DNA from: Alphaproteobacteria bacterium
Lineage (GTDB): Bacteria; Pseudomonadota; Alphaproteobacteria; RF32; CAG-239
Length of the DNA stretch: 42,454 nucleotides
Direction: 5' to 3'
NCBI GenBank assembly: GCA_017475525.1
Contig: JAFVFH010000048.1
Coordinates: 1 to 42,454 of the forward strand
Shown piece after piece: positions 1 through 42,454 of this stretch; position 1 is the stretch's first letter; each line of letters starts with the position of its first letter. A program made the translations under genes and the position numbers. The notes beneath the pieces are model-generated. The model was not told the origin of the DNA. It saw only the letters and a program-made list of their open reading frames with translations, and made no database searches.

Positions 1-18
1 CATGCGTTTCCCTTTAGT

Positions 19-104
19 GTCATCCCTCGAGGTGCGCTGCGCGTCACCTCGTCCAGGGATCTCAAAGCCGGCGTCGCGCTTACAGCACACATACGCCGCT
101 TCTT
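19..104. repeat. GTCATCCC-type palindromic intergenic repeat
   Basis: The element opens with GTCATCCCT and closes its first half with AGGGATCT. Between them lies a strong hairpin whose arms are CGAGGTGCGC and GCGTCACCTCG. It is followed by a conserved tail (61-102) that recurs almost unchanged at 31746-31787 and partly at 38764-38782. Repeats of the GTCATCCC...GGGATC type are known as non-coding palindromic repeats in many proteobacteria. No function can be assigned here. It lies upstream of the pilus operon. Confidence 0.75.
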
Positions 105-161
105 AAATAAAAAATTTTCCGTTTGTCATCAGCTAAAGCCTTCGAAAATCCGCTCACAATC

Positions 162-190
162 TTGTTAAATAAATTTTAACACAATATGTT
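162..190 (+). promoter_or_regulatory. candidate sigma70 promoter of the pilus operon
   Basis: TTGTTA (162-167) and TATGTT (185-190) are separated by 17 bp, in an AT-rich stretch about 100 bp ahead of the first pilus-operon gene. No better promoter was seen in the 240 bp upstream. This is a consensus-matching guess only. Confidence 0.35.
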
Positions 191-288
191 GTAAACTCAC
201 AGAAAACAAAACAAATAAAAACCGTTCAAAAAGCCTTAGCGTGCTGATTTTACGTTGTTTTTATAAATTTCGGAGTTGTGTTAAAAAT

Positions 289-1989
289 ATGCAAAAAAAT
301 AATGTAAAAAGTTTTATTTGCAGTTTTATATTTTCCATTTTGGCGGTTTTTGCCGTCCAAAAGGTCTTTTTGCACACGCCCGAAATCAAAAATGAGCCGA
401 AAGCAACCTTAAAGCCGCAAAAAATTTCACTTTTTTCTGAAAATAAGATAATCGAGCCGAAAGCGGCCTCTCAAACGGTTGATGTTTCGCAAATCAGTGA
501 CTTAACGGCGCCGGAACAAACAAAGCCGGAAACGAACGTTGCACAAAACACATTTGAGCAAAAACCTTTTGACAATATAATATATAGTGAGCAAAAAGAA
601 CTTCCTGCAGTTCAGACCGATTTAGCTTTTGCAAGCGAAATCAAACTTGATGCCGATGAGCTCACCGAAATCAAAGAAAACAAAGAACATCTTGAAAGCG
701 GCATTGTTTACGCCGACATCAGCGATACTTTCGAAAAAAATCAAGGAACAACACAAAACGATGAAGAAGAAATACCTTTGTTTGAAAACCTTCAAACCCT
801 TCATCAACATATCAACGTGGGTAACACCTCGCATGCCGCACAAATCGCGATGGTTGAACCATCGGCACTGATTAACACGATTGACGAGCCTGATATTTTA
901 GAAGAAGAAAAAGATTTAGCACAAGCTGACATCAAAAAAAATGAGCTGAATGACATGTTTTCCGTTTCCCAAAACGAACCTCAAATTGATGAAAGTGCGT
1001 GGGAAGTTGCAGCTGTTGCCGAAAAACAGCAAAATGAGCCCGTAGATGAGCAAACACCCAATCAGGAAGACAATCCGTGGGTGATGGCAAAAGGCAACAA
1101 ATATGCAAAAAATCAGGCTGTTGTTGAAGCATTTTCGTCTTTACCGACCGAAACCCAAACGCCGGAAGCCGAAAAAACCGCTGAAGAGCCGGCAGTGCCC
1201 GAAATCGTTGAAGAATCGGTTGCTCCGGAAACAGCTGAAGAGCCGATTATTCCGGAAATAAAAGAAGAAAAAATCGAGCAAACTTTCAAGGAACCTCTTT
1301 TAAGAGAAAAACAAACCGATACGAAGCTTGCCTATCAGATGATTCAAAACATTTTAATTCCGATACCGGATGATATTTTAAATGATGCGGATTTAACACC
1401 TGATTTAACAGCTTCTCCCGAAGGTGGGGAAAAAGATCCGCAAGAAACAAAAATCTCAAAATCAAAAACACCTGATTTGAATGAAGATGAAAAAAAGAGC
1501 GGACTTTTGAAGAGCATTTCTTCTTGGTTTGGAAAGAACAAAGAACAAACGATTTCAAGCACATCTTCGGGCAAACAGGGCAAAAAAGATCAAAAGGGTC
1601 TGATGGGAACTGTTAAGGATAAAGTTTTTTCCGCCCTTGGAAATATTGAAGACTACCAAAAAACAGGACAAGCCAACATTATGCCCGCAGAGCTTCGCTT
1701 ATCGTTCCAGCCGAACCGAGCCGAAATTTCGGGACAAACCTTGAGATGGATATATGCTTTTGCCGACAATGCGCGCGACAACAATGATATTTATGTTGAG
1801 GTCCGCATTGATGGCACAAGCTCATATATGCTCCAACAAAAGAGGCTCAACTTGCTTAGTAGCATTTTTGCTTCACGTGGTCTGGATTATCGCAAAATAA
1901 ACACGATATTCACCTCGCGTGAACCAAATTCGTTTATTATTAGGAACATTCGTTTTAACAATGAAGAAAAAGGAGAAACAAACGAATAA
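289..1989 (+). CDS. membrane-anchored acidic protein with C-terminal OmpA-like domain, first gene of type IVb pilus operon
   Basis: The protein has 566 aa. A short basic N-terminus is followed by one membrane helix (about residues 9-26), then about 400 residues of acidic, Glu/Pro-rich low complexity that must be periplasmic and extended. The last 115 residues fold differently: LSFQPNRAEISG, VEVRIDGT and QQKRLNLL resemble the OmpA-C peptidoglycan-binding pattern, with an Asp and an Arg in roughly the positions that contact diaminopimelate. I infer an inner-membrane tether reaching the cell wall. It stands first in the pilus operon, about 110 bp ahead of the TcpQ-like gene, a place where R64-type clusters have no such protein. 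ATG 289 is chosen because the hydrophobic anchor starts there and GGAG lies 13 nt upstream; GTG 241 would add 16 residues. No family name is recognised for the full length. Confidence 0.7.
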   Translation: MQKNNVKSFICSFIFSILAVFAVQKVFLHTPEIKNEPKATLKPQKISLFSENKIIEPKAASQTVDVSQISDLTAPEQTKPETNVAQNTFEQKPFDNIIYSEQKELPAVQTDLAFASEIKLDADELTEIKENKEHLESGIVYADISDTFEKNQGTTQNDEEEIPLFENLQTLHQHINVGNTSHAAQIAMVEPSALINTIDEPDILEEEKDLAQADIKKNELNDMFSVSQNEPQIDESAWEVAAVAEKQQNEPVDEQTPNQEDNPWVMAKGNKYAKNQAVVEAFSSLPTETQTPEAEKTAEEPAVPEIVEESVAPETAEEPIIPEIKEEKIEQTFKEPLLREKQTDTKLAYQMIQNILIPIPDDILNDADLTPDLTASPEGGEKDPQETKISKSKTPDLNEDEKKSGLLKSISSWFGKNKEQTISSTSSGKQGKKDQKGLMGTVKDKVFSALGNIEDYQKTGQANIMPAELRLSFQPNRAEISGQTLRWIYAFADNARDNNDIYVEVRIDGTSSYMLQQKRLNLLSSIFASRGLDYRKINTIFTSREPNSFIIRNIRFNNEEKGETNE

Positions 1990-2097
1990 CATAATCAAAC
2001 ACGTCCATGCTGATAAGTTCACCAAACCGCTTGATTATTTTATTTAGAGTTTGTAAGATTGAAAAATATGAAAAATTATGCTTTGAAGGATTATAAG

Positions 2098-2919
2098 ATG
2101 ACCAAAAAAACACTATTACTTGCTTGTTTATCAACACTTGTCAGCTTATCCGGTTGCGTGATGCATAAATCAAGCCAATCGCAAAATAACGCCGTTTATA
2201 CAAGCGCGCAAGAAGTCGCGTGCCCACAAGGCGTTTGTGAAACAGATCCTTTTATTAATTACACCAACACTCGTGCCAATTTCAGACAATACGGGGAGCT
2301 TTCGCCGCGTGATCAAATTGTTTCTCAATCGGGTGCCGGCAACAATGTTTCTGCGTCTATTCCGCCGTCTATTGAAAATGAAGTCATCAACTATCAAGAA
2401 CAGGTTGAACAGGCCTCTTCCGCAAATGCACCGGAAGCCGTAGAAGAAATTGTTGTTCAAGAAGGCAAGAATGAGCCTGAAGCGGTTGCAAAACAAGAAG
2501 AAAAAGTTGCACTTAAAGACAAAGACAACGGCAAAGAAAAAGATAAAGCACCTCAAAATTCTGAAACCGCAACAGAGGATCAAGTCGCCCAAAGCGAACC
2601 GGAAGCTGCAGAAGAACAGGTTACTGAAGAGAACACCGATGAAGAAGATCCTGTCAAAGATTGGTATGCCGAAGAAGGTCAAAACCTCAAAGCCTTGCTC
2701 ACAAAATGGAGTGATGAGTCGGGCTGGCGCTTGGTGTGGAACTCAAACAGAAACTATGTCTTAAATGCCGGCGCAATGTTCAGAGGCCGTTTTGCAGATG
2801 TCAGCTCTGCCTTAATCAGAGCTTTTGCAAGAGCTCGCCCTGCTCCTGTCGCCACATTCTATAAAGGCAACCGCGTATTAGTCGTTGAAACAATGGAGGA
2901 TGAAAATGCGTATGACTAA
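2098..2919 (+). CDS. TcpQ/PilL C-terminal-domain lipoprotein, type IVb pilus
   Basis: A 273-aa lipoprotein: the signal peptide ends in the lipobox LSGC (Cys about residue 20). A long Glu/Lys/Ala-rich linker follows, then a C-terminal domain of about 85 residues. That domain, with LKALLTKWSDESGWRLVW, then FRGRF, then YKGNRVLVVE, matches the TcpQ / PilL C-terminal family. In TCP and R64 pili this family works with the secretin at the outer membrane, by assisting its localisation or plugging its periplasmic vestibule. The start is ATG 2098 because GAAGGA lies 7 nt before it; the frame is open further upstream, to a TTG at 2059, but that would push the lipobox away from the N-terminus. Its end overlaps the secretin gene by 14 nt, which suggests translational coupling. 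Confidence 0.85.
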   Translation: MTKKTLLLACLSTLVSLSGCVMHKSSQSQNNAVYTSAQEVACPQGVCETDPFINYTNTRANFRQYGELSPRDQIVSQSGAGNNVSASIPPSIENEVINYQEQVEQASSANAPEAVEEIVVQEGKNEPEAVAKQEEKVALKDKDNGKEKDKAPQNSETATEDQVAQSEPEAAEEQVTEENTDEEDPVKDWYAEEGQNLKALLTKWSDESGWRLVWNSNRNYVLNAGAMFRGRFADVSSALIRAFARARPAPVATFYKGNRVLVVETMEDENAYD

Positions 2920-4504
2920 AATTAACATCAGTTTAGGTTTAGCCCTTTTGGCATCTGTCGCAGCCTGTTCGCTTGCAACGGATATGGATGCCACATTAGA
3001 GCGCGAGGTAGAAAACGCTGCCGAGTATCGTCACGAAGCACAAGCTCCGACGGAGGTTGCAAACAACGATGTCATCCGTGTCAACAATGATATATGGCTT
3101 GGTGACACGAGTGAAGTCGAGTATGAAGGCTCTCCTATTCCGTCTTATTTGGAAACGCCGGATGGCATTACGCTCATCTCCAATCGCCCGATTACACTTT
3201 ATGAAATCGGTTCAATGATTAATAAAATCACATCTATTTCCGTGCGTTACGAACAAGAGCTTGACGGTTCCGTTCAACAGCTTGCCGACGGCAACAAACC
3301 TTCGTTGCAAGATATCGGTGCACAGTGGACCGATTCATCAAAGATGCTTCTTTCATACAAAGGTCCTTTGAGCGGTCTTTTGGATGAAGTGAGCAACCGT
3401 TTCGGTATTTGGTGGAAATATGATAAGAAACAAATTTATTTCTATAAGTACATCACCAAATCCTTCACACTTTATACTTTGCCGACAAAACCGTCTTTAT
3501 CTGTTGATGTCGGCGGCGAATCAACCGACGGCAGTGCCGGATCTTCATCTGTTTCTCTTTCAAACTCTGTGTCGATTGACCTTTGGGAAACGGTTGAAAC
3601 GGCTATTCGTTCGATGATTTCGCAAGGTGCGCAGTTAACAACAGATAAGTCAAGCGGTGTCATCACCTTAACCGGCACACCGACCGACATTAAAAAGGTG
3701 GCAAAATATGTCAATGAGCAAAACATTCGCTTGTCGCGTCAAGTTGCCATCAGTGTTAAAGTGTTGCAAGTCAGTGTTTCGGATTCCGACAGATACGGCT
3801 TAAACTTAGGTGCAATATTTTCCGGCAACAGCCACATTACAAGCTTAGGCATCACGGGTGCTTCAGGTCAAGCTGATGTTGCAAGCGGTTTGTCTATGGC
3901 AATTGTTTCCGGTAAGTGGACCATCAGCAGTGCCATCCAAGCCCTTTCCGAACAAGGCACAACAGCTTTGATCACATCAGGCACGGTCACAACGCTCAAC
4001 AACAAGCCTGCGCCTATCCAAGTGGTCAGAACACAAAACTACATTTCCGAAATCACGAAAACAAACTCCGGTTCGGATGGCAGTTACTATGACTTGTCAA
4101 CCGATACGGAAGAAATCGAAACAGGTTTCACTTTAGACGTTTTGCCTCGTATTTTGGAACACGGACGCTTAATGCTGATGTTCAACTTAACGTTGTCTGA
4201 TTTGATTGAACTCCAAAAGGTGAACTTAACAAACGATCCGGAAGGCGGCGAGTTCATTCAAAACCCTGTGATTGAAACCCGCGGCTTCACACAAGAAGTT
4301 GCCATGAAATCAGGCGAAACGCTTGTCTTAACCGGCTATGAGCGCGTTGAAGACACAGCTCAAAAATCAGGCATCGGGTCTGCTGAAAACTCTATGCTTG
4401 GTGGCGCCGTGACAGCAGAAAAAACACGTAGTATTTTAGTGATTATGTTAACCCCTGTTGTTTTAGATTCCCCGCTTGTTCCCGAATCGAGAATGAAATA
4501 TTAG
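2906..4504 (+). CDS. pilN: PilN-family type IVb pilus secretin lipoprotein
   Basis: A 532-aa outer-membrane secretin. The N-terminus carries a lipoprotein signal (LLASVAAC), followed by small periplasmic ring domains. A second N-domain (about residues 225-280) contains the typical TGTPTDIKKVAKYV strand-helix pattern. The C-terminal half is the secretin barrel, with QVAISVKVLQVSVSDSDRYG, then ETGFTLDVLPRI, then a conserved end with MKSGETLVLTGYE and RSILVIMLTPVVL. It forms the outer-membrane pore for a type IVb pilus. ATG 2906 is preferred because GGAGG (2895-2899) lies 6 nt upstream; ATG 2900 would abut the ribosome site. It overlaps the TcpQ-like gene and is followed by pilO after 15 nt. The symbol follows R64 nomenclature. 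Confidence 0.92.
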   Translation: MRMTKINISLGLALLASVAACSLATDMDATLEREVENAAEYRHEAQAPTEVANNDVIRVNNDIWLGDTSEVEYEGSPIPSYLETPDGITLISNRPITLYEIGSMINKITSISVRYEQELDGSVQQLADGNKPSLQDIGAQWTDSSKMLLSYKGPLSGLLDEVSNRFGIWWKYDKKQIYFYKYITKSFTLYTLPTKPSLSVDVGGESTDGSAGSSSVSLSNSVSIDLWETVETAIRSMISQGAQLTTDKSSGVITLTGTPTDIKKVAKYVNEQNIRLSRQVAISVKVLQVSVSDSDRYGLNLGAIFSGNSHITSLGITGASGQADVASGLSMAIVSGKWTISSAIQALSEQGTTALITSGTVTTLNNKPAPIQVVRTQNYISEITKTNSGSDGSYYDLSTDTEEIETGFTLDVLPRILEHGRLMLMFNLTLSDLIELQKVNLTNDPEGGEFIQNPVIETRGFTQEVAMKSGETLVLTGYERVEDTAQKSGIGSAENSMLGGAVTAEKTRSILVIMLTPVVLDSPLVPESRMKY

Positions 4505-4519
4505 TAAAGGAATAAAACA

Positions 4520-5797
4520 GTGTTAGAAGACGCTAATTTAGATGAAAACCAAAACGGTGAAGGCCTCGAGGAAAGAACTTGGGGCACAAGCTTCACGCTT
4601 GGCGGAACAACATATGCCACATCTTTGTTCTGGCAACCGCTGCGCAACAGCGATGATCCATACACCGAAATTAGCGAAGCGGCCGAAAACGTCTTGGAAG
4701 GCGCAGACCTTTTTGCCTTAAAAAAAGGTAAATCCCCGCAATTTGGTTTGTGTATTTCGTCACAAGGCTATCAAAAAGGTATGCCTGTTGCAGCCACCCC
4801 GCTCATCACAGCACTTTCTGACGCAACATCTTTCCTTGCTGTTTTCAAAGTAGACAGAGGCTGGTGGTATGTCTGCGTCAGAAACGATGTCATCTTGTCT
4901 GATGGTGATATGCTCTTTTTCAACGAGCAAGAAGCCAAAGACCAATTTTCATCGATGCTTGTCGTTCCTGACTGGGGCTACAAAATTGCGCCGGCAGAAT
5001 GGAACATTGAAGACACGCGAGAGGTCGAGCTTGCATCGCTTTTGAAAAACGCCCCGAAAGAGACCTTAAAAAAGGTCCATGCTTTACGTGGCACAAAATT
5101 GCTGATTGTTGTTGCCGCGGCAATCATTGCCGTCGCTTGGCTTATTTCGACCATCATCTCCACATTTTTCAATTCAGCGCCACCGAAACCGATTGTTGCA
5201 CCGATTGCCATTAAAAATGTTGAGCAGGCGCCGCCTCCGCCGGAACCGAAGCCTTGGGAATCGATTCCATCGCCCATACAAATCCTGTCCGGTTGCTATC
5301 AAGGTGTCCAAAACTTGGTCGGTATTTCGACCCCCGGATGGCACATCGGCGGCATCACATGCACAGCCGAAGGGCTCGTCACTTCATGGCGTATGGAAAT
5401 CGGTCGACTTTCGTGGATAGACAAAGCTTTAACGAACTCAGGCGTTGTTCTTTCGAGCCAATCAATTTCCCCGAGTGGCACGGAGGTTGTTGCTTCAGCG
5501 CCGATGCCTCGTATTGAAACATTAAATTCACCGCCGAAAATGAACGGGGTAGACTTAGTCAACACGATAAACGACTTGTTCCAAGGCTTGCAAATGGGCA
5601 TTTCTCTGTCCTCACAAACATGGACATCGCCACAAAACAATGTTTATAAGTCTGTCAGATTTTCTTTTTCCTCAAAACATAATCCGATGGTTTGGGCGGA
5701 TATCTTAACGAAATTTTCAGGACTTACGATTAATGTCATAAAATATGATACAAACACTAACAGCTGGTATTACGAAGGAGCTATCTATGTATTATAA
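4520..5797 (+). CDS. pilO: PilO-family type IVb pilus accessory protein
   Basis: A 425-aa bitopic inner-membrane protein. About 190 cytoplasmic residues come first, then one membrane helix near 195-216 (LLIVVAAAIIAVAWLIS), a Pro-rich linker with VEQAPPPPEPKPW, and a periplasmic domain of about 190 residues. Length, topology and position between secretin and PilP match the R64 PilO (pilin accessory) family, which is thought to connect the cytoplasmic motor with the periplasmic ring. The start is GTG 4520 with AAAGGA 8 nt upstream. The end overlaps pilP by 11 nt. The assignment rests on topology and synteny more than on motifs. Confidence 0.8.
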   Translation: MLEDANLDENQNGEGLEERTWGTSFTLGGTTYATSLFWQPLRNSDDPYTEISEAAENVLEGADLFALKKGKSPQFGLCISSQGYQKGMPVAATPLITALSDATSFLAVFKVDRGWWYVCVRNDVILSDGDMLFFNEQEAKDQFSSMLVVPDWGYKIAPAEWNIEDTREVELASLLKNAPKETLKKVHALRGTKLLIVVAAAIIAVAWLISTIISTFFNSAPPKPIVAPIAIKNVEQAPPPPEPKPWESIPSPIQILSGCYQGVQNLVGISTPGWHIGGITCTAEGLVTSWRMEIGRLSWIDKALTNSGVVLSSQSISPSGTEVVASAPMPRIETLNSPPKMNGVDLVNTINDLFQGLQMGISLSSQTWTSPQNNVYKSVRFSFSSKHNPMVWADILTKFSGLTINVIKYDTNTNSWYYEGAIYVL

Positions 5798-7400
5798 ACT
5801 TTTAAATAAAACCATTCTCACAGGCGCTTTGGTTTCTTTAATTTGCGTTCATGTGAATCAAGTTTCGGCTCAAGAGCTTTTTGGCGCCGAAGACAATACC
5901 AATTTGGCTCTCCCGACGCCGAAAGAGGCTCCTGCCAAGATTGATGAAGATGTTATTCCTCTTGCCAAAGATGCCCTGATTGTTCCCGAACCGGTTGTTC
6001 AAAAAGCACCTGTTCCGAATAAAGTTCAGGCAACGGCACCTGCCAAGAGAGAATTACCGCCAAAGCCTCAAGCACCCAAACAAGACGCGGAGGATGATTT
6101 TGACATTTCATTTGACGCGCCGGAAAATATGCCTGCACCTATTATTAAAGAGCAAAAACCTGAGCAAAAACCTGAGCAAAAGCAAAAGGCAAATCCGGCT
6201 GTTCAAAACAATGTTCCGCCAAGGCCTCAAGCGACTGCTCCCTCACAAGCCAGACCAAGACCTCAGGCAAATGTACCAAACAGAGCAAACACGCCCAATC
6301 AGGCGTCCCCACAAAATCAGAGAAGGGCTCCAAACGCTTCTGTTGCTCAAAACAAACCGGCTCAACAGCCTCAAGCACATCAAGCGTCAGCTGACGGTGT
6401 TAAATTCGGTGATTCGATTTTAGCTCAAACGAATAATGACTTGTTCAATCAAATGTCAGATATTGAAAAGCAAACAACATTGCTTACATTAGAGTTAAAG
6501 CGCGAAAAAATCAAAAACGAAGTTGAAGCAGCCAAAGCGGTTCGTCAACGTGCCGAACAAGAGAAGCTTGCAGCCGAGCAGGCTAGGATTCGCGAAGAAG
6601 AAGAATGGAAGAAGCAACAGGAGATAAAAGTCATTAAAGCTCAAGAAGAATTAAAGCAAAAAGAAATCGAGCTGGAAAAATTAAAACAACGCAAAGCTTT
6701 AACGGCTTATATGAACTCTATGCTTGAACAAAAGCAATCATGGATTGAAGAGACCTCCAAACTCTACAATGAAATTTCGACTTTGAAAGAAACAAACGGC
6801 CAACTTCGCCAATCATATAAAGCTGATTTAGAAAAAGTTTCAAATGAATCCGAAAAAGTTTTGAAGAACGCCGAAAACGCAAAGAGCAACTACGACCGCA
6901 CGGTTGCGAGCTTAACGGCTCAAAACACGCAGTTAAAGAAGCGTATTGAAGCCATGGAGCAAGCGGCCAAAGTCGGAAGTTCCAATCCGTTTAGCGCAAA
7001 AGAAGGCGATCCGAACGCCATTTCGACATCAGCCGATGCCTTGATTAAGCCGATTAACATTGCCAAAGAATACGCCATCATGGAAATCACCGGTAAGGGT
7101 GACGAATTGTTTGTCAAACTCATCAATAAAGAAGGTGATTCTTTCACTGCAAAAACGGGAACGGTTTTGCAAACGGGGCACATGGTCGAAGAAATTACGC
7201 CGACCTATGTTCAGTTTGATCGCAACGGCCTAAAAGATTTCTTATACACTTCAACGGCGGCGCTCACGGCAGAACCAGCTAATGTCATGACAAAAGATGT
7301 GCCTGCAGCACCGGCTCAACAAGGCCCCGTTCGCCCGCGCGCCAATTTGATCGGTGATGAACAATTGCCGTCTTTGAGTGATTCGATGTTTGTGAAATAA
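5787..7400 (+). CDS. pilP: PilP-family type IVb pilus assembly protein, extended
   Basis: A 537-aa exported protein. The signal peptide probably ends at VSA/QE (about residue 31). A long Pro/Gln/Ala-rich segment follows (about 35-200), then a coiled coil rich in Glu, Lys and Gln (about 220-390), and a compact C-terminal domain with YAIMEITGKGDELFVKLINK and GTVLQTGHMVEEI. That domain resembles the small periplasmic PilP fold of type IVb pili. R64 PilP is only about 150 residues, so this version is heavily extended. The start is ATG 5787, with GAAGGAG 6 nt upstream and overlapping the end of pilO. It probably bridges the inner-membrane complex and the secretin. Confidence 0.78.
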   Translation: MYYKLLNKTILTGALVSLICVHVNQVSAQELFGAEDNTNLALPTPKEAPAKIDEDVIPLAKDALIVPEPVVQKAPVPNKVQATAPAKRELPPKPQAPKQDAEDDFDISFDAPENMPAPIIKEQKPEQKPEQKQKANPAVQNNVPPRPQATAPSQARPRPQANVPNRANTPNQASPQNQRRAPNASVAQNKPAQQPQAHQASADGVKFGDSILAQTNNDLFNQMSDIEKQTTLLTLELKREKIKNEVEAAKAVRQRAEQEKLAAEQARIREEEEWKKQQEIKVIKAQEELKQKEIELEKLKQRKALTAYMNSMLEQKQSWIEETSKLYNEISTLKETNGQLRQSYKADLEKVSNESEKVLKNAENAKSNYDRTVASLTAQNTQLKKRIEAMEQAAKVGSSNPFSAKEGDPNAISTSADALIKPINIAKEYAIMEITGKGDELFVKLINKEGDSFTAKTGTVLQTGHMVEEITPTYVQFDRNGLKDFLYTSTAALTAEPANVMTKDVPAAPAQQGPVRPRANLIGDEQLPSLSDSMFVK

Positions 7401-7419
7401 GAGGTTTTGATACAAACAA

Positions 7420-9069
7420 ATGTCAGAAAAAACAAACGAAAAAGCCGCAACACCTTCCGCCAACTCATACTTGGCGGAATCTGTGGTTGAGCAAACAAAA
7501 AGCACAAACCTTTTAGAGCAGCTTTTTTCAAACGGCAATAAGCTGATTACGGCACATGGCGGCGAGTTAGACGTTACGGACGAAACCAGACGTATGCTTG
7601 CTTTGTTTTCTGACGGCACCTATTTTGTTTCACAGGACCACCGTTTTGACGGTTTGGTCTATAACTTTGAAAAAACCATCAAACGCCGCAAAATTTTGAT
7701 TAATCCGGCCGAATACGTCAGCCAAAACGAAATCAACGCCATTTATGCTTATGCCGAGCGCGGTGTCGGTTTTGCAAAAGTCGAAGCCGATGAATTTGAG
7801 CGGATGCAAGTCCAGATTGACTTCATCAACATTGTGGCACGTGCCGCCTCTCAAAAAGTGTCCGATGTCCACATCATTGTCGCAGATGCAACAACGGTTC
7901 TGTTTCGTGTCAATGGCATGATGGTTCGTCAGATGGAATATAATAAAGAATGGGGCGAAGCATTTGTGCGTGCAGCTTTTGCATCTGCCGATATTTCCGA
8001 TGCGAACTATGCACAAAACGAGTTCCAAGGGGCGCAAAAATTGGGTGAAACGCCTTTGCGCGGATCAGAGGGCAAATTGATGTTACCGCACAACGTGCTT
8101 GCTATCCGTCTTCAGTTCAATCCGATTGCATTCGGCACACAATATTTAGTCATGCGCCTTTTGTATGCGGACGATAATCCGAACGGCAGTTCCGACTTAC
8201 GCGCCTTAGGCTTCGGTGATCGTGAAGAAAATTTGTTTTATCGCTTGCGTGCGGTTCCTGTCGGTTTGAACATCATTGCGGGCCCGACCGGTTCCGGTAA
8301 ATCAACAACATTGCAACGCAACATGATAAAATTGTTGCAAGAAAAGAATTACGAAATCAACCTCATCACGGTGGAAGATCCGCCGGAGTATCCGATTCCC
8401 GGTGCGCGCCAAATGCCGGTGACAAACGCAAACACTGAAGAAGAAAAAGAAGCAGAGTTTACAAAAGCTTTGAACGCCGCACTCCGTTCCGACCCTGATG
8501 TTTTGATGGTCGGTGAAATTCGTTCCATGTCTGCGGCAGAGCTGACCTTCAAGGGTGCTCTGTCAGGTCACGGTGTTTGGTCAACCCTGCACGCAAACTC
8601 TGCACCTGCCATTGTCACACGTCTGCGCGATATGGGTATACAGCCATATTTGCTTGGCGATCCGGAGTTGATTAAGGGGCTGATATCCCAACGTTTGTTC
8701 AGAAAACTTTGCCCCCATTGTCGCAAATCCGTCAAAGAGCGTAAGGGCGAATTGTCATACGATCGTCTCAAAACAGCATTAGGCGACTATGGTATTGAAA
8801 ATACATTTATCCGTGGCGAAGGTTGCAAATATTGTGGCAACAAAGGTTTCAGCGGGCGTCTTTGCGTGCCTGAAATCATTTTGCCGGATGCCATGTTCTT
8901 GCAACTGATGATAAACGGAGACACCAAGCGTGCGATTGACTATTGGATCAGCGAACTCGACGGTCGCACCTTGCGTGACGCAGCCATTGAGCGCATGCTC
9001 AAAGGCTACATTGATTTGGATGAAGTGGAACGTTGGTGCGGCTTGCTCGACCAACGCCCGATATATTAA
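7420..9069 (+). CDS. pilQ: PilQ-type pilus assembly ATPase (GspE/VirB11 superfamily)
   Basis: A 549-aa cytoplasmic motor ATPase of the type II secretion/type IV pilus class. Walker A is GPTGSGKST (288-296), the Asp box LITVEDPPEY (315-324), Walker B DPDVLMVGEIR (358-368) and the His box STLHANSA (388-395). Two CxxC pairs (C431/C434, C469/C472) form the zinc-binding knuckle common in assembly ATPases. An N-terminal domain of about 130 residues would bind the platform. Its place between pilP and pilR matches R64 pilQ. The ribosome-binding site is weak: GAGG lies 15 nt before ATG 7420, so a low or coupled translation rate is possible. No second, retraction ATPase was found in the window. Confidence 0.95.
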   Translation: MSEKTNEKAATPSANSYLAESVVEQTKSTNLLEQLFSNGNKLITAHGGELDVTDETRRMLALFSDGTYFVSQDHRFDGLVYNFEKTIKRRKILINPAEYVSQNEINAIYAYAERGVGFAKVEADEFERMQVQIDFINIVARAASQKVSDVHIIVADATTVLFRVNGMMVRQMEYNKEWGEAFVRAAFASADISDANYAQNEFQGAQKLGETPLRGSEGKLMLPHNVLAIRLQFNPIAFGTQYLVMRLLYADDNPNGSSDLRALGFGDREENLFYRLRAVPVGLNIIAGPTGSGKSTTLQRNMIKLLQEKNYEINLITVEDPPEYPIPGARQMPVTNANTEEEKEAEFTKALNAALRSDPDVLMVGEIRSMSAAELTFKGALSGHGVWSTLHANSAPAIVTRLRDMGIQPYLLGDPELIKGLISQRLFRKLCPHCRKSVKERKGELSYDRLKTALGDYGIENTFIRGEGCKYCGNKGFSGRLCVPEIILPDAMFLQLMINGDTKRAIDYWISELDGRTLRDAAIERMLKGYIDLDEVERWCGLLDQRPIY

Positions 9070-9081
9070 GGATAACAAAAA

Positions 9082-10200
9082 ATGCCGGAAGTAAAAAACA
9101 GAAATCGTTTCAACAAAGCCATGCGTTCGCTTGGTTCGATTGAAGTATACTATGCAAAAATCATATGCAATTTTTCGAACTCCGGACGTTTGAAAATATA
9201 TCGTAAATTAGCTTCTCTTCTGCGCAACCGATTTTCATTAATGGATGCGCTTGATATGCTCCACGACGGCATTACGAACGGTGGCAAAAACAACGGGGAA
9301 CCGATGGCAATTGCCATGGCAAGCTGGGGACATGCACTTCAAAACGGTGTGCCTTTTTCGGACGCACTCAAAGGTTGGGCGCCTGATCGTGAGAGATTAA
9401 TGCTCTCGGTCGGTGATGTTTCAAACCTTGAAAATGCGCTTGTCAACCTCATCAGGGTTTCCGAAGGTTCCACCAAAATGATCCGCCCGATTATATCGGC
9501 CATAGCCTATCCGTCGTTTTTGTTTATGATGTCCGTGCTCATTGTGTGGGCAATCGGTGTTTACATGGTTCCGCCGATGTTAGAAGCCGTCCCCGGCTTA
9601 AACTGGGTAGGCACGGCACGCTCTTTGGTTGAACTTTCCGAATGGGTTCAAAAGAATTGGATTATCGCTTTTGCCACTTTCCCGACAATCGGTTTGATTA
9701 TATATCTGACCATCAGCATTTGGACAGGCAAAATCCGTGCAAAATTTGACAACATACCACCTTGGTCATTATATAAGGTTTTCGTCGGTATCACATGGTT
9801 GCTCGCTTTGTCAGCGCTTGTCAAAGGCGGTGTGCCGGTGTCTGTTGCAATGTCGAGCTTAAAGCGCGATGCGAGCAGATATTTGATTGAGCGTATCGAC
9901 GCTGCTTTAGCATTCATCAAAAACGGTGACAACTTAGGTCAAGCCTTGAACAAGACCGGCTTCCAGTTTCCTGATAAAGAAATCATCGCAGACCTCAAGA
10001 TTTATGCCGAACTCGACAACTTTGAAGAAGCACTGGAAAGCTTGGCCAACAACTGGCTTGATGAGTCTGTCTACATGATTGAACAAAAAGCCGAAGTGAT
10101 GAACTCGGTCGCCATCTTAACCATCGCCGCCATCATCGCATGGGCTGTGTTCGGCGTGTTCGACATGCAAGACCAAATCACCTCAGCCATGGGACAATAA
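9082..10200 (+). CDS. pilR: PilR-type pilus inner-membrane platform protein (GspF family)
   Basis: A 372-aa polytopic protein with the duplicated GspF helical domain: RKLASLLRNRFSLMDALDML in the first half and LSALVKGGVPVSVAMSSLKRD in the second. Each repeat ends in membrane helices (about 145-170, 195-215 and 340-362). It forms the platform that the ATPase turns to assemble the pilus. The start is ATG 9082, with AAGGA about 9 nt upstream, 12 nt after pilQ. The gene is followed 2 nt later by the pilin-like gene. Confidence 0.93.
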   Translation: MPEVKNRNRFNKAMRSLGSIEVYYAKIICNFSNSGRLKIYRKLASLLRNRFSLMDALDMLHDGITNGGKNNGEPMAIAMASWGHALQNGVPFSDALKGWAPDRERLMLSVGDVSNLENALVNLIRVSEGSTKMIRPIISAIAYPSFLFMMSVLIVWAIGVYMVPPMLEAVPGLNWVGTARSLVELSEWVQKNWIIAFATFPTIGLIIYLTISIWTGKIRAKFDNIPPWSLYKVFVGITWLLALSALVKGGVPVSVAMSSLKRDASRYLIERIDAALAFIKNGDNLGQALNKTGFQFPDKEIIADLKIYAELDNFEEALESLANNWLDESVYMIEQKAEVMNSVAILTIAAIIAWAVFGVFDMQDQITSAMGQ

Positions 10201-10202
10201 GC

Positions 10203-10760
10203 ATGAACACCTTTGGCGGCATCAAAAAAATACGCCTGACCTCAAATGCCTTTTTGGGGCTTATCGGGGTGTTTGTTGTTGCCTTCAGTATACTGCTTTT
10301 AGTTCTTTTGAGCAAAAAACCGTCTGAGCTTTCGGCAGATTCAGAGCTCAAAAGCATCAGCCGAAACATCAGACAACATTTTCAAAGAGATGCGGACTAC
10401 CGCGGTCTAAACACCGCTTATGCGCTTGAAAACAACATTGTTCCGAAACCGCTTATCCGCGCAAACAAAATTTTTTCAGCGCTCGGCGCCGAAATCCTAA
10501 TCGGTGCGGATTTGAGCGGACGCCCGATTGCGCCGTTTGAAAACACGTTTGGGATTATCTATAAAAACCTGAATGCAAAAAAATGCGAAACTTTGATTTC
10601 TTCCGAGTTTGATGCCGCATCAGGCTTGGTTGCCATCACCGTATCAAACGAAAAATCTTCTGAATTTTCATACGGCGGAAATCCGGCGCTTCCTGTTTCA
10701 AAAAAAGCGGCTGAAGAAACGTGTTCAGCCAAAAATACCGTTATGTTCACATTTGAATAA
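10203..10760 (+). CDS. PilS-like type IVb pilin with non-canonical N-terminus
   Basis: A 185-aa protein: about 15 cytoplasmic residues, one membrane helix (about 15-38), then a soluble domain. The domain contains SISRNIRQHF, Y..LN.AYAL..NIVP and FGIIYKNLNAKKCETL, and a second Cys near residue 171 just before a final strand. That resembles the PilS/TcpA pilin domain with its disulfide-bounded D-region. The usual prepilin signal is missing: there is no Gly followed by a hydrophobic residue with Glu at +5 (the helix starts LTSNAFLGLIGVFVV). It could therefore be an unprocessed pilin-like subunit rather than the major pilin. It is the last gene of the operon, in the place of R64 pilS. Confidence 0.68.
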   Translation: MNTFGGIKKIRLTSNAFLGLIGVFVVAFSILLLVLLSKKPSELSADSELKSISRNIRQHFQRDADYRGLNTAYALENNIVPKPLIRANKIFSALGAEILIGADLSGRPIAPFENTFGIIYKNLNAKKCETLISSEFDAASGLVAITVSNEKSSEFSYGGNPALPVSKKAAEETCSAKNTVMFTFE

Positions 10761-10762
10761 CA

Positions 10763-11598
10763 TCAAATCTTCACTTGAAATTTATTCAAAACAAAATCCT
10801 TCATCGTCGTTTTAACGATTTCGATTTTTTGCTTTTCAACACCGAGCTCGGATAAAATCACAAGCCAATTTTCGAACAATCCAAGCTTTTTAGAGTAATC
10901 AATACTGTAATCATAGTTCATATCAAAGAGCCAACAAATCACTGACACGGCGGCATCTGCATTTGTTCGGCGAAGCTTATTGGGTGAAACCTGAAATGCG
11001 ATAAACCACGCCCATAATTCATCATTGATTTTGGCCTGTGATAGCGAAAAATCGTCAGGATGAGGCAACCAAACTTCTCTCATATTCTTCCATTCGTTTT
11101 TAAGCAAATTCCAATTTGCTATTTTATCGGCATCACGCACGGCAAAGGCAATATGCTTGACCTCATCTTTTGTTTTTTCATCAAGAGCTTGGTAAATTTC
11201 ATCTTCATACATTCTTTCGATCATATGCCCGTGGTGCTTAATCGGCAGAGTAATCAAAATGTTGTTAAAATCCTTTGTTTGAGAAAGCAATTCCGCGCCC
11301 TTTTCACCATGGTCAATTTTGGCGCCTGTTTCAAACCAACCGCGAACCCTCTGAACCTGTAAATATCATGCAACAAAATCGCCACACGTGCCGTTTCAAC
11401 AAACCATTCCTCTTTTCCTTGAAAATAAGGCTCATGCGCCAAAATCCCGTTACCTGCACCGCCAACCTGCATCGAATGTCTGATTTTTTCTCTCATATAA
11501 GCTTCGTGATAATCACTCCCGCTCACAACTTTAAAATTCTCTTCAAACTCACGATATAAAAGGTTTATGGCTTTTTCATATAAAGGATAGCGTTTCAT
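10763..11598 (-). pseudogene. frameshifted HD-domain phosphohydrolase-like gene
   Basis: Two overlapping reading frames on the minus strand make up one protein of about 275 residues. The 5' part (from 11598) carries EKIRHSMQ and AILLHDIYRF, the His and His-Asp of an HD domain. Near 11340-11350 the frame fails. The third frame continues sensibly with RGWFETGAKIDHGEKGAELLSQ, then LPIKHHGHMIE and the second metal Asp in VRDADKIANW. The HD signature is thus complete only across the break, and a one-base indel next to a short G run would restore it. HD proteins hydrolyse nucleotides or other phosphoesters; the substrate cannot be told. It converges on the pilus operon with 2 nt between them. Sequencing error is possible. 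Confidence 0.72.
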
Positions 11599-11713
11599 TT
11601 TTTTACTTTCTCCAATTTTTTTTCATTATCCTTACCCAAAAAAAATAAAAAAACATTTAATCCCACCAAGTTTGCCGACAATCAATTCCGAGAATCCGCA
11701 AAAAGCACGCAAT

Positions 11714-11759
11714 AAAAAATCAAGCCCCGCCTATTAAAGGGTGGGACTTGAAATTTTTT
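11714..11759. terminator. bidirectional intrinsic terminator hairpin
   Basis: Arms CAAGCCCC (11721-11728) and GGGACTTG (11743-11750) enclose a further CC/GG pair. A T-rich run (ATTTTTTC) follows on the plus strand, and the matching A run precedes it, so it can act in both directions. It lies about 115 bp upstream of the broken HD gene. Further small hairpins follow at about 11761-11815 (for example GCCTA...TAGGC). Confidence 0.6.
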
Positions 11760-11798
11760 CTTCAGGGGGACTTCATATAATGAAGCTTTACCTCCTGC

Positions 11799-12116
11799 CT
11801 ATTCCGTTTTTAGGCACCAAAACGAACAAACACATGACGTCAAAGACGCAAAGCATACCAGAATAGCTTCCCTCCGCAATGCTAAGATTACTCTATAGCC
11901 AAATCCATCTCTCGAATATGCACTAAAAAAGCGCAAGTTGTCATCAAAATGGATCCGGAAACATCCCTTAGGATTTGTTCCGAAAAATCTTCTCTCTGGA
12001 CAGAATTCAGCGCACAGGAAAACCGCTGAAAATCTACTTTCGTAGAAAAATTTCATCCCTACCTGCTTAAGGATATATCCAGCCACAACGGTTGACATAA
12101 GAACATAATTTAACAT
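11799..12116 (-). CDS. unrecognised 105-codon open frame, doubtful
   Basis: This open frame on the minus strand starts at 12116, with internal ATG options at 12098 and 12053. AGGTAGGG directly abuts the last of these, too close for a normal ribosome site. The product is rich in Phe, Cys and Arg and has no motif I recognise. A palindrome-rich region lies 60-115 bp upstream of the first start. It may be a relic or chance frame inside the direct-repeat-bounded segment. Confidence 0.2.
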   Translation of the reverse strand: MLNYVLMSTVVAGYILKQVGMKFFYESRFSAVFLCAEFCPERRFFGTNPKGCFRIHFDDNLRFFSAYSRDGFGYRVILALRREAILVCFASLTSCVCSFWCLKTE

Positions 12117-12178
12117 AATTTACAAAAACCGTTGCCTTGGAAATATAAAAAATTAACAGAATAAGTCTCAATAAGTAA

Positions 12179-12229
12179 ATACATTTAAAATGTATCATAA
12201 ACGTACGTTTTTAAACAACGCTTGTTTAA
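12179..12229. promoter_or_regulatory. cluster of three adjacent palindromes, operator-like
   Basis: Three palindromes stand almost end to end: ATACATTT-A-AAATGTAT (12179-12195), AAACGTACGTTT (12199-12210) and TTAAACAA-CGC-TTGTTTAA (12211-12229). On the minus strand TTGTTT and TACATT could be a weak promoter pair, with the central palindrome in the spacer, pointing toward the doubtful frame at 11799-12116. The density suggests sites for dimeric DNA-binding proteins; none is encoded nearby. Confidence 0.45.
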
Positions 12230-12296
12230 GAAAATCAAAATTACTAACTCATTGATTTTTCAATATAAAATTTTTTAATTTTTAATAAAAAAATGG

Positions 12297-12315
12297 TTGA
12301 CAAAAACGTACGTTT
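12297..12315. promoter_or_regulatory. second AAACGTACGTTT palindrome abutting a TTGACA hexamer
   Basis: A consensus -35 hexamer TTGACA (12297-12302, plus strand) is followed after one base by a second exact copy of the 12-bp palindrome AAACGTACGTTT (12304-12315), the same as at 12199-12210. No good -10 hexamer stands 16-18 bp downstream, so promoter activity is uncertain. The repetition of the palindrome is the main evidence for a regulatory site. Confidence 0.4.
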
Positions 12316-12449
12316 AAATCGAGCAGCAAAAAACGTCGTAACTTATTGATTTTTCAAAAAGAAATCAATATCTATCTCAATTTTAGAATAAACATGACGT
12401 CAAAGACACATTTAAATAATAAGAACTTTGACTGAACACGCACGCGTTT

Positions 12450-13847
12450 TTACCTTGATGCAATGAGCGATATCGACGATATCGTATCCCCCATACCGAC
12501 CAATGTTATCGGATTTTCAATCAAAATCGTCGGAACGGCGATCAAATCCCAGCTTTTGTATCGTCCCATGCCGTTTAATGCCAAATCAGGCTGACCGAGC
12601 GCAACGGACAAGCTGTCAAGCTCAATCAAACCGACATCTGACACATCATACGGTATTGCCTTCACGTTTTTCTCATCAACTTCACCCGTTTTGGCTTTTG
12701 AAGCGGCGACAACGGCGGCGGTCAACATCCCTTTGAAATTCTCTTGCGGTGTGATACAAAAATCTTTATCCTGCAATGTCAAATAAAGCCCGAACATATG
12801 AAGTTGCACACGCTTGACACCTGTTTTTTCTTTGATTTTTGAAATTCCTTTCAACAGATTTTCAGCTGTTGTTTGCTCGTTGCATCGTTTTGCAAGCGAC
12901 TTACAATCCAAAACTTGCAACAAATCTATCGTTTCACGCTCATTAATCCCGATCGAATCGGCAAGGGGCACCAGTTTTAAGGCGATTGCTTTTCTGATAA
13001 GCATATCCTGCGTTGAGGCAATCTCTAAGTGAAACAAAGTGTCAGGCGCTTTTTGTTTCCACTCTTTAATGCGCTCGGCGGCTTTGTCAATCAAAGCCTC
13101 ACCGCCACTCTTGGCAAGGAGAGCATGAAAACCTGATAACACCACAAAATCAAGCTTTTCTTTTTTGATTTTTTCCATAAAATTTTCATCTAAAACAAGC
13201 TTTAAGTTCAACGGATCATAAGTTGCAATAAACCTGTTTGCCTTCGGTGTCTTAAATTTTTTACCATCGACTTCAACCGTATCTCCGCGCGAAAATTCAA
13301 TAATCCAGTGTATCAAAGGCAAATCTTTTTTTCGGTCGATTTGATAAGCCGGCTTAACATTTCCGTTTTCATCAAACGAGAGCAAATGATCACATTTTGC
13401 AAATTGTTCTGCCTGCAATTTGGGAAGCGAATTGGCGTGCGCAAAAACTTTTTTAACCCCGACGCTTGATAAAACATTTGCCATAATACCGCCTTGTCCG
13501 CCGATTTGAAGCTTGTCATAGCCGATTTCTTTTTGAAGCCAATCATAAACCTCTTTATTTTCGCAAATCCATTCTTCGGCAATACCTCTTGAAAAGCTTT
13601 TGAACACACCTTTGACAAAGTCCTTTTCATCTAAAATTCGGCAACGCTCAATATTCTCAACATCGCCTAAAGAAAGTCCGACCTTTTTGATGAGCTCTGC
13701 GAGCTTTTTGCCCGTCATTTTATAAATAGCATCAATGTTTGCATTAAATCCTGTTGCCACACCTTTAACCTGCTTAATTTTTTGGAGCTGTACCGGCACA
13801 ATTTCATAATGTTTTTGCCATAATTGTTTAAAAATCTGTGTATCCAT
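12450..13847 (-). CDS. ADP-dependent glucokinase/phosphofructokinase family sugar kinase
   Basis: A 465-aa protein with the length and motif order of the ADP-dependent kinase family (ADPGK/ADP-PFK, ribokinase-like fold). Motifs: GFNANID near residue 33, IGGQGGIMANVL (115-126), FAHANSLP, LSGFHALL (237-244), the HLEIAST strand, the NxxE Mg site in GINERE (300-305), QLHMFGLYL and the catalytic GMGD (451-454, Asp454 as base). Such enzymes phosphorylate glucose or fructose-6-phosphate using ADP. Which sugar cannot be decided by eye. They are typical of archaea and animals and uncommon in bacteria, which makes the host unusual. ATG 13847 has AAGGA 8 nt upstream. The gene follows hemY after 20 nt, so it is the last gene of the mic60-hemY operon. 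Confidence 0.85.
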   Translation of the reverse strand: MDTQIFKQLWQKHYEIVPVQLQKIKQVKGVATGFNANIDAIYKMTGKKLAELIKKVGLSLGDVENIERCRILDEKDFVKGVFKSFSRGIAEEWICENKEVYDWLQKEIGYDKLQIGGQGGIMANVLSSVGVKKVFAHANSLPKLQAEQFAKCDHLLSFDENGNVKPAYQIDRKKDLPLIHWIIEFSRGDTVEVDGKKFKTPKANRFIATYDPLNLKLVLDENFMEKIKKEKLDFVVLSGFHALLAKSGGEALIDKAAERIKEWKQKAPDTLFHLEIASTQDMLIRKAIALKLVPLADSIGINERETIDLLQVLDCKSLAKRCNEQTTAENLLKGISKIKEKTGVKRVQLHMFGLYLTLQDKDFCITPQENFKGMLTAAVVAASKAKTGEVDEKNVKAIPYDVSDVGLIELDSLSVALGQPDLALNGMGRYKSWDLIAVPTILIENPITLVGMGDTISSISLIASR

Positions 13848-13867
13848 TGTTTCGTTCCTTATCTTGC

Positions 13868-15202
13868 TTATTTTTTTTCTTTCAAACATAAAACCCATTC
13901 AAACGGGTCAAACTTGCCGCATTTTGAGCAAAAGGGCTTCCATTTTGAGCTTGTTTGCCCGCAACCGGAGCACACCCACAAACAATCATCACCGCAACTC
14001 ATCTCGCGTTTTTCCCAGTTCAAAGCGGCTTTTTCGTTGTGGTTGGCAACTCTTTCATATTGGGCTATCAGTTTAGCAATTTTTTTTGTTGCCGGATTGT
14101 TGATTAAAAAGATTTCAAACTCGGCATGTGCTTTATCATAGAGTTTTGCTTTCATATCAAGCTCCGCAAGCACAAAGCTGTTCAAGGACGGATTTTTGGT
14201 ATTAAGCAACGCAAAACTTTCCATTTTTTGAACTTTTCCCAACGGTGAATCGTCTTTGAAAAGTTTCAAATAAGCCTTTGCCACATCATAGGTCGGATTG
14301 ATGCGCCAAATTTGCTTTAAGAGCTTTTCTGCCTTTCTTATCTGCCCTTCTTTTTCATAAATCAACGCCAAATCAAGCGCGGCGGGCTCAAATGAGGGAC
14401 AAACATGATACGCCTGCGTCACATATTTGATAAACCCGAGCTCTTTGCCTTCTTTTTTTTCTTGCAAGCCTGTTTCATAATAAGCAATCGCCTTGAGAAG
14501 CATATATCTTTCTTTGTCCACCATTTTCTTTTTCAGACCTGTTTCCAAGACTTCCAACGCCCCGCGCCAGTCTGACGCACGCGCCCTCAAATGAAAAGTA
14601 TTTTCCACCACCCAATAAAGATCCTGTCTTGTTTCAAAAGCCCTGTTTGCTGATTGCAAAGCTTTTTCAAAATCTTTCTTTTTGGCAGACGTTTCAATCA
14701 GGCTTTTTAAGCCGACCAATTCACTTTCTTTATTTTGCGAAAGTTTAAGCGAAAGCCTTTGCGCCGCATCAAAATTTTTCTCACCTTTTAAGATTTTCAG
14801 CTCCAAAAAATCGCTCATTGCCCCTTTGCCGATAATTTTTTGAAGCGATTTTAAGTGCTCTCTTGCGACCTTCAAATCACCTTCGGTGGTTGCGGTCATT
14901 GTTTTTAAAAGCAAAAGCAATGCCTCATCGACATCGCTTTTTTTCATTTTCATATTAGCACGCGTACCGCTTACTTTGAGCATATTTTCGTGCATTTGAT
15001 TTTTAAGCGCCTCTACCATTTTTGCAACAATCAAAAACAGCACGCAAGCGCACAAACCAAAAACGAGCGCGCCCAGCCACATCGGCATTTTCACATGAAA
15101 TAAAGCTGATTGAAACACAATTTTCGCACCCTTATCAAGGCCGAAAACAAACGCACTCAAAAGCACACAAAAAACAAAAAAGAGCAACGCATTTTTTTTC
15201 AT
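13868..15202 (-). CDS. hemY: HemY-like TPR membrane protein with C-terminal zinc ribbon
   Basis: A 444-aa protein. It starts with a short helix, a second membrane helix (about 38-62) and the HemY N-terminal pattern, followed by TPR-like helical repeats (about 100-390). It ends in a CSGCG...CSKCG pair that looks like the rubredoxin/zinc-ribbon tail of LapB-type TPR proteins. Alphaproteobacterial HemY homologues sit next to Mic60 and are linked to envelope and tetrapyrrole biology, though the exact role is unsettled. It lies 7 nt downstream of mic60. AGGTG is 5 nt before ATG 15202. Despite the name it is not protoporphyrinogen oxidase. Confidence 0.82.
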   Translation of the reverse strand: MKKNALLFFVFCVLLSAFVFGLDKGAKIVFQSALFHVKMPMWLGALVFGLCACVLFLIVAKMVEALKNQMHENMLKVSGTRANMKMKKSDVDEALLLLLKTMTATTEGDLKVAREHLKSLQKIIGKGAMSDFLELKILKGEKNFDAAQRLSLKLSQNKESELVGLKSLIETSAKKKDFEKALQSANRAFETRQDLYWVVENTFHLRARASDWRGALEVLETGLKKKMVDKERYMLLKAIAYYETGLQEKKEGKELGFIKYVTQAYHVCPSFEPAALDLALIYEKEGQIRKAEKLLKQIWRINPTYDVAKAYLKLFKDDSPLGKVQKMESFALLNTKNPSLNSFVLAELDMKAKLYDKAHAEFEIFLINNPATKKIAKLIAQYERVANHNEKAALNWEKREMSCGDDCLWVCSGCGQTSSKWKPFCSKCGKFDPFEWVLCLKEKK

Positions 15203-15209
15203 TTTTCAC

Positions 15210-16151
15210 CTATTTCAAATTTTCAAGTTTCATCGCACCGAGTGTCATCGATTTGATTTTTGCCATTTCTTTATCAAAAACTTTTTCGGCTCTCACATCT
15301 TCAATCCAAATTTCAAAATTTTCCGTTTGATATTTCGGGTCAGTGTTCATTTTAACGATTGCCGTTTCAAAGTCGCCGTTTCGAACAAGGCGATAAACCT
15401 CATCAACATCTTTTCTGACCGTCTTTTCAGTCGGTTCTTTTATTTTTTCGATCACAACAAGCGTTTTTAATTTTTCCGCCAGTTTTTCGGTCCATGTTTG
15501 AGGTGCTTTGTGCACATCGCTTGCCAAGATTGCCGAATCTTGCACTTTATTTTCTCTTTGGCTTAAAAAACTCAGTTCATAAATTTTAATAAATTTTTCA
15601 ATCAAATCCTGATTAGAGGGCAAACCTTTAACCGCGATTCCCGCAATGATATGCGCACTTTTTTCCATAGGTGTGTCGTGGCTCAGACCTTCCAAAACGG
15701 AAGCTTCATAAATAAATGGTTCATGCTTTTTAGCCGCTTCTTCAACAAGTCCTGCCGCCGTCAAAATAAGCGCACTTTCGGAGCTGACCTGTCCTAACTT
15801 TCCGATTTCAAGCTCTAATCTATCCACACGCTCGGTCACACCCGAAACGGCGGCCAAACCGGCTTTTGCGTCCAAAAGCTCCAAATTGACTTTGGCTATA
15901 TGGTCAATTTTCTCATTTAATGCCGCCACATCTTTTGCGTCAACGGTTGAACTTTTGCTCTGATAGCTCCTGACGACATTTTCAAGCTGTGCTATTTTAT
16001 TTTCGAGCGCTTTGATTTGAAATTGATTGGCTTTGAATGCGGAATTTTCGTTTATTGCCACATACCCTGCCCCGAAAACGGCCAGAATCAAAGCTGTATT
16101 AATCATCGGCCATATAGCTGTTTTTGTATCTTTTTTCACTTTCTCGTTCAT
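15210..16151 (-). CDS. alphaproteobacterial Mic60/mitofilin homologue (COG4223-like)
   Basis: A 313-aa inner-membrane protein. One N-terminal membrane helix (about 12-32) is followed by a coiled coil (about 38-120, KANQFQIKALENKIAQLENVV) and a C-terminal helical domain ending in EIWIEDVRAEKVFDKEMAKI. This is the architecture of bacterial Mic60, which shapes intracytoplasmic membrane and tethers inner to outer membrane. ATG 16151 has AAGGA 8 nt upstream and puts the anchor near the N-terminus; the frame stays open further but without support. It is divergent from tsaD. In many alphaproteobacteria hemC and hemD lie between tsaD and this gene; here they are absent. Confidence 0.8.
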   Translation of the reverse strand: MNEKVKKDTKTAIWPMINTALILAVFGAGYVAINENSAFKANQFQIKALENKIAQLENVVRSYQSKSSTVDAKDVAALNEKIDHIAKVNLELLDAKAGLAAVSGVTERVDRLELEIGKLGQVSSESALILTAAGLVEEAAKKHEPFIYEASVLEGLSHDTPMEKSAHIIAGIAVKGLPSNQDLIEKFIKIYELSFLSQRENKVQDSAILASDVHKAPQTWTEKLAEKLKTLVVIEKIKEPTEKTVRKDVDEVYRLVRNGDFETAIVKMNTDPKYQTENFEIWIEDVRAEKVFDKEMAKIKSMTLGAMKLENLK

Positions 16152-16179
16152 TTTTTGTGTCCTTAAACTGATATAATTC

Positions 16180-16208
16180 TTGGCATTTTTGTTTTTATAG
16201 TTTATAGT
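16180..16208 (+). promoter_or_regulatory. sigma70-type promoter of tsaD
   Basis: TTGGCA (16180-16185) and TATAGT (16203-16208) are separated by exactly 17 bp, each matching consensus at five of six positions. The expected start of transcription is near 16215, about 37 nt before tsaD. This is one of the best promoter matches in the window. Confidence 0.6.
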
Positions 16209-16251
16209 CAAAAAAGTTAAATAACAATAAAAATGTCGGATTATACAAAAG

Positions 16252-17328
16252 ATGATTGTTTTAGGAATTGAAAGCAGTTGTGATGAAACCGCCTGTGCAA
16301 TAGTCAACGACAAGCGCGAGATATTGGGTCAATCCCTTTTGAGCCAAGAGGAGCACCACGCTTTTGGTGGCGTTGTGCCCGAAATTGCGGCACGCGCTCA
16401 TTTGGAGCATATAGATGAAATTATATCCCGTGCCGTCTTAAATGCCGGCATTGAGCTTGAAAATATTGACGCCGTTGCGGCGGCCTCCGGCCCCGGGTTA
16501 ATCGGCGGTGTTGTTGTCGGGGTGATGGCGGCTAAAGCACTGGCGCTTTCTTTGAACAAACCTTTTGTTGCCGTCAATCATTTGGAAGGCCACGCCCTTT
16601 GTGCCAGATTGTCAAATGATGTTGCATATCCTTATCTGCTCCTTCTCGTTTCGGGCGGACATTGTCAAATTTTGGTTGTCAAAGATGTCGGCGAATACGA
16701 GCGTTTGGGCACAACGATAGATGATGCGGCAGGCGAGGCATTTGATAAGGTTGCCAAAATGTTGGGGCTCAGCTACCCCGGTGGTCCCCTATTAGAAAAA
16801 GCCGCACTTTCGGGCAACGAAACGCGCTTTGTTTTGCCTCGACCGCTCATCGGCTCAGGCGATTGCAATCTTTCATTTTCAGGGCTCAAAACGGCAGTAC
16901 GTAAAATCATCGAATCATATAGCACAGACGGCGACATCACCCACGCCGAATTAGAGCCGCAAGACATCAATGATATATGCGCCTCATTTCAATATGCCGC
17001 TACGGATTGTTTGGTCAAAAAACTTCAAAAAGCGATAGAAATTTTCAAGGCAAAATACCCCGAAGGCAAACATCTCGTTGTCTCAGGCGGAGTGGCTGCC
17101 AACACCTATTTGAGAAGCGCTCTCCAAAAATTGGCTGATAAATCTCAGCTGATTTTTGCTGCCCCGCCGATTAAATATTGCACCGATAACGGCGTGATGA
17201 TTGCCTGGGCAGGCTTAGAGCGTTTTCAAAAGGGATATACCTCGCCCTTAGATTTCAAACCACGTCCCCGCTGGCCGTTAGATGAATTTGCACCCAAAGC
17301 AGCAGGGGCAGGAGGCGTCAAAGCTTGA
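16252..17328 (+). CDS. tsaD: tRNA N6-threonylcarbamoyladenosine transferase TsaD
   Basis: A 358-aa protein that transfers threonylcarbamoyl from the TsaC product to A37 of ANN-decoding tRNAs, with TsaB and TsaE. It shows the ASKHA-fold signatures MIVLGIESSCDETA at the N-terminus, the metal ligands HLEGH (H110 and H114), LLLVSGGH, TIDDAAGEAFDK and LVVSGGVAAN. Length is normal for the family. ATG 16252 starts the conserved strand directly, though no strong ribosome site precedes it. The last codons overlap the TTG start of nth by 4 nt. It is divergent from mic60. Confidence 0.97.
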   Translation: MIVLGIESSCDETACAIVNDKREILGQSLLSQEEHHAFGGVVPEIAARAHLEHIDEIISRAVLNAGIELENIDAVAAASGPGLIGGVVVGVMAAKALALSLNKPFVAVNHLEGHALCARLSNDVAYPYLLLLVSGGHCQILVVKDVGEYERLGTTIDDAAGEAFDKVAKMLGLSYPGGPLLEKAALSGNETRFVLPRPLIGSGDCNLSFSGLKTAVRKIIESYSTDGDITHAELEPQDINDICASFQYAATDCLVKKLQKAIEIFKAKYPEGKHLVVSGGVAANTYLRSALQKLADKSQLIFAAPPIKYCTDNGVMIAWAGLERFQKGYTSPLDFKPRPRWPLDEFAPKAAGAGGVKA

Positions 17329-17951
17329 GAAGCAAAAAAGAAATACTCGAGATTATGGGCATTTTTGAAAAATTGATGCCCGAACCGAAATGTGAGTTGG
17401 CATATCACAATGCTTATACTTTGCTTGTGGCTGTCGTACTGTCCGCCCAAAGCACCGACAAGGGTGTCAACAAGGCAACCGCACCTTTGTTTGAAATCGT
17501 TGATACGCCGCAAAAAATGCTTGATTTAGGCATTGAAAAATTAAAGAGCTACATCAAAACCATCGGCTTATATAATAACAAAGCCAAAAATATTATGTCA
17601 ATGAGTGCCGAGCTTGTTCAAAAATTCGGTGGTGAAGTTCCCTCTCGTCGAGAAGACTTGGAAGACCTTGCCGGCGTCGGGCGCAAAACAGCCAACGTTG
17701 TCTTAAACGTATGGTTTAATCAACCGACCTTAGCTGTTGACACCCACGTTTTCAGAATCTCCCACCGACTCGGTTTTTCAAACGGCAAGACCCCGCGCGA
17801 GGTTGAAGATGATTTAATAAAGGTATTGCCTGAAAAATACATCAAAAACGCCAATCATTGGCTTGTCCTTTTCGGCCGCTACACTTGCAAAGCCGTTAAA
17901 CCCGATTGCAAAAACTGCCCGATTTCAAGTTATTGCAAGATCAAACTTTAG
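17325..17951 (+). CDS. nth: endonuclease III
   Basis: A 208-aa base-excision-repair DNA glycosylase/AP lyase acting on oxidised pyrimidines. The HhH motif LAGVGRKTANVV (115-126) contains catalytic Lys121, and Asp139 stands in LAVDTHVFRISHRLG. The four Cys at 188, 195, 198 and 204 have the C-x6-C-x2-C-x5-C spacing of the [4Fe-4S] cluster. The start is TTG 17325, supported by GGAGG at 17311-17315 and by overlap with the tsaD stop. ATG at codon 11 would remove the beginning of the first helix. It is co-transcribed with tsaD. Confidence 0.96.
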   Translation: MRSKKEILEIMGIFEKLMPEPKCELAYHNAYTLLVAVVLSAQSTDKGVNKATAPLFEIVDTPQKMLDLGIEKLKSYIKTIGLYNNKAKNIMSMSAELVQKFGGEVPSRREDLEDLAGVGRKTANVVLNVWFNQPTLAVDTHVFRISHRLGFSNGKTPREVEDDLIKVLPEKYIKNANHWLVLFGRYTCKAVKPDCKNCPISSYCKIKL

Positions 17952-17983
17952 CCTTCTCCTTGGTGGCGCATTAAATCCCGAGG

Positions 17984-18025
17984 CCCCTCGCCGAGGCTTG
18001 AAAAGCCGAGTGCGTCCATGGGTCT
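17984..18025. repeat. CCCCTCGCCGAGGCT palindromic repeat, copy 1
   Basis: The sequence starts CCCCTCGCCGAGGCTTG, with CTCG/CGAG and GGCTT/AAGCC arms, and runs on to GTGCGTCCATGGGTCT. A close copy lies at 38694-38733. It occupies the space after nth. The shared ending (GTCCA.GGGTCT...AATTA) also appears in diverged form near 31440-31478 and 31806-31852. Confidence 0.65.
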
Positions 18026-18088
18026 TAATAATTAGAAATTATAAAAAACCGCGAAGAACGTGTGCAGATAACAACCAAATTTTTCTGT

Positions 18089-18119
18089 AATTAACCGCCG
18101 ACTATACGCGGTTTTAATT
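18089..18119 (+). terminator. hairpin terminator after nth
   Basis: Arms AACCGC (18093-18098) and GCGGTT (18108-18113) flank a 9-nt loop, followed by TTAATTA. The flanking AATTA and TAATT can extend the stem. It lies between the convergent nth and trxA genes and touches the trxA stop codon. The T run is short, so termination strength is uncertain. Confidence 0.5.
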
Positions 18120-18429
18120 ACTTGTGTGTGTTAATCCACGACGTCACACTCTCAGCCGATGAAAAGCCGACTTTCACATCCACTTGCTTACCGTCTTTGA
18201 ATAAAAACATACTCGGAATAGAGCGAATACCGAAAGAGGCGGCTGTGTTCGGAGCTTCATCAACGTTGACTTTGCAGAATTTAACTTCCGGCATATTGAG
18301 TGACACGCTCTCCAAAATAGGCCCGAGTTGACGGCACGGACCGCACCATTCCGCCCAAAAATCGACTAAAACCAAACCTTTTGAATCCAAAACTTCCTTT
18401 TGAAAATCGTTTTCACTTAATGATTGCAT
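18118..18429 (-). CDS. trxA: thioredoxin
   Basis: A 103-aa cytoplasmic disulfide reductase with the redox site WCGPC (28-32) preceded by VLVDFWAE, the cis-Pro loop IRSIPSMFLFKDG and normal family length. GAAAGGA stands upstream of ATG 18429. In alphaproteobacteria trxA commonly follows addB-addA, as it does here; 136 bp separate it from addA, including a fragment of repeat-like sequence (about 18455-18495), so it may have its own promoter. Confidence 0.97.
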   Translation of the reverse strand: MQSLSENDFQKEVLDSKGLVLVDFWAEWCGPCRQLGPILESVSLNMPEVKFCKVNVDEAPNTAASFGIRSIPSMFLFKDGKQVDVKVGFSSAESVTSWINTHK

Positions 18430-18565
18430 TATTTTTTCCTTTCTAAAAACTAAAGTGTCGTCCCTCAGAGCCCTCAGACGAGGTCAAGAGAGTCACAAAT
18501 TCTTTTTCTATATAATCCGTTTTTTGGTATTTTAAAGTCAAAGCGTCAAAAATACAACTTTAATT

Positions 18566-21500
18566 TTAAATTTTCATCAGCTTTAAGACATTGGTCCATA
18601 AAATATACGTTTCAACCGTTTTATCAGGATAAACTTTTTGCAAAAGTTTCCGATAAATTTCCATTTGCTTGACATACGCCTGAGGCACATCTTCGCGCCT
18701 TAATGCCGCCGGTCTGTTTGTCTTAAAATCAACAATGGTTACTTTCTTATCTTCAACAACAAGCCTGTCAATCTGCCCTGAAATAATTTTGCCCTCAACT
18801 TCGCCCATCAACGGCACTTCCGCACGCGAATTTACCCCGAAGATAAAAGCAAAATTGCTGTTTTCCAAAACATTTAAAACTTCGGTTTCGATGGTTTTCT
18901 TCTCGTTTTCACTTAAATCATTTTGCCTTGAAAGAAAGCTTTGCACAAACATTTTCCGCTCATCTTTTGAAACATATTGCGGCAACATTTGCAAAAGCTT
19001 GTGAATGATTATCCCTCGCCGATAACAAAAACCGTCATTTTCAAGCGGAGAGGCTGCCGGCGTATCGTCCAAATCTTCCATATGCGACGGACTGTATGGC
19101 TTGCTCAAAACTTTCTCTTCAGGCGCTTTTTGAAAAGCAAAATCGTCATTTTTGAGCTCTGTCAGAACTTTTTCTTTGCTTTCGATTTGTTCAACTTCCA
19201 ACTCCTGCTTTGTTTTCAAAGTGAGCTTTCCGCCGTCTTTTTGCACATTCATTTGCTCTAACGCTTGCTTGCAAAGCTCATACCAACTTTTTTCTTCTTT
19301 TTCTTTCGACTCTTTGCCGAATCCTGCAATATAAAGCCTGTCTTCCGCACGCGTTAAGGCCACATACAAAAGGCGTCTGCTTTCATCTGCTTGTTTTTCA
19401 AACTCTGATTGGTGCACAACACTGCAGTTTTGATTATAATCGCCGGCTTTGAGCGGAAAATAAAAAACATCCTCATCAAAAATCAACCCACTGTCACGCT
19501 TGTTTGAAACATTTCGCATTGTATCGGGCAAAATCACAATCGGTGCCTGCAAACCTTTCGAAGAGTGCACCGTCATCAACCTCACGGCATCTGTTGAAGC
19601 TTGTTCAAGCTCACGCTTAACTTCCACATCTTTTGCCAAAATCCAGCTGATAAAATTTTGTAAATTCGGCACATGCTCAGCCTCAAACGAAAGCGCCAAA
19701 TTCATAAACTCATCAAGCGCATCTTTCGCCTCAAGCCCCAAACGTTTGTAAAACCTTTTTTTGCCTTCAAAAGTATTGAGCACCTCATCAAAGATTTCAA
19801 ACGGACGCATATAATCCGCATCTTTCAAAAGTGTGGAAAGCTCATTTTTGATAAAAGCATATTTCTCTTCTTCGCAAAGCCTTTGCCACAAAGACTTTTC
19901 TCCTCTTTGATAGCAAAGTTCAAATAAATCATCATCATTTAAGCCGTAAAGAGGTGATTTCAAAACCTCCGCCAAACTCAAATCATCATTGCAAAGAAGC
20001 AAAAAAAGCCCAAGAGAAATCAAATCTTGAACTGCGATTTCAGAAAGCAAATTAAGCCTGTCAACACCCGCTATGGCAACCCCTGTTTTTTTGCAGGCTT
20101 TCACAAATTCTTCCATAAAAGGTTTTCTTTGGCGCACCAAAACCATAAAATCTTTGTATCGCACAGGCCTGTTTTGTGATTCTAAAATTTCGCCCGCATC
20201 AACCATCTGTTTGATGTGTCGTGCATTTTGAAGCGCCAATTTTGCAACGGGCGATGTTTCACCTTTCAATTCCACGGGAAGCTCCCATACATCAGCTTCT
20301 TTTTGTGCGCTTTCGGTTAAAGGCCAAAGCTCAACGAGCCCCGCTTCTCCCAACCGATACGGCAAGTGCCTGACCTCCGTGCCGTTTTGCACGACGCCTT
20401 TTTTAGCCTCATCCATCAAAAAAACTTTGTTGACCATATCCAAAACCGCGCGTGTTGACCTGAAAGAAACGGCCAAATCAACGTTCTTAAAATCACTCGG
20501 GGCAATCAGTTTCTGATATTTTTCCCTCATTTCATCAAAACGCTCAGGCTCTGCTCCCTGAAATTTAAAAATAGATTGTTTTCTGTCGCCGACGGCAAAA
20601 ATCGTGCGCTTGTGATTGCCTTGCCCAAGACCTGAAAAAAACTCTTTTGTTAAAGCCTCAACGATTGCCCATTGATTTTCCGACGTATCTTGTGCCTCAT
20701 CAATCAACACATGCTCTATCCCGCCGTCAAGCTTAAAGAGTACCCATGCGCAGGCATCACCTTTTTCGAGCAATGCACGCGTTAAAACAATCAAATCTTC
20801 ATAATCAAGCTTAGAGCGCTCTTTTTTATACCTGCCGTATTCCGCAATCAGCTTTAATGCAATTGTTGCCACCGCGGAAGTAGCATCATACACCCGAATA
20901 CTTTTGAGCTTTTCCTCACAATCAAGAAGCCGCGCCAACTCAAAGCCCATATCCGCCAAAATATTGCCATAAACTTTGATCGCCTCTCCATGTGCCAAAT
21001 CAGAAAACGGCTCACCGTCACTTTTTTTCAAGAACGCTTTTTTATAAACATCATAATCAAATTTACCAAGCGCCTCAAACAAATATTTTGCGTGTTCCTG
21101 ATCCGTTTTTGAGCCTTTTTCCAAAGCATCTGCACATTTTTTTATCGTATTGCGCGGCAAAGCCTGTTCAAATTTCTCAATTTCTTTTTGCCTTGAAGGA
21201 TTTTCCTCCAAAGAAAATTTCTCAAGTAAAGTTTTTTGAAAAGCTTCAACACTTCCAAAAGCCAAAAAAGTTTTCAAAAACATATTTCTTTTGGCAATGA
21301 GTGCGCCCAAAAAATCTCCCCAGTTCATTTCTTTGATATTGTCGGTCAAAAAGGCTATCGCGTTTTGCAGTTTTTCATCATGTGACACATTTTTGGCGCT
21401 CAACATTTGCCGGCTTATTTGCTCCAAAATCTCATCTGTTGACCTTTCCTCCATCACCTCAAAATAAGGCGATACACCGGCTTCTAAAGGAAACCGCTTC

Positions 21501-21931
21501 AAAATTTCTTCGCAAAACCCGTGAATGGTCTGAATTTTAATCGGTTGCGGCGCATCTAAAACAAGCGCAAAAAGCTTGCGAGCTTTTTCTTTTAAGTCGG
21601 GCTTTTCATCTAAAATTTGCGCCTGATTATAAAGTTTTTGAAGCTCTTCACACAAATCTTTTTCACTGATAACGGCCCATCTTGAAAGCTTGCCGTATAT
21701 GCGCTCTTTCATTTCAACGGCTGCTGCTTTCGTAAAAGTCAAACACAAAATTTTGGAGGGCACGACATCCTCAAGCAAAAGCCTCAAAACCCTATCGGAT
21801 AAAACCTTGGTCTTACCTGTTCCGGCAGAAGCTTCAACCCATGCGCTGTATGCGGGGTCAGATGCCGTTGTCTGCTCTTTGCAAGCCCTTAAAAGCTCCG
21901 ATTTTTTTTCTGCCCGAATATCTGCCGTCAT
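18566..21931 (-). CDS. addA: double-strand break repair helicase-nuclease AddA
   Basis: A 1121-aa UvrD-like helicase with a RecB-family nuclease tail. Walker A is EASAGTGKT (33-41), Walker B LIDEAQDTSENQW, then FAVGDRKQSIFKFQGAEPERF, LMTVHSSKGLQAPIVILPD and RLLYVALTRAEDRLYI. The C-terminus has the nuclease core SGQIDRL and VDFKT followed by AYVKQMEIYRKLL. It resects DNA ends together with AddB for RecA loading. ATG 21931 is chosen because it forms an ATGA overlap with the addB stop; an in-frame ATG 21 nt upstream lacks a ribosome site. Confidence 0.96.
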   Translation of the reverse strand: MTADIRAEKKSELLRACKEQTTASDPAYSAWVEASAGTGKTKVLSDRVLRLLLEDVVPSKILCLTFTKAAAVEMKERIYGKLSRWAVISEKDLCEELQKLYNQAQILDEKPDLKEKARKLFALVLDAPQPIKIQTIHGFCEEILKRFPLEAGVSPYFEVMEERSTDEILEQISRQMLSAKNVSHDEKLQNAIAFLTDNIKEMNWGDFLGALIAKRNMFLKTFLAFGSVEAFQKTLLEKFSLEENPSRQKEIEKFEQALPRNTIKKCADALEKGSKTDQEHAKYLFEALGKFDYDVYKKAFLKKSDGEPFSDLAHGEAIKVYGNILADMGFELARLLDCEEKLKSIRVYDATSAVATIALKLIAEYGRYKKERSKLDYEDLIVLTRALLEKGDACAWVLFKLDGGIEHVLIDEAQDTSENQWAIVEALTKEFFSGLGQGNHKRTIFAVGDRKQSIFKFQGAEPERFDEMREKYQKLIAPSDFKNVDLAVSFRSTRAVLDMVNKVFLMDEAKKGVVQNGTEVRHLPYRLGEAGLVELWPLTESAQKEADVWELPVELKGETSPVAKLALQNARHIKQMVDAGEILESQNRPVRYKDFMVLVRQRKPFMEEFVKACKKTGVAIAGVDRLNLLSEIAVQDLISLGLFLLLCNDDLSLAEVLKSPLYGLNDDDLFELCYQRGEKSLWQRLCEEEKYAFIKNELSTLLKDADYMRPFEIFDEVLNTFEGKKRFYKRLGLEAKDALDEFMNLALSFEAEHVPNLQNFISWILAKDVEVKRELEQASTDAVRLMTVHSSKGLQAPIVILPDTMRNVSNKRDSGLIFDEDVFYFPLKAGDYNQNCSVVHQSEFEKQADESRRLLYVALTRAEDRLYIAGFGKESKEKEEKSWYELCKQALEQMNVQKDGGKLTLKTKQELEVEQIESKEKVLTELKNDDFAFQKAPEEKVLSKPYSPSHMEDLDDTPAASPLENDGFCYRRGIIIHKLLQMLPQYVSKDERKMFVQSFLSRQNDLSENEKKTIETEVLNVLENSNFAFIFGVNSRAEVPLMGEVEGKIISGQIDRLVVEDKKVTIVDFKTNRPAALRREDVPQAYVKQMEIYRKLLQKVYPDKTVETYILWTNVLKLMKI

Positions 21932-24825
21932 TTTTCTTTTTTGCCTTTCCATTCTTTGTATCGCGCCAAATGCTCATAATCGGAAAACTCATTTTGATGC
22001 GCCGGATTCGGATTGTATAGATAGGGTGTTTTTTCATCGTCAAACGCTTCCATGAGCGCCGTTATTTTTTCTTTTGTTTGTTCTATCAGCTCATCTGTCG
22101 CCTCTCCCATCGGCACCTGTTGCTCTTTTTGAACGCCCCAGTAAATGAGATTTTTAACCTTTCGTGCCGGCAGTTTTTTTCCGTCTTTTTCCAATCCGCC
22201 GCTTTGCGCAATCATCGCCTCAAGCGGCAACTGCGGAAAATACCCTTTCATCACTTGAGATTTGCTTGGAGGCGTTCCCGTTTTGTAGTCTAAAATCTGA
22301 TAGCAGCCGTCTTTGGTTTCATCAATTCTGTCGGATGTTGCTTTGAGCACAACATCTGTGCCGTTGCAGTTCAACACAATCTTTCCCGAAACTTCGCTTA
22401 TCACCCTTTGAACATTTTGCCGATACTCTTTTTCGGTTTTCAACACAAAATCGACAACCCTTTCAATCGAAGCTTTCCAAAAAGCTTTTTTAGCGTCATC
22501 TTTGCAGTTTTTTTCAAGCTCTGATGTCGCAATCTGCCTCAAAACAGAAGTTGCGTTTTCATCAAGCTCCTGCGGATATTTTTTGCAAAATTCTTCCAAA
22601 ATTTTGTGGATCAGGATGCCCAAATCTTTGTTATCTGAAATTTCTTCCAAAGGATTGAGTTTTTTGAGCTTCAAAATCCGACTTGCATAAATATCATACG
22701 GACTTTCCATCAAAGTCTTGAGCGAACTTGCCGAAAACGTATGCGGTCTTGCGCTTTTAGGCGGCCTCGGACATGCCGGCTCAATACTTTGCACATCACC
22801 CTTACCGTCAAGCCCGTCTAGTTTCAGCGCTACTTTCTGATAAAACGGATCGGATAAAGCATCCGCATTCAGCCCGAGCGCTTGTAAAACGGTTTCAATT
22901 CTAAACCAATACCTCGATTTGCTTTGTGGTGTTCCTTGAGTTTTCAGCGCACGTGTCAAATAAACTTCTTTGGCATTTAAGATGGCGCTTAAATCATCTG
23001 CCGCAACACCGATGGATTTTTCAGGAAGCGGCAACCCGAAATCTTTTTTCATCGGCCTTGACATAAACGGATCAACATTTAAGGCAAGCGGCCAAACCCC
23101 TTCGTTTAATCCCCCCGCAATCATCACATCAAACGCACCGAACCTTGCCTCAATCGGCCCCAAAATTTTAAGCCGCGGATGACTGCCGTAAGGTTTACGC
23201 ACCATCTGATTTGAAAGAAGCGTTGTCAGAGCCGCGCCATATTGATATGGTTCAATATCACCCGCAATTTCAGCCTTGTCCAAAATCTTTGCAAGTGTTG
23301 CCGCGCAGAGGCGCCCGTCTTCATGTTTCCACAAATTTTGCGCACCCGCCGACTCATCATCTTGCGCGAGCTTTTCAGCCAAAGCGATATGCGCTTTTAA
23401 GAGTTTTTTGAATGAAACGCTCGACTTTTCGTATAAATTTACCATTTCCTCAAAAGCATCTTTAATCATTTTATCGAGCGCATCATCTTTGTTTGTTATT
23501 CTGCCTTCTTTATAGCGCGGCAAGCGTTTTTCAATCTCGGCATCACGCACTTTCTGCCTCATATCAAAAGCGCTCAAACCCAAACGCATATACGGATTTT
23601 TTTTCAAAGCAGCCAACGCATTCGGTGCAAAATTTTGCTCTGCCACGTCAGCAATTTGGCGCAAGAAAATTCCGACAGGTGAAAGATGAAGCGGCAAGCC
23701 GGCTGTATCATCAATTTGAACACCGAAACGTTTCAAAGCATCAGCCGTCAGGCGTGCGAGTGTTCTGTCAGATGTGACAAGTGCGGCTGTTTTTTGCGGT
23801 GTTTCCAAAACCTCACGCAAGATAAGCGCAATCTGCATTGCCTCTTGAAAACCGTCTTCCGCTTCAATGAGCCTGACCCCCTTAACGCCTTCTTTGATGT
23901 TTTCATCAATTTTGCGCCAAACATCTGTTGTTTGCGCCTGCCTCATAACCTCCGAAACAAACTTTTCTCTGAAATCGTTTTGCTTTTCCGTCAAATCTTG
24001 AACATCGCTTCTTTCCACATTCAAACATTTAAGCAACTCTTTTTTCTCAAACTGCGGATGTGTTTCGCTGATTTCAAGCCATTGCTCGTCATCAATATAC
24101 CTGTCAAGCCCGTAGATATAAATTTCGCCTGTTTCGTTTTTGTTGATTTGTCGCAAAACTTTTTTCAAAATCTCAAACGGCACGCCGACACCGGCTGCCA
24201 CAATTTTTCGATTTGCATTTGATTTGAAGAGATTTTGCACCTTCATCTCCAAAAGCAAATTGCGCCTTAAAGCCGCATCAATCATTTTTCGCTCTTTTAA
24301 TATTTCGGGCCAAAACGCGGTCACAATCTTCAAAAACTTCAACGTTTCCTGCCAGTGAGAAGCATATTCTTCCGGCACGATTTTTTCGATATTATCAAAC
24401 GACAACCCTTCCTGATAACATAAATCAATCAGTTTGCCGAGATCAGATGCGAGCGATAAACTTTGCGCAAATGAAATGTCTTTGATATTATAATCCGATT
24501 TTTTGCTTACAATCATTTTTGCAAACAAAAAAATCCTTTCTTCGCTTGAAATGGCGACCGGCAAATCCGCCACTTCCCCGAGCTCAAAAAAGAGTTCATC
24601 TTCATCTGCTTCCTGCACAGGCACAATTTTCGGCAACAAAAAAGGTGTCAAACCGTTTTGGCGCAAAAAGGCCTCTTTCAAATTTTGCACCGATCGCCTG
24701 TTCGGCACAAAAAAAACAACATCTGAAAGCGCCAAAGGCTCATCTTTATAATTTTCCAAAAACCGCGCCGCAATGGTTTCAAAAAACGGCACACCATACG
24801 GAATATTATAAATTTTGCCCTTCAT
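21928..24825 (-). CDS. addB: double-strand break repair nuclease AddB, alphaproteobacterial type
   Basis: A 965-aa partner of AddA. The N-terminal region has IPYGVPFFETIAARFLEN and VVFFVPNRRSVQNLKEAFL, typical of alphaproteobacterial AddB. The middle has MIAGGLNEGVWPL. The C-terminal nuclease has TSDRIDETKDG and ILDYKTGTPP followed by LPLEAMI. AddB supplies the second nuclease and Chi-like scanning in the heterodimer. The ATG overlaps the rdgB stop by one base (TAATG) with AAGGGG just upstream, and the end overlaps addA, so all three are translationally coupled. Confidence 0.94.
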   Translation of the reverse strand: MKGKIYNIPYGVPFFETIAARFLENYKDEPLALSDVVFFVPNRRSVQNLKEAFLRQNGLTPFLLPKIVPVQEADEDELFFELGEVADLPVAISSEERIFLFAKMIVSKKSDYNIKDISFAQSLSLASDLGKLIDLCYQEGLSFDNIEKIVPEEYASHWQETLKFLKIVTAFWPEILKERKMIDAALRRNLLLEMKVQNLFKSNANRKIVAAGVGVPFEILKKVLRQINKNETGEIYIYGLDRYIDDEQWLEISETHPQFEKKELLKCLNVERSDVQDLTEKQNDFREKFVSEVMRQAQTTDVWRKIDENIKEGVKGVRLIEAEDGFQEAMQIALILREVLETPQKTAALVTSDRTLARLTADALKRFGVQIDDTAGLPLHLSPVGIFLRQIADVAEQNFAPNALAALKKNPYMRLGLSAFDMRQKVRDAEIEKRLPRYKEGRITNKDDALDKMIKDAFEEMVNLYEKSSVSFKKLLKAHIALAEKLAQDDESAGAQNLWKHEDGRLCAATLAKILDKAEIAGDIEPYQYGAALTTLLSNQMVRKPYGSHPRLKILGPIEARFGAFDVMIAGGLNEGVWPLALNVDPFMSRPMKKDFGLPLPEKSIGVAADDLSAILNAKEVYLTRALKTQGTPQSKSRYWFRIETVLQALGLNADALSDPFYQKVALKLDGLDGKGDVQSIEPACPRPPKSARPHTFSASSLKTLMESPYDIYASRILKLKKLNPLEEISDNKDLGILIHKILEEFCKKYPQELDENATSVLRQIATSELEKNCKDDAKKAFWKASIERVVDFVLKTEKEYRQNVQRVISEVSGKIVLNCNGTDVVLKATSDRIDETKDGCYQILDYKTGTPPSKSQVMKGYFPQLPLEAMIAQSGGLEKDGKKLPARKVKNLIYWGVQKEQQVPMGEATDELIEQTKEKITALMEAFDDEKTPYLYNPNPAHQNEFSDYEHLARYKEWKGKKEK

Positions 24826-25415
24826 TAAAGCCCCTTATCCTTCAAAAATGCCACAAATTTTTGAAGCGCCCGTCCTCTGTGGGAAATTTTGTTTTTAATT
24901 TCAGCACCGAGCTCGGCAAATGTCTTATCATATCCGTCCGGCTCAAATATGGGGTCAAAACCGAACCCGCTTTCACCTCTCGGCTCAAAAGCGATCTGCC
25001 CGTCGACACGCCCTTCAAAACGCTCATATTTCCCGCACGGATAGCCCAAAACAATCACACATGAAAAATGAGCATCTCGATTCGCGCTTTTTGTTTCAGC
25101 CATTTCAGAAAGAAGCATCTGCATGGCTTTTTGAAAATCTCTGTTTGGCGCATACCTTGCCGAATATACCCCCGGCCTGCCACCCAACGCGTCAACACAA
25201 AGCCCCGAATCATCTGCCAAACAGGGCACATTTTTGAGCTTTGCAATCGTTAAAGCTTTCAATGCTGCGTTTTCTTCAAAGGTTGTTCCCGTTTCCTCAA
25301 CATCGGGCAAATCCACCTCATCTGCGCTGATGACCTTGATTGAAAGCGGCGCCAAAATTTGCCGAATTTCAGCAATCTTACCTTTATTATGCGAAGCAAA
25401 AATAATCTCTTTCAT
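24825..25415 (-). CDS. rdgB: RdgB/HAM1 family non-canonical purine NTP pyrophosphatase
   Basis: A 196-aa enzyme that hydrolyses ITP, dITP and XTP to monophosphates, preventing their incorporation. The N-terminal substrate motif is FASHNKGKIAEI, then CLADDSGLCVDALGGRPGVYSARY, the conserved EGRVDGQI, and GFGFDPIFEPDGYDKTFAEL, ending with the SHRGRALQ motif. ATG 25415 has AGGAG 5 nt upstream; longer forms add residues outside the fold. It starts 1 nt after the rph stop. Confidence 0.96.
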   Translation of the reverse strand: MKEIIFASHNKGKIAEIRQILAPLSIKVISADEVDLPDVEETGTTFEENAALKALTIAKLKNVPCLADDSGLCVDALGGRPGVYSARYAPNRDFQKAMQMLLSEMAETKSANRDAHFSCVIVLGYPCGKYERFEGRVDGQIAFEPRGESGFGFDPIFEPDGYDKTFAELGAEIKNKISHRGRALQKFVAFLKDKGL

Positions 25416-25416
25416 G

Positions 25417-26127
25417 TCAGCTCCTGATAACCTGTTTTTGTTTTTCAATCAGCTCGCTTATCCCCTTGCGTGCGAGCGCCAAAAGCTCATCAAAATCCTC
25501 TTTCTCGAAAGGCTCTCCTTCAGCCGTTGCCTGAATTTCAACGATTTTACCGTGCTCGGTTATCACAAAATTCGAATCGACATCGGCTGAGCTGTCTTCC
25601 TCATAATCCAAATCGAGCAGTTTCTCACCACTTGATATACCGCACGAAACAGCCGCCACAAATTCCTTCACCGGCATTTTGGCAATCATGCCCGTTGACA
25701 CCATTTTTTGACACGCAAGATAAAGCGCCACAAAAGCTCCCGTCACGGAAGCCGTACGCGTTCCGCCGTCAGCTTGCAAAACATCGCAGTCAACAATAAT
25801 TTGAAACCCTTTGAGTTTTTCCAAATCGACCACTGCCCTGAGCGAACGCCCGATAAGCCTTTTGATTTCATGTGTGCGCCCCGAGTTCAAACTTTTTTCT
25901 CTTGAAACACGCGTGACGGTCGAACGCGGAAGGAGCGCATATTCTGCCGTTATCCAACCTTTATCCGAATCTTTGAGCCAGTCAGGCAAATGACTATCAA
26001 CACTTGCGGTGCACAAAACATGCGTATCTCCACATTTGATTAAACACGAACCTTCCGCATACGCATTCACATTTTTGATGATTTCGATTTTGCGAAGTCG
26101 GTCATTTTTTCTTTCCATTCTTGTCAT
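25417..26127 (-). CDS. rph: ribonuclease PH
   Basis: A 236-aa phosphorolytic 3'-5' exoribonuclease that trims tRNA 3' ends. Signatures are GSCLIKCGDTHVLCTASVD, RSTVTRVSREKSLNSGRTHEIKRLIGRSLRAVVD (in segments), CDVLQADGGTRTASVTGAF with the catalytic Asp region, and LDYEEDSSADVDSNFVIT. Length matches the family. The ATG overlaps the aroK stop as ATGA. In many alphaproteobacteria rph and rdgB adjoin hrcA-grpE; here they are instead between aroK and addB. Confidence 0.97.
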   Translation of the reverse strand: MTRMERKNDRLRKIEIIKNVNAYAEGSCLIKCGDTHVLCTASVDSHLPDWLKDSDKGWITAEYALLPRSTVTRVSREKSLNSGRTHEIKRLIGRSLRAVVDLEKLKGFQIIVDCDVLQADGGTRTASVTGAFVALYLACQKMVSTGMIAKMPVKEFVAAVSCGISSGEKLLDLDYEEDSSADVDSNFVITEHGKIVEIQATAEGEPFEKEDFDELLALARKGISELIEKQKQVIRS

Positions 26128-26669
26128 TTATTTTTTTCCTTCAAAAACGAATCAAGGGCTTTTAACACGCGCCCCACCGTATTTTCCACACGTTCTTCTT
26201 TTGTTTCGACAACAATATCAGCCTCCTCATAATAAGGATATTCTTCTCTGATATAATTTTCGAGCTTGCCTTTCAATGTTTCAATCGAGCCTTGCAAAAA
26301 GGGCCTCTGCTTACGCCCTGCGGTGCGATGATAAAGCGTATCGACATCAGCTTTGAGCCAAATGGTCAAGGCATTTTGCTTTGCGAGATCCCTTGTTTGT
26401 TTTGCCACAAACGAACCGCCGCCCGAAGCCAAAACGCAAGGCGAGCCTGTGAGCAACCTTTTCATCACCCGCATTTCGCCTGCGCGGTATTCTTCGCTTC
26501 CGAAACATTTGAACACATCAATCAGCGAAAGTCCGGAAGCCTTTTCAATTTCCCGATCGCCGTCCACAAAGGGCAAATCAAGTTTTTGAGCCAGTCTTTT
26601 GCCGACGCTTGTTTTCCCGCTTCCCATCAGCCCGACCAATAAAATGATTTTATTTATATTTTTTTCCAT
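26124..26669 (-). CDS. aroK: shikimate kinase
   Basis: A 181-aa enzyme phosphorylating shikimate in aromatic amino-acid synthesis. It has the P-loop GLMGSGKTSVG (13-23), DGDREIEKASG with the shikimate-binding Asp, EEYRAGE with its Arg, ASGGGSF (Gly-rich substrate loop) and the lid RKQRPFL. It is the first gene of the minus-strand operon aroK-rph-rdgB-addB-addA. The divergent region to 26756 is only 86 bp and should hold promoters for both directions. In many relatives aroB follows aroK; it does not here. Confidence 0.96.
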   Translation of the reverse strand: MEKNINKIILLVGLMGSGKTSVGKRLAQKLDLPFVDGDREIEKASGLSLIDVFKCFGSEEYRAGEMRVMKRLLTGSPCVLASGGGSFVAKQTRDLAKQNALTIWLKADVDTLYHRTAGRKQRPFLQGSIETLKGKLENYIREEYPYYEEADIVVETKEERVENTVGRVLKALDSFLKEKNK

Positions 26670-26755
26670 TTTTTTTAACGCTTCATTTAATAAAATATGC
26701 TATATCATACTTACAATATATCAACATATCAACAATTTTTAAAAGGTAATCTACC

Positions 26756-26893
26756 ATGAAACAAAAAAAATCAAAATGGATTGTTTATACTGTTTTAATC
26801 GCACTGTTAGGCGGAGTATTTTATTTTTCCATGCACGACATCACCCCCATCTCCAAACATATTGAAAAAGACATTACCTTAAATCTCCGCTAA
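26756..26893 (+). CDS. 45-aa single-pass membrane microprotein upstream of the recombinase gene
   Basis: The short frame begins MKQKKSKWIVYTVLIALLGG and ends after a polar tail (HIEKDITLNLR). A basic N-terminus, one hydrophobic helix (about residues 8-25) and a 20-residue periplasmic tail predict a single-pass protein with the N-terminus inside. AAAAGG stands 9 nt upstream of ATG 26756, and the stop is 2 nt before the recombinase ATG, so translation is probably coupled. No family is recognised. Confidence 0.6.
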   Translation: MKQKKSKWIVYTVLIALLGGVFYFSMHDITPISKHIEKDITLNLR

Positions 26894-26895
26894 AA

Positions 26896-27807
26896 ATGGC
26901 AAGTGCAATTGAATTGTTTTTAGATAAAATTTCAGCCCAAGACGGTGTTTCTTCGGCAACCTTAAACGCGTATGAAAGAGATGTTTGCCAGTTTCTGTCT
27001 TTTCAAAACACCTCGCCCGAATTGATTACGGCAGATAACATTTCCGCTTTTGTCAAACAAATGGCAGACAAACATTTTGCTCAAAAAACGGTTAGCCGAA
27101 AAATTTCTGCCATCCGTTGCTTTTGCAAATTTCTTTTGGAAGAAAAAATATTAAAAAACAATCCGTTGCCCGACATCACTCTGCCCAAAAAAGAAAAAAC
27201 GCTTCCAAAGTTTTTAAGCGCTTTTGAAATTGAAGAATTGTATCAAAAAGCGCTTGCACATCAAAACAATGCTTTCAAACGTGCCGGCATGATTATTAAG
27301 CTGATGTTTTCAAGCGGCTTGCGTGTTTCAGAGGCGGTCAGCCTGCCCTTATCCGCCGTCAATCACAACAAAAGACAAATCACCGTCAAAGGAAAAGGCG
27401 CCAAAGAACGTATCGTTTTTATAGACAAGCAAACAGACACACTTTTGCTTGATTTTGTTAAAAACACCCGTCCCGCATTTTTGAAAAACAAACAAACATC
27501 TGCCTTTTTCTTTCCCTCCCAAACGGCCTCAAGCGGACATTTAACGCGGGATACCTTCTATAAGGATATAAAACTTTTGGCAATTGAAACAGGCATTTCA
27601 CCGCATCTTGTTTCACCCCATGTTTTGCGCCATTCTTTTGCCACAAACCTCATCAACCATGATGCCGATTTGCGCTCGGTGCAAAAAATGCTCGGTCATG
27701 AAACCATCACCACAACCGAAATTTATACCCACATCACACATCAAAAAATTATCGATTCGGTTTTTCAAAAACACCCTTTAGCAAATAGCTCCGCCCATGA
27801 AAAATAA
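26896..27807 (+). CDS. xerD: XerC/XerD-type tyrosine recombinase
   Basis: A 303-aa site-specific recombinase, probably acting at dif to resolve chromosome dimers with FtsK. The SAM-like N-terminal core-binding domain (1-90) contains TLNAYERDVCQFLSF. The catalytic set is complete: Arg143 (SGLRVSEA), a Lys in the VKGKGAKER hairpin (about 165-170), His242/Arg245 (HVLRHSFAT), His268 (LGHETITTTEIYTH) and nucleophile Tyr277. Length and the chromosomal setting beside dciA favour Xer over a phage integrase. Xer C versus D cannot be settled by eye. Confidence 0.9.
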   Translation: MASAIELFLDKISAQDGVSSATLNAYERDVCQFLSFQNTSPELITADNISAFVKQMADKHFAQKTVSRKISAIRCFCKFLLEEKILKNNPLPDITLPKKEKTLPKFLSAFEIEELYQKALAHQNNAFKRAGMIIKLMFSSGLRVSEAVSLPLSAVNHNKRQITVKGKGAKERIVFIDKQTDTLLLDFVKNTRPAFLKNKQTSAFFFPSQTASSGHLTRDTFYKDIKLLAIETGISPHLVSPHVLRHSFATNLINHDADLRSVQKMLGHETITTTEIYTHITHQKIIDSVFQKHPLANSSAHEK

Positions 27808-28324
27808 AAAAAACATCATCAACAGCGAACACACTCTTTCAAGCCCGACGCCGTTTTCTTTTTCGCTCAACGGGTTTGCAAAAAAACTTTTAGGCGAAAA
27901 AGGATTTGCTTTGATTGACTTGTTTCAAAATTGGCAAAACATCGTCGGCGAAGATTTGGCACCCCATAGCCTTCCCGAGCGCATCGATCCGAAAAAAAAC
28001 GACGAAGGGATCGCCACGCTTGTTATATGCGTATCTTCAGGCGCTTTTGCCTTAGAATTTCAGCATAAATCTCAAATCATCATCGAAAAGATAAACACTT
28101 TTTTCGGCTATAAAGCGATAGATAAACTCAAAATCGTCCAAAATACCGCGCTTGGCGACAACCAAAACATCAATATTGCGGATATTGAAAAGAAAAAGCT
28201 TGTCACAAAAGATGAACAAAACTATATTAACAGCATCACAAAAGAAATTGAGGATGAAACCCTGAAACAAAAACTCCAATCTCTTTTACAAACAGCATTT
28301 AGTGCACACAAACAGGAGAATTAA
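27797..28324 (+). CDS. DciA-like DUF721 protein
   Basis: A 175-aa cytoplasmic protein. The N-terminal 100 residues match DUF721: LFQNWQNIVGEDLAPHSLPERI, then ATLVICVSSGAFALEFQHKSQIIIEKINTFFGYKAIDKLKI. DciA proteins help load the replicative helicase where DnaC is missing. The C-terminal tail is charged and probably flexible. It overlaps the recombinase gene by 11 nt and is followed directly by the DsbA-like gene, a pairing common in alphaproteobacteria, where smc usually comes next; here F0 genes follow instead. Confidence 0.85.
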   Translation: MKNKKNIINSEHTLSSPTPFSFSLNGFAKKLLGEKGFALIDLFQNWQNIVGEDLAPHSLPERIDPKKNDEGIATLVICVSSGAFALEFQHKSQIIIEKINTFFGYKAIDKLKIVQNTALGDNQNINIADIEKKKLVTKDEQNYINSITKEIEDETLKQKLQSLLQTAFSAHKQEN

Positions 28325-28326
28325 CG

Positions 28327-29073
28327 TTGGAAAAATGGATACACCGTATCAGCTTTATTTTCACCTTTGCCATCATGTATGTCATCATGGCATATGTCTA
28401 TCTTTCCTTTAAGGGCTTTGTATACCAAAACGGTTCTTTTGAACTTGTCAAAAAAGCAGAAGCCGGCTTGCTTGATTTTGCAAAAAATGATGAACCCGAA
28501 AAACCGTCTTCTGCCGTTTTAGCGCGCAATGTGGCTTTGAATTTGCCTCAAACGATTATTGCGGGCGATGACAGCGCACCGCTGACCATTTTTGAGTTTT
28601 CTTCTCTTGCGTGCACGCACTGTGCCGATTTTCACTTAAACGGTCTGCCGAAACTTCAAAAAGAATTTACCTCACAAGGCAAAATCAAGGTTGCTTTTAT
28701 CCATTTTCCGCTTGACAGACGCTCCATGCAGGCAGCCATGCTTGCCGAATGCGTAGATAAAGATAAAAAAGCGGACTTCTTAAATTTAGTTTTTTCAAAA
28801 CAGCGAGAGTGGGTTCTTTCAACCGAACCGGAAACAAATCTTATCAACTATGCTGTCATCAACGGACTCAGCGCACCTGAGGCTAAAAAATGCCTTAAAA
28901 ACGATGATCTTGCCAAAGAAATCATTTCCAATCGTCAAGAAGCGATTGATAAGCTTAAAATTGAGGGCACTCCGGCCTTTTTAATCAGCACCGAAAACAA
29001 GAACGAAATCATATACGGCATTTCAAACATCAATGATTTCAAAAATCACTTAAGAGAGCGTTTAGAAGAATAG
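28327..29073 (+). CDS. membrane-anchored DsbA-family thiol oxidoreductase
   Basis: A 248-aa periplasmic protein held by an N-terminal helix (about 8-28). The thioredoxin fold carries the redox motif CTHC (96-99) in FSSLACTHCADFH, a helical insert, and the cis-Pro loop IEGTPAFLIS. It resembles the DsbA/DsbG-like thioredoxin proteins encoded after dciA in alphaproteobacteria. The start is TTG 28327, with AGGAG 9 nt upstream; no ATG would retain the anchor. It ends directly at atpI (stop and ATG adjacent), so it may share a transcript with the F0 genes. Confidence 0.9.
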   Translation: MEKWIHRISFIFTFAIMYVIMAYVYLSFKGFVYQNGSFELVKKAEAGLLDFAKNDEPEKPSSAVLARNVALNLPQTIIAGDDSAPLTIFEFSSLACTHCADFHLNGLPKLQKEFTSQGKIKVAFIHFPLDRRSMQAAMLAECVDKDKKADFLNLVFSKQREWVLSTEPETNLINYAVINGLSAPEAKKCLKNDDLAKEIISNRQEAIDKLKIEGTPAFLISTENKNEIIYGISNINDFKNHLRERLEE

Positions 29074-29370
29074 ATGAAAAAACCGGCAGACATTAAAGAG
29101 ATGGAAAACAAAATCAAGGCTTTTCAAAAAAAGCAAAAAGCCAAACAACGCGCGCATGAAACGGCGCCGTCGAACATTGGGTCGGCAGCCAAAGGTTTTC
29201 AGCTCAGTATTGAGCTGATTTCGGGCGTTTTTATCGGCGCCTCAATCGGCTATTTTTTAGATATGGTGTTTAACACAAGCCCTGTTTTTTTAGCCGTTCT
29301 TACCATCTTCGGCGGTGCCGCCGGCGTTTTGAACGTTTATAAATCAGCAAAGGGCGAAGAGAACGAATAA
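29074..29370 (+). CDS. atpI: F0F1 ATP synthase subunit I (AtpI)
   Basis: A 98-aa protein that helps c-ring assembly. A charged N-terminal helix (1-35) precedes two membrane helices, with QLSIELISGVFIGASIGYFLD and AVLTIFGGAAGVLNVYK typical of alphaproteobacterial AtpI. It starts right after the DsbA-like stop and its last base overlaps the ATG of atpB (AATG). Confidence 0.9.
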   Translation: MKKPADIKEMENKIKAFQKKQKAKQRAHETAPSNIGSAAKGFQLSIELISGVFIGASIGYFLDMVFNTSPVFLAVLTIFGGAAGVLNVYKSAKGEENE

Positions 29371-30092
29371 TGTCAAATCCCTTGGAACAATTTGAAATCA
29401 AAACGATCGTCCCTGTCAATATTGAGGGGTATGATATTTCATTTTCAAATTCAGCACTTGCGATGTGTTTAACAGTCGTGGCGATTGTTGTTTTGTTTGC
29501 TATTTGCCTTCGCAAAACATCATTGGTACCGAATTTAGCTCAATCCGTTCCGGAATCGCTTTATGAGTTTGTGTATAATCTTGTCAAAACAAACGTCGGC
29601 AAACAAGGGGTCAAATATTTTTCGTTTATTTTCTGCCTGTTTTTGTATATTGCATTCGGCAACCTGTGCGGTTTATTCCCATATAGTTTCACATTCACCT
29701 CGCACATTGCAGCGGTTGGTTGTTTGTCGCTTTTAGCGCTTGCTTTCAACATCTGCGTCGGCATTTATAATCGCAAATGGGGGTATTTGCGCACTTTTTT
29801 GCCCAAAGGCATACCCTATGCGCTTGCCCCGCTTGTCGTACCGATTGAAACAATATCGCTTCTTTCGAAACCGTTTAGTTTAACGGTTCGTTTGGTTGCA
29901 AACATGACTGTCGGACACATCATGCTCAAAATCCTTGGCGGCTTTGTTGTTGCCTTGGGAGTTTTAGGTGTCGTCCCACTCATATTCCAGTCACTTATTA
30001 TTATTTTTGAAATGTTTATTGCAGTTCTGCAGGCGTTTATCTATACTGTTTTGAGCTGCATATATTTAAGTGACGCACTGCGTTCACACTAA
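29370..30092 (+). CDS. atpB: F0F1 ATP synthase subunit a
   Basis: A 240-aa membrane subunit with about five helices forming the proton half-channels. The essential Arg lies in FSLTVRLVANMTVGH, and the final helix has AVLQAFIYTVLSCIYL. The beginning FEIKTIVPVNIEGYDISFSNSAL is the usual periplasmic segment. It overlaps atpI by one base and is followed by atpE after 30 bp with a strong ribosome site. Confidence 0.95.
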   Translation: MSNPLEQFEIKTIVPVNIEGYDISFSNSALAMCLTVVAIVVLFAICLRKTSLVPNLAQSVPESLYEFVYNLVKTNVGKQGVKYFSFIFCLFLYIAFGNLCGLFPYSFTFTSHIAAVGCLSLLALAFNICVGIYNRKWGYLRTFLPKGIPYALAPLVVPIETISLLSKPFSLTVRLVANMTVGHIMLKILGGFVVALGVLGVVPLIFQSLIIIFEMFIAVLQAFIYTVLSCIYLSDALRSH

Positions 30093-30122
30093 CTTTAATT
30101 GTTTATAGAAAGGAAATTAAAA

Positions 30123-30344
30123 ATGGAACCGATAGCTTATATTTCAGCCGCAATTTGCGCCGTATCAATGGTTGTTGCCGCATGGGGCGTGACCAAACTT
30201 TGGACAACGATGATTGAAACGGTCGGTCGCAATCCACAGGTCAAAAAAGACGTGGATATATACGGTTGGGCGGGCTTTGCTGCCATTGAAGCTATTGCTT
30301 TGTATGCTTTGGTTGTGGCTCTTGTGATTTTAACCGGCAAATAA
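30123..30344 (+). CDS. atpE: F0F1 ATP synthase subunit c
   Basis: A 73-aa two-helix proteolipid. The polar loop is GRNPQ (35-39) and the ion-binding carboxylate is Glu55 in AAIEAIALYALVV. The residue after Glu is Ala rather than Ser/Thr, which argues for protons rather than sodium. ATG 30123 is chosen because GAAAGGA stands upstream and this gives the normal c-subunit length; the frame extends 8 codons further without support. Confidence 0.95.
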   Translation: MEPIAYISAAICAVSMVVAAWGVTKLWTTMIETVGRNPQVKKDVDIYGWAGFAAIEAIALYALVVALVILTGK

Positions 30345-30346
30345 TA

Positions 30347-30790
30347 ATGCCCCAGCTTGATCCTTCGTCATACATTTCTCAAATTTTTTGGCTGACGCTC
30401 TCGTTTTTAAGCCTTTGGTTTGTCATGTCGTGGTTTATCATCCCGCGCATTGAAAAAATCATGGAAGAGCGTCGGCTCAAAATCGAGAACTATGTTCAAA
30501 AAGCCGAAAAGATTAACAAGCAAGCGCTTGAAACGCTCGAGCGCTACGAAAAATCTTTAGCAAAAGCCAAAGCGGAGGCAGAGCAGCAAATATCTTCCGC
30601 AAAAATGCAGCTTAATGCCGACATGGAGCAAAAGAAATCCGAACTTGACGCGCTTTTAGCCTCAAAAATATCGGAAAATGAAAATCTTTTAAAAAAAGAA
30701 CGTCTTGAAACACTGAACGCCATTGATGAAGTGTCTTCAAAGACGGCCGATGTTATTTTGCAAAAACTCGGTTTGAATATCAAGGAATAA
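30347..30790 (+). CDS. F0F1 ATP synthase subunit b'
   Basis: A 147-aa stator subunit with one N-terminal helix (about 10-32) beginning LDPSSYISQIFWLTLSFLSL, the pattern of the b' (AtpF'/AtpG) paralogue of alphaproteobacteria and cyanobacteria, followed by a long charged coiled coil. Position directly after atpE and before a second b-type gene supports b'. It is separated from atpE by 2 nt. Confidence 0.88.
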   Translation: MPQLDPSSYISQIFWLTLSFLSLWFVMSWFIIPRIEKIMEERRLKIENYVQKAEKINKQALETLERYEKSLAKAKAEAEQQISSAKMQLNADMEQKKSELDALLASKISENENLLKKERLETLNAIDEVSSKTADVILQKLGLNIKE

Positions 30791-30793
30791 GAA

Positions 30794-31417
30794 ATGCCTC
30801 AAGAGTTTGAAAACGACACAACAGACATTTTAGACGCCACACAAAATGCGGTGATAGATGCGGTCAACTCCGTCTCCGAGATGATTGAAAAGACCGCAAT
30901 CGAGGGCACATTTTCTGCCCCCGAGAAAGCCGAACCTTTTTACCAAAGCGCGGAGTTTTGGGTAGGCGTGGCTTTTGTTTTGGTGGTTGTGTTTTTGTTC
31001 AAACCGGTATCAAGCGCATTAAAAAAGCTTTTGAGCGCACGTCGCAACCGCATTATCAGCGAGCTTGAAGACGCCGCTTCCTTGCAAGATGAAGCTCAAA
31101 AACTTCTTGCCCGCTACGAGCGTCAATACTTAAACACAAAATCAGAAGTTCGGCAAATTATCGACCAAACGGAAAGTGAATTGTCCGCCTATCGCCAAAG
31201 AAAAACGGACGAGCTTGAAAATGAACTTTTCAAAAAACAAAAAGAAGCAAATTTAATTATCGAAACGGCGATAGATAAAACCCGTTCGGAAATGAACACC
31301 GCGATTTCAAAAAAGACCATTGAAATTGTGACAAAGCGCCTTCAAAGCGGACTCACAAAAAAAGAGCGTTCGGATTTAATTGATCGCTCAATTACAAACA
31401 TCTTAAAAACCCTGTAA
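30794..31417 (+). CDS. atpF: F0F1 ATP synthase subunit b
   Basis: A 207-aa second stator subunit. Unlike b' it carries an N-terminal acidic extension of about 50 residues before the membrane helix (about 54-72, WVGVAFVLVVVFLFKPV), then a coiled coil with ALKKLLSARRNRIISELEDA. It ends the F0 operon; no delta, alpha, gamma, beta or epsilon gene follows, as expected where F0 and F1 operons are split. The extension could be a processed presequence or a lineage-specific addition. Confidence 0.88.
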   Translation: MPQEFENDTTDILDATQNAVIDAVNSVSEMIEKTAIEGTFSAPEKAEPFYQSAEFWVGVAFVLVVVFLFKPVSSALKKLLSARRNRIISELEDAASLQDEAQKLLARYERQYLNTKSEVRQIIDQTESELSAYRQRKTDELENELFKKQKEANLIIETAIDKTRSEMNTAISKKTIEIVTKRLQSGLTKKERSDLIDRSITNILKTL

Positions 31418-31480
31418 TCCGCAAAACCCCTTACTTTGCCTTTCAGGCAAACGCGTCCACAGACTTTAAGAATTATAAAA

Positions 31481-31640
31481 TCCTCCCCCTTAAAAAGCAC
31501 CTTTATTAACCCCTTCCCCCAGAAAAGGGGAGGTTTGGAGAGGGTGACTTTATTGAATCCTCCCCCAGAAAAGGGAAGGTTTGAAGGGGGTGACTTTATT
31601 GAATCCTCCCCCTTGAGGGGGGAGGTACGGTGGGGGTGAC
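31481..31640. repeat. tandem array of CCTCCCCC...GGGGAGG palindromic units
   Basis: Three to four imperfect units of about 50-60 bp follow each other. Each has TCCTCCCCC, a short variable middle, GGGGAGGT..GG.GGGGGTGAC and the linker TTTATTGAA. Related arrays stand at 38289-38532 and 42240-42454. The array occupies the convergent gap after atpF. Hairpins can form on either strand. Repeats of this general type are widespread in proteobacterial intergenic DNA; short frames across them are not genes. Confidence 0.75.
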
Positions 31641-31703
31641 AACAAAAGAGCCTTTCCTTTCCTTATCATCCCTCATGCTGCGCTTTCGCGTCACCCTTTT
31701 ACT

Positions 31704-31787
31704 GTCATCCCTTGCGCTGTGCGGCGCATCAGCGCATCAAGGGACCTCAAAGCCGGCGTCGCGCCTACGGCGCACATACGCCGCTTC
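31704..31787. repeat. GTCATCCC-type palindromic repeat, second copy
   Basis: The start GTCATCCCTTGCGCTG is answered by CAGCGCATCAAGGGACC. The tail 31746-31787 is nearly identical to 61-102. The first about 28 bp recur at 38554-38581. The 31418-31854 gap holds only repeats of this and the CCTCCCCC family and no gene. Confidence 0.75.
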
Positions 31788-31854
31788 CGCATAAAAAAAC
31801 AAAAAAGTCACCCCTCCGAACGAAGTGAGGTCAAGTGGTCTTAAGAATTAGAAT

Positions 31855-31886
31855 AAAAGAAGCCTCCTTCACGGAGGCTACTTTTC
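31855..31886. terminator. bidirectional terminator between atpF and the pyrophosphatase gene
   Basis: Perfect arms AGCCTCC (31861-31867) and GGAGGCT (31873-31879) enclose a 5-nt loop. An A-rich 5' flank and CTTTTCTT after it give a T run on both strands. It ends at the stop codon of the minus-strand pyrophosphatase gene. Confidence 0.75.
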
Positions 31887-34319
31887 TTAATCTCTATCAG
31901 CCGGCTCAATACGCATGGCGTAGAACGAGCGCCACACAAATATCAACCCGATGACAAAGAACACCGTTCCCGCAATCATCGCAACAACATCAGATGCCTT
32001 AGCGGCCATTTCAACAGCAAGCAACCCGAACAATGTCGTAAACTTGATAATCGGGTTTAAGGCAACCGATGATGTGTCCTTATAAGGGTCGCCAACCGTG
32101 TCACCCACAACGGATGCCCCATGAAGAGGTGTTCCTTTTTCGTTTAAGTCCACCTCAACCACTTTTTTGGCGTTATCCCAAGCGCCACCGGCATTGGCCA
32201 TATAAAGCGCTTGGAAAAGCCCGAACACGGCGATTGAAATCAAATAGCTTGCAAACAGGTTTGCATTAAAACAAGCAAACGCAATCGTAAACGAGAAAAT
32301 CACAATGAAAATATTGAACATTCCCTTTTGTGCATAAACCGTGCAAATACGCACCACATTTTTCGAATCCTCAATCGAAGCGGCTTTTTTACCATCAAGC
32401 TTAATGTGTTTTTTAATATAGTTCACAGCACGATACGCACCGGCAGACACAGCTTGCATCGATGCACCCGAGAACCAATAAATCACCGCACCGCCCAAGA
32501 TAATTCCGAACAACACATTCGGATCCAACAAATTGAGTGATAAATTCAAGAGCAAGATGATTGAGAAAATCATCGTTGTCGCGCCAATCACTGCCGTGCC
32601 GATCAAAACAGGCTTTGCCGTTGCCTTAAAGGTGTTTCCTGCAGAATCGTTTTCTTCTAGCAGATGTTTTCCGAGTTCAAAGTTGGGCTTAAAGCCGTAA
32701 TCCTTTTCGATTTCTTTTGAAATTCCCTTGAGTTGCTCAATTTGTGAAAGTTCAAACACCGATTGTGCATTGTCCGTCACCGGCCCATAACTGTCCACGG
32801 CAATTGTCACGGGGCCCATACCGAGCATTCCGAACGCCACCAAACCAAAGGCAAACACCGTCGGAAAGACCATATATGCATCGAGTCCCGTTCTTGCGGT
32901 CAAATAAGCAACAGCCATCAATGCCACCATCACCAACCCTTGCCAGAAGGCCGAAAAATTACCTGCAACAATGCCTGAAATAATGTTCAAGGATGCTCCG
33001 GCCTCACGGCTTGCATTCACAACCTCTTCAACATGTTTTGATTTTGAAGACGTAAAGATTTTCGTAAATTCCGGAATAATTGCGGCTGCAATCGTTCCGC
33101 AACTGATAATCAAACTCAATCTCCACCAAAGATTTTCATCAAACGGTTTAGTATTGAGCATCACATACGAAACCCCGAAAGTCACCAAAATCGAGATCAA
33201 AGATGAGAACCACACAAGTGTTGTGAGCGGCGTTTCGAAATTGAACTTTTCTTTTTTGCCAAAACGACATTTTGAAACAAAATTATTCAAAGCATAAGAA
33301 AGCATAGAGGTTAAAATCATCAACACACGCATTGTGAAAATCCAGGTGATGAGCCTTGCCTGCATATCAATTCCCGCCGCTGTCAGGTGCAATTTTCCGT
33401 TTGCACCCCAAACCATACCGACAGCTAAAACAATAAAGCTGATTAAAGCCACACCGGTCACACCGTATGTTTCAAATCCGTCTGCCGTCGGGCCGACCGA
33501 ATCACCTGCGTTATCACCCGTGCAATCGGCAATCACGCCCGGATTTCTCGCATCATCTTCATCAATTTTGAAAATAATTTTCATCAAATCAGCACCGATA
33601 TCTGCAATTTTCGTGAAAATACCACCGCAAATACGAAGCGCCGATGCGCCCAAAGATTCGCCGATTGCAAACCCGATAAAGCAGGCGCCCGCGTAATCTC
33701 TCGGCACAAAGAGCAAAATCACAATCATCATCAAGAGCTCAACACAAATCAAGAGCACCCCGATAGACATACCCGAATGAAGAGGCAAACTCATCACATC
33801 AAACGCTTTTCCCTTGAGCGATGCAAAAGATGTTCTGGCGTTCGCGTATGTGTTGATACGCATTCCGAACCATGCCACCAAATAAGAGCCCAAAATGCCC
33901 AAAACAGACCAAAGCAAAATATTCAAAACCTTGTTTAAGGGCGTGCTGTTCAAATAAAAGAAATAATAAAAAATACAAACAGCGATAAAACATTCAAGCA
34001 CAAACAAAAGTTTTGCCTGTTGTTTCATATATGTTTTGCATGTTTCATAAATAGTTTCCGAAACTTTGAGCATTGCCTTGTGTGACGGCAGTTTTTTAAT
34101 TCTAAAAAACTCCATTAAGCCGAAAAGCATTCCGAAAGCACAAACACCCAAACCGCAAGCCAAAATCTCGGAGCCCGTAATTTCAAATCCGAAGATATTG
34201 AACGGCACGTCAAGAGACGGCACATTCAAATCAATTTCCGAAGCTTTTGCCTTTACTGTTGTCAATAAAAATGAAAGAGCACTCATCAGCGCAAATTTAA
34301 TTTTTTTTGTTTGAAACAT
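31887..34319 (-). CDS. hppA: membrane-bound proton-translocating pyrophosphatase
   Basis: An 810-aa polytopic enzyme coupling pyrophosphate hydrolysis to ion pumping. The active-site acidic motifs are ADIGADLMK, DEDDARNPGVIADCTGDNAGDS (in segments), GPTADGFETYGVTG and the C-terminal GDTVGDPYKDT. The motif AGNTFKATAK has Lys where potassium-dependent forms have Ala, which suggests a potassium-independent, proton-pumping type. It has an extra cleavable-looking hydrophobic N-terminus (MFQTKKIKFALMSALSFLL, up to KAKA). The canonical VGKVE after the first Asp motif is replaced by KIIFKID, so it belongs to a divergent branch. GAAAGGA precedes the ATG. It is convergent with the F0 operon. Confidence 0.95.
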   Translation of the reverse strand: MFQTKKIKFALMSALSFLLTTVKAKASEIDLNVPSLDVPFNIFGFEITGSEILACGLGVCAFGMLFGLMEFFRIKKLPSHKAMLKVSETIYETCKTYMKQQAKLLFVLECFIAVCIFYYFFYLNSTPLNKVLNILLWSVLGILGSYLVAWFGMRINTYANARTSFASLKGKAFDVMSLPLHSGMSIGVLLICVELLMMIVILLFVPRDYAGACFIGFAIGESLGASALRICGGIFTKIADIGADLMKIIFKIDEDDARNPGVIADCTGDNAGDSVGPTADGFETYGVTGVALISFIVLAVGMVWGANGKLHLTAAGIDMQARLITWIFTMRVLMILTSMLSYALNNFVSKCRFGKKEKFNFETPLTTLVWFSSLISILVTFGVSYVMLNTKPFDENLWWRLSLIISCGTIAAAIIPEFTKIFTSSKSKHVEEVVNASREAGASLNIISGIVAGNFSAFWQGLVMVALMAVAYLTARTGLDAYMVFPTVFAFGLVAFGMLGMGPVTIAVDSYGPVTDNAQSVFELSQIEQLKGISKEIEKDYGFKPNFELGKHLLEENDSAGNTFKATAKPVLIGTAVIGATTMIFSIILLLNLSLNLLDPNVLFGIILGGAVIYWFSGASMQAVSAGAYRAVNYIKKHIKLDGKKAASIEDSKNVVRICTVYAQKGMFNIFIVIFSFTIAFACFNANLFASYLISIAVFGLFQALYMANAGGAWDNAKKVVEVDLNEKGTPLHGASVVGDTVGDPYKDTSSVALNPIIKFTTLFGLLAVEMAAKASDVVAMIAGTVFFVIGLIFVWRSFYAMRIEPADRD

Positions 34320-34397
34320 ATTTCTTTCCTTTATTTGATTAAAAAAATTTTCGTTAAATATGAACTATACGCCCGCTTTCTAAAAAATAGGTTAATA

Positions 34398-35144
34398 TTA
34401 CTGCCTTATTTCGGTGCGTTCAAGCTCCATATAGGTTTTACCGTCTTTATCTTTGAGCTCGGTGTTTGCGCCCGCTTGAATAAGCAGGCTCACCAAATCG
34501 TCATTACCGCTTGAAAACGCGTAAAACAAAGCCGTCCTACCGTTTTTATCCTGTGCATTGACGTCTGCGCCGTATTTTAAGAGCAAATCGATAATTTCTT
34601 CATTCCAGCGATTTGTCACAGCGTTCATCAAGGGTGTTCCCAAAACGCTTTCTTTGTTCACATCAGCCCCTGCATCAATCAAAACGGCGGCCAGTTCGGT
34701 CATTCTTCTCATCTCATGAAAAATATTTTTTTCAAGCTCGGCTTCAATTTTCGGGTTTGCCATATCAAGCCCCATTGTTTTCATCATCAAAACCTGCAAT
34801 TGCATTTCGTTTGCCTTTGATGTCGCCACGTTCAACGGCAACATTCCGTTTGCGGCAGGCTCGTTCACATCAGCCCCGTATTCAATAATTTTTTTTGCCA
34901 CATCAGCGGATAAATTCCGGCTCAAAGCATAATATAGCACCGTGTTACCTTTGGCGTCTTTTTTATTAAAATCAAACCCTTCATCGTGCAGTTTTTCCAC
35001 ATCTTGCACCTGCCAAGTGCCGACTTTTTCTTCCATATTTTCCGCAAAATTTTCAACCGCCGTTTCTTTTTCATCACCCCAAACATTTTGCGCATTTGCG
35101 AGCGGTGTTGTCAACAAAAGTACCGCCAAAACGATTTTCAACAT
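34398..35144 (-). CDS. exported ankyrin-repeat protein
   Basis: A 248-aa protein with a clear signal peptide (cleavage near residue 18, ANA/QN) and about five ankyrin repeats. Typical pieces are DAKGNTVLYYALSRN, IIEYGADVNEPAANGMLPL, LIDAGADVNKESVLGTPLMNAV, LLKYGADVNAQDKNGRTALFYA and LIQAGANTELKDKDGKTY. Ankyrin repeats mediate protein binding; with a signal peptide the target is in the periplasm or outside. AAGGAG stands about 7 nt before ATG 35144. It lies downstream of the DUF4105 gene on the same strand after 107 bp. An effector role is possible but unproven. Confidence 0.88.
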   Translation of the reverse strand: MLKIVLAVLLLTTPLANAQNVWGDEKETAVENFAENMEEKVGTWQVQDVEKLHDEGFDFNKKDAKGNTVLYYALSRNLSADVAKKIIEYGADVNEPAANGMLPLNVATSKANEMQLQVLMMKTMGLDMANPKIEAELEKNIFHEMRRMTELAAVLIDAGADVNKESVLGTPLMNAVTNRWNEEIIDLLLKYGADVNAQDKNGRTALFYAFSSGNDDLVSLLIQAGANTELKDKDGKTYMELERTEIRQ

Positions 35145-35182
35145 AATATATCTCCTTAAAAAGCAGGTTTCTTTTCAAAAAA

Positions 35183-35210
35183 AGCATATCTCTTAAAAAA
35201 ATTTTTTCAA
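35183..35210 (-). promoter_or_regulatory. candidate promoter of the ankyrin gene
   Basis: On the minus strand TTGAAA (35210-35205) and TATGCT (35188-35183) are 16 bp apart, about 40 bp upstream of the ankyrin gene start. Only a consensus match in AT-rich DNA. Confidence 0.3.
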
Positions 35211-35251
35211 GCAAAAAAACTTCACATATTGTCACGATTTCTTACGCTCAG

Positions 35252-37057
35252 TTAAAAAAAACGTTTCACGGCAAAACTGATTTCCGTCACAGCATTTGAA
35301 GATAAGCTTTTTCGGTTTATTTTTGCTTCGAAATCCGTGTTTTTCAAAACATGCAGATTTAAGACAAGGCTTTGCTCAAAAATCGAGCCTTGTTTTTGTG
35401 TGGCAAATGTTTTTTTGAGCTCTGCCTGAAAACCAAATACATCACCGCTGTATAAAACGCCGACCGCACCCGATGCGCCGACCCAACCGTTATGGCTCAA
35501 AAATCCGCCGTAAGCGCCGTCAAGAGAGCTTAAAACATATCCCCAAAAATCATCGCTTAAAGCGACCGTTGTTCCGCCGGCGACTTCGCCTTTTGAAACA
35601 TACCCCTCTTTTTTGCTTTTGATTTTGACCGTTCTTAACACATCAAACTTTATTCTGTAAGACGGCGCCCAAAATCCTCTTTGAAACGGCGCAAACGAAT
35701 CGAGCTCCAAAACATGCAACTTTTCAAAAACATATTTATCATGATGGTCAATATGCGCAAAATACGTTTCCAAAAAATTGATGGCTGACCCTTTTAAGTA
35801 TCCGAACGGATTATCCGTCACCGCGTGATAAGCGGGTCGAAAGAAAATTTGCTCAAAAACCCTACCGTTTCGTGCGCCGACAGACGCACCGAACATCGCC
35901 GAGAGATGTCCATCTTTCGGGTCATTTCCCTCTTTGATGTTGTCAAATTTCTGCCCAACGGCAACCTTACTACGCTCTTTTAAGAAGCGAAAACTCTTTT
36001 TTCGATATTCTTTCAAATCCAAATCTTTGGCAACATATTGATATTGCACATATTGATATGCGGTTTCCAAAACATCGGCTTTTTGCTCCTCTCTTAAAAA
36101 GGAAATATCGGCATTTTCATCATCAGTTAAAGCATAATAAGCTTTTTTCTGATTTTGGTCCATCTGTTTTAAGCGATATTTAATTTTTCGTTCTCTCGAC
36201 GGTCTGTAATTGATTTTTTTGATGATTCCCCTGTTGTTCACGACGCGAATCGTATCAAGCGGAATCACCCATTTTCTAAATTCGTCCGCAAGCTGTAAAT
36301 CCGGTTTAATTGCATCTAAAATTTCAACAAGCATATACGAGCAATTTTGCGAAAAGAAATAGTAAGGCGTCGTCACATTGCCGATTTCCCAAATATGAGC
36401 CACAAAAAGCTCAAGATCCTTGCTGCTCAAATCGAGCTCATATTCCCAAATATCTCTGTTTTCGATGTTGTTATAGGTGTTGATTGTGTTATAATATGGT
36501 TTTATCGTGAGTCCGCCCTGAAAAAAACCCAAAAGCCCGTAAATCGCATAAAAGGGGCTTGTTTCATATCCGTTGGTATAAGCGCCGTAATTAACGCCGT
36601 GCGCCAAGAGCTGTGTGCCGCTTCTTGCCGTATCAATTCTGAAAAGCGTATGTCCGAAAAGCGACGAAGAATTGTTCATATAAGCATCGGTAAAAAGCAT
36701 TGTCACGCCGTTTGGTTTCAAATCTTTTTTAAACTGCTCAAAATCCTCACATTTCGGAAAATCTTTTTGAACCAAACCCTCTTTTTTCAAAACAAGGTAT
36801 CTTGCCGGAAAAAAGCATTTTCTTTTTTCATCATCACCTTCAAAGAGCTCAATATCTGCCAAGAGTTCGTCTTTTGGATTTTTTCTGCCGTTTTGCGACA
36901 CATAAAACGCATCATTTTTAACGGTGCCCACATACGACCCGAACATATTTTTTTGATAATGCAAAAGCTTCAGCCATTTTTCGGAATCTTCAAATCCGTC
37001 GGCTTTTACTTCAAAAGCTGAAAACAAACAAAAAACAAAGACAATTTTTTTGAACAT
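35252..37057 (-). CDS. DUF4105 (Lnb N-terminal-like) periplasmic protein with C-terminal barrel-like region
   Basis: A 601-aa exported protein (signal peptide to about residue 19). The N-terminal half matches DUF4105: SSSLFGHTLFRID with His136 and YYFFSQNCSYMLVEIL with Cys239, a likely His/Cys catalytic pair of a permuted papain-like fold. Some members of this superfamily (Lnb) move acyl chains on lipoproteins; that role is only inferred here. The last about 200 residues have alternating aromatic strands and end in VKRFF, like an outer-membrane beta-barrel. ATG 37057 lies after a terminator-like hairpin; the upstream GTG at 37072 would lie inside that hairpin. No clear ribosome site is visible. 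Confidence 0.82.
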   Translation of the reverse strand: MFKKIVFVFCLFSAFEVKADGFEDSEKWLKLLHYQKNMFGSYVGTVKNDAFYVSQNGRKNPKDELLADIELFEGDDEKRKCFFPARYLVLKKEGLVQKDFPKCEDFEQFKKDLKPNGVTMLFTDAYMNNSSSLFGHTLFRIDTARSGTQLLAHGVNYGAYTNGYETSPFYAIYGLLGFFQGGLTIKPYYNTINTYNNIENRDIWEYELDLSSKDLELFVAHIWEIGNVTTPYYFFSQNCSYMLVEILDAIKPDLQLADEFRKWVIPLDTIRVVNNRGIIKKINYRPSRERKIKYRLKQMDQNQKKAYYALTDDENADISFLREEQKADVLETAYQYVQYQYVAKDLDLKEYRKKSFRFLKERSKVAVGQKFDNIKEGNDPKDGHLSAMFGASVGARNGRVFEQIFFRPAYHAVTDNPFGYLKGSAINFLETYFAHIDHHDKYVFEKLHVLELDSFAPFQRGFWAPSYRIKFDVLRTVKIKSKKEGYVSKGEVAGGTTVALSDDFWGYVLSSLDGAYGGFLSHNGWVGASGAVGVLYSGDVFGFQAELKKTFATQKQGSIFEQSLVLNLHVLKNTDFEAKINRKSLSSNAVTEISFAVKRFF

Positions 37058-37062
37058 AGACA

Positions 37063-37087
37063 CAAAAAGCACGGTTATAAAGCCGTG
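37063..37087 (-). terminator. hairpin with T run between DUF3015 and DUF4105 genes
   Basis: Read on the minus strand, CACGGC and CCGTG arms (37087-37070) are followed by CTTTTTG. It stands 26 nt after the DUF3015 stop and 6 nt before the DUF4105 ATG, so it could end the DUF3015 message while letting part of the transcripts run on. Confidence 0.6.
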
Positions 37088-37112
37088 ATTTTCCTTATTT
37101 AATTACACAAAA

Positions 37113-37565
37113 TTAAGCTTTCATAATTTCGCAGAATCTCAATGTCACATCAACAACATCAACATTTTCGTTGTTGAAAAGATAAGCAAAATTTTTGTGT
37201 GCACGCTCGGCAACAACTTTTTCATCCATATCCATGATACCTGCCAAAGTTGTCAACGTTTCGCCATCGCCTGCAGCCACATCAATGGCAAATTGCTCCA
37301 TATTGTTTTCCAAGAAAGAAAAGATCATTTTTTGCGTACCGCCGGAAATACGTCCGTTCGGATCACAACCGGATGTACCTGATGTAATACCGAATGTTTG
37401 ATTGCCGAATGTGCCGTTGGTCGTCACCGCAAAAAGTTGCGGCACAATACCGCTTTGACCGCGCCAAGCCATTGAACCCAAACCGCAACCCGTGCTATCA
37501 TAAGCATTTGCGTTTGAAACAAAAGCCAAACCTAAAACGATCGCCAATCCCAAAATTTTTTTCAT
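37113..37565 (-). CDS. DUF3015 family exported protein
   Basis: A 150-aa protein with a signal peptide ending at ANA/YD (residue 21). The DUF3015 pattern follows: TGCGLGSMAW, QLFAVTTNGTFGNQTFGITSGTSGC, FLENNMEQFAIDVAAGDGETLTTLAGIM and a final helix with C near the end. Three Cys suggest a disulfide in the periplasm. Function is unknown, but DUF3015 and DUF4105 genes are often neighbours, as here. AGGAG stands 7 nt before ATG 37565. It is divergent from greA. Confidence 0.88.
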   Translation of the reverse strand: MKKILGLAIVLGLAFVSNANAYDSTGCGLGSMAWRGQSGIVPQLFAVTTNGTFGNQTFGITSGTSGCDPNGRISGGTQKMIFSFLENNMEQFAIDVAAGDGETLTTLAGIMDMDEKVVAERAHKNFAYLFNNENVDVVDVTLRFCEIMKA

Positions 37566-37668
37566 AAAATTTCTCCTAAAAAATATATATCAAAGACATA
37601 TATGATATTGTCGCAAACCTATAAAATTGTATATATAAAATAAAAGTTTTACACAAAAAAGAAAACAC

Positions 37669-37697
37669 TTGATTTTTATTTTTATCTGTGCTATATT
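37669..37697 (+). promoter_or_regulatory. sigma70-type promoter of greA
   Basis: TTGATT (37669-37674) and TATATT (37692-37697) are separated by exactly 17 bp. Transcription would start near 37704, giving a leader of about 105 nt before greA. Confidence 0.6.
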
Positions 37698-37722
37698 AAT
37701 TTCAAATTGAACAAACGATGGC

Positions 37723-37753
37723 TGTGGTGCAAAACATCACAGTCTGATTTTTT
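37723..37753 (+). terminator. leader terminator/attenuator upstream of greA
   Basis: Arms TGTGGTG and CATCACA (37723-37729, 37735-37741) form 7 bp with one G-T pair around CAAAA, followed within 6 nt by TTTTTT (37748-37753). It lies between the greA promoter and ATG. A transcript ending here would be about 50 nt, like the GraL leader RNA known for greA of enterobacteria. Confidence 0.6.
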
Positions 37754-37809
37754 CTAACTTTAAAAAACGGAGCTTTTAAGCTTCAAAGCAAGTTTTAAGG
37801 AGAAAACAC

Positions 37810-38283
37810 ATGGATAAGTTTCCTTTAACCAAAAAGGGATATTTACAACTTGAGCAAGAGCTCAAAAACTTGAAGGGCGTTGACCGTCCGAACATTATCG
37901 CCGCGATTGCGGAAGCCCGTTCGCATGGCGATTTATCTGAAAATGCGGAATATTCTGCCGCCAAAGAAAAACAAAGCTTTATTGAAGGTCGTATTCAAGA
38001 GCTGGAGGCTGTTGTGAGCCGTGCACAAGTGATTGATCCGGCAGCTATGTCCGGTGATGTTGTTCGTTTCGGCGCAACGGTTTTGGTTGCCGATGTCGAC
38101 ACGGATGATGAAAAAGAATATCAAATTGTGGGCGATTATGAGGCTGATATTGAAAAGAATCTTATTTCGGTTTCTTCCCCGATTGCCAAAGCTTTAATCG
38201 GTAAAGAAGTCGGCGACACGGTTGAGTTTATCGCCCCCGGCGGCAAAAAATCTTTTGAAATTTTAGTCGTTAAATATATTTAG
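37810..38283 (+). CDS. greA: transcription elongation factor GreA
   Basis: A 157-aa factor that rescues backtracked RNA polymerase by stimulating transcript cleavage. The N-terminal coiled coil has the tip acidic residues in EARSHGDLSENAEYSAAKEKQ, and the C-terminal FKBP-like domain has SSPIAKALIGKEVGDTVEFIAPGGKKSFEIL. Normal length. AAGGAG stands 8 nt before ATG 37810. It follows an attenuator-like leader and is followed by palindromic repeats. Confidence 0.97.
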   Translation: MDKFPLTKKGYLQLEQELKNLKGVDRPNIIAAIAEARSHGDLSENAEYSAAKEKQSFIEGRIQELEAVVSRAQVIDPAAMSGDVVRFGATVLVADVDTDDEKEYQIVGDYEADIEKNLISVSSPIAKALIGKEVGDTVEFIAPGGKKSFEILVVKYI

Positions 38284-38288
38284 TCCCC

Positions 38289-38532
38289 TTTATCGAATCC
38301 TCCCCCTCAGCGCCTTTGGCGCGAAACAGAGGGGGGAGGTATGGAGGGGGTGACTTTATTGAATCCTCCCCCTTGAGGGCGTGAGGATGAAAAATACCCG
38401 TGATGGTATTTTTCACCGCAAACGGCGACGTTTTGTTTTTTTCTAAGGAAGCGAGAAGCGACCGCAAGAAAAAATACAAAACAAGTGACCGAAGAAAGCT
38501 TTAGCTTTCAAGAAGAGGTATGGTGGGGGTGA
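38289..38532. repeat. CCTCCCCC palindromic units with a nested insert
   Basis: Two units of the CCTCCCCC...GGGGAGG family begin after greA. The second breaks off at CCCTTGAGGG (about 38379) and resumes with AGAGGTATGGTGGGGGTGAC (38513-38532). Beyond it the 38533-38851 gap contains more repeat pieces and no gene. The stretch GGTGGGGGTGACAACAAAAG joins both this array and the one at 31481-31640 to a following GTCATCCC element. Confidence 0.7.
38379..38512. repeat. hairpin-rich insert inside a palindromic unit
   Basis: About 134 bp split a CCTCCCCC unit. It contains a perfect 11-bp inverted repeat TGAAAAATACC/GGTATTTTTCA (38388-38398, 38405-38415). A longer imperfect one pairs GTTTTGTTTTTTTCT (38430-38444) with AGAAAAAATACAAAAC (38467-38482). 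A small GAAAGC/GCTTTC hairpin ends it. No coding frame of note. It is probably a second repeat family inserted into the first. Confidence 0.5.
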
Positions 38533-38552
38533 CAACAAAAGAGCCTTTTTTC

Positions 38553-38636
38553 CTGTCATCCCTTGCGCTGTGCGGCGCATCAAACTCAACTGTCATGCCT
38601 CGATTGCCTTTCGGGCAATCGTCAAGGCATCTACGA
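38553..38636. repeat. fused GTCATCCC and GTCATGCC palindromic repeats
   Basis: TGTCATCCCTTGCGCTGTG copies the start of the element at 31704 but stops after about 28 bp. A second palindrome follows: TGTCATGCCTCGATTGCC, TTTC, GGGCAATCGTCAAGGCATC. The composite shows successive insertion or recombination of repeat units. Confidence 0.6.
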
Positions 38637-38693
38637 ATTAATAAATTCCCAAAAGAAAAGAAGAGGTTTGGAGAGGGTGATAATAATAAAGTC

Positions 38694-38733
38694 ACCCCTC
38701 GCCGAGGCTGAAAGCCGAGTGCGTCCAGGGGTC
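38694..38733. repeat. CCCCTCGCCGAGGCT palindromic repeat, copy 2
   Basis: This repeats 17984-18025 with two short loop deletions, including the ends CCCCTCGCCGAGGCT and GTGCGTCCA.GGGTCT. It lies between greA and the Cys-rich microprotein gene. Confidence 0.65.
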
Positions 38734-38851
38734 TACGGATTATTTTTTTATGTCCCTTTTTAAGGCACACATACGCCGCTTCTCTTTTTCCCATCACCCC
38801 CTTTAAAATCCTTTTTCAAAGCTTATCTTTTTTTCATTCAAGGAGAAAAAG

Positions 38852-39037
38852 ATGAAAAAATGCGTTTATGACTACCAAAATTCCTGCACCTGCGCCGAAG
38901 ATGACAAATGCGGTTGCACCTTTGATGCTAATATGGCACACGACTTTTCTTGCAATTTTGAAGAAAAAAATATGCTTTTTAATCAACCTCAACCCAAAAA
39001 CACACCGCCCGAAGAACAAACTTCTTTACATTCATAA
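38852..39037 (+). CDS. 61-aa cysteine-rich small protein
   Basis: Six Cys are packed into the first 34 residues (positions 4, 12, 14, 20, 22, 34), with CTC and CGC pairs, a His and several Asp in between. A polar Pro/Gln-rich tail follows. The pattern suggests metal binding or a small zinc or iron-sulfur site; no family name is recognised. There is no signal peptide. AAGGAG at 38840-38845 lies 6 nt before ATG, a very strong site, which supports a real gene. The last 18 codons are duplicated downstream as part of the tandem RNA repeat, and the promoter of the first RNA lies inside its 3' end. Confidence 0.65.
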   Translation: MKKCVYDYQNSCTCAEDDKCGCTFDANMAHDFSCNFEEKNMLFNQPQPKNTPPEEQTSLHS

Positions 39038-39053
39038 TCTTTTCATATATTCT
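39025..39053 (+). promoter_or_regulatory. promoter of first tandem RNA
   Basis: TTTACA (39025-39030) and TATTCT (39048-39053) are 17 bp apart, inside and just after the 3' end of the Cys-rich gene. The expected start is near 39060. The same pair with the same spacing is kept in the second unit. Confidence 0.5.
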
Positions 39054-39060
39054 CGTTTTT

Positions 39061-39257
39061 GAATGGAACGATGAGTCCGTTTTGGGATTAAAGAAACCCT
39101 CCACAGAGCGTTATATTTTTATAACGAAATTTATTGCCTGAAAGTCTGATGACTGGAAGGCGGTGAATAAAACCTTTGCGGTTTAATAAGCCGCATCTAT
39201 CTCTGTGTAGTTTCTTTGCTTCCAGTCGCTGTTTTGACTCATCAAAGCGACTTTTTT
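39061..39257 (+). ncRNA. structured pseudoknotted RNA, tandem copy 1
   Basis: Predicted elements in order: 5' hairpin AATGGA/TCCGTT with loop ACGATGAG (39062-39081); GGG (39084-39086)/CCC (39097-39099); stem P3 CACAGAG (39102-39108) with CTCTGTG (39201-39207); hairpin CGTTATA-TTTT-TATAACG (39109-39126); stem P5 GACTGGAAG (39151-39159) with CTTCCAGTC (39219-39227); hairpin GCGGTT/AGCCGC (39178-39194); terminator GTCGC...GCGAC plus T7 (39225-39257). P3 and P5 cross, giving a pseudoknot. The loop motif GATGAGTC (39070-39077) is complementary to GACTCATC (39236-39243) in the terminator. The 5' end is estimated from the promoter. Family not recognised. Confidence 0.75.
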
Positions 39258-39258
39258 T

Positions 39259-39315
39259 AATCAACCTCAACCCAAAAACACACCGCCTGAAGAACAAACT
39301 TCTTTACATTCATAA
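39259..39315 (+). pseudogene. duplicated 3' fragment of the Cys-rich gene
   Basis: These 18 codons and stop repeat the end of the Cys-rich gene (NQPQPKNTPPEEQTSLHS) with a single synonymous change. There is no start codon or ribosome site, so it is a passenger of the tandem duplication, or is kept because it holds the promoter of the second RNA. Confidence 0.7.
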
Positions 39316-39331
39316 TCTTTTCATATATTCT
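39303..39331 (+). promoter_or_regulatory. promoter of second tandem RNA
   Basis: TTTACA (39303-39308) and TATTCT (39326-39331) with 17-bp spacing, identical to the first unit. The expected start is near 39338. Confidence 0.5.
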
Positions 39332-39338
39332 TGTTTTT

Positions 39339-39533
39339 GAACGGAACGATGAGTCCGTTTGGGAACAAAGAGCCCAATACCAAGCGTTATTTTTTAATAA
39401 CGAAATTTATTGCCTGAAGGTCTGCCGACTGGAAGGCGGTGAATAAAACCTTTGCGGTTGAATAGCCGCACTAACTTGGTATAGTTTCTTTGCTTCCAGT
39501 CGCTGTTTTGACTCATCAAAGCGACTTTTTTTT
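39339..39533 (+). ncRNA. structured pseudoknotted RNA, tandem copy 2
   Basis: Same order of elements as copy 1: AACGGA/TCCGTT hairpin (39340-39359); GGG/CCC; P3 ATACCAAG (39377-39384) with CTTGGTAT (39475-39482); hairpin CGTTATT-TTTT-AATAACG (39385-39402); P5 GACTGGAAG (39427-39435) with CTTCCAGTC (39493-39501); GCGGTT/AGCCGC (39454-39469); terminator ending in T8 (39526-39533). Relative to copy 1, three P3 pairs and one hairpin pair change on both strands and stay paired. GATGAGTC (39348-39355) again matches GACTCATC (39510-39517). The T run ends 25 nt before the next gene, so it could also act as its leader. Confidence 0.75.
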
Positions 39534-39558
39534 ATTGACTAACAACAAGGAAACAAAC

Positions 39559-39957
39559 ATGACAGATTCTGATGATTTTTTTTATACCAAAGCCGAGCTG
39601 AACAAGCTCATCACACGCTTTCTCAAAGAAACACTAAAAACCGAAGGCATCACACAAGAAAAACTTTCTTCATTTCTTTGCCTTAACGTTTCTGAAATCT
39701 TAAAAAACGGCATATCCGATGACATCTATGGTTTCTATCTTTTGTTTACAAAATTTCCTTTGTTTTTTTCCCAAATGCACATGCGGGACAAACGTTGGCA
39801 CGAAATAACTTTTGAGCGTTATGACACAGAGATGTTTATCATAAATACTTTAGCTTTTTTGCCCGAACTGAAGCTTAAAGAAATCAAAAACGCAATCAAA
39901 GAATATCACAGCGCCTTTACCAAAGCGGCGGGATATGATTTTTCCGTCATGGACTAA
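39559..39957 (+). CDS. unrecognised 132-aa cytoplasmic protein
   Basis: A helical, mixed-charge protein without signal or membrane helix. Residues about 30-52 (ITQEKLSSFLCLNVSEILKNG) loosely resemble a helix-turn-helix, but the match is weak. I recognise no family. ATG 39559 has AAGGA 7 nt upstream; a longer frame would run back into the RNA repeat. It starts 25 nt after the terminator of RNA copy 2 and ends tail-to-tail, with a 4-nt overlap, with the next gene. Readthrough of the RNA terminator may be how it is expressed, since no separate promoter fits in the gap. Confidence 0.7.
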   Translation: MTDSDDFFYTKAELNKLITRFLKETLKTEGITQEKLSSFLCLNVSEILKNGISDDIYGFYLLFTKFPLFFSQMHMRDKRWHEITFERYDTEMFIINTLAFLPELKLKEIKNAIKEYHSAFTKAAGYDFSVMD

Positions 39958-40352
39958 AAACTCAAAGCCGCCTTTTGGCACATTGCCTCAAAGTCTTCGT
40001 TGACATCAGCCCTGACCAAAACCTGTAAAATCGTTTTGTTTCCTCTTTGCTCAAAAGGCAACAACACAAAATCCGCCTCACCGTCATATAGTGCAAAAAG
40101 GATTTTCTCTTTCGACCTTTTTTCTTCTTTAAGGCCCTTGTAACAATCAAAAACATAGTTTTGATAAAAAACCTCAAAATCCGGATGAAACATTGTTTTG
40201 AAGAACACGCCTTTTTTTTGCTCATAATAAATTTCATCTTCTTCAAAACCCAATGTTTTGAGCAAAATATACATCATCACCGGATAAAAGAGCCTGCTCT
40301 CTTTTTTCACGTTTTCAATCAAAGCCGTTACATCGATCTCAATTTTTTTCAT
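39954..40352 (-). CDS. shortened chloramphenicol-acetyltransferase-like protein lacking the catalytic His
   Basis: A 132-aa protein. Residues 4-34 (IEIDVTALIENVKKESRLFYPVMMYILL) follow the CAT pattern of DIT-L, a charged helix, then FYP..+YI. HPDFEVFYQNYVF sits where CAT has its P-x-[FY]-T-V-F strand. FVLLPFEQRGNKTILQVLVRADVNEDF sits where CAT has its LP...QVHHAVCDGFH end. The catalytic HHxxxDG is replaced by VRADVNE, and the length is about 60% of a normal CAT, so it should be inactive as an acetyltransferase. ATG 40352 is chosen; a TTG 21 nt upstream is possible. The similarity is judged by eye. Confidence 0.5.
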   Translation of the reverse strand: MKKIEIDVTALIENVKKESRLFYPVMMYILLKTLGFEEDEIYYEQKKGVFFKTMFHPDFEVFYQNYVFDCYKGLKEEKRSKEKILFALYDGEADFVLLPFEQRGNKTILQVLVRADVNEDFEAMCQKAALSF

Positions 40353-40449
40353 GTTCGTTTTTTTAGCTTTCAAGCGTTAAAAAAATGTAAAAATGATTGT
40401 CATCTTTAAAAAATATGATAAAAGCATAATATTATTTCGGAAAAAGAAA

Positions 40450-41787
40450 ATGATTCAAAATTTAACACAAGGCAAACCCGCCAAACTGATTTTGCTCTTT
40501 TGCTTGCCGCTTCTTATCGGCAATCTCTTTCAACAGCTCTATAACATTACCGATGCTTTGATCGTGGGCAGACTTTTAGGCGTCAACGCTTTAGCATCAG
40601 TTGGTGCCACCGCGCCGATTTTCTTTGTTTTTTTGCTTATTTCGTTTGGTTTTGCCGGCGGTTTAACGGTCATCACCGCGCAACGCTTCGGTGCCGGCGA
40701 CATTAAAGGCGTCCGCTCGTCCATCACACATGCTTTTCGCGCTTGTGCCGTTTTGTGTTTTTTGATGACGTTTATTTTGGTCTGTTGCCTCAAACCGATT
40801 TTGCGCCTGATGAACGTTCCGCATGAGATAGAAAAAGATGCCTACACTTTTATGAGCATATTGTCTTTTTCTCTTGTCGTCATGGTTTTTTATAACCTCT
40901 TGTTCGGTATTGTGCGTGCGCTCGGTGACAGCAAAACACCTCTTTATTTTTTGATATTTTCAACGCTTTTGAACATTGTGTTCAACTTTGCGCTGATATA
41001 TTTTTTCAAATTCGGCATCGCCGGTTCTGCTTTAGGCACACTTCTTGCCGTCAGCGTTGCTTTTGTTCTGTGTAGCGCTTATGTTTACCGAAAATACCCT
41101 GTTTTGCACCTTCAAAAAACAGATTGGCTTTTTGATTCACACATGCTCAAATCTCAGCTTTATGTTGCGCTTCCGATGTCTGTTCAATTTTCGGTTTTAT
41201 CTTTAAGCATGATGGTCATCCAAGCCGCGTGCAATTCTTTCGGGCCCGATGTGATTGCCGCCTTCACAGCGGCGCTGAGGATTGAGCAACTTGCCACCCA
41301 ACCTTTGCTTGCTTTAGGCATTGCCATGGCAACATATTCGGCGCAAAACTGGGGTGCGGGCAAAATTTCCCGAATCCGTCAAGGGGTGCGTTTAACGGCT
41401 GTTTGGTCGTTTATTTTGAGTGTTTTCATGTCGCTTGCCGTACGTTATGTCGGACGTGATATGATTTCCATTTTTTTGGCTCAAGATAATAACTTCATCA
41501 TCGAAACGGGAAAAACATATCTTTCCATCAGCACACTGTTTTATTTTTTCTTAGGGCTTATTTTTATTTTTCGTAACACCCTGCAGGGTATGGGCAAGGC
41601 CGTCATTCCTTTGATTGCGAGCCTGACCGAGCTTTTTGTGCGCTCCGTGGCAGCTGTTTACCTTGCAAAAATTTTAGGTTATAAAGGCATTTTTTACGCC
41701 TCACCGATTGCGTGGGTAGGCGCCATGATTGTTGTCACAACCGGCTATATTTTAACCATCAGAAACTTAAAAAAGGACTTCAAATGA
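40450..41787 (+). CDS. MATE family efflux transporter
   Basis: A 445-aa exporter with twelve predicted helices. It starts with LTQGKPAKLILLFCLPLLIGNLFQQLYNITDALIVGRLLG, the first MATE repeat signature, followed by ALASVGATAPI, and the second repeat with QLATQPLLALGIAMATYSAQNWGAGK. MATE proteins expel cationic drugs or metabolites using sodium or proton gradients; the substrate is unknown. ATG 40450 is favoured because GGAAAAAG precedes it and the first helix follows directly. It overlaps the NUDIX gene as ATGA. Confidence 0.93.
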   Translation: MIQNLTQGKPAKLILLFCLPLLIGNLFQQLYNITDALIVGRLLGVNALASVGATAPIFFVFLLISFGFAGGLTVITAQRFGAGDIKGVRSSITHAFRACAVLCFLMTFILVCCLKPILRLMNVPHEIEKDAYTFMSILSFSLVVMVFYNLLFGIVRALGDSKTPLYFLIFSTLLNIVFNFALIYFFKFGIAGSALGTLLAVSVAFVLCSAYVYRKYPVLHLQKTDWLFDSHMLKSQLYVALPMSVQFSVLSLSMMVIQAACNSFGPDVIAAFTAALRIEQLATQPLLALGIAMATYSAQNWGAGKISRIRQGVRLTAVWSFILSVFMSLAVRYVGRDMISIFLAQDNNFIIETGKTYLSISTLFYFFLGLIFIFRNTLQGMGKAVIPLIASLTELFVRSVAAVYLAKILGYKGIFYASPIAWVGAMIVVTTGYILTIRNLKKDFK

Positions 41788-42230
41788 AACAAGCTTCACT
41801 ATCGATTATTAAAGACATCAAAAACAACCGCTTTTTAATGATACGCCACCATCGTGGCATCAACAAAGGCTTTGTCAACTTCCCCGGTGGCAAAAAGGAA
41901 GAAACGGACGAAGATATGGAAGCCTGCGTCAAGCGCGAAACAAAAGAAGAAACAGGGCTCACGATTTTGAACCCCCGATATGTCGGTGATATGGAATTTC
42001 CGACCATGGACATCAAGGTCTATGTCTATATTTCAACAGCGTTTGAAGGCACACTTTGCCCCAAAAAAGATGAGGTTGATGTTTTCTGGCAACCGGCAGA
42101 TGATATTCCGTATGAAAAAATGCGCACGGCAGATGCCGACTTTTTGCCTGAAATTTTATCCGGCAAAACAGTTCATAAACGCTATTTTTATAACCCCGAC
42201 GGCAGTTTGGAAAAAATTGAGGAAATATAA
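41784..42230 (+). CDS. NUDIX hydrolase (MutT/MTH1-like)
   Basis: A 148-aa hydrolase of nucleoside diphosphate-linked compounds. The NUDIX box is complete: GGKKEETDEDMEAC then VKRETKEETGL (G-x5-E-x7-REVxEExGU pattern). Before it stand LMIRHHRGINKGFVNFPGGK and after it VYVYISTAFEG and DEVDVFWQPADDIPY. The pattern resembles 8-oxo-dGTP-type hydrolases, but the substrate is not certain. AAAGGA stands 6 nt upstream, and the ATG overlaps the MATE stop. Confidence 0.92.
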   Translation: MKQASLSIIKDIKNNRFLMIRHHRGINKGFVNFPGGKKEETDEDMEACVKRETKEETGLTILNPRYVGDMEFPTMDIKVYVYISTAFEGTLCPKKDEVDVFWQPADDIPYEKMRTADADFLPEILSGKTVHKRYFYNPDGSLEKIEEI

Positions 42231-42239
42231 CTTTCCTCC

Positions 42240-42454
42240 TTAGTGCCCTTATTCCCCCTTGCGTTCAGAATGAACGCTTCAGAGGGGGGAGGTTTGAAAG
42301 GGGGTGTCTCTATCGAATCCTCCCCCAGAAAAAGGAAGGTATGGTGGGGGTGACTTTATTGAATCCTCCCCCTCAGCGCCTTTGGCGCGAAACCGAGGGG
42401 GGAGGTACGGAGGGGGTGACTTTATCGAATCCTCCCCCTGAGCGTCAGCGGTGA
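42240..42454. repeat. CCTCCCCC...GGGGAGG palindromic array running to window end
   Basis: At least three units follow the NUDIX gene, with linkers CTCTATCGAA and TTTATTGAA. One has an inner perfect hairpin GCGTTCA/TGAACGC. Another has AGCGCCTTTGGCGCG, identical to the unit at 38299-38340 apart from single bases. The array is cut by the window end, so its full size is not known. Confidence 0.75.

Follow-up and report, generated by a model that had tools for sequence, protein, structure and literature searches.

Tandem C4-like RNA elements from an alphaproteobacterium belong to a large family of predicted on/off switches found mostly before surface-protein genes

C4 is a known antisense RNA of phages with a role in immunity. 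It is cut by RNase P, and its a' and b' sequences pair with the target message; in Acinetobacter, C4 RNAs are highly expressed (PMC5320573). The record of phage P1 gives the order of its annotated elements as a1, b1, c4, a2, b2 and icd. A second small RNA, sRNA-Xcc1 (RF02221), has been mapped by RACE as an 88-nt RNA (PMC2996969) and lies upstream of symE in integron cassettes (PMC12444791). Rfam lists RF02221 as an sRNA without a clan, and the C4 and sRNA-Xcc1 families are given as separate entries (PMC12189769). Here we analyse a window of 42,454 nucleotides, positions 1 to 42,454 of contig JAFVFH010000048.1 from an alphaproteobacterium (assembly GCA_017475525.1), in which two tandem RNA units share the C4 layout. 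Our analysis suggests that they belong to a large, previously undescribed RNA family related to phage C4, whose members are predicted to act as on/off switches.

Layout of the tandem pair in the window

The elements share a common anatomy. From 5' to 3' they consist of a promoter-like site, hairpin P1, hairpin P2 with a1 as its loop, b1, the optional hairpin P3.1 and the 5' arm of P4a, followed by the shared strand S (GACTGGAAG), P5 with its conserved internal loop, P6 with b' in its loop and a', and finally by strand X (CTTCCAGTC), the terminator, a ribosome binding site and a start codon. The naming follows phage P1, a' being the strand after P6 and b' the P6 loop. The parts of the two window copies and the genes on either side are as follows.

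38852-39037, plus strand: small upstream gene, 61 aa, its 3' end co-duplicated with the RNA
39025-39053, plus strand: promoter-like site of copy 1 (TTTACA, 17 nt, TATTCT), 9/12 in a consensus scan
39062-39081, plus strand: P1 hairpin of copy 1, expected RNA 5' end, from sequence and fold
39090-39097, plus strand: site a1 of copy 1 (AAAGAAAC), partner a' at 39210-39217, from a1:a' covariation across copies
39102-39108, plus strand: site b1 of copy 1, partner b' at 39201-39207 (P6 loop), from covariation across copies; stem P3 of the preliminary description
39109-39126, plus strand: hairpin P3.1 of copy 1, optional across the family; the neighbouring hairpin of the preliminary description
39136-39161, plus strand: helix P4a of copy 1, 39136-39146 with 39151-39161, from covariation
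39151-39227, plus strand: C4-like core of copy 1, with P4b (39151-39159 with 39219-39227, from covariation), P5 and P6 (39197-39210)
39224-39258, plus strand: intrinsic terminator of copy 1, from sequence, its 5' arm being the end of the P4b 3' strand
39303-39331, plus strand: promoter-like site of copy 2, from a consensus scan
39340-39359, plus strand: P1 hairpin of copy 2
39365-39371, plus strand: site a1 of copy 2, partner a' at 39485-39492
39377-39384, plus strand: site b1 of copy 2, partner b' at 39475-39482
39412-39437, plus strand: helix P4a of copy 2, 39412-39422 with 39427-39437, from covariation
39427-39501, plus strand: C4-like core of copy 2, with P4b (39427-39435 with 39493-39501) and P6 (39471-39484)
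39498-39533, plus strand: intrinsic terminator of copy 2, overlapping the P4b 3' strand, from sequence and covariation
39559-39957, plus strand: downstream gene, 132 aa, with an ATG start preceded by AAGGAA

The core model R1, which spans 91 positions, matches copy 1 at 39136-39227 with 81.3 bits and copy 2 at 39412-39501 with 77.9 bits. Promoter-like sites scoring at least 9/12 lie just 5' of P1 in 20 of 43 copies, compared with an expectation of 5.1. The product of the 132-aa gene was compared with Pfam and matched no family. On the minus strand, the ORF at 39957-40373 partly matches chloramphenicol acetyltransferase (Pfam CAT, E 4e-6) and is possibly a remnant.

The direct repeats 38976-39085/39254-39363 (96%), 39107-39188/39383-39464 (93%) and 39197-39261/39471-39535 (92%) mark the two units as a tandem duplication of 276-278 bp, which includes the 3' end of the preceding small gene. 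The duplication appears to be lineage-specific, since the relative genome G006 has a single copy before the orthologue of the 132-aa gene (L010/L114). The preliminary description of this DNA had placed a tandem pair of structured RNAs at 39061-39533. The second terminator does end at 39533, but the set of elements is larger and the co-duplicated DNA begins at 38976, inside the small gene. All eight base pairs that it named are present in the sequence, and the double changes that it read as compensatory changes in a selected RNA structure sit in helix b1:b' and in the small hairpin after it. The Rfam search that it had proposed returned no family at gathering score in the window. Its statement that no family with this layout is known does not hold, however, because the layout is that of the C4 precursor as annotated in phage P1, and the nearest family is RF02221, below its cut-off.

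Copy-specific pairing and mutually exclusive helices

The long-range helices a1:a' and b1:b' are copy-specific in sequence in each copy read. The b' sequence matches its own b1 far better than the sites of other copies, with none of 2000 permutations as strong, and a' likewise matches its own a1 far better than the a1 of other copies (0/2000 permutations). Among the 77 of 126 copies with a 7/7 match, which were used for tabulation, all six standard pair types are seen at most positions. In the nested fold, pairing of a exceeds 0.5 in 110 of 121 copies and pairing of b in 112 of 121, while exchange of the upstream halves reduces these counts to 10 and 8. Covariation among homologues, proposed earlier as a check, is thus borne out, with pairing far above chance and b' preferring its own site. 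The earlier idea that sibling copies might act on shared targets is not supported. The codes differ between copies, distinct a'/b' pairs being found in 42 of 43 sampled copies of the genome that carries the families of ~165-aa secreted proteins, and a search of the present genome for the bipartite target of copy 2 found only its own a1/b1 and no second site.

The second feature of the elements is a competition for shared strands. Over 16 distinct forms of the shared strand S, covariation is seen in all three helices: in P4a between S and the P4a arm, in P4b between S and X, and in the terminator between the end of X and the 3' arm (0/5000 permutations each). A terminator is found in 65 of 71 copies, and in 63 it has at least 2 nt in common with P4b; it is absent from some divergent relatives (L210, L217, L222, L223), and a terminator-like stem occurs in only 2 of 30 RF02221 loci. 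The helices a1:a' and b1:b', P4a and the terminator are nested and mutually compatible, whereas P4b crosses the a and b helices and overlaps both P4a and the terminator. Like an intrinsic transcription attenuator, the elements have a terminator and a mutually exclusive anti-terminator helix before a gene. The other two helices alone do not account for the direct covariation between S and X, so that selection appears to maintain the P4b state as well as the P4a/terminator state. The preliminary description read the crossing helices as a pseudoknot. Two alternative states are the simplest reading, and a true pseudoknot is possible but unneeded.

The predicted energies of the two states differ considerably. 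The nested folds of the window copies score -72.1 and -70.5 kcal/mol and those with P4b enforced -51.5 and -56.9 kcal/mol, from a program that scores no pseudoknots, so that enforcing P4b costs about 20 and 14 kcal/mol with pseudoknot energy left outside the calculation. The probability of P4b in the nearest-neighbour fold is about 0.01-0.02. Since this fold strongly favours the terminated state, the ON state would need a helper or pseudoknot energy beyond the scoring of the program. As a separate observation, the P1 loop of the window copy (GATGAGTC, 39062-39081) is complementary to the terminator loop (GACTCATC, 39224-39258). The association of the two loops (GATGA and TCATC) across copies is suggestive (Fisher p = 0.0007), but the swap test is weak (45/2000), and for this reason we do not claim a kissing contact.

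The terminator/anti-terminator logic, the conservation of the P5 internal loop (AAAATAA / AATAT) in nearly all copies and the presence of many copies per genome before genes of similar function would also suit an orphan riboswitch, in which this loop binds a small molecule and the function is unrelated to C4. We consider this explanation very doubtful, because the long-range helices, being hypervariable and private to each copy, differ from those of riboswitch aptamers, and because kinship and layout match C4 and RF02221, whose a and b sites pair with RNA. Ligand sensing may still have a place as the trigger of an attenuator, with which it may be compatible.

Spread of the family and the genes behind it

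The present genome holds 11 confident copies (model R1, E < 0.001). The same model detects relatives of the window RNAs in 130 of the 152 genomes analysed from its bacterial family, whose carriers are mostly metagenome-assembled alphaproteobacteria from gut and rumen. In other alphaproteobacterial families the element is sparser. Of 337 genomes sampled across the class, 21 have matches, and a small number of these belong to the own family. Two genomes have at least 137 and at least 92 copies, which are lower bounds obtained by scoring 150 candidates per genome. One copy (L092) lies on a contig labelled Ruminococcus sp., which is probably a mis-binned alphaproteobacterial contig. Two others (L140 at 4854-4986 and L149 at 2820-2947) carry an insert of ~40 nt with an inverted repeat (CATATATATACTAGTGATATATGG) in the P5 hairpin.

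A same-strand ORF with a ribosome binding site follows 45 of 50 nonredundant copies, its start lying at a median of 49 nt downstream, compared with 4 of 46 when the antisense strand was used as control. Among the products are outer-membrane barrels, OmpA, Opacity, Surface_Ag_2, PilS, lipoprotein-like proteins and glycosyltransferases. Some products, for example HTH and methyltransferase proteins, are not surface proteins. Prepilin-like products are encoded by 18 of the 23 downstream ORFs sampled in one genome, and in a second genome most downstream ORFs encode secreted proteins of ~165 aa from related families with no clear Pfam assignment. The elements thus sit mostly before genes for pilins, outer-membrane proteins and other surface or secreted proteins. 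The paralogous ~165-aa family (MKNYILMLGVAGVALGSYCAYAGNSATMTVTATIAHDVSL...), which likewise lacks a clear Pfam family, is large in a genome of 1.6 Mb (L229, L234, L240, L245, L251, L256-L295), and every sampled member there lies behind its own predicted attenuator copy. The earlier view of the pair as regulatory or structural RNAs in tandem is upheld as far as selected structure is concerned, but the elements are mostly 5' leaders of genes, 45 of 50 copies being followed closely by a start codon on the same strand.

This gene context bears on two further explanations. In the first, each unit is a free-standing C4-like small RNA, for which the terminator is a plain 3' end. Its 5' end would be trimmed by RNase P at GACTGG, and its a' and b' would act in trans on other messages. 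The promoter-like sites and the terminator of each unit fit this explanation, as do the RNase P processing and high expression of C4 RNAs in Acinetobacter (PMC5320573) and the RACE-mapped 88-nt sRNA-Xcc1 (PMC2996969). We judge it unlikely, given the consistent 49-nt spacing to a same-strand gene, the absence from this genome of any bipartite target for copy 2 other than its own a1/b1, and the covariation between terminator and P4b, which a plain 3' end does not need. In addition, b' has no partner at its own ribosome binding site (1895 of 2000 permutations scored as low) or in the first 400 nt of the downstream gene. In the second explanation, the copies are remnants of decaying prophage C4 that have spread as functionless repeats. 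C4 is a phage RNA and the copy number in some genomes is very high, but covariation is maintained in every helix and the elements keep a fixed distance before intact genes, which makes such an origin extremely improbable. For the window copies themselves we rejected a prophage origin, because their neighbours (GreA, H+-PPase and MatE) are housekeeping genes and the neighbourhood is not phage-like.

A predicted attenuator and its relation to C4, sRNA-Xcc1 and tandem riboswitches

We consider it likely that each unit is a C4-type RNA acting in cis as a transcription attenuator for the gene behind it. The helices, their covariation and mutual exclusion, the terminator and the gene position can be read directly in the sequence, and from them we infer regulation, an OFF ground state and what might flip the switch. 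In the ground state, the nascent RNA would pair a1 with a' and b1 with b', the shared strand GACTGGAAG would lie on the local P4a arm, and CTTCCAGTC would be left free to form the terminator hairpin, so that transcription stops. In the alternative state, GACTGGAAG and CTTCCAGTC would pair as P4b in the C4 fold, breaking the terminator and letting the polymerase read into the gene. The a1/a' and b1/b' pairs would form the private code of each copy. The switch might be triggered by a small molecule or protein stabilising the conserved C4 core, by RNase P cleaving in front of GACTGG, or by an RNA that captures a1/b1. The weak complementarity of a' to its own ribosome binding site (1/2000 permutations) may add a translational role.

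If the attenuator reading is right, C4 relatives appear to have been turned from a phage RNA into a host gene-control device with more than 100 copies in a genome of 1.6 Mb, one before each sampled member of a surface-protein or pilin family. This gives a testable explanation for the control of large surface repertoires in small gut alphaproteobacteria. We speculate further, as a rather unlikely extension, that expression is self-addressed, each surface-protein gene copy being switched independently by its own attenuator with its private a/b code, and that RNA released from a leader could free a1/b1 of new transcripts of the same copy and keep that copy ON. If true, such a system would make the choice among pilins or surface proteins heritable through RNA, with no rearrangement of DNA.

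The relation to RF02221 was examined in both directions. RF02221 matches three copies of the family in the same register, with 30.1 bits (39427-39509, window copy 2), 35.9 and 34.5 bits against a gathering cut-off of 53, and a search over the own genome gave one weak match, away from the window copies. Conversely, the matches of R1 in 101,747 bases are confined to 11 RF02221 loci, where they lie exactly in place. The 30 RF02221 loci analysed (L169-L198) have a C4-type upstream a1/b1 domain. Another target pair overlies the ribosome binding site (0/2000 permutations), and their downstream genes include phage antirepressors (Bro-N, KilA-N, P22_AR_N, pRha) and SymE. A search of the own genome with RF01695 at E up to 1 found no match, and a literature search for C4 together with pilin, surface protein or terminator returned nothing relevant. 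Kinship and structure are well supported, and the core is a distant relative of RF02221 with recognisable common ancestry. The comparisons also suggest that RF02221, classed as an sRNA that acts in trans, is the core left after processing of a C4-type leader, and that a model of it should include the upstream domain.

Compared with C4 of P1 and P7 (RF01695, with the related RF02944, c4-2), the window elements have the same a1 and b1 followed by a core with an acceptor-like stem and two hairpins, the same placing of b' in the loop of the second hairpin and of a' in the strand that follows, and the same position before a gene. In contrast to P1, which lacks an intrinsic terminator and carries a2 and b2 at the ribosome binding site of icd, they have P4a and a terminator and no b2, a search for b2 at the own ribosome binding site having found no match to b' there; nor do they match RF01695. 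They also serve genes for surface and secreted proteins, unlike the P1/P7 type, which serves an antirepressor or phage gene. By their sequence the units are C4-type leaders in which b2 is lost, a weak a-type match persists at the ribosome binding site, and P4a and the terminator have been gained. With sRNA-Xcc1 they share the same core, including the AATA-type internal loop, with reciprocal sub-threshold matches, and the upstream a1/b1 with the P2 loop, but RF02221 loci carry a2/b2 at the ribosome binding site, and the window family scores 30-36 bits against the cut-off of 53. The pair also resembles tandem transcription-attenuating riboswitch leaders, in which two complete units precede one gene, each with its terminator and anti-terminator helix. 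Unlike such leaders as generally known, however, the window units have no known aptamer and carry variable, copy-specific long-range helices.
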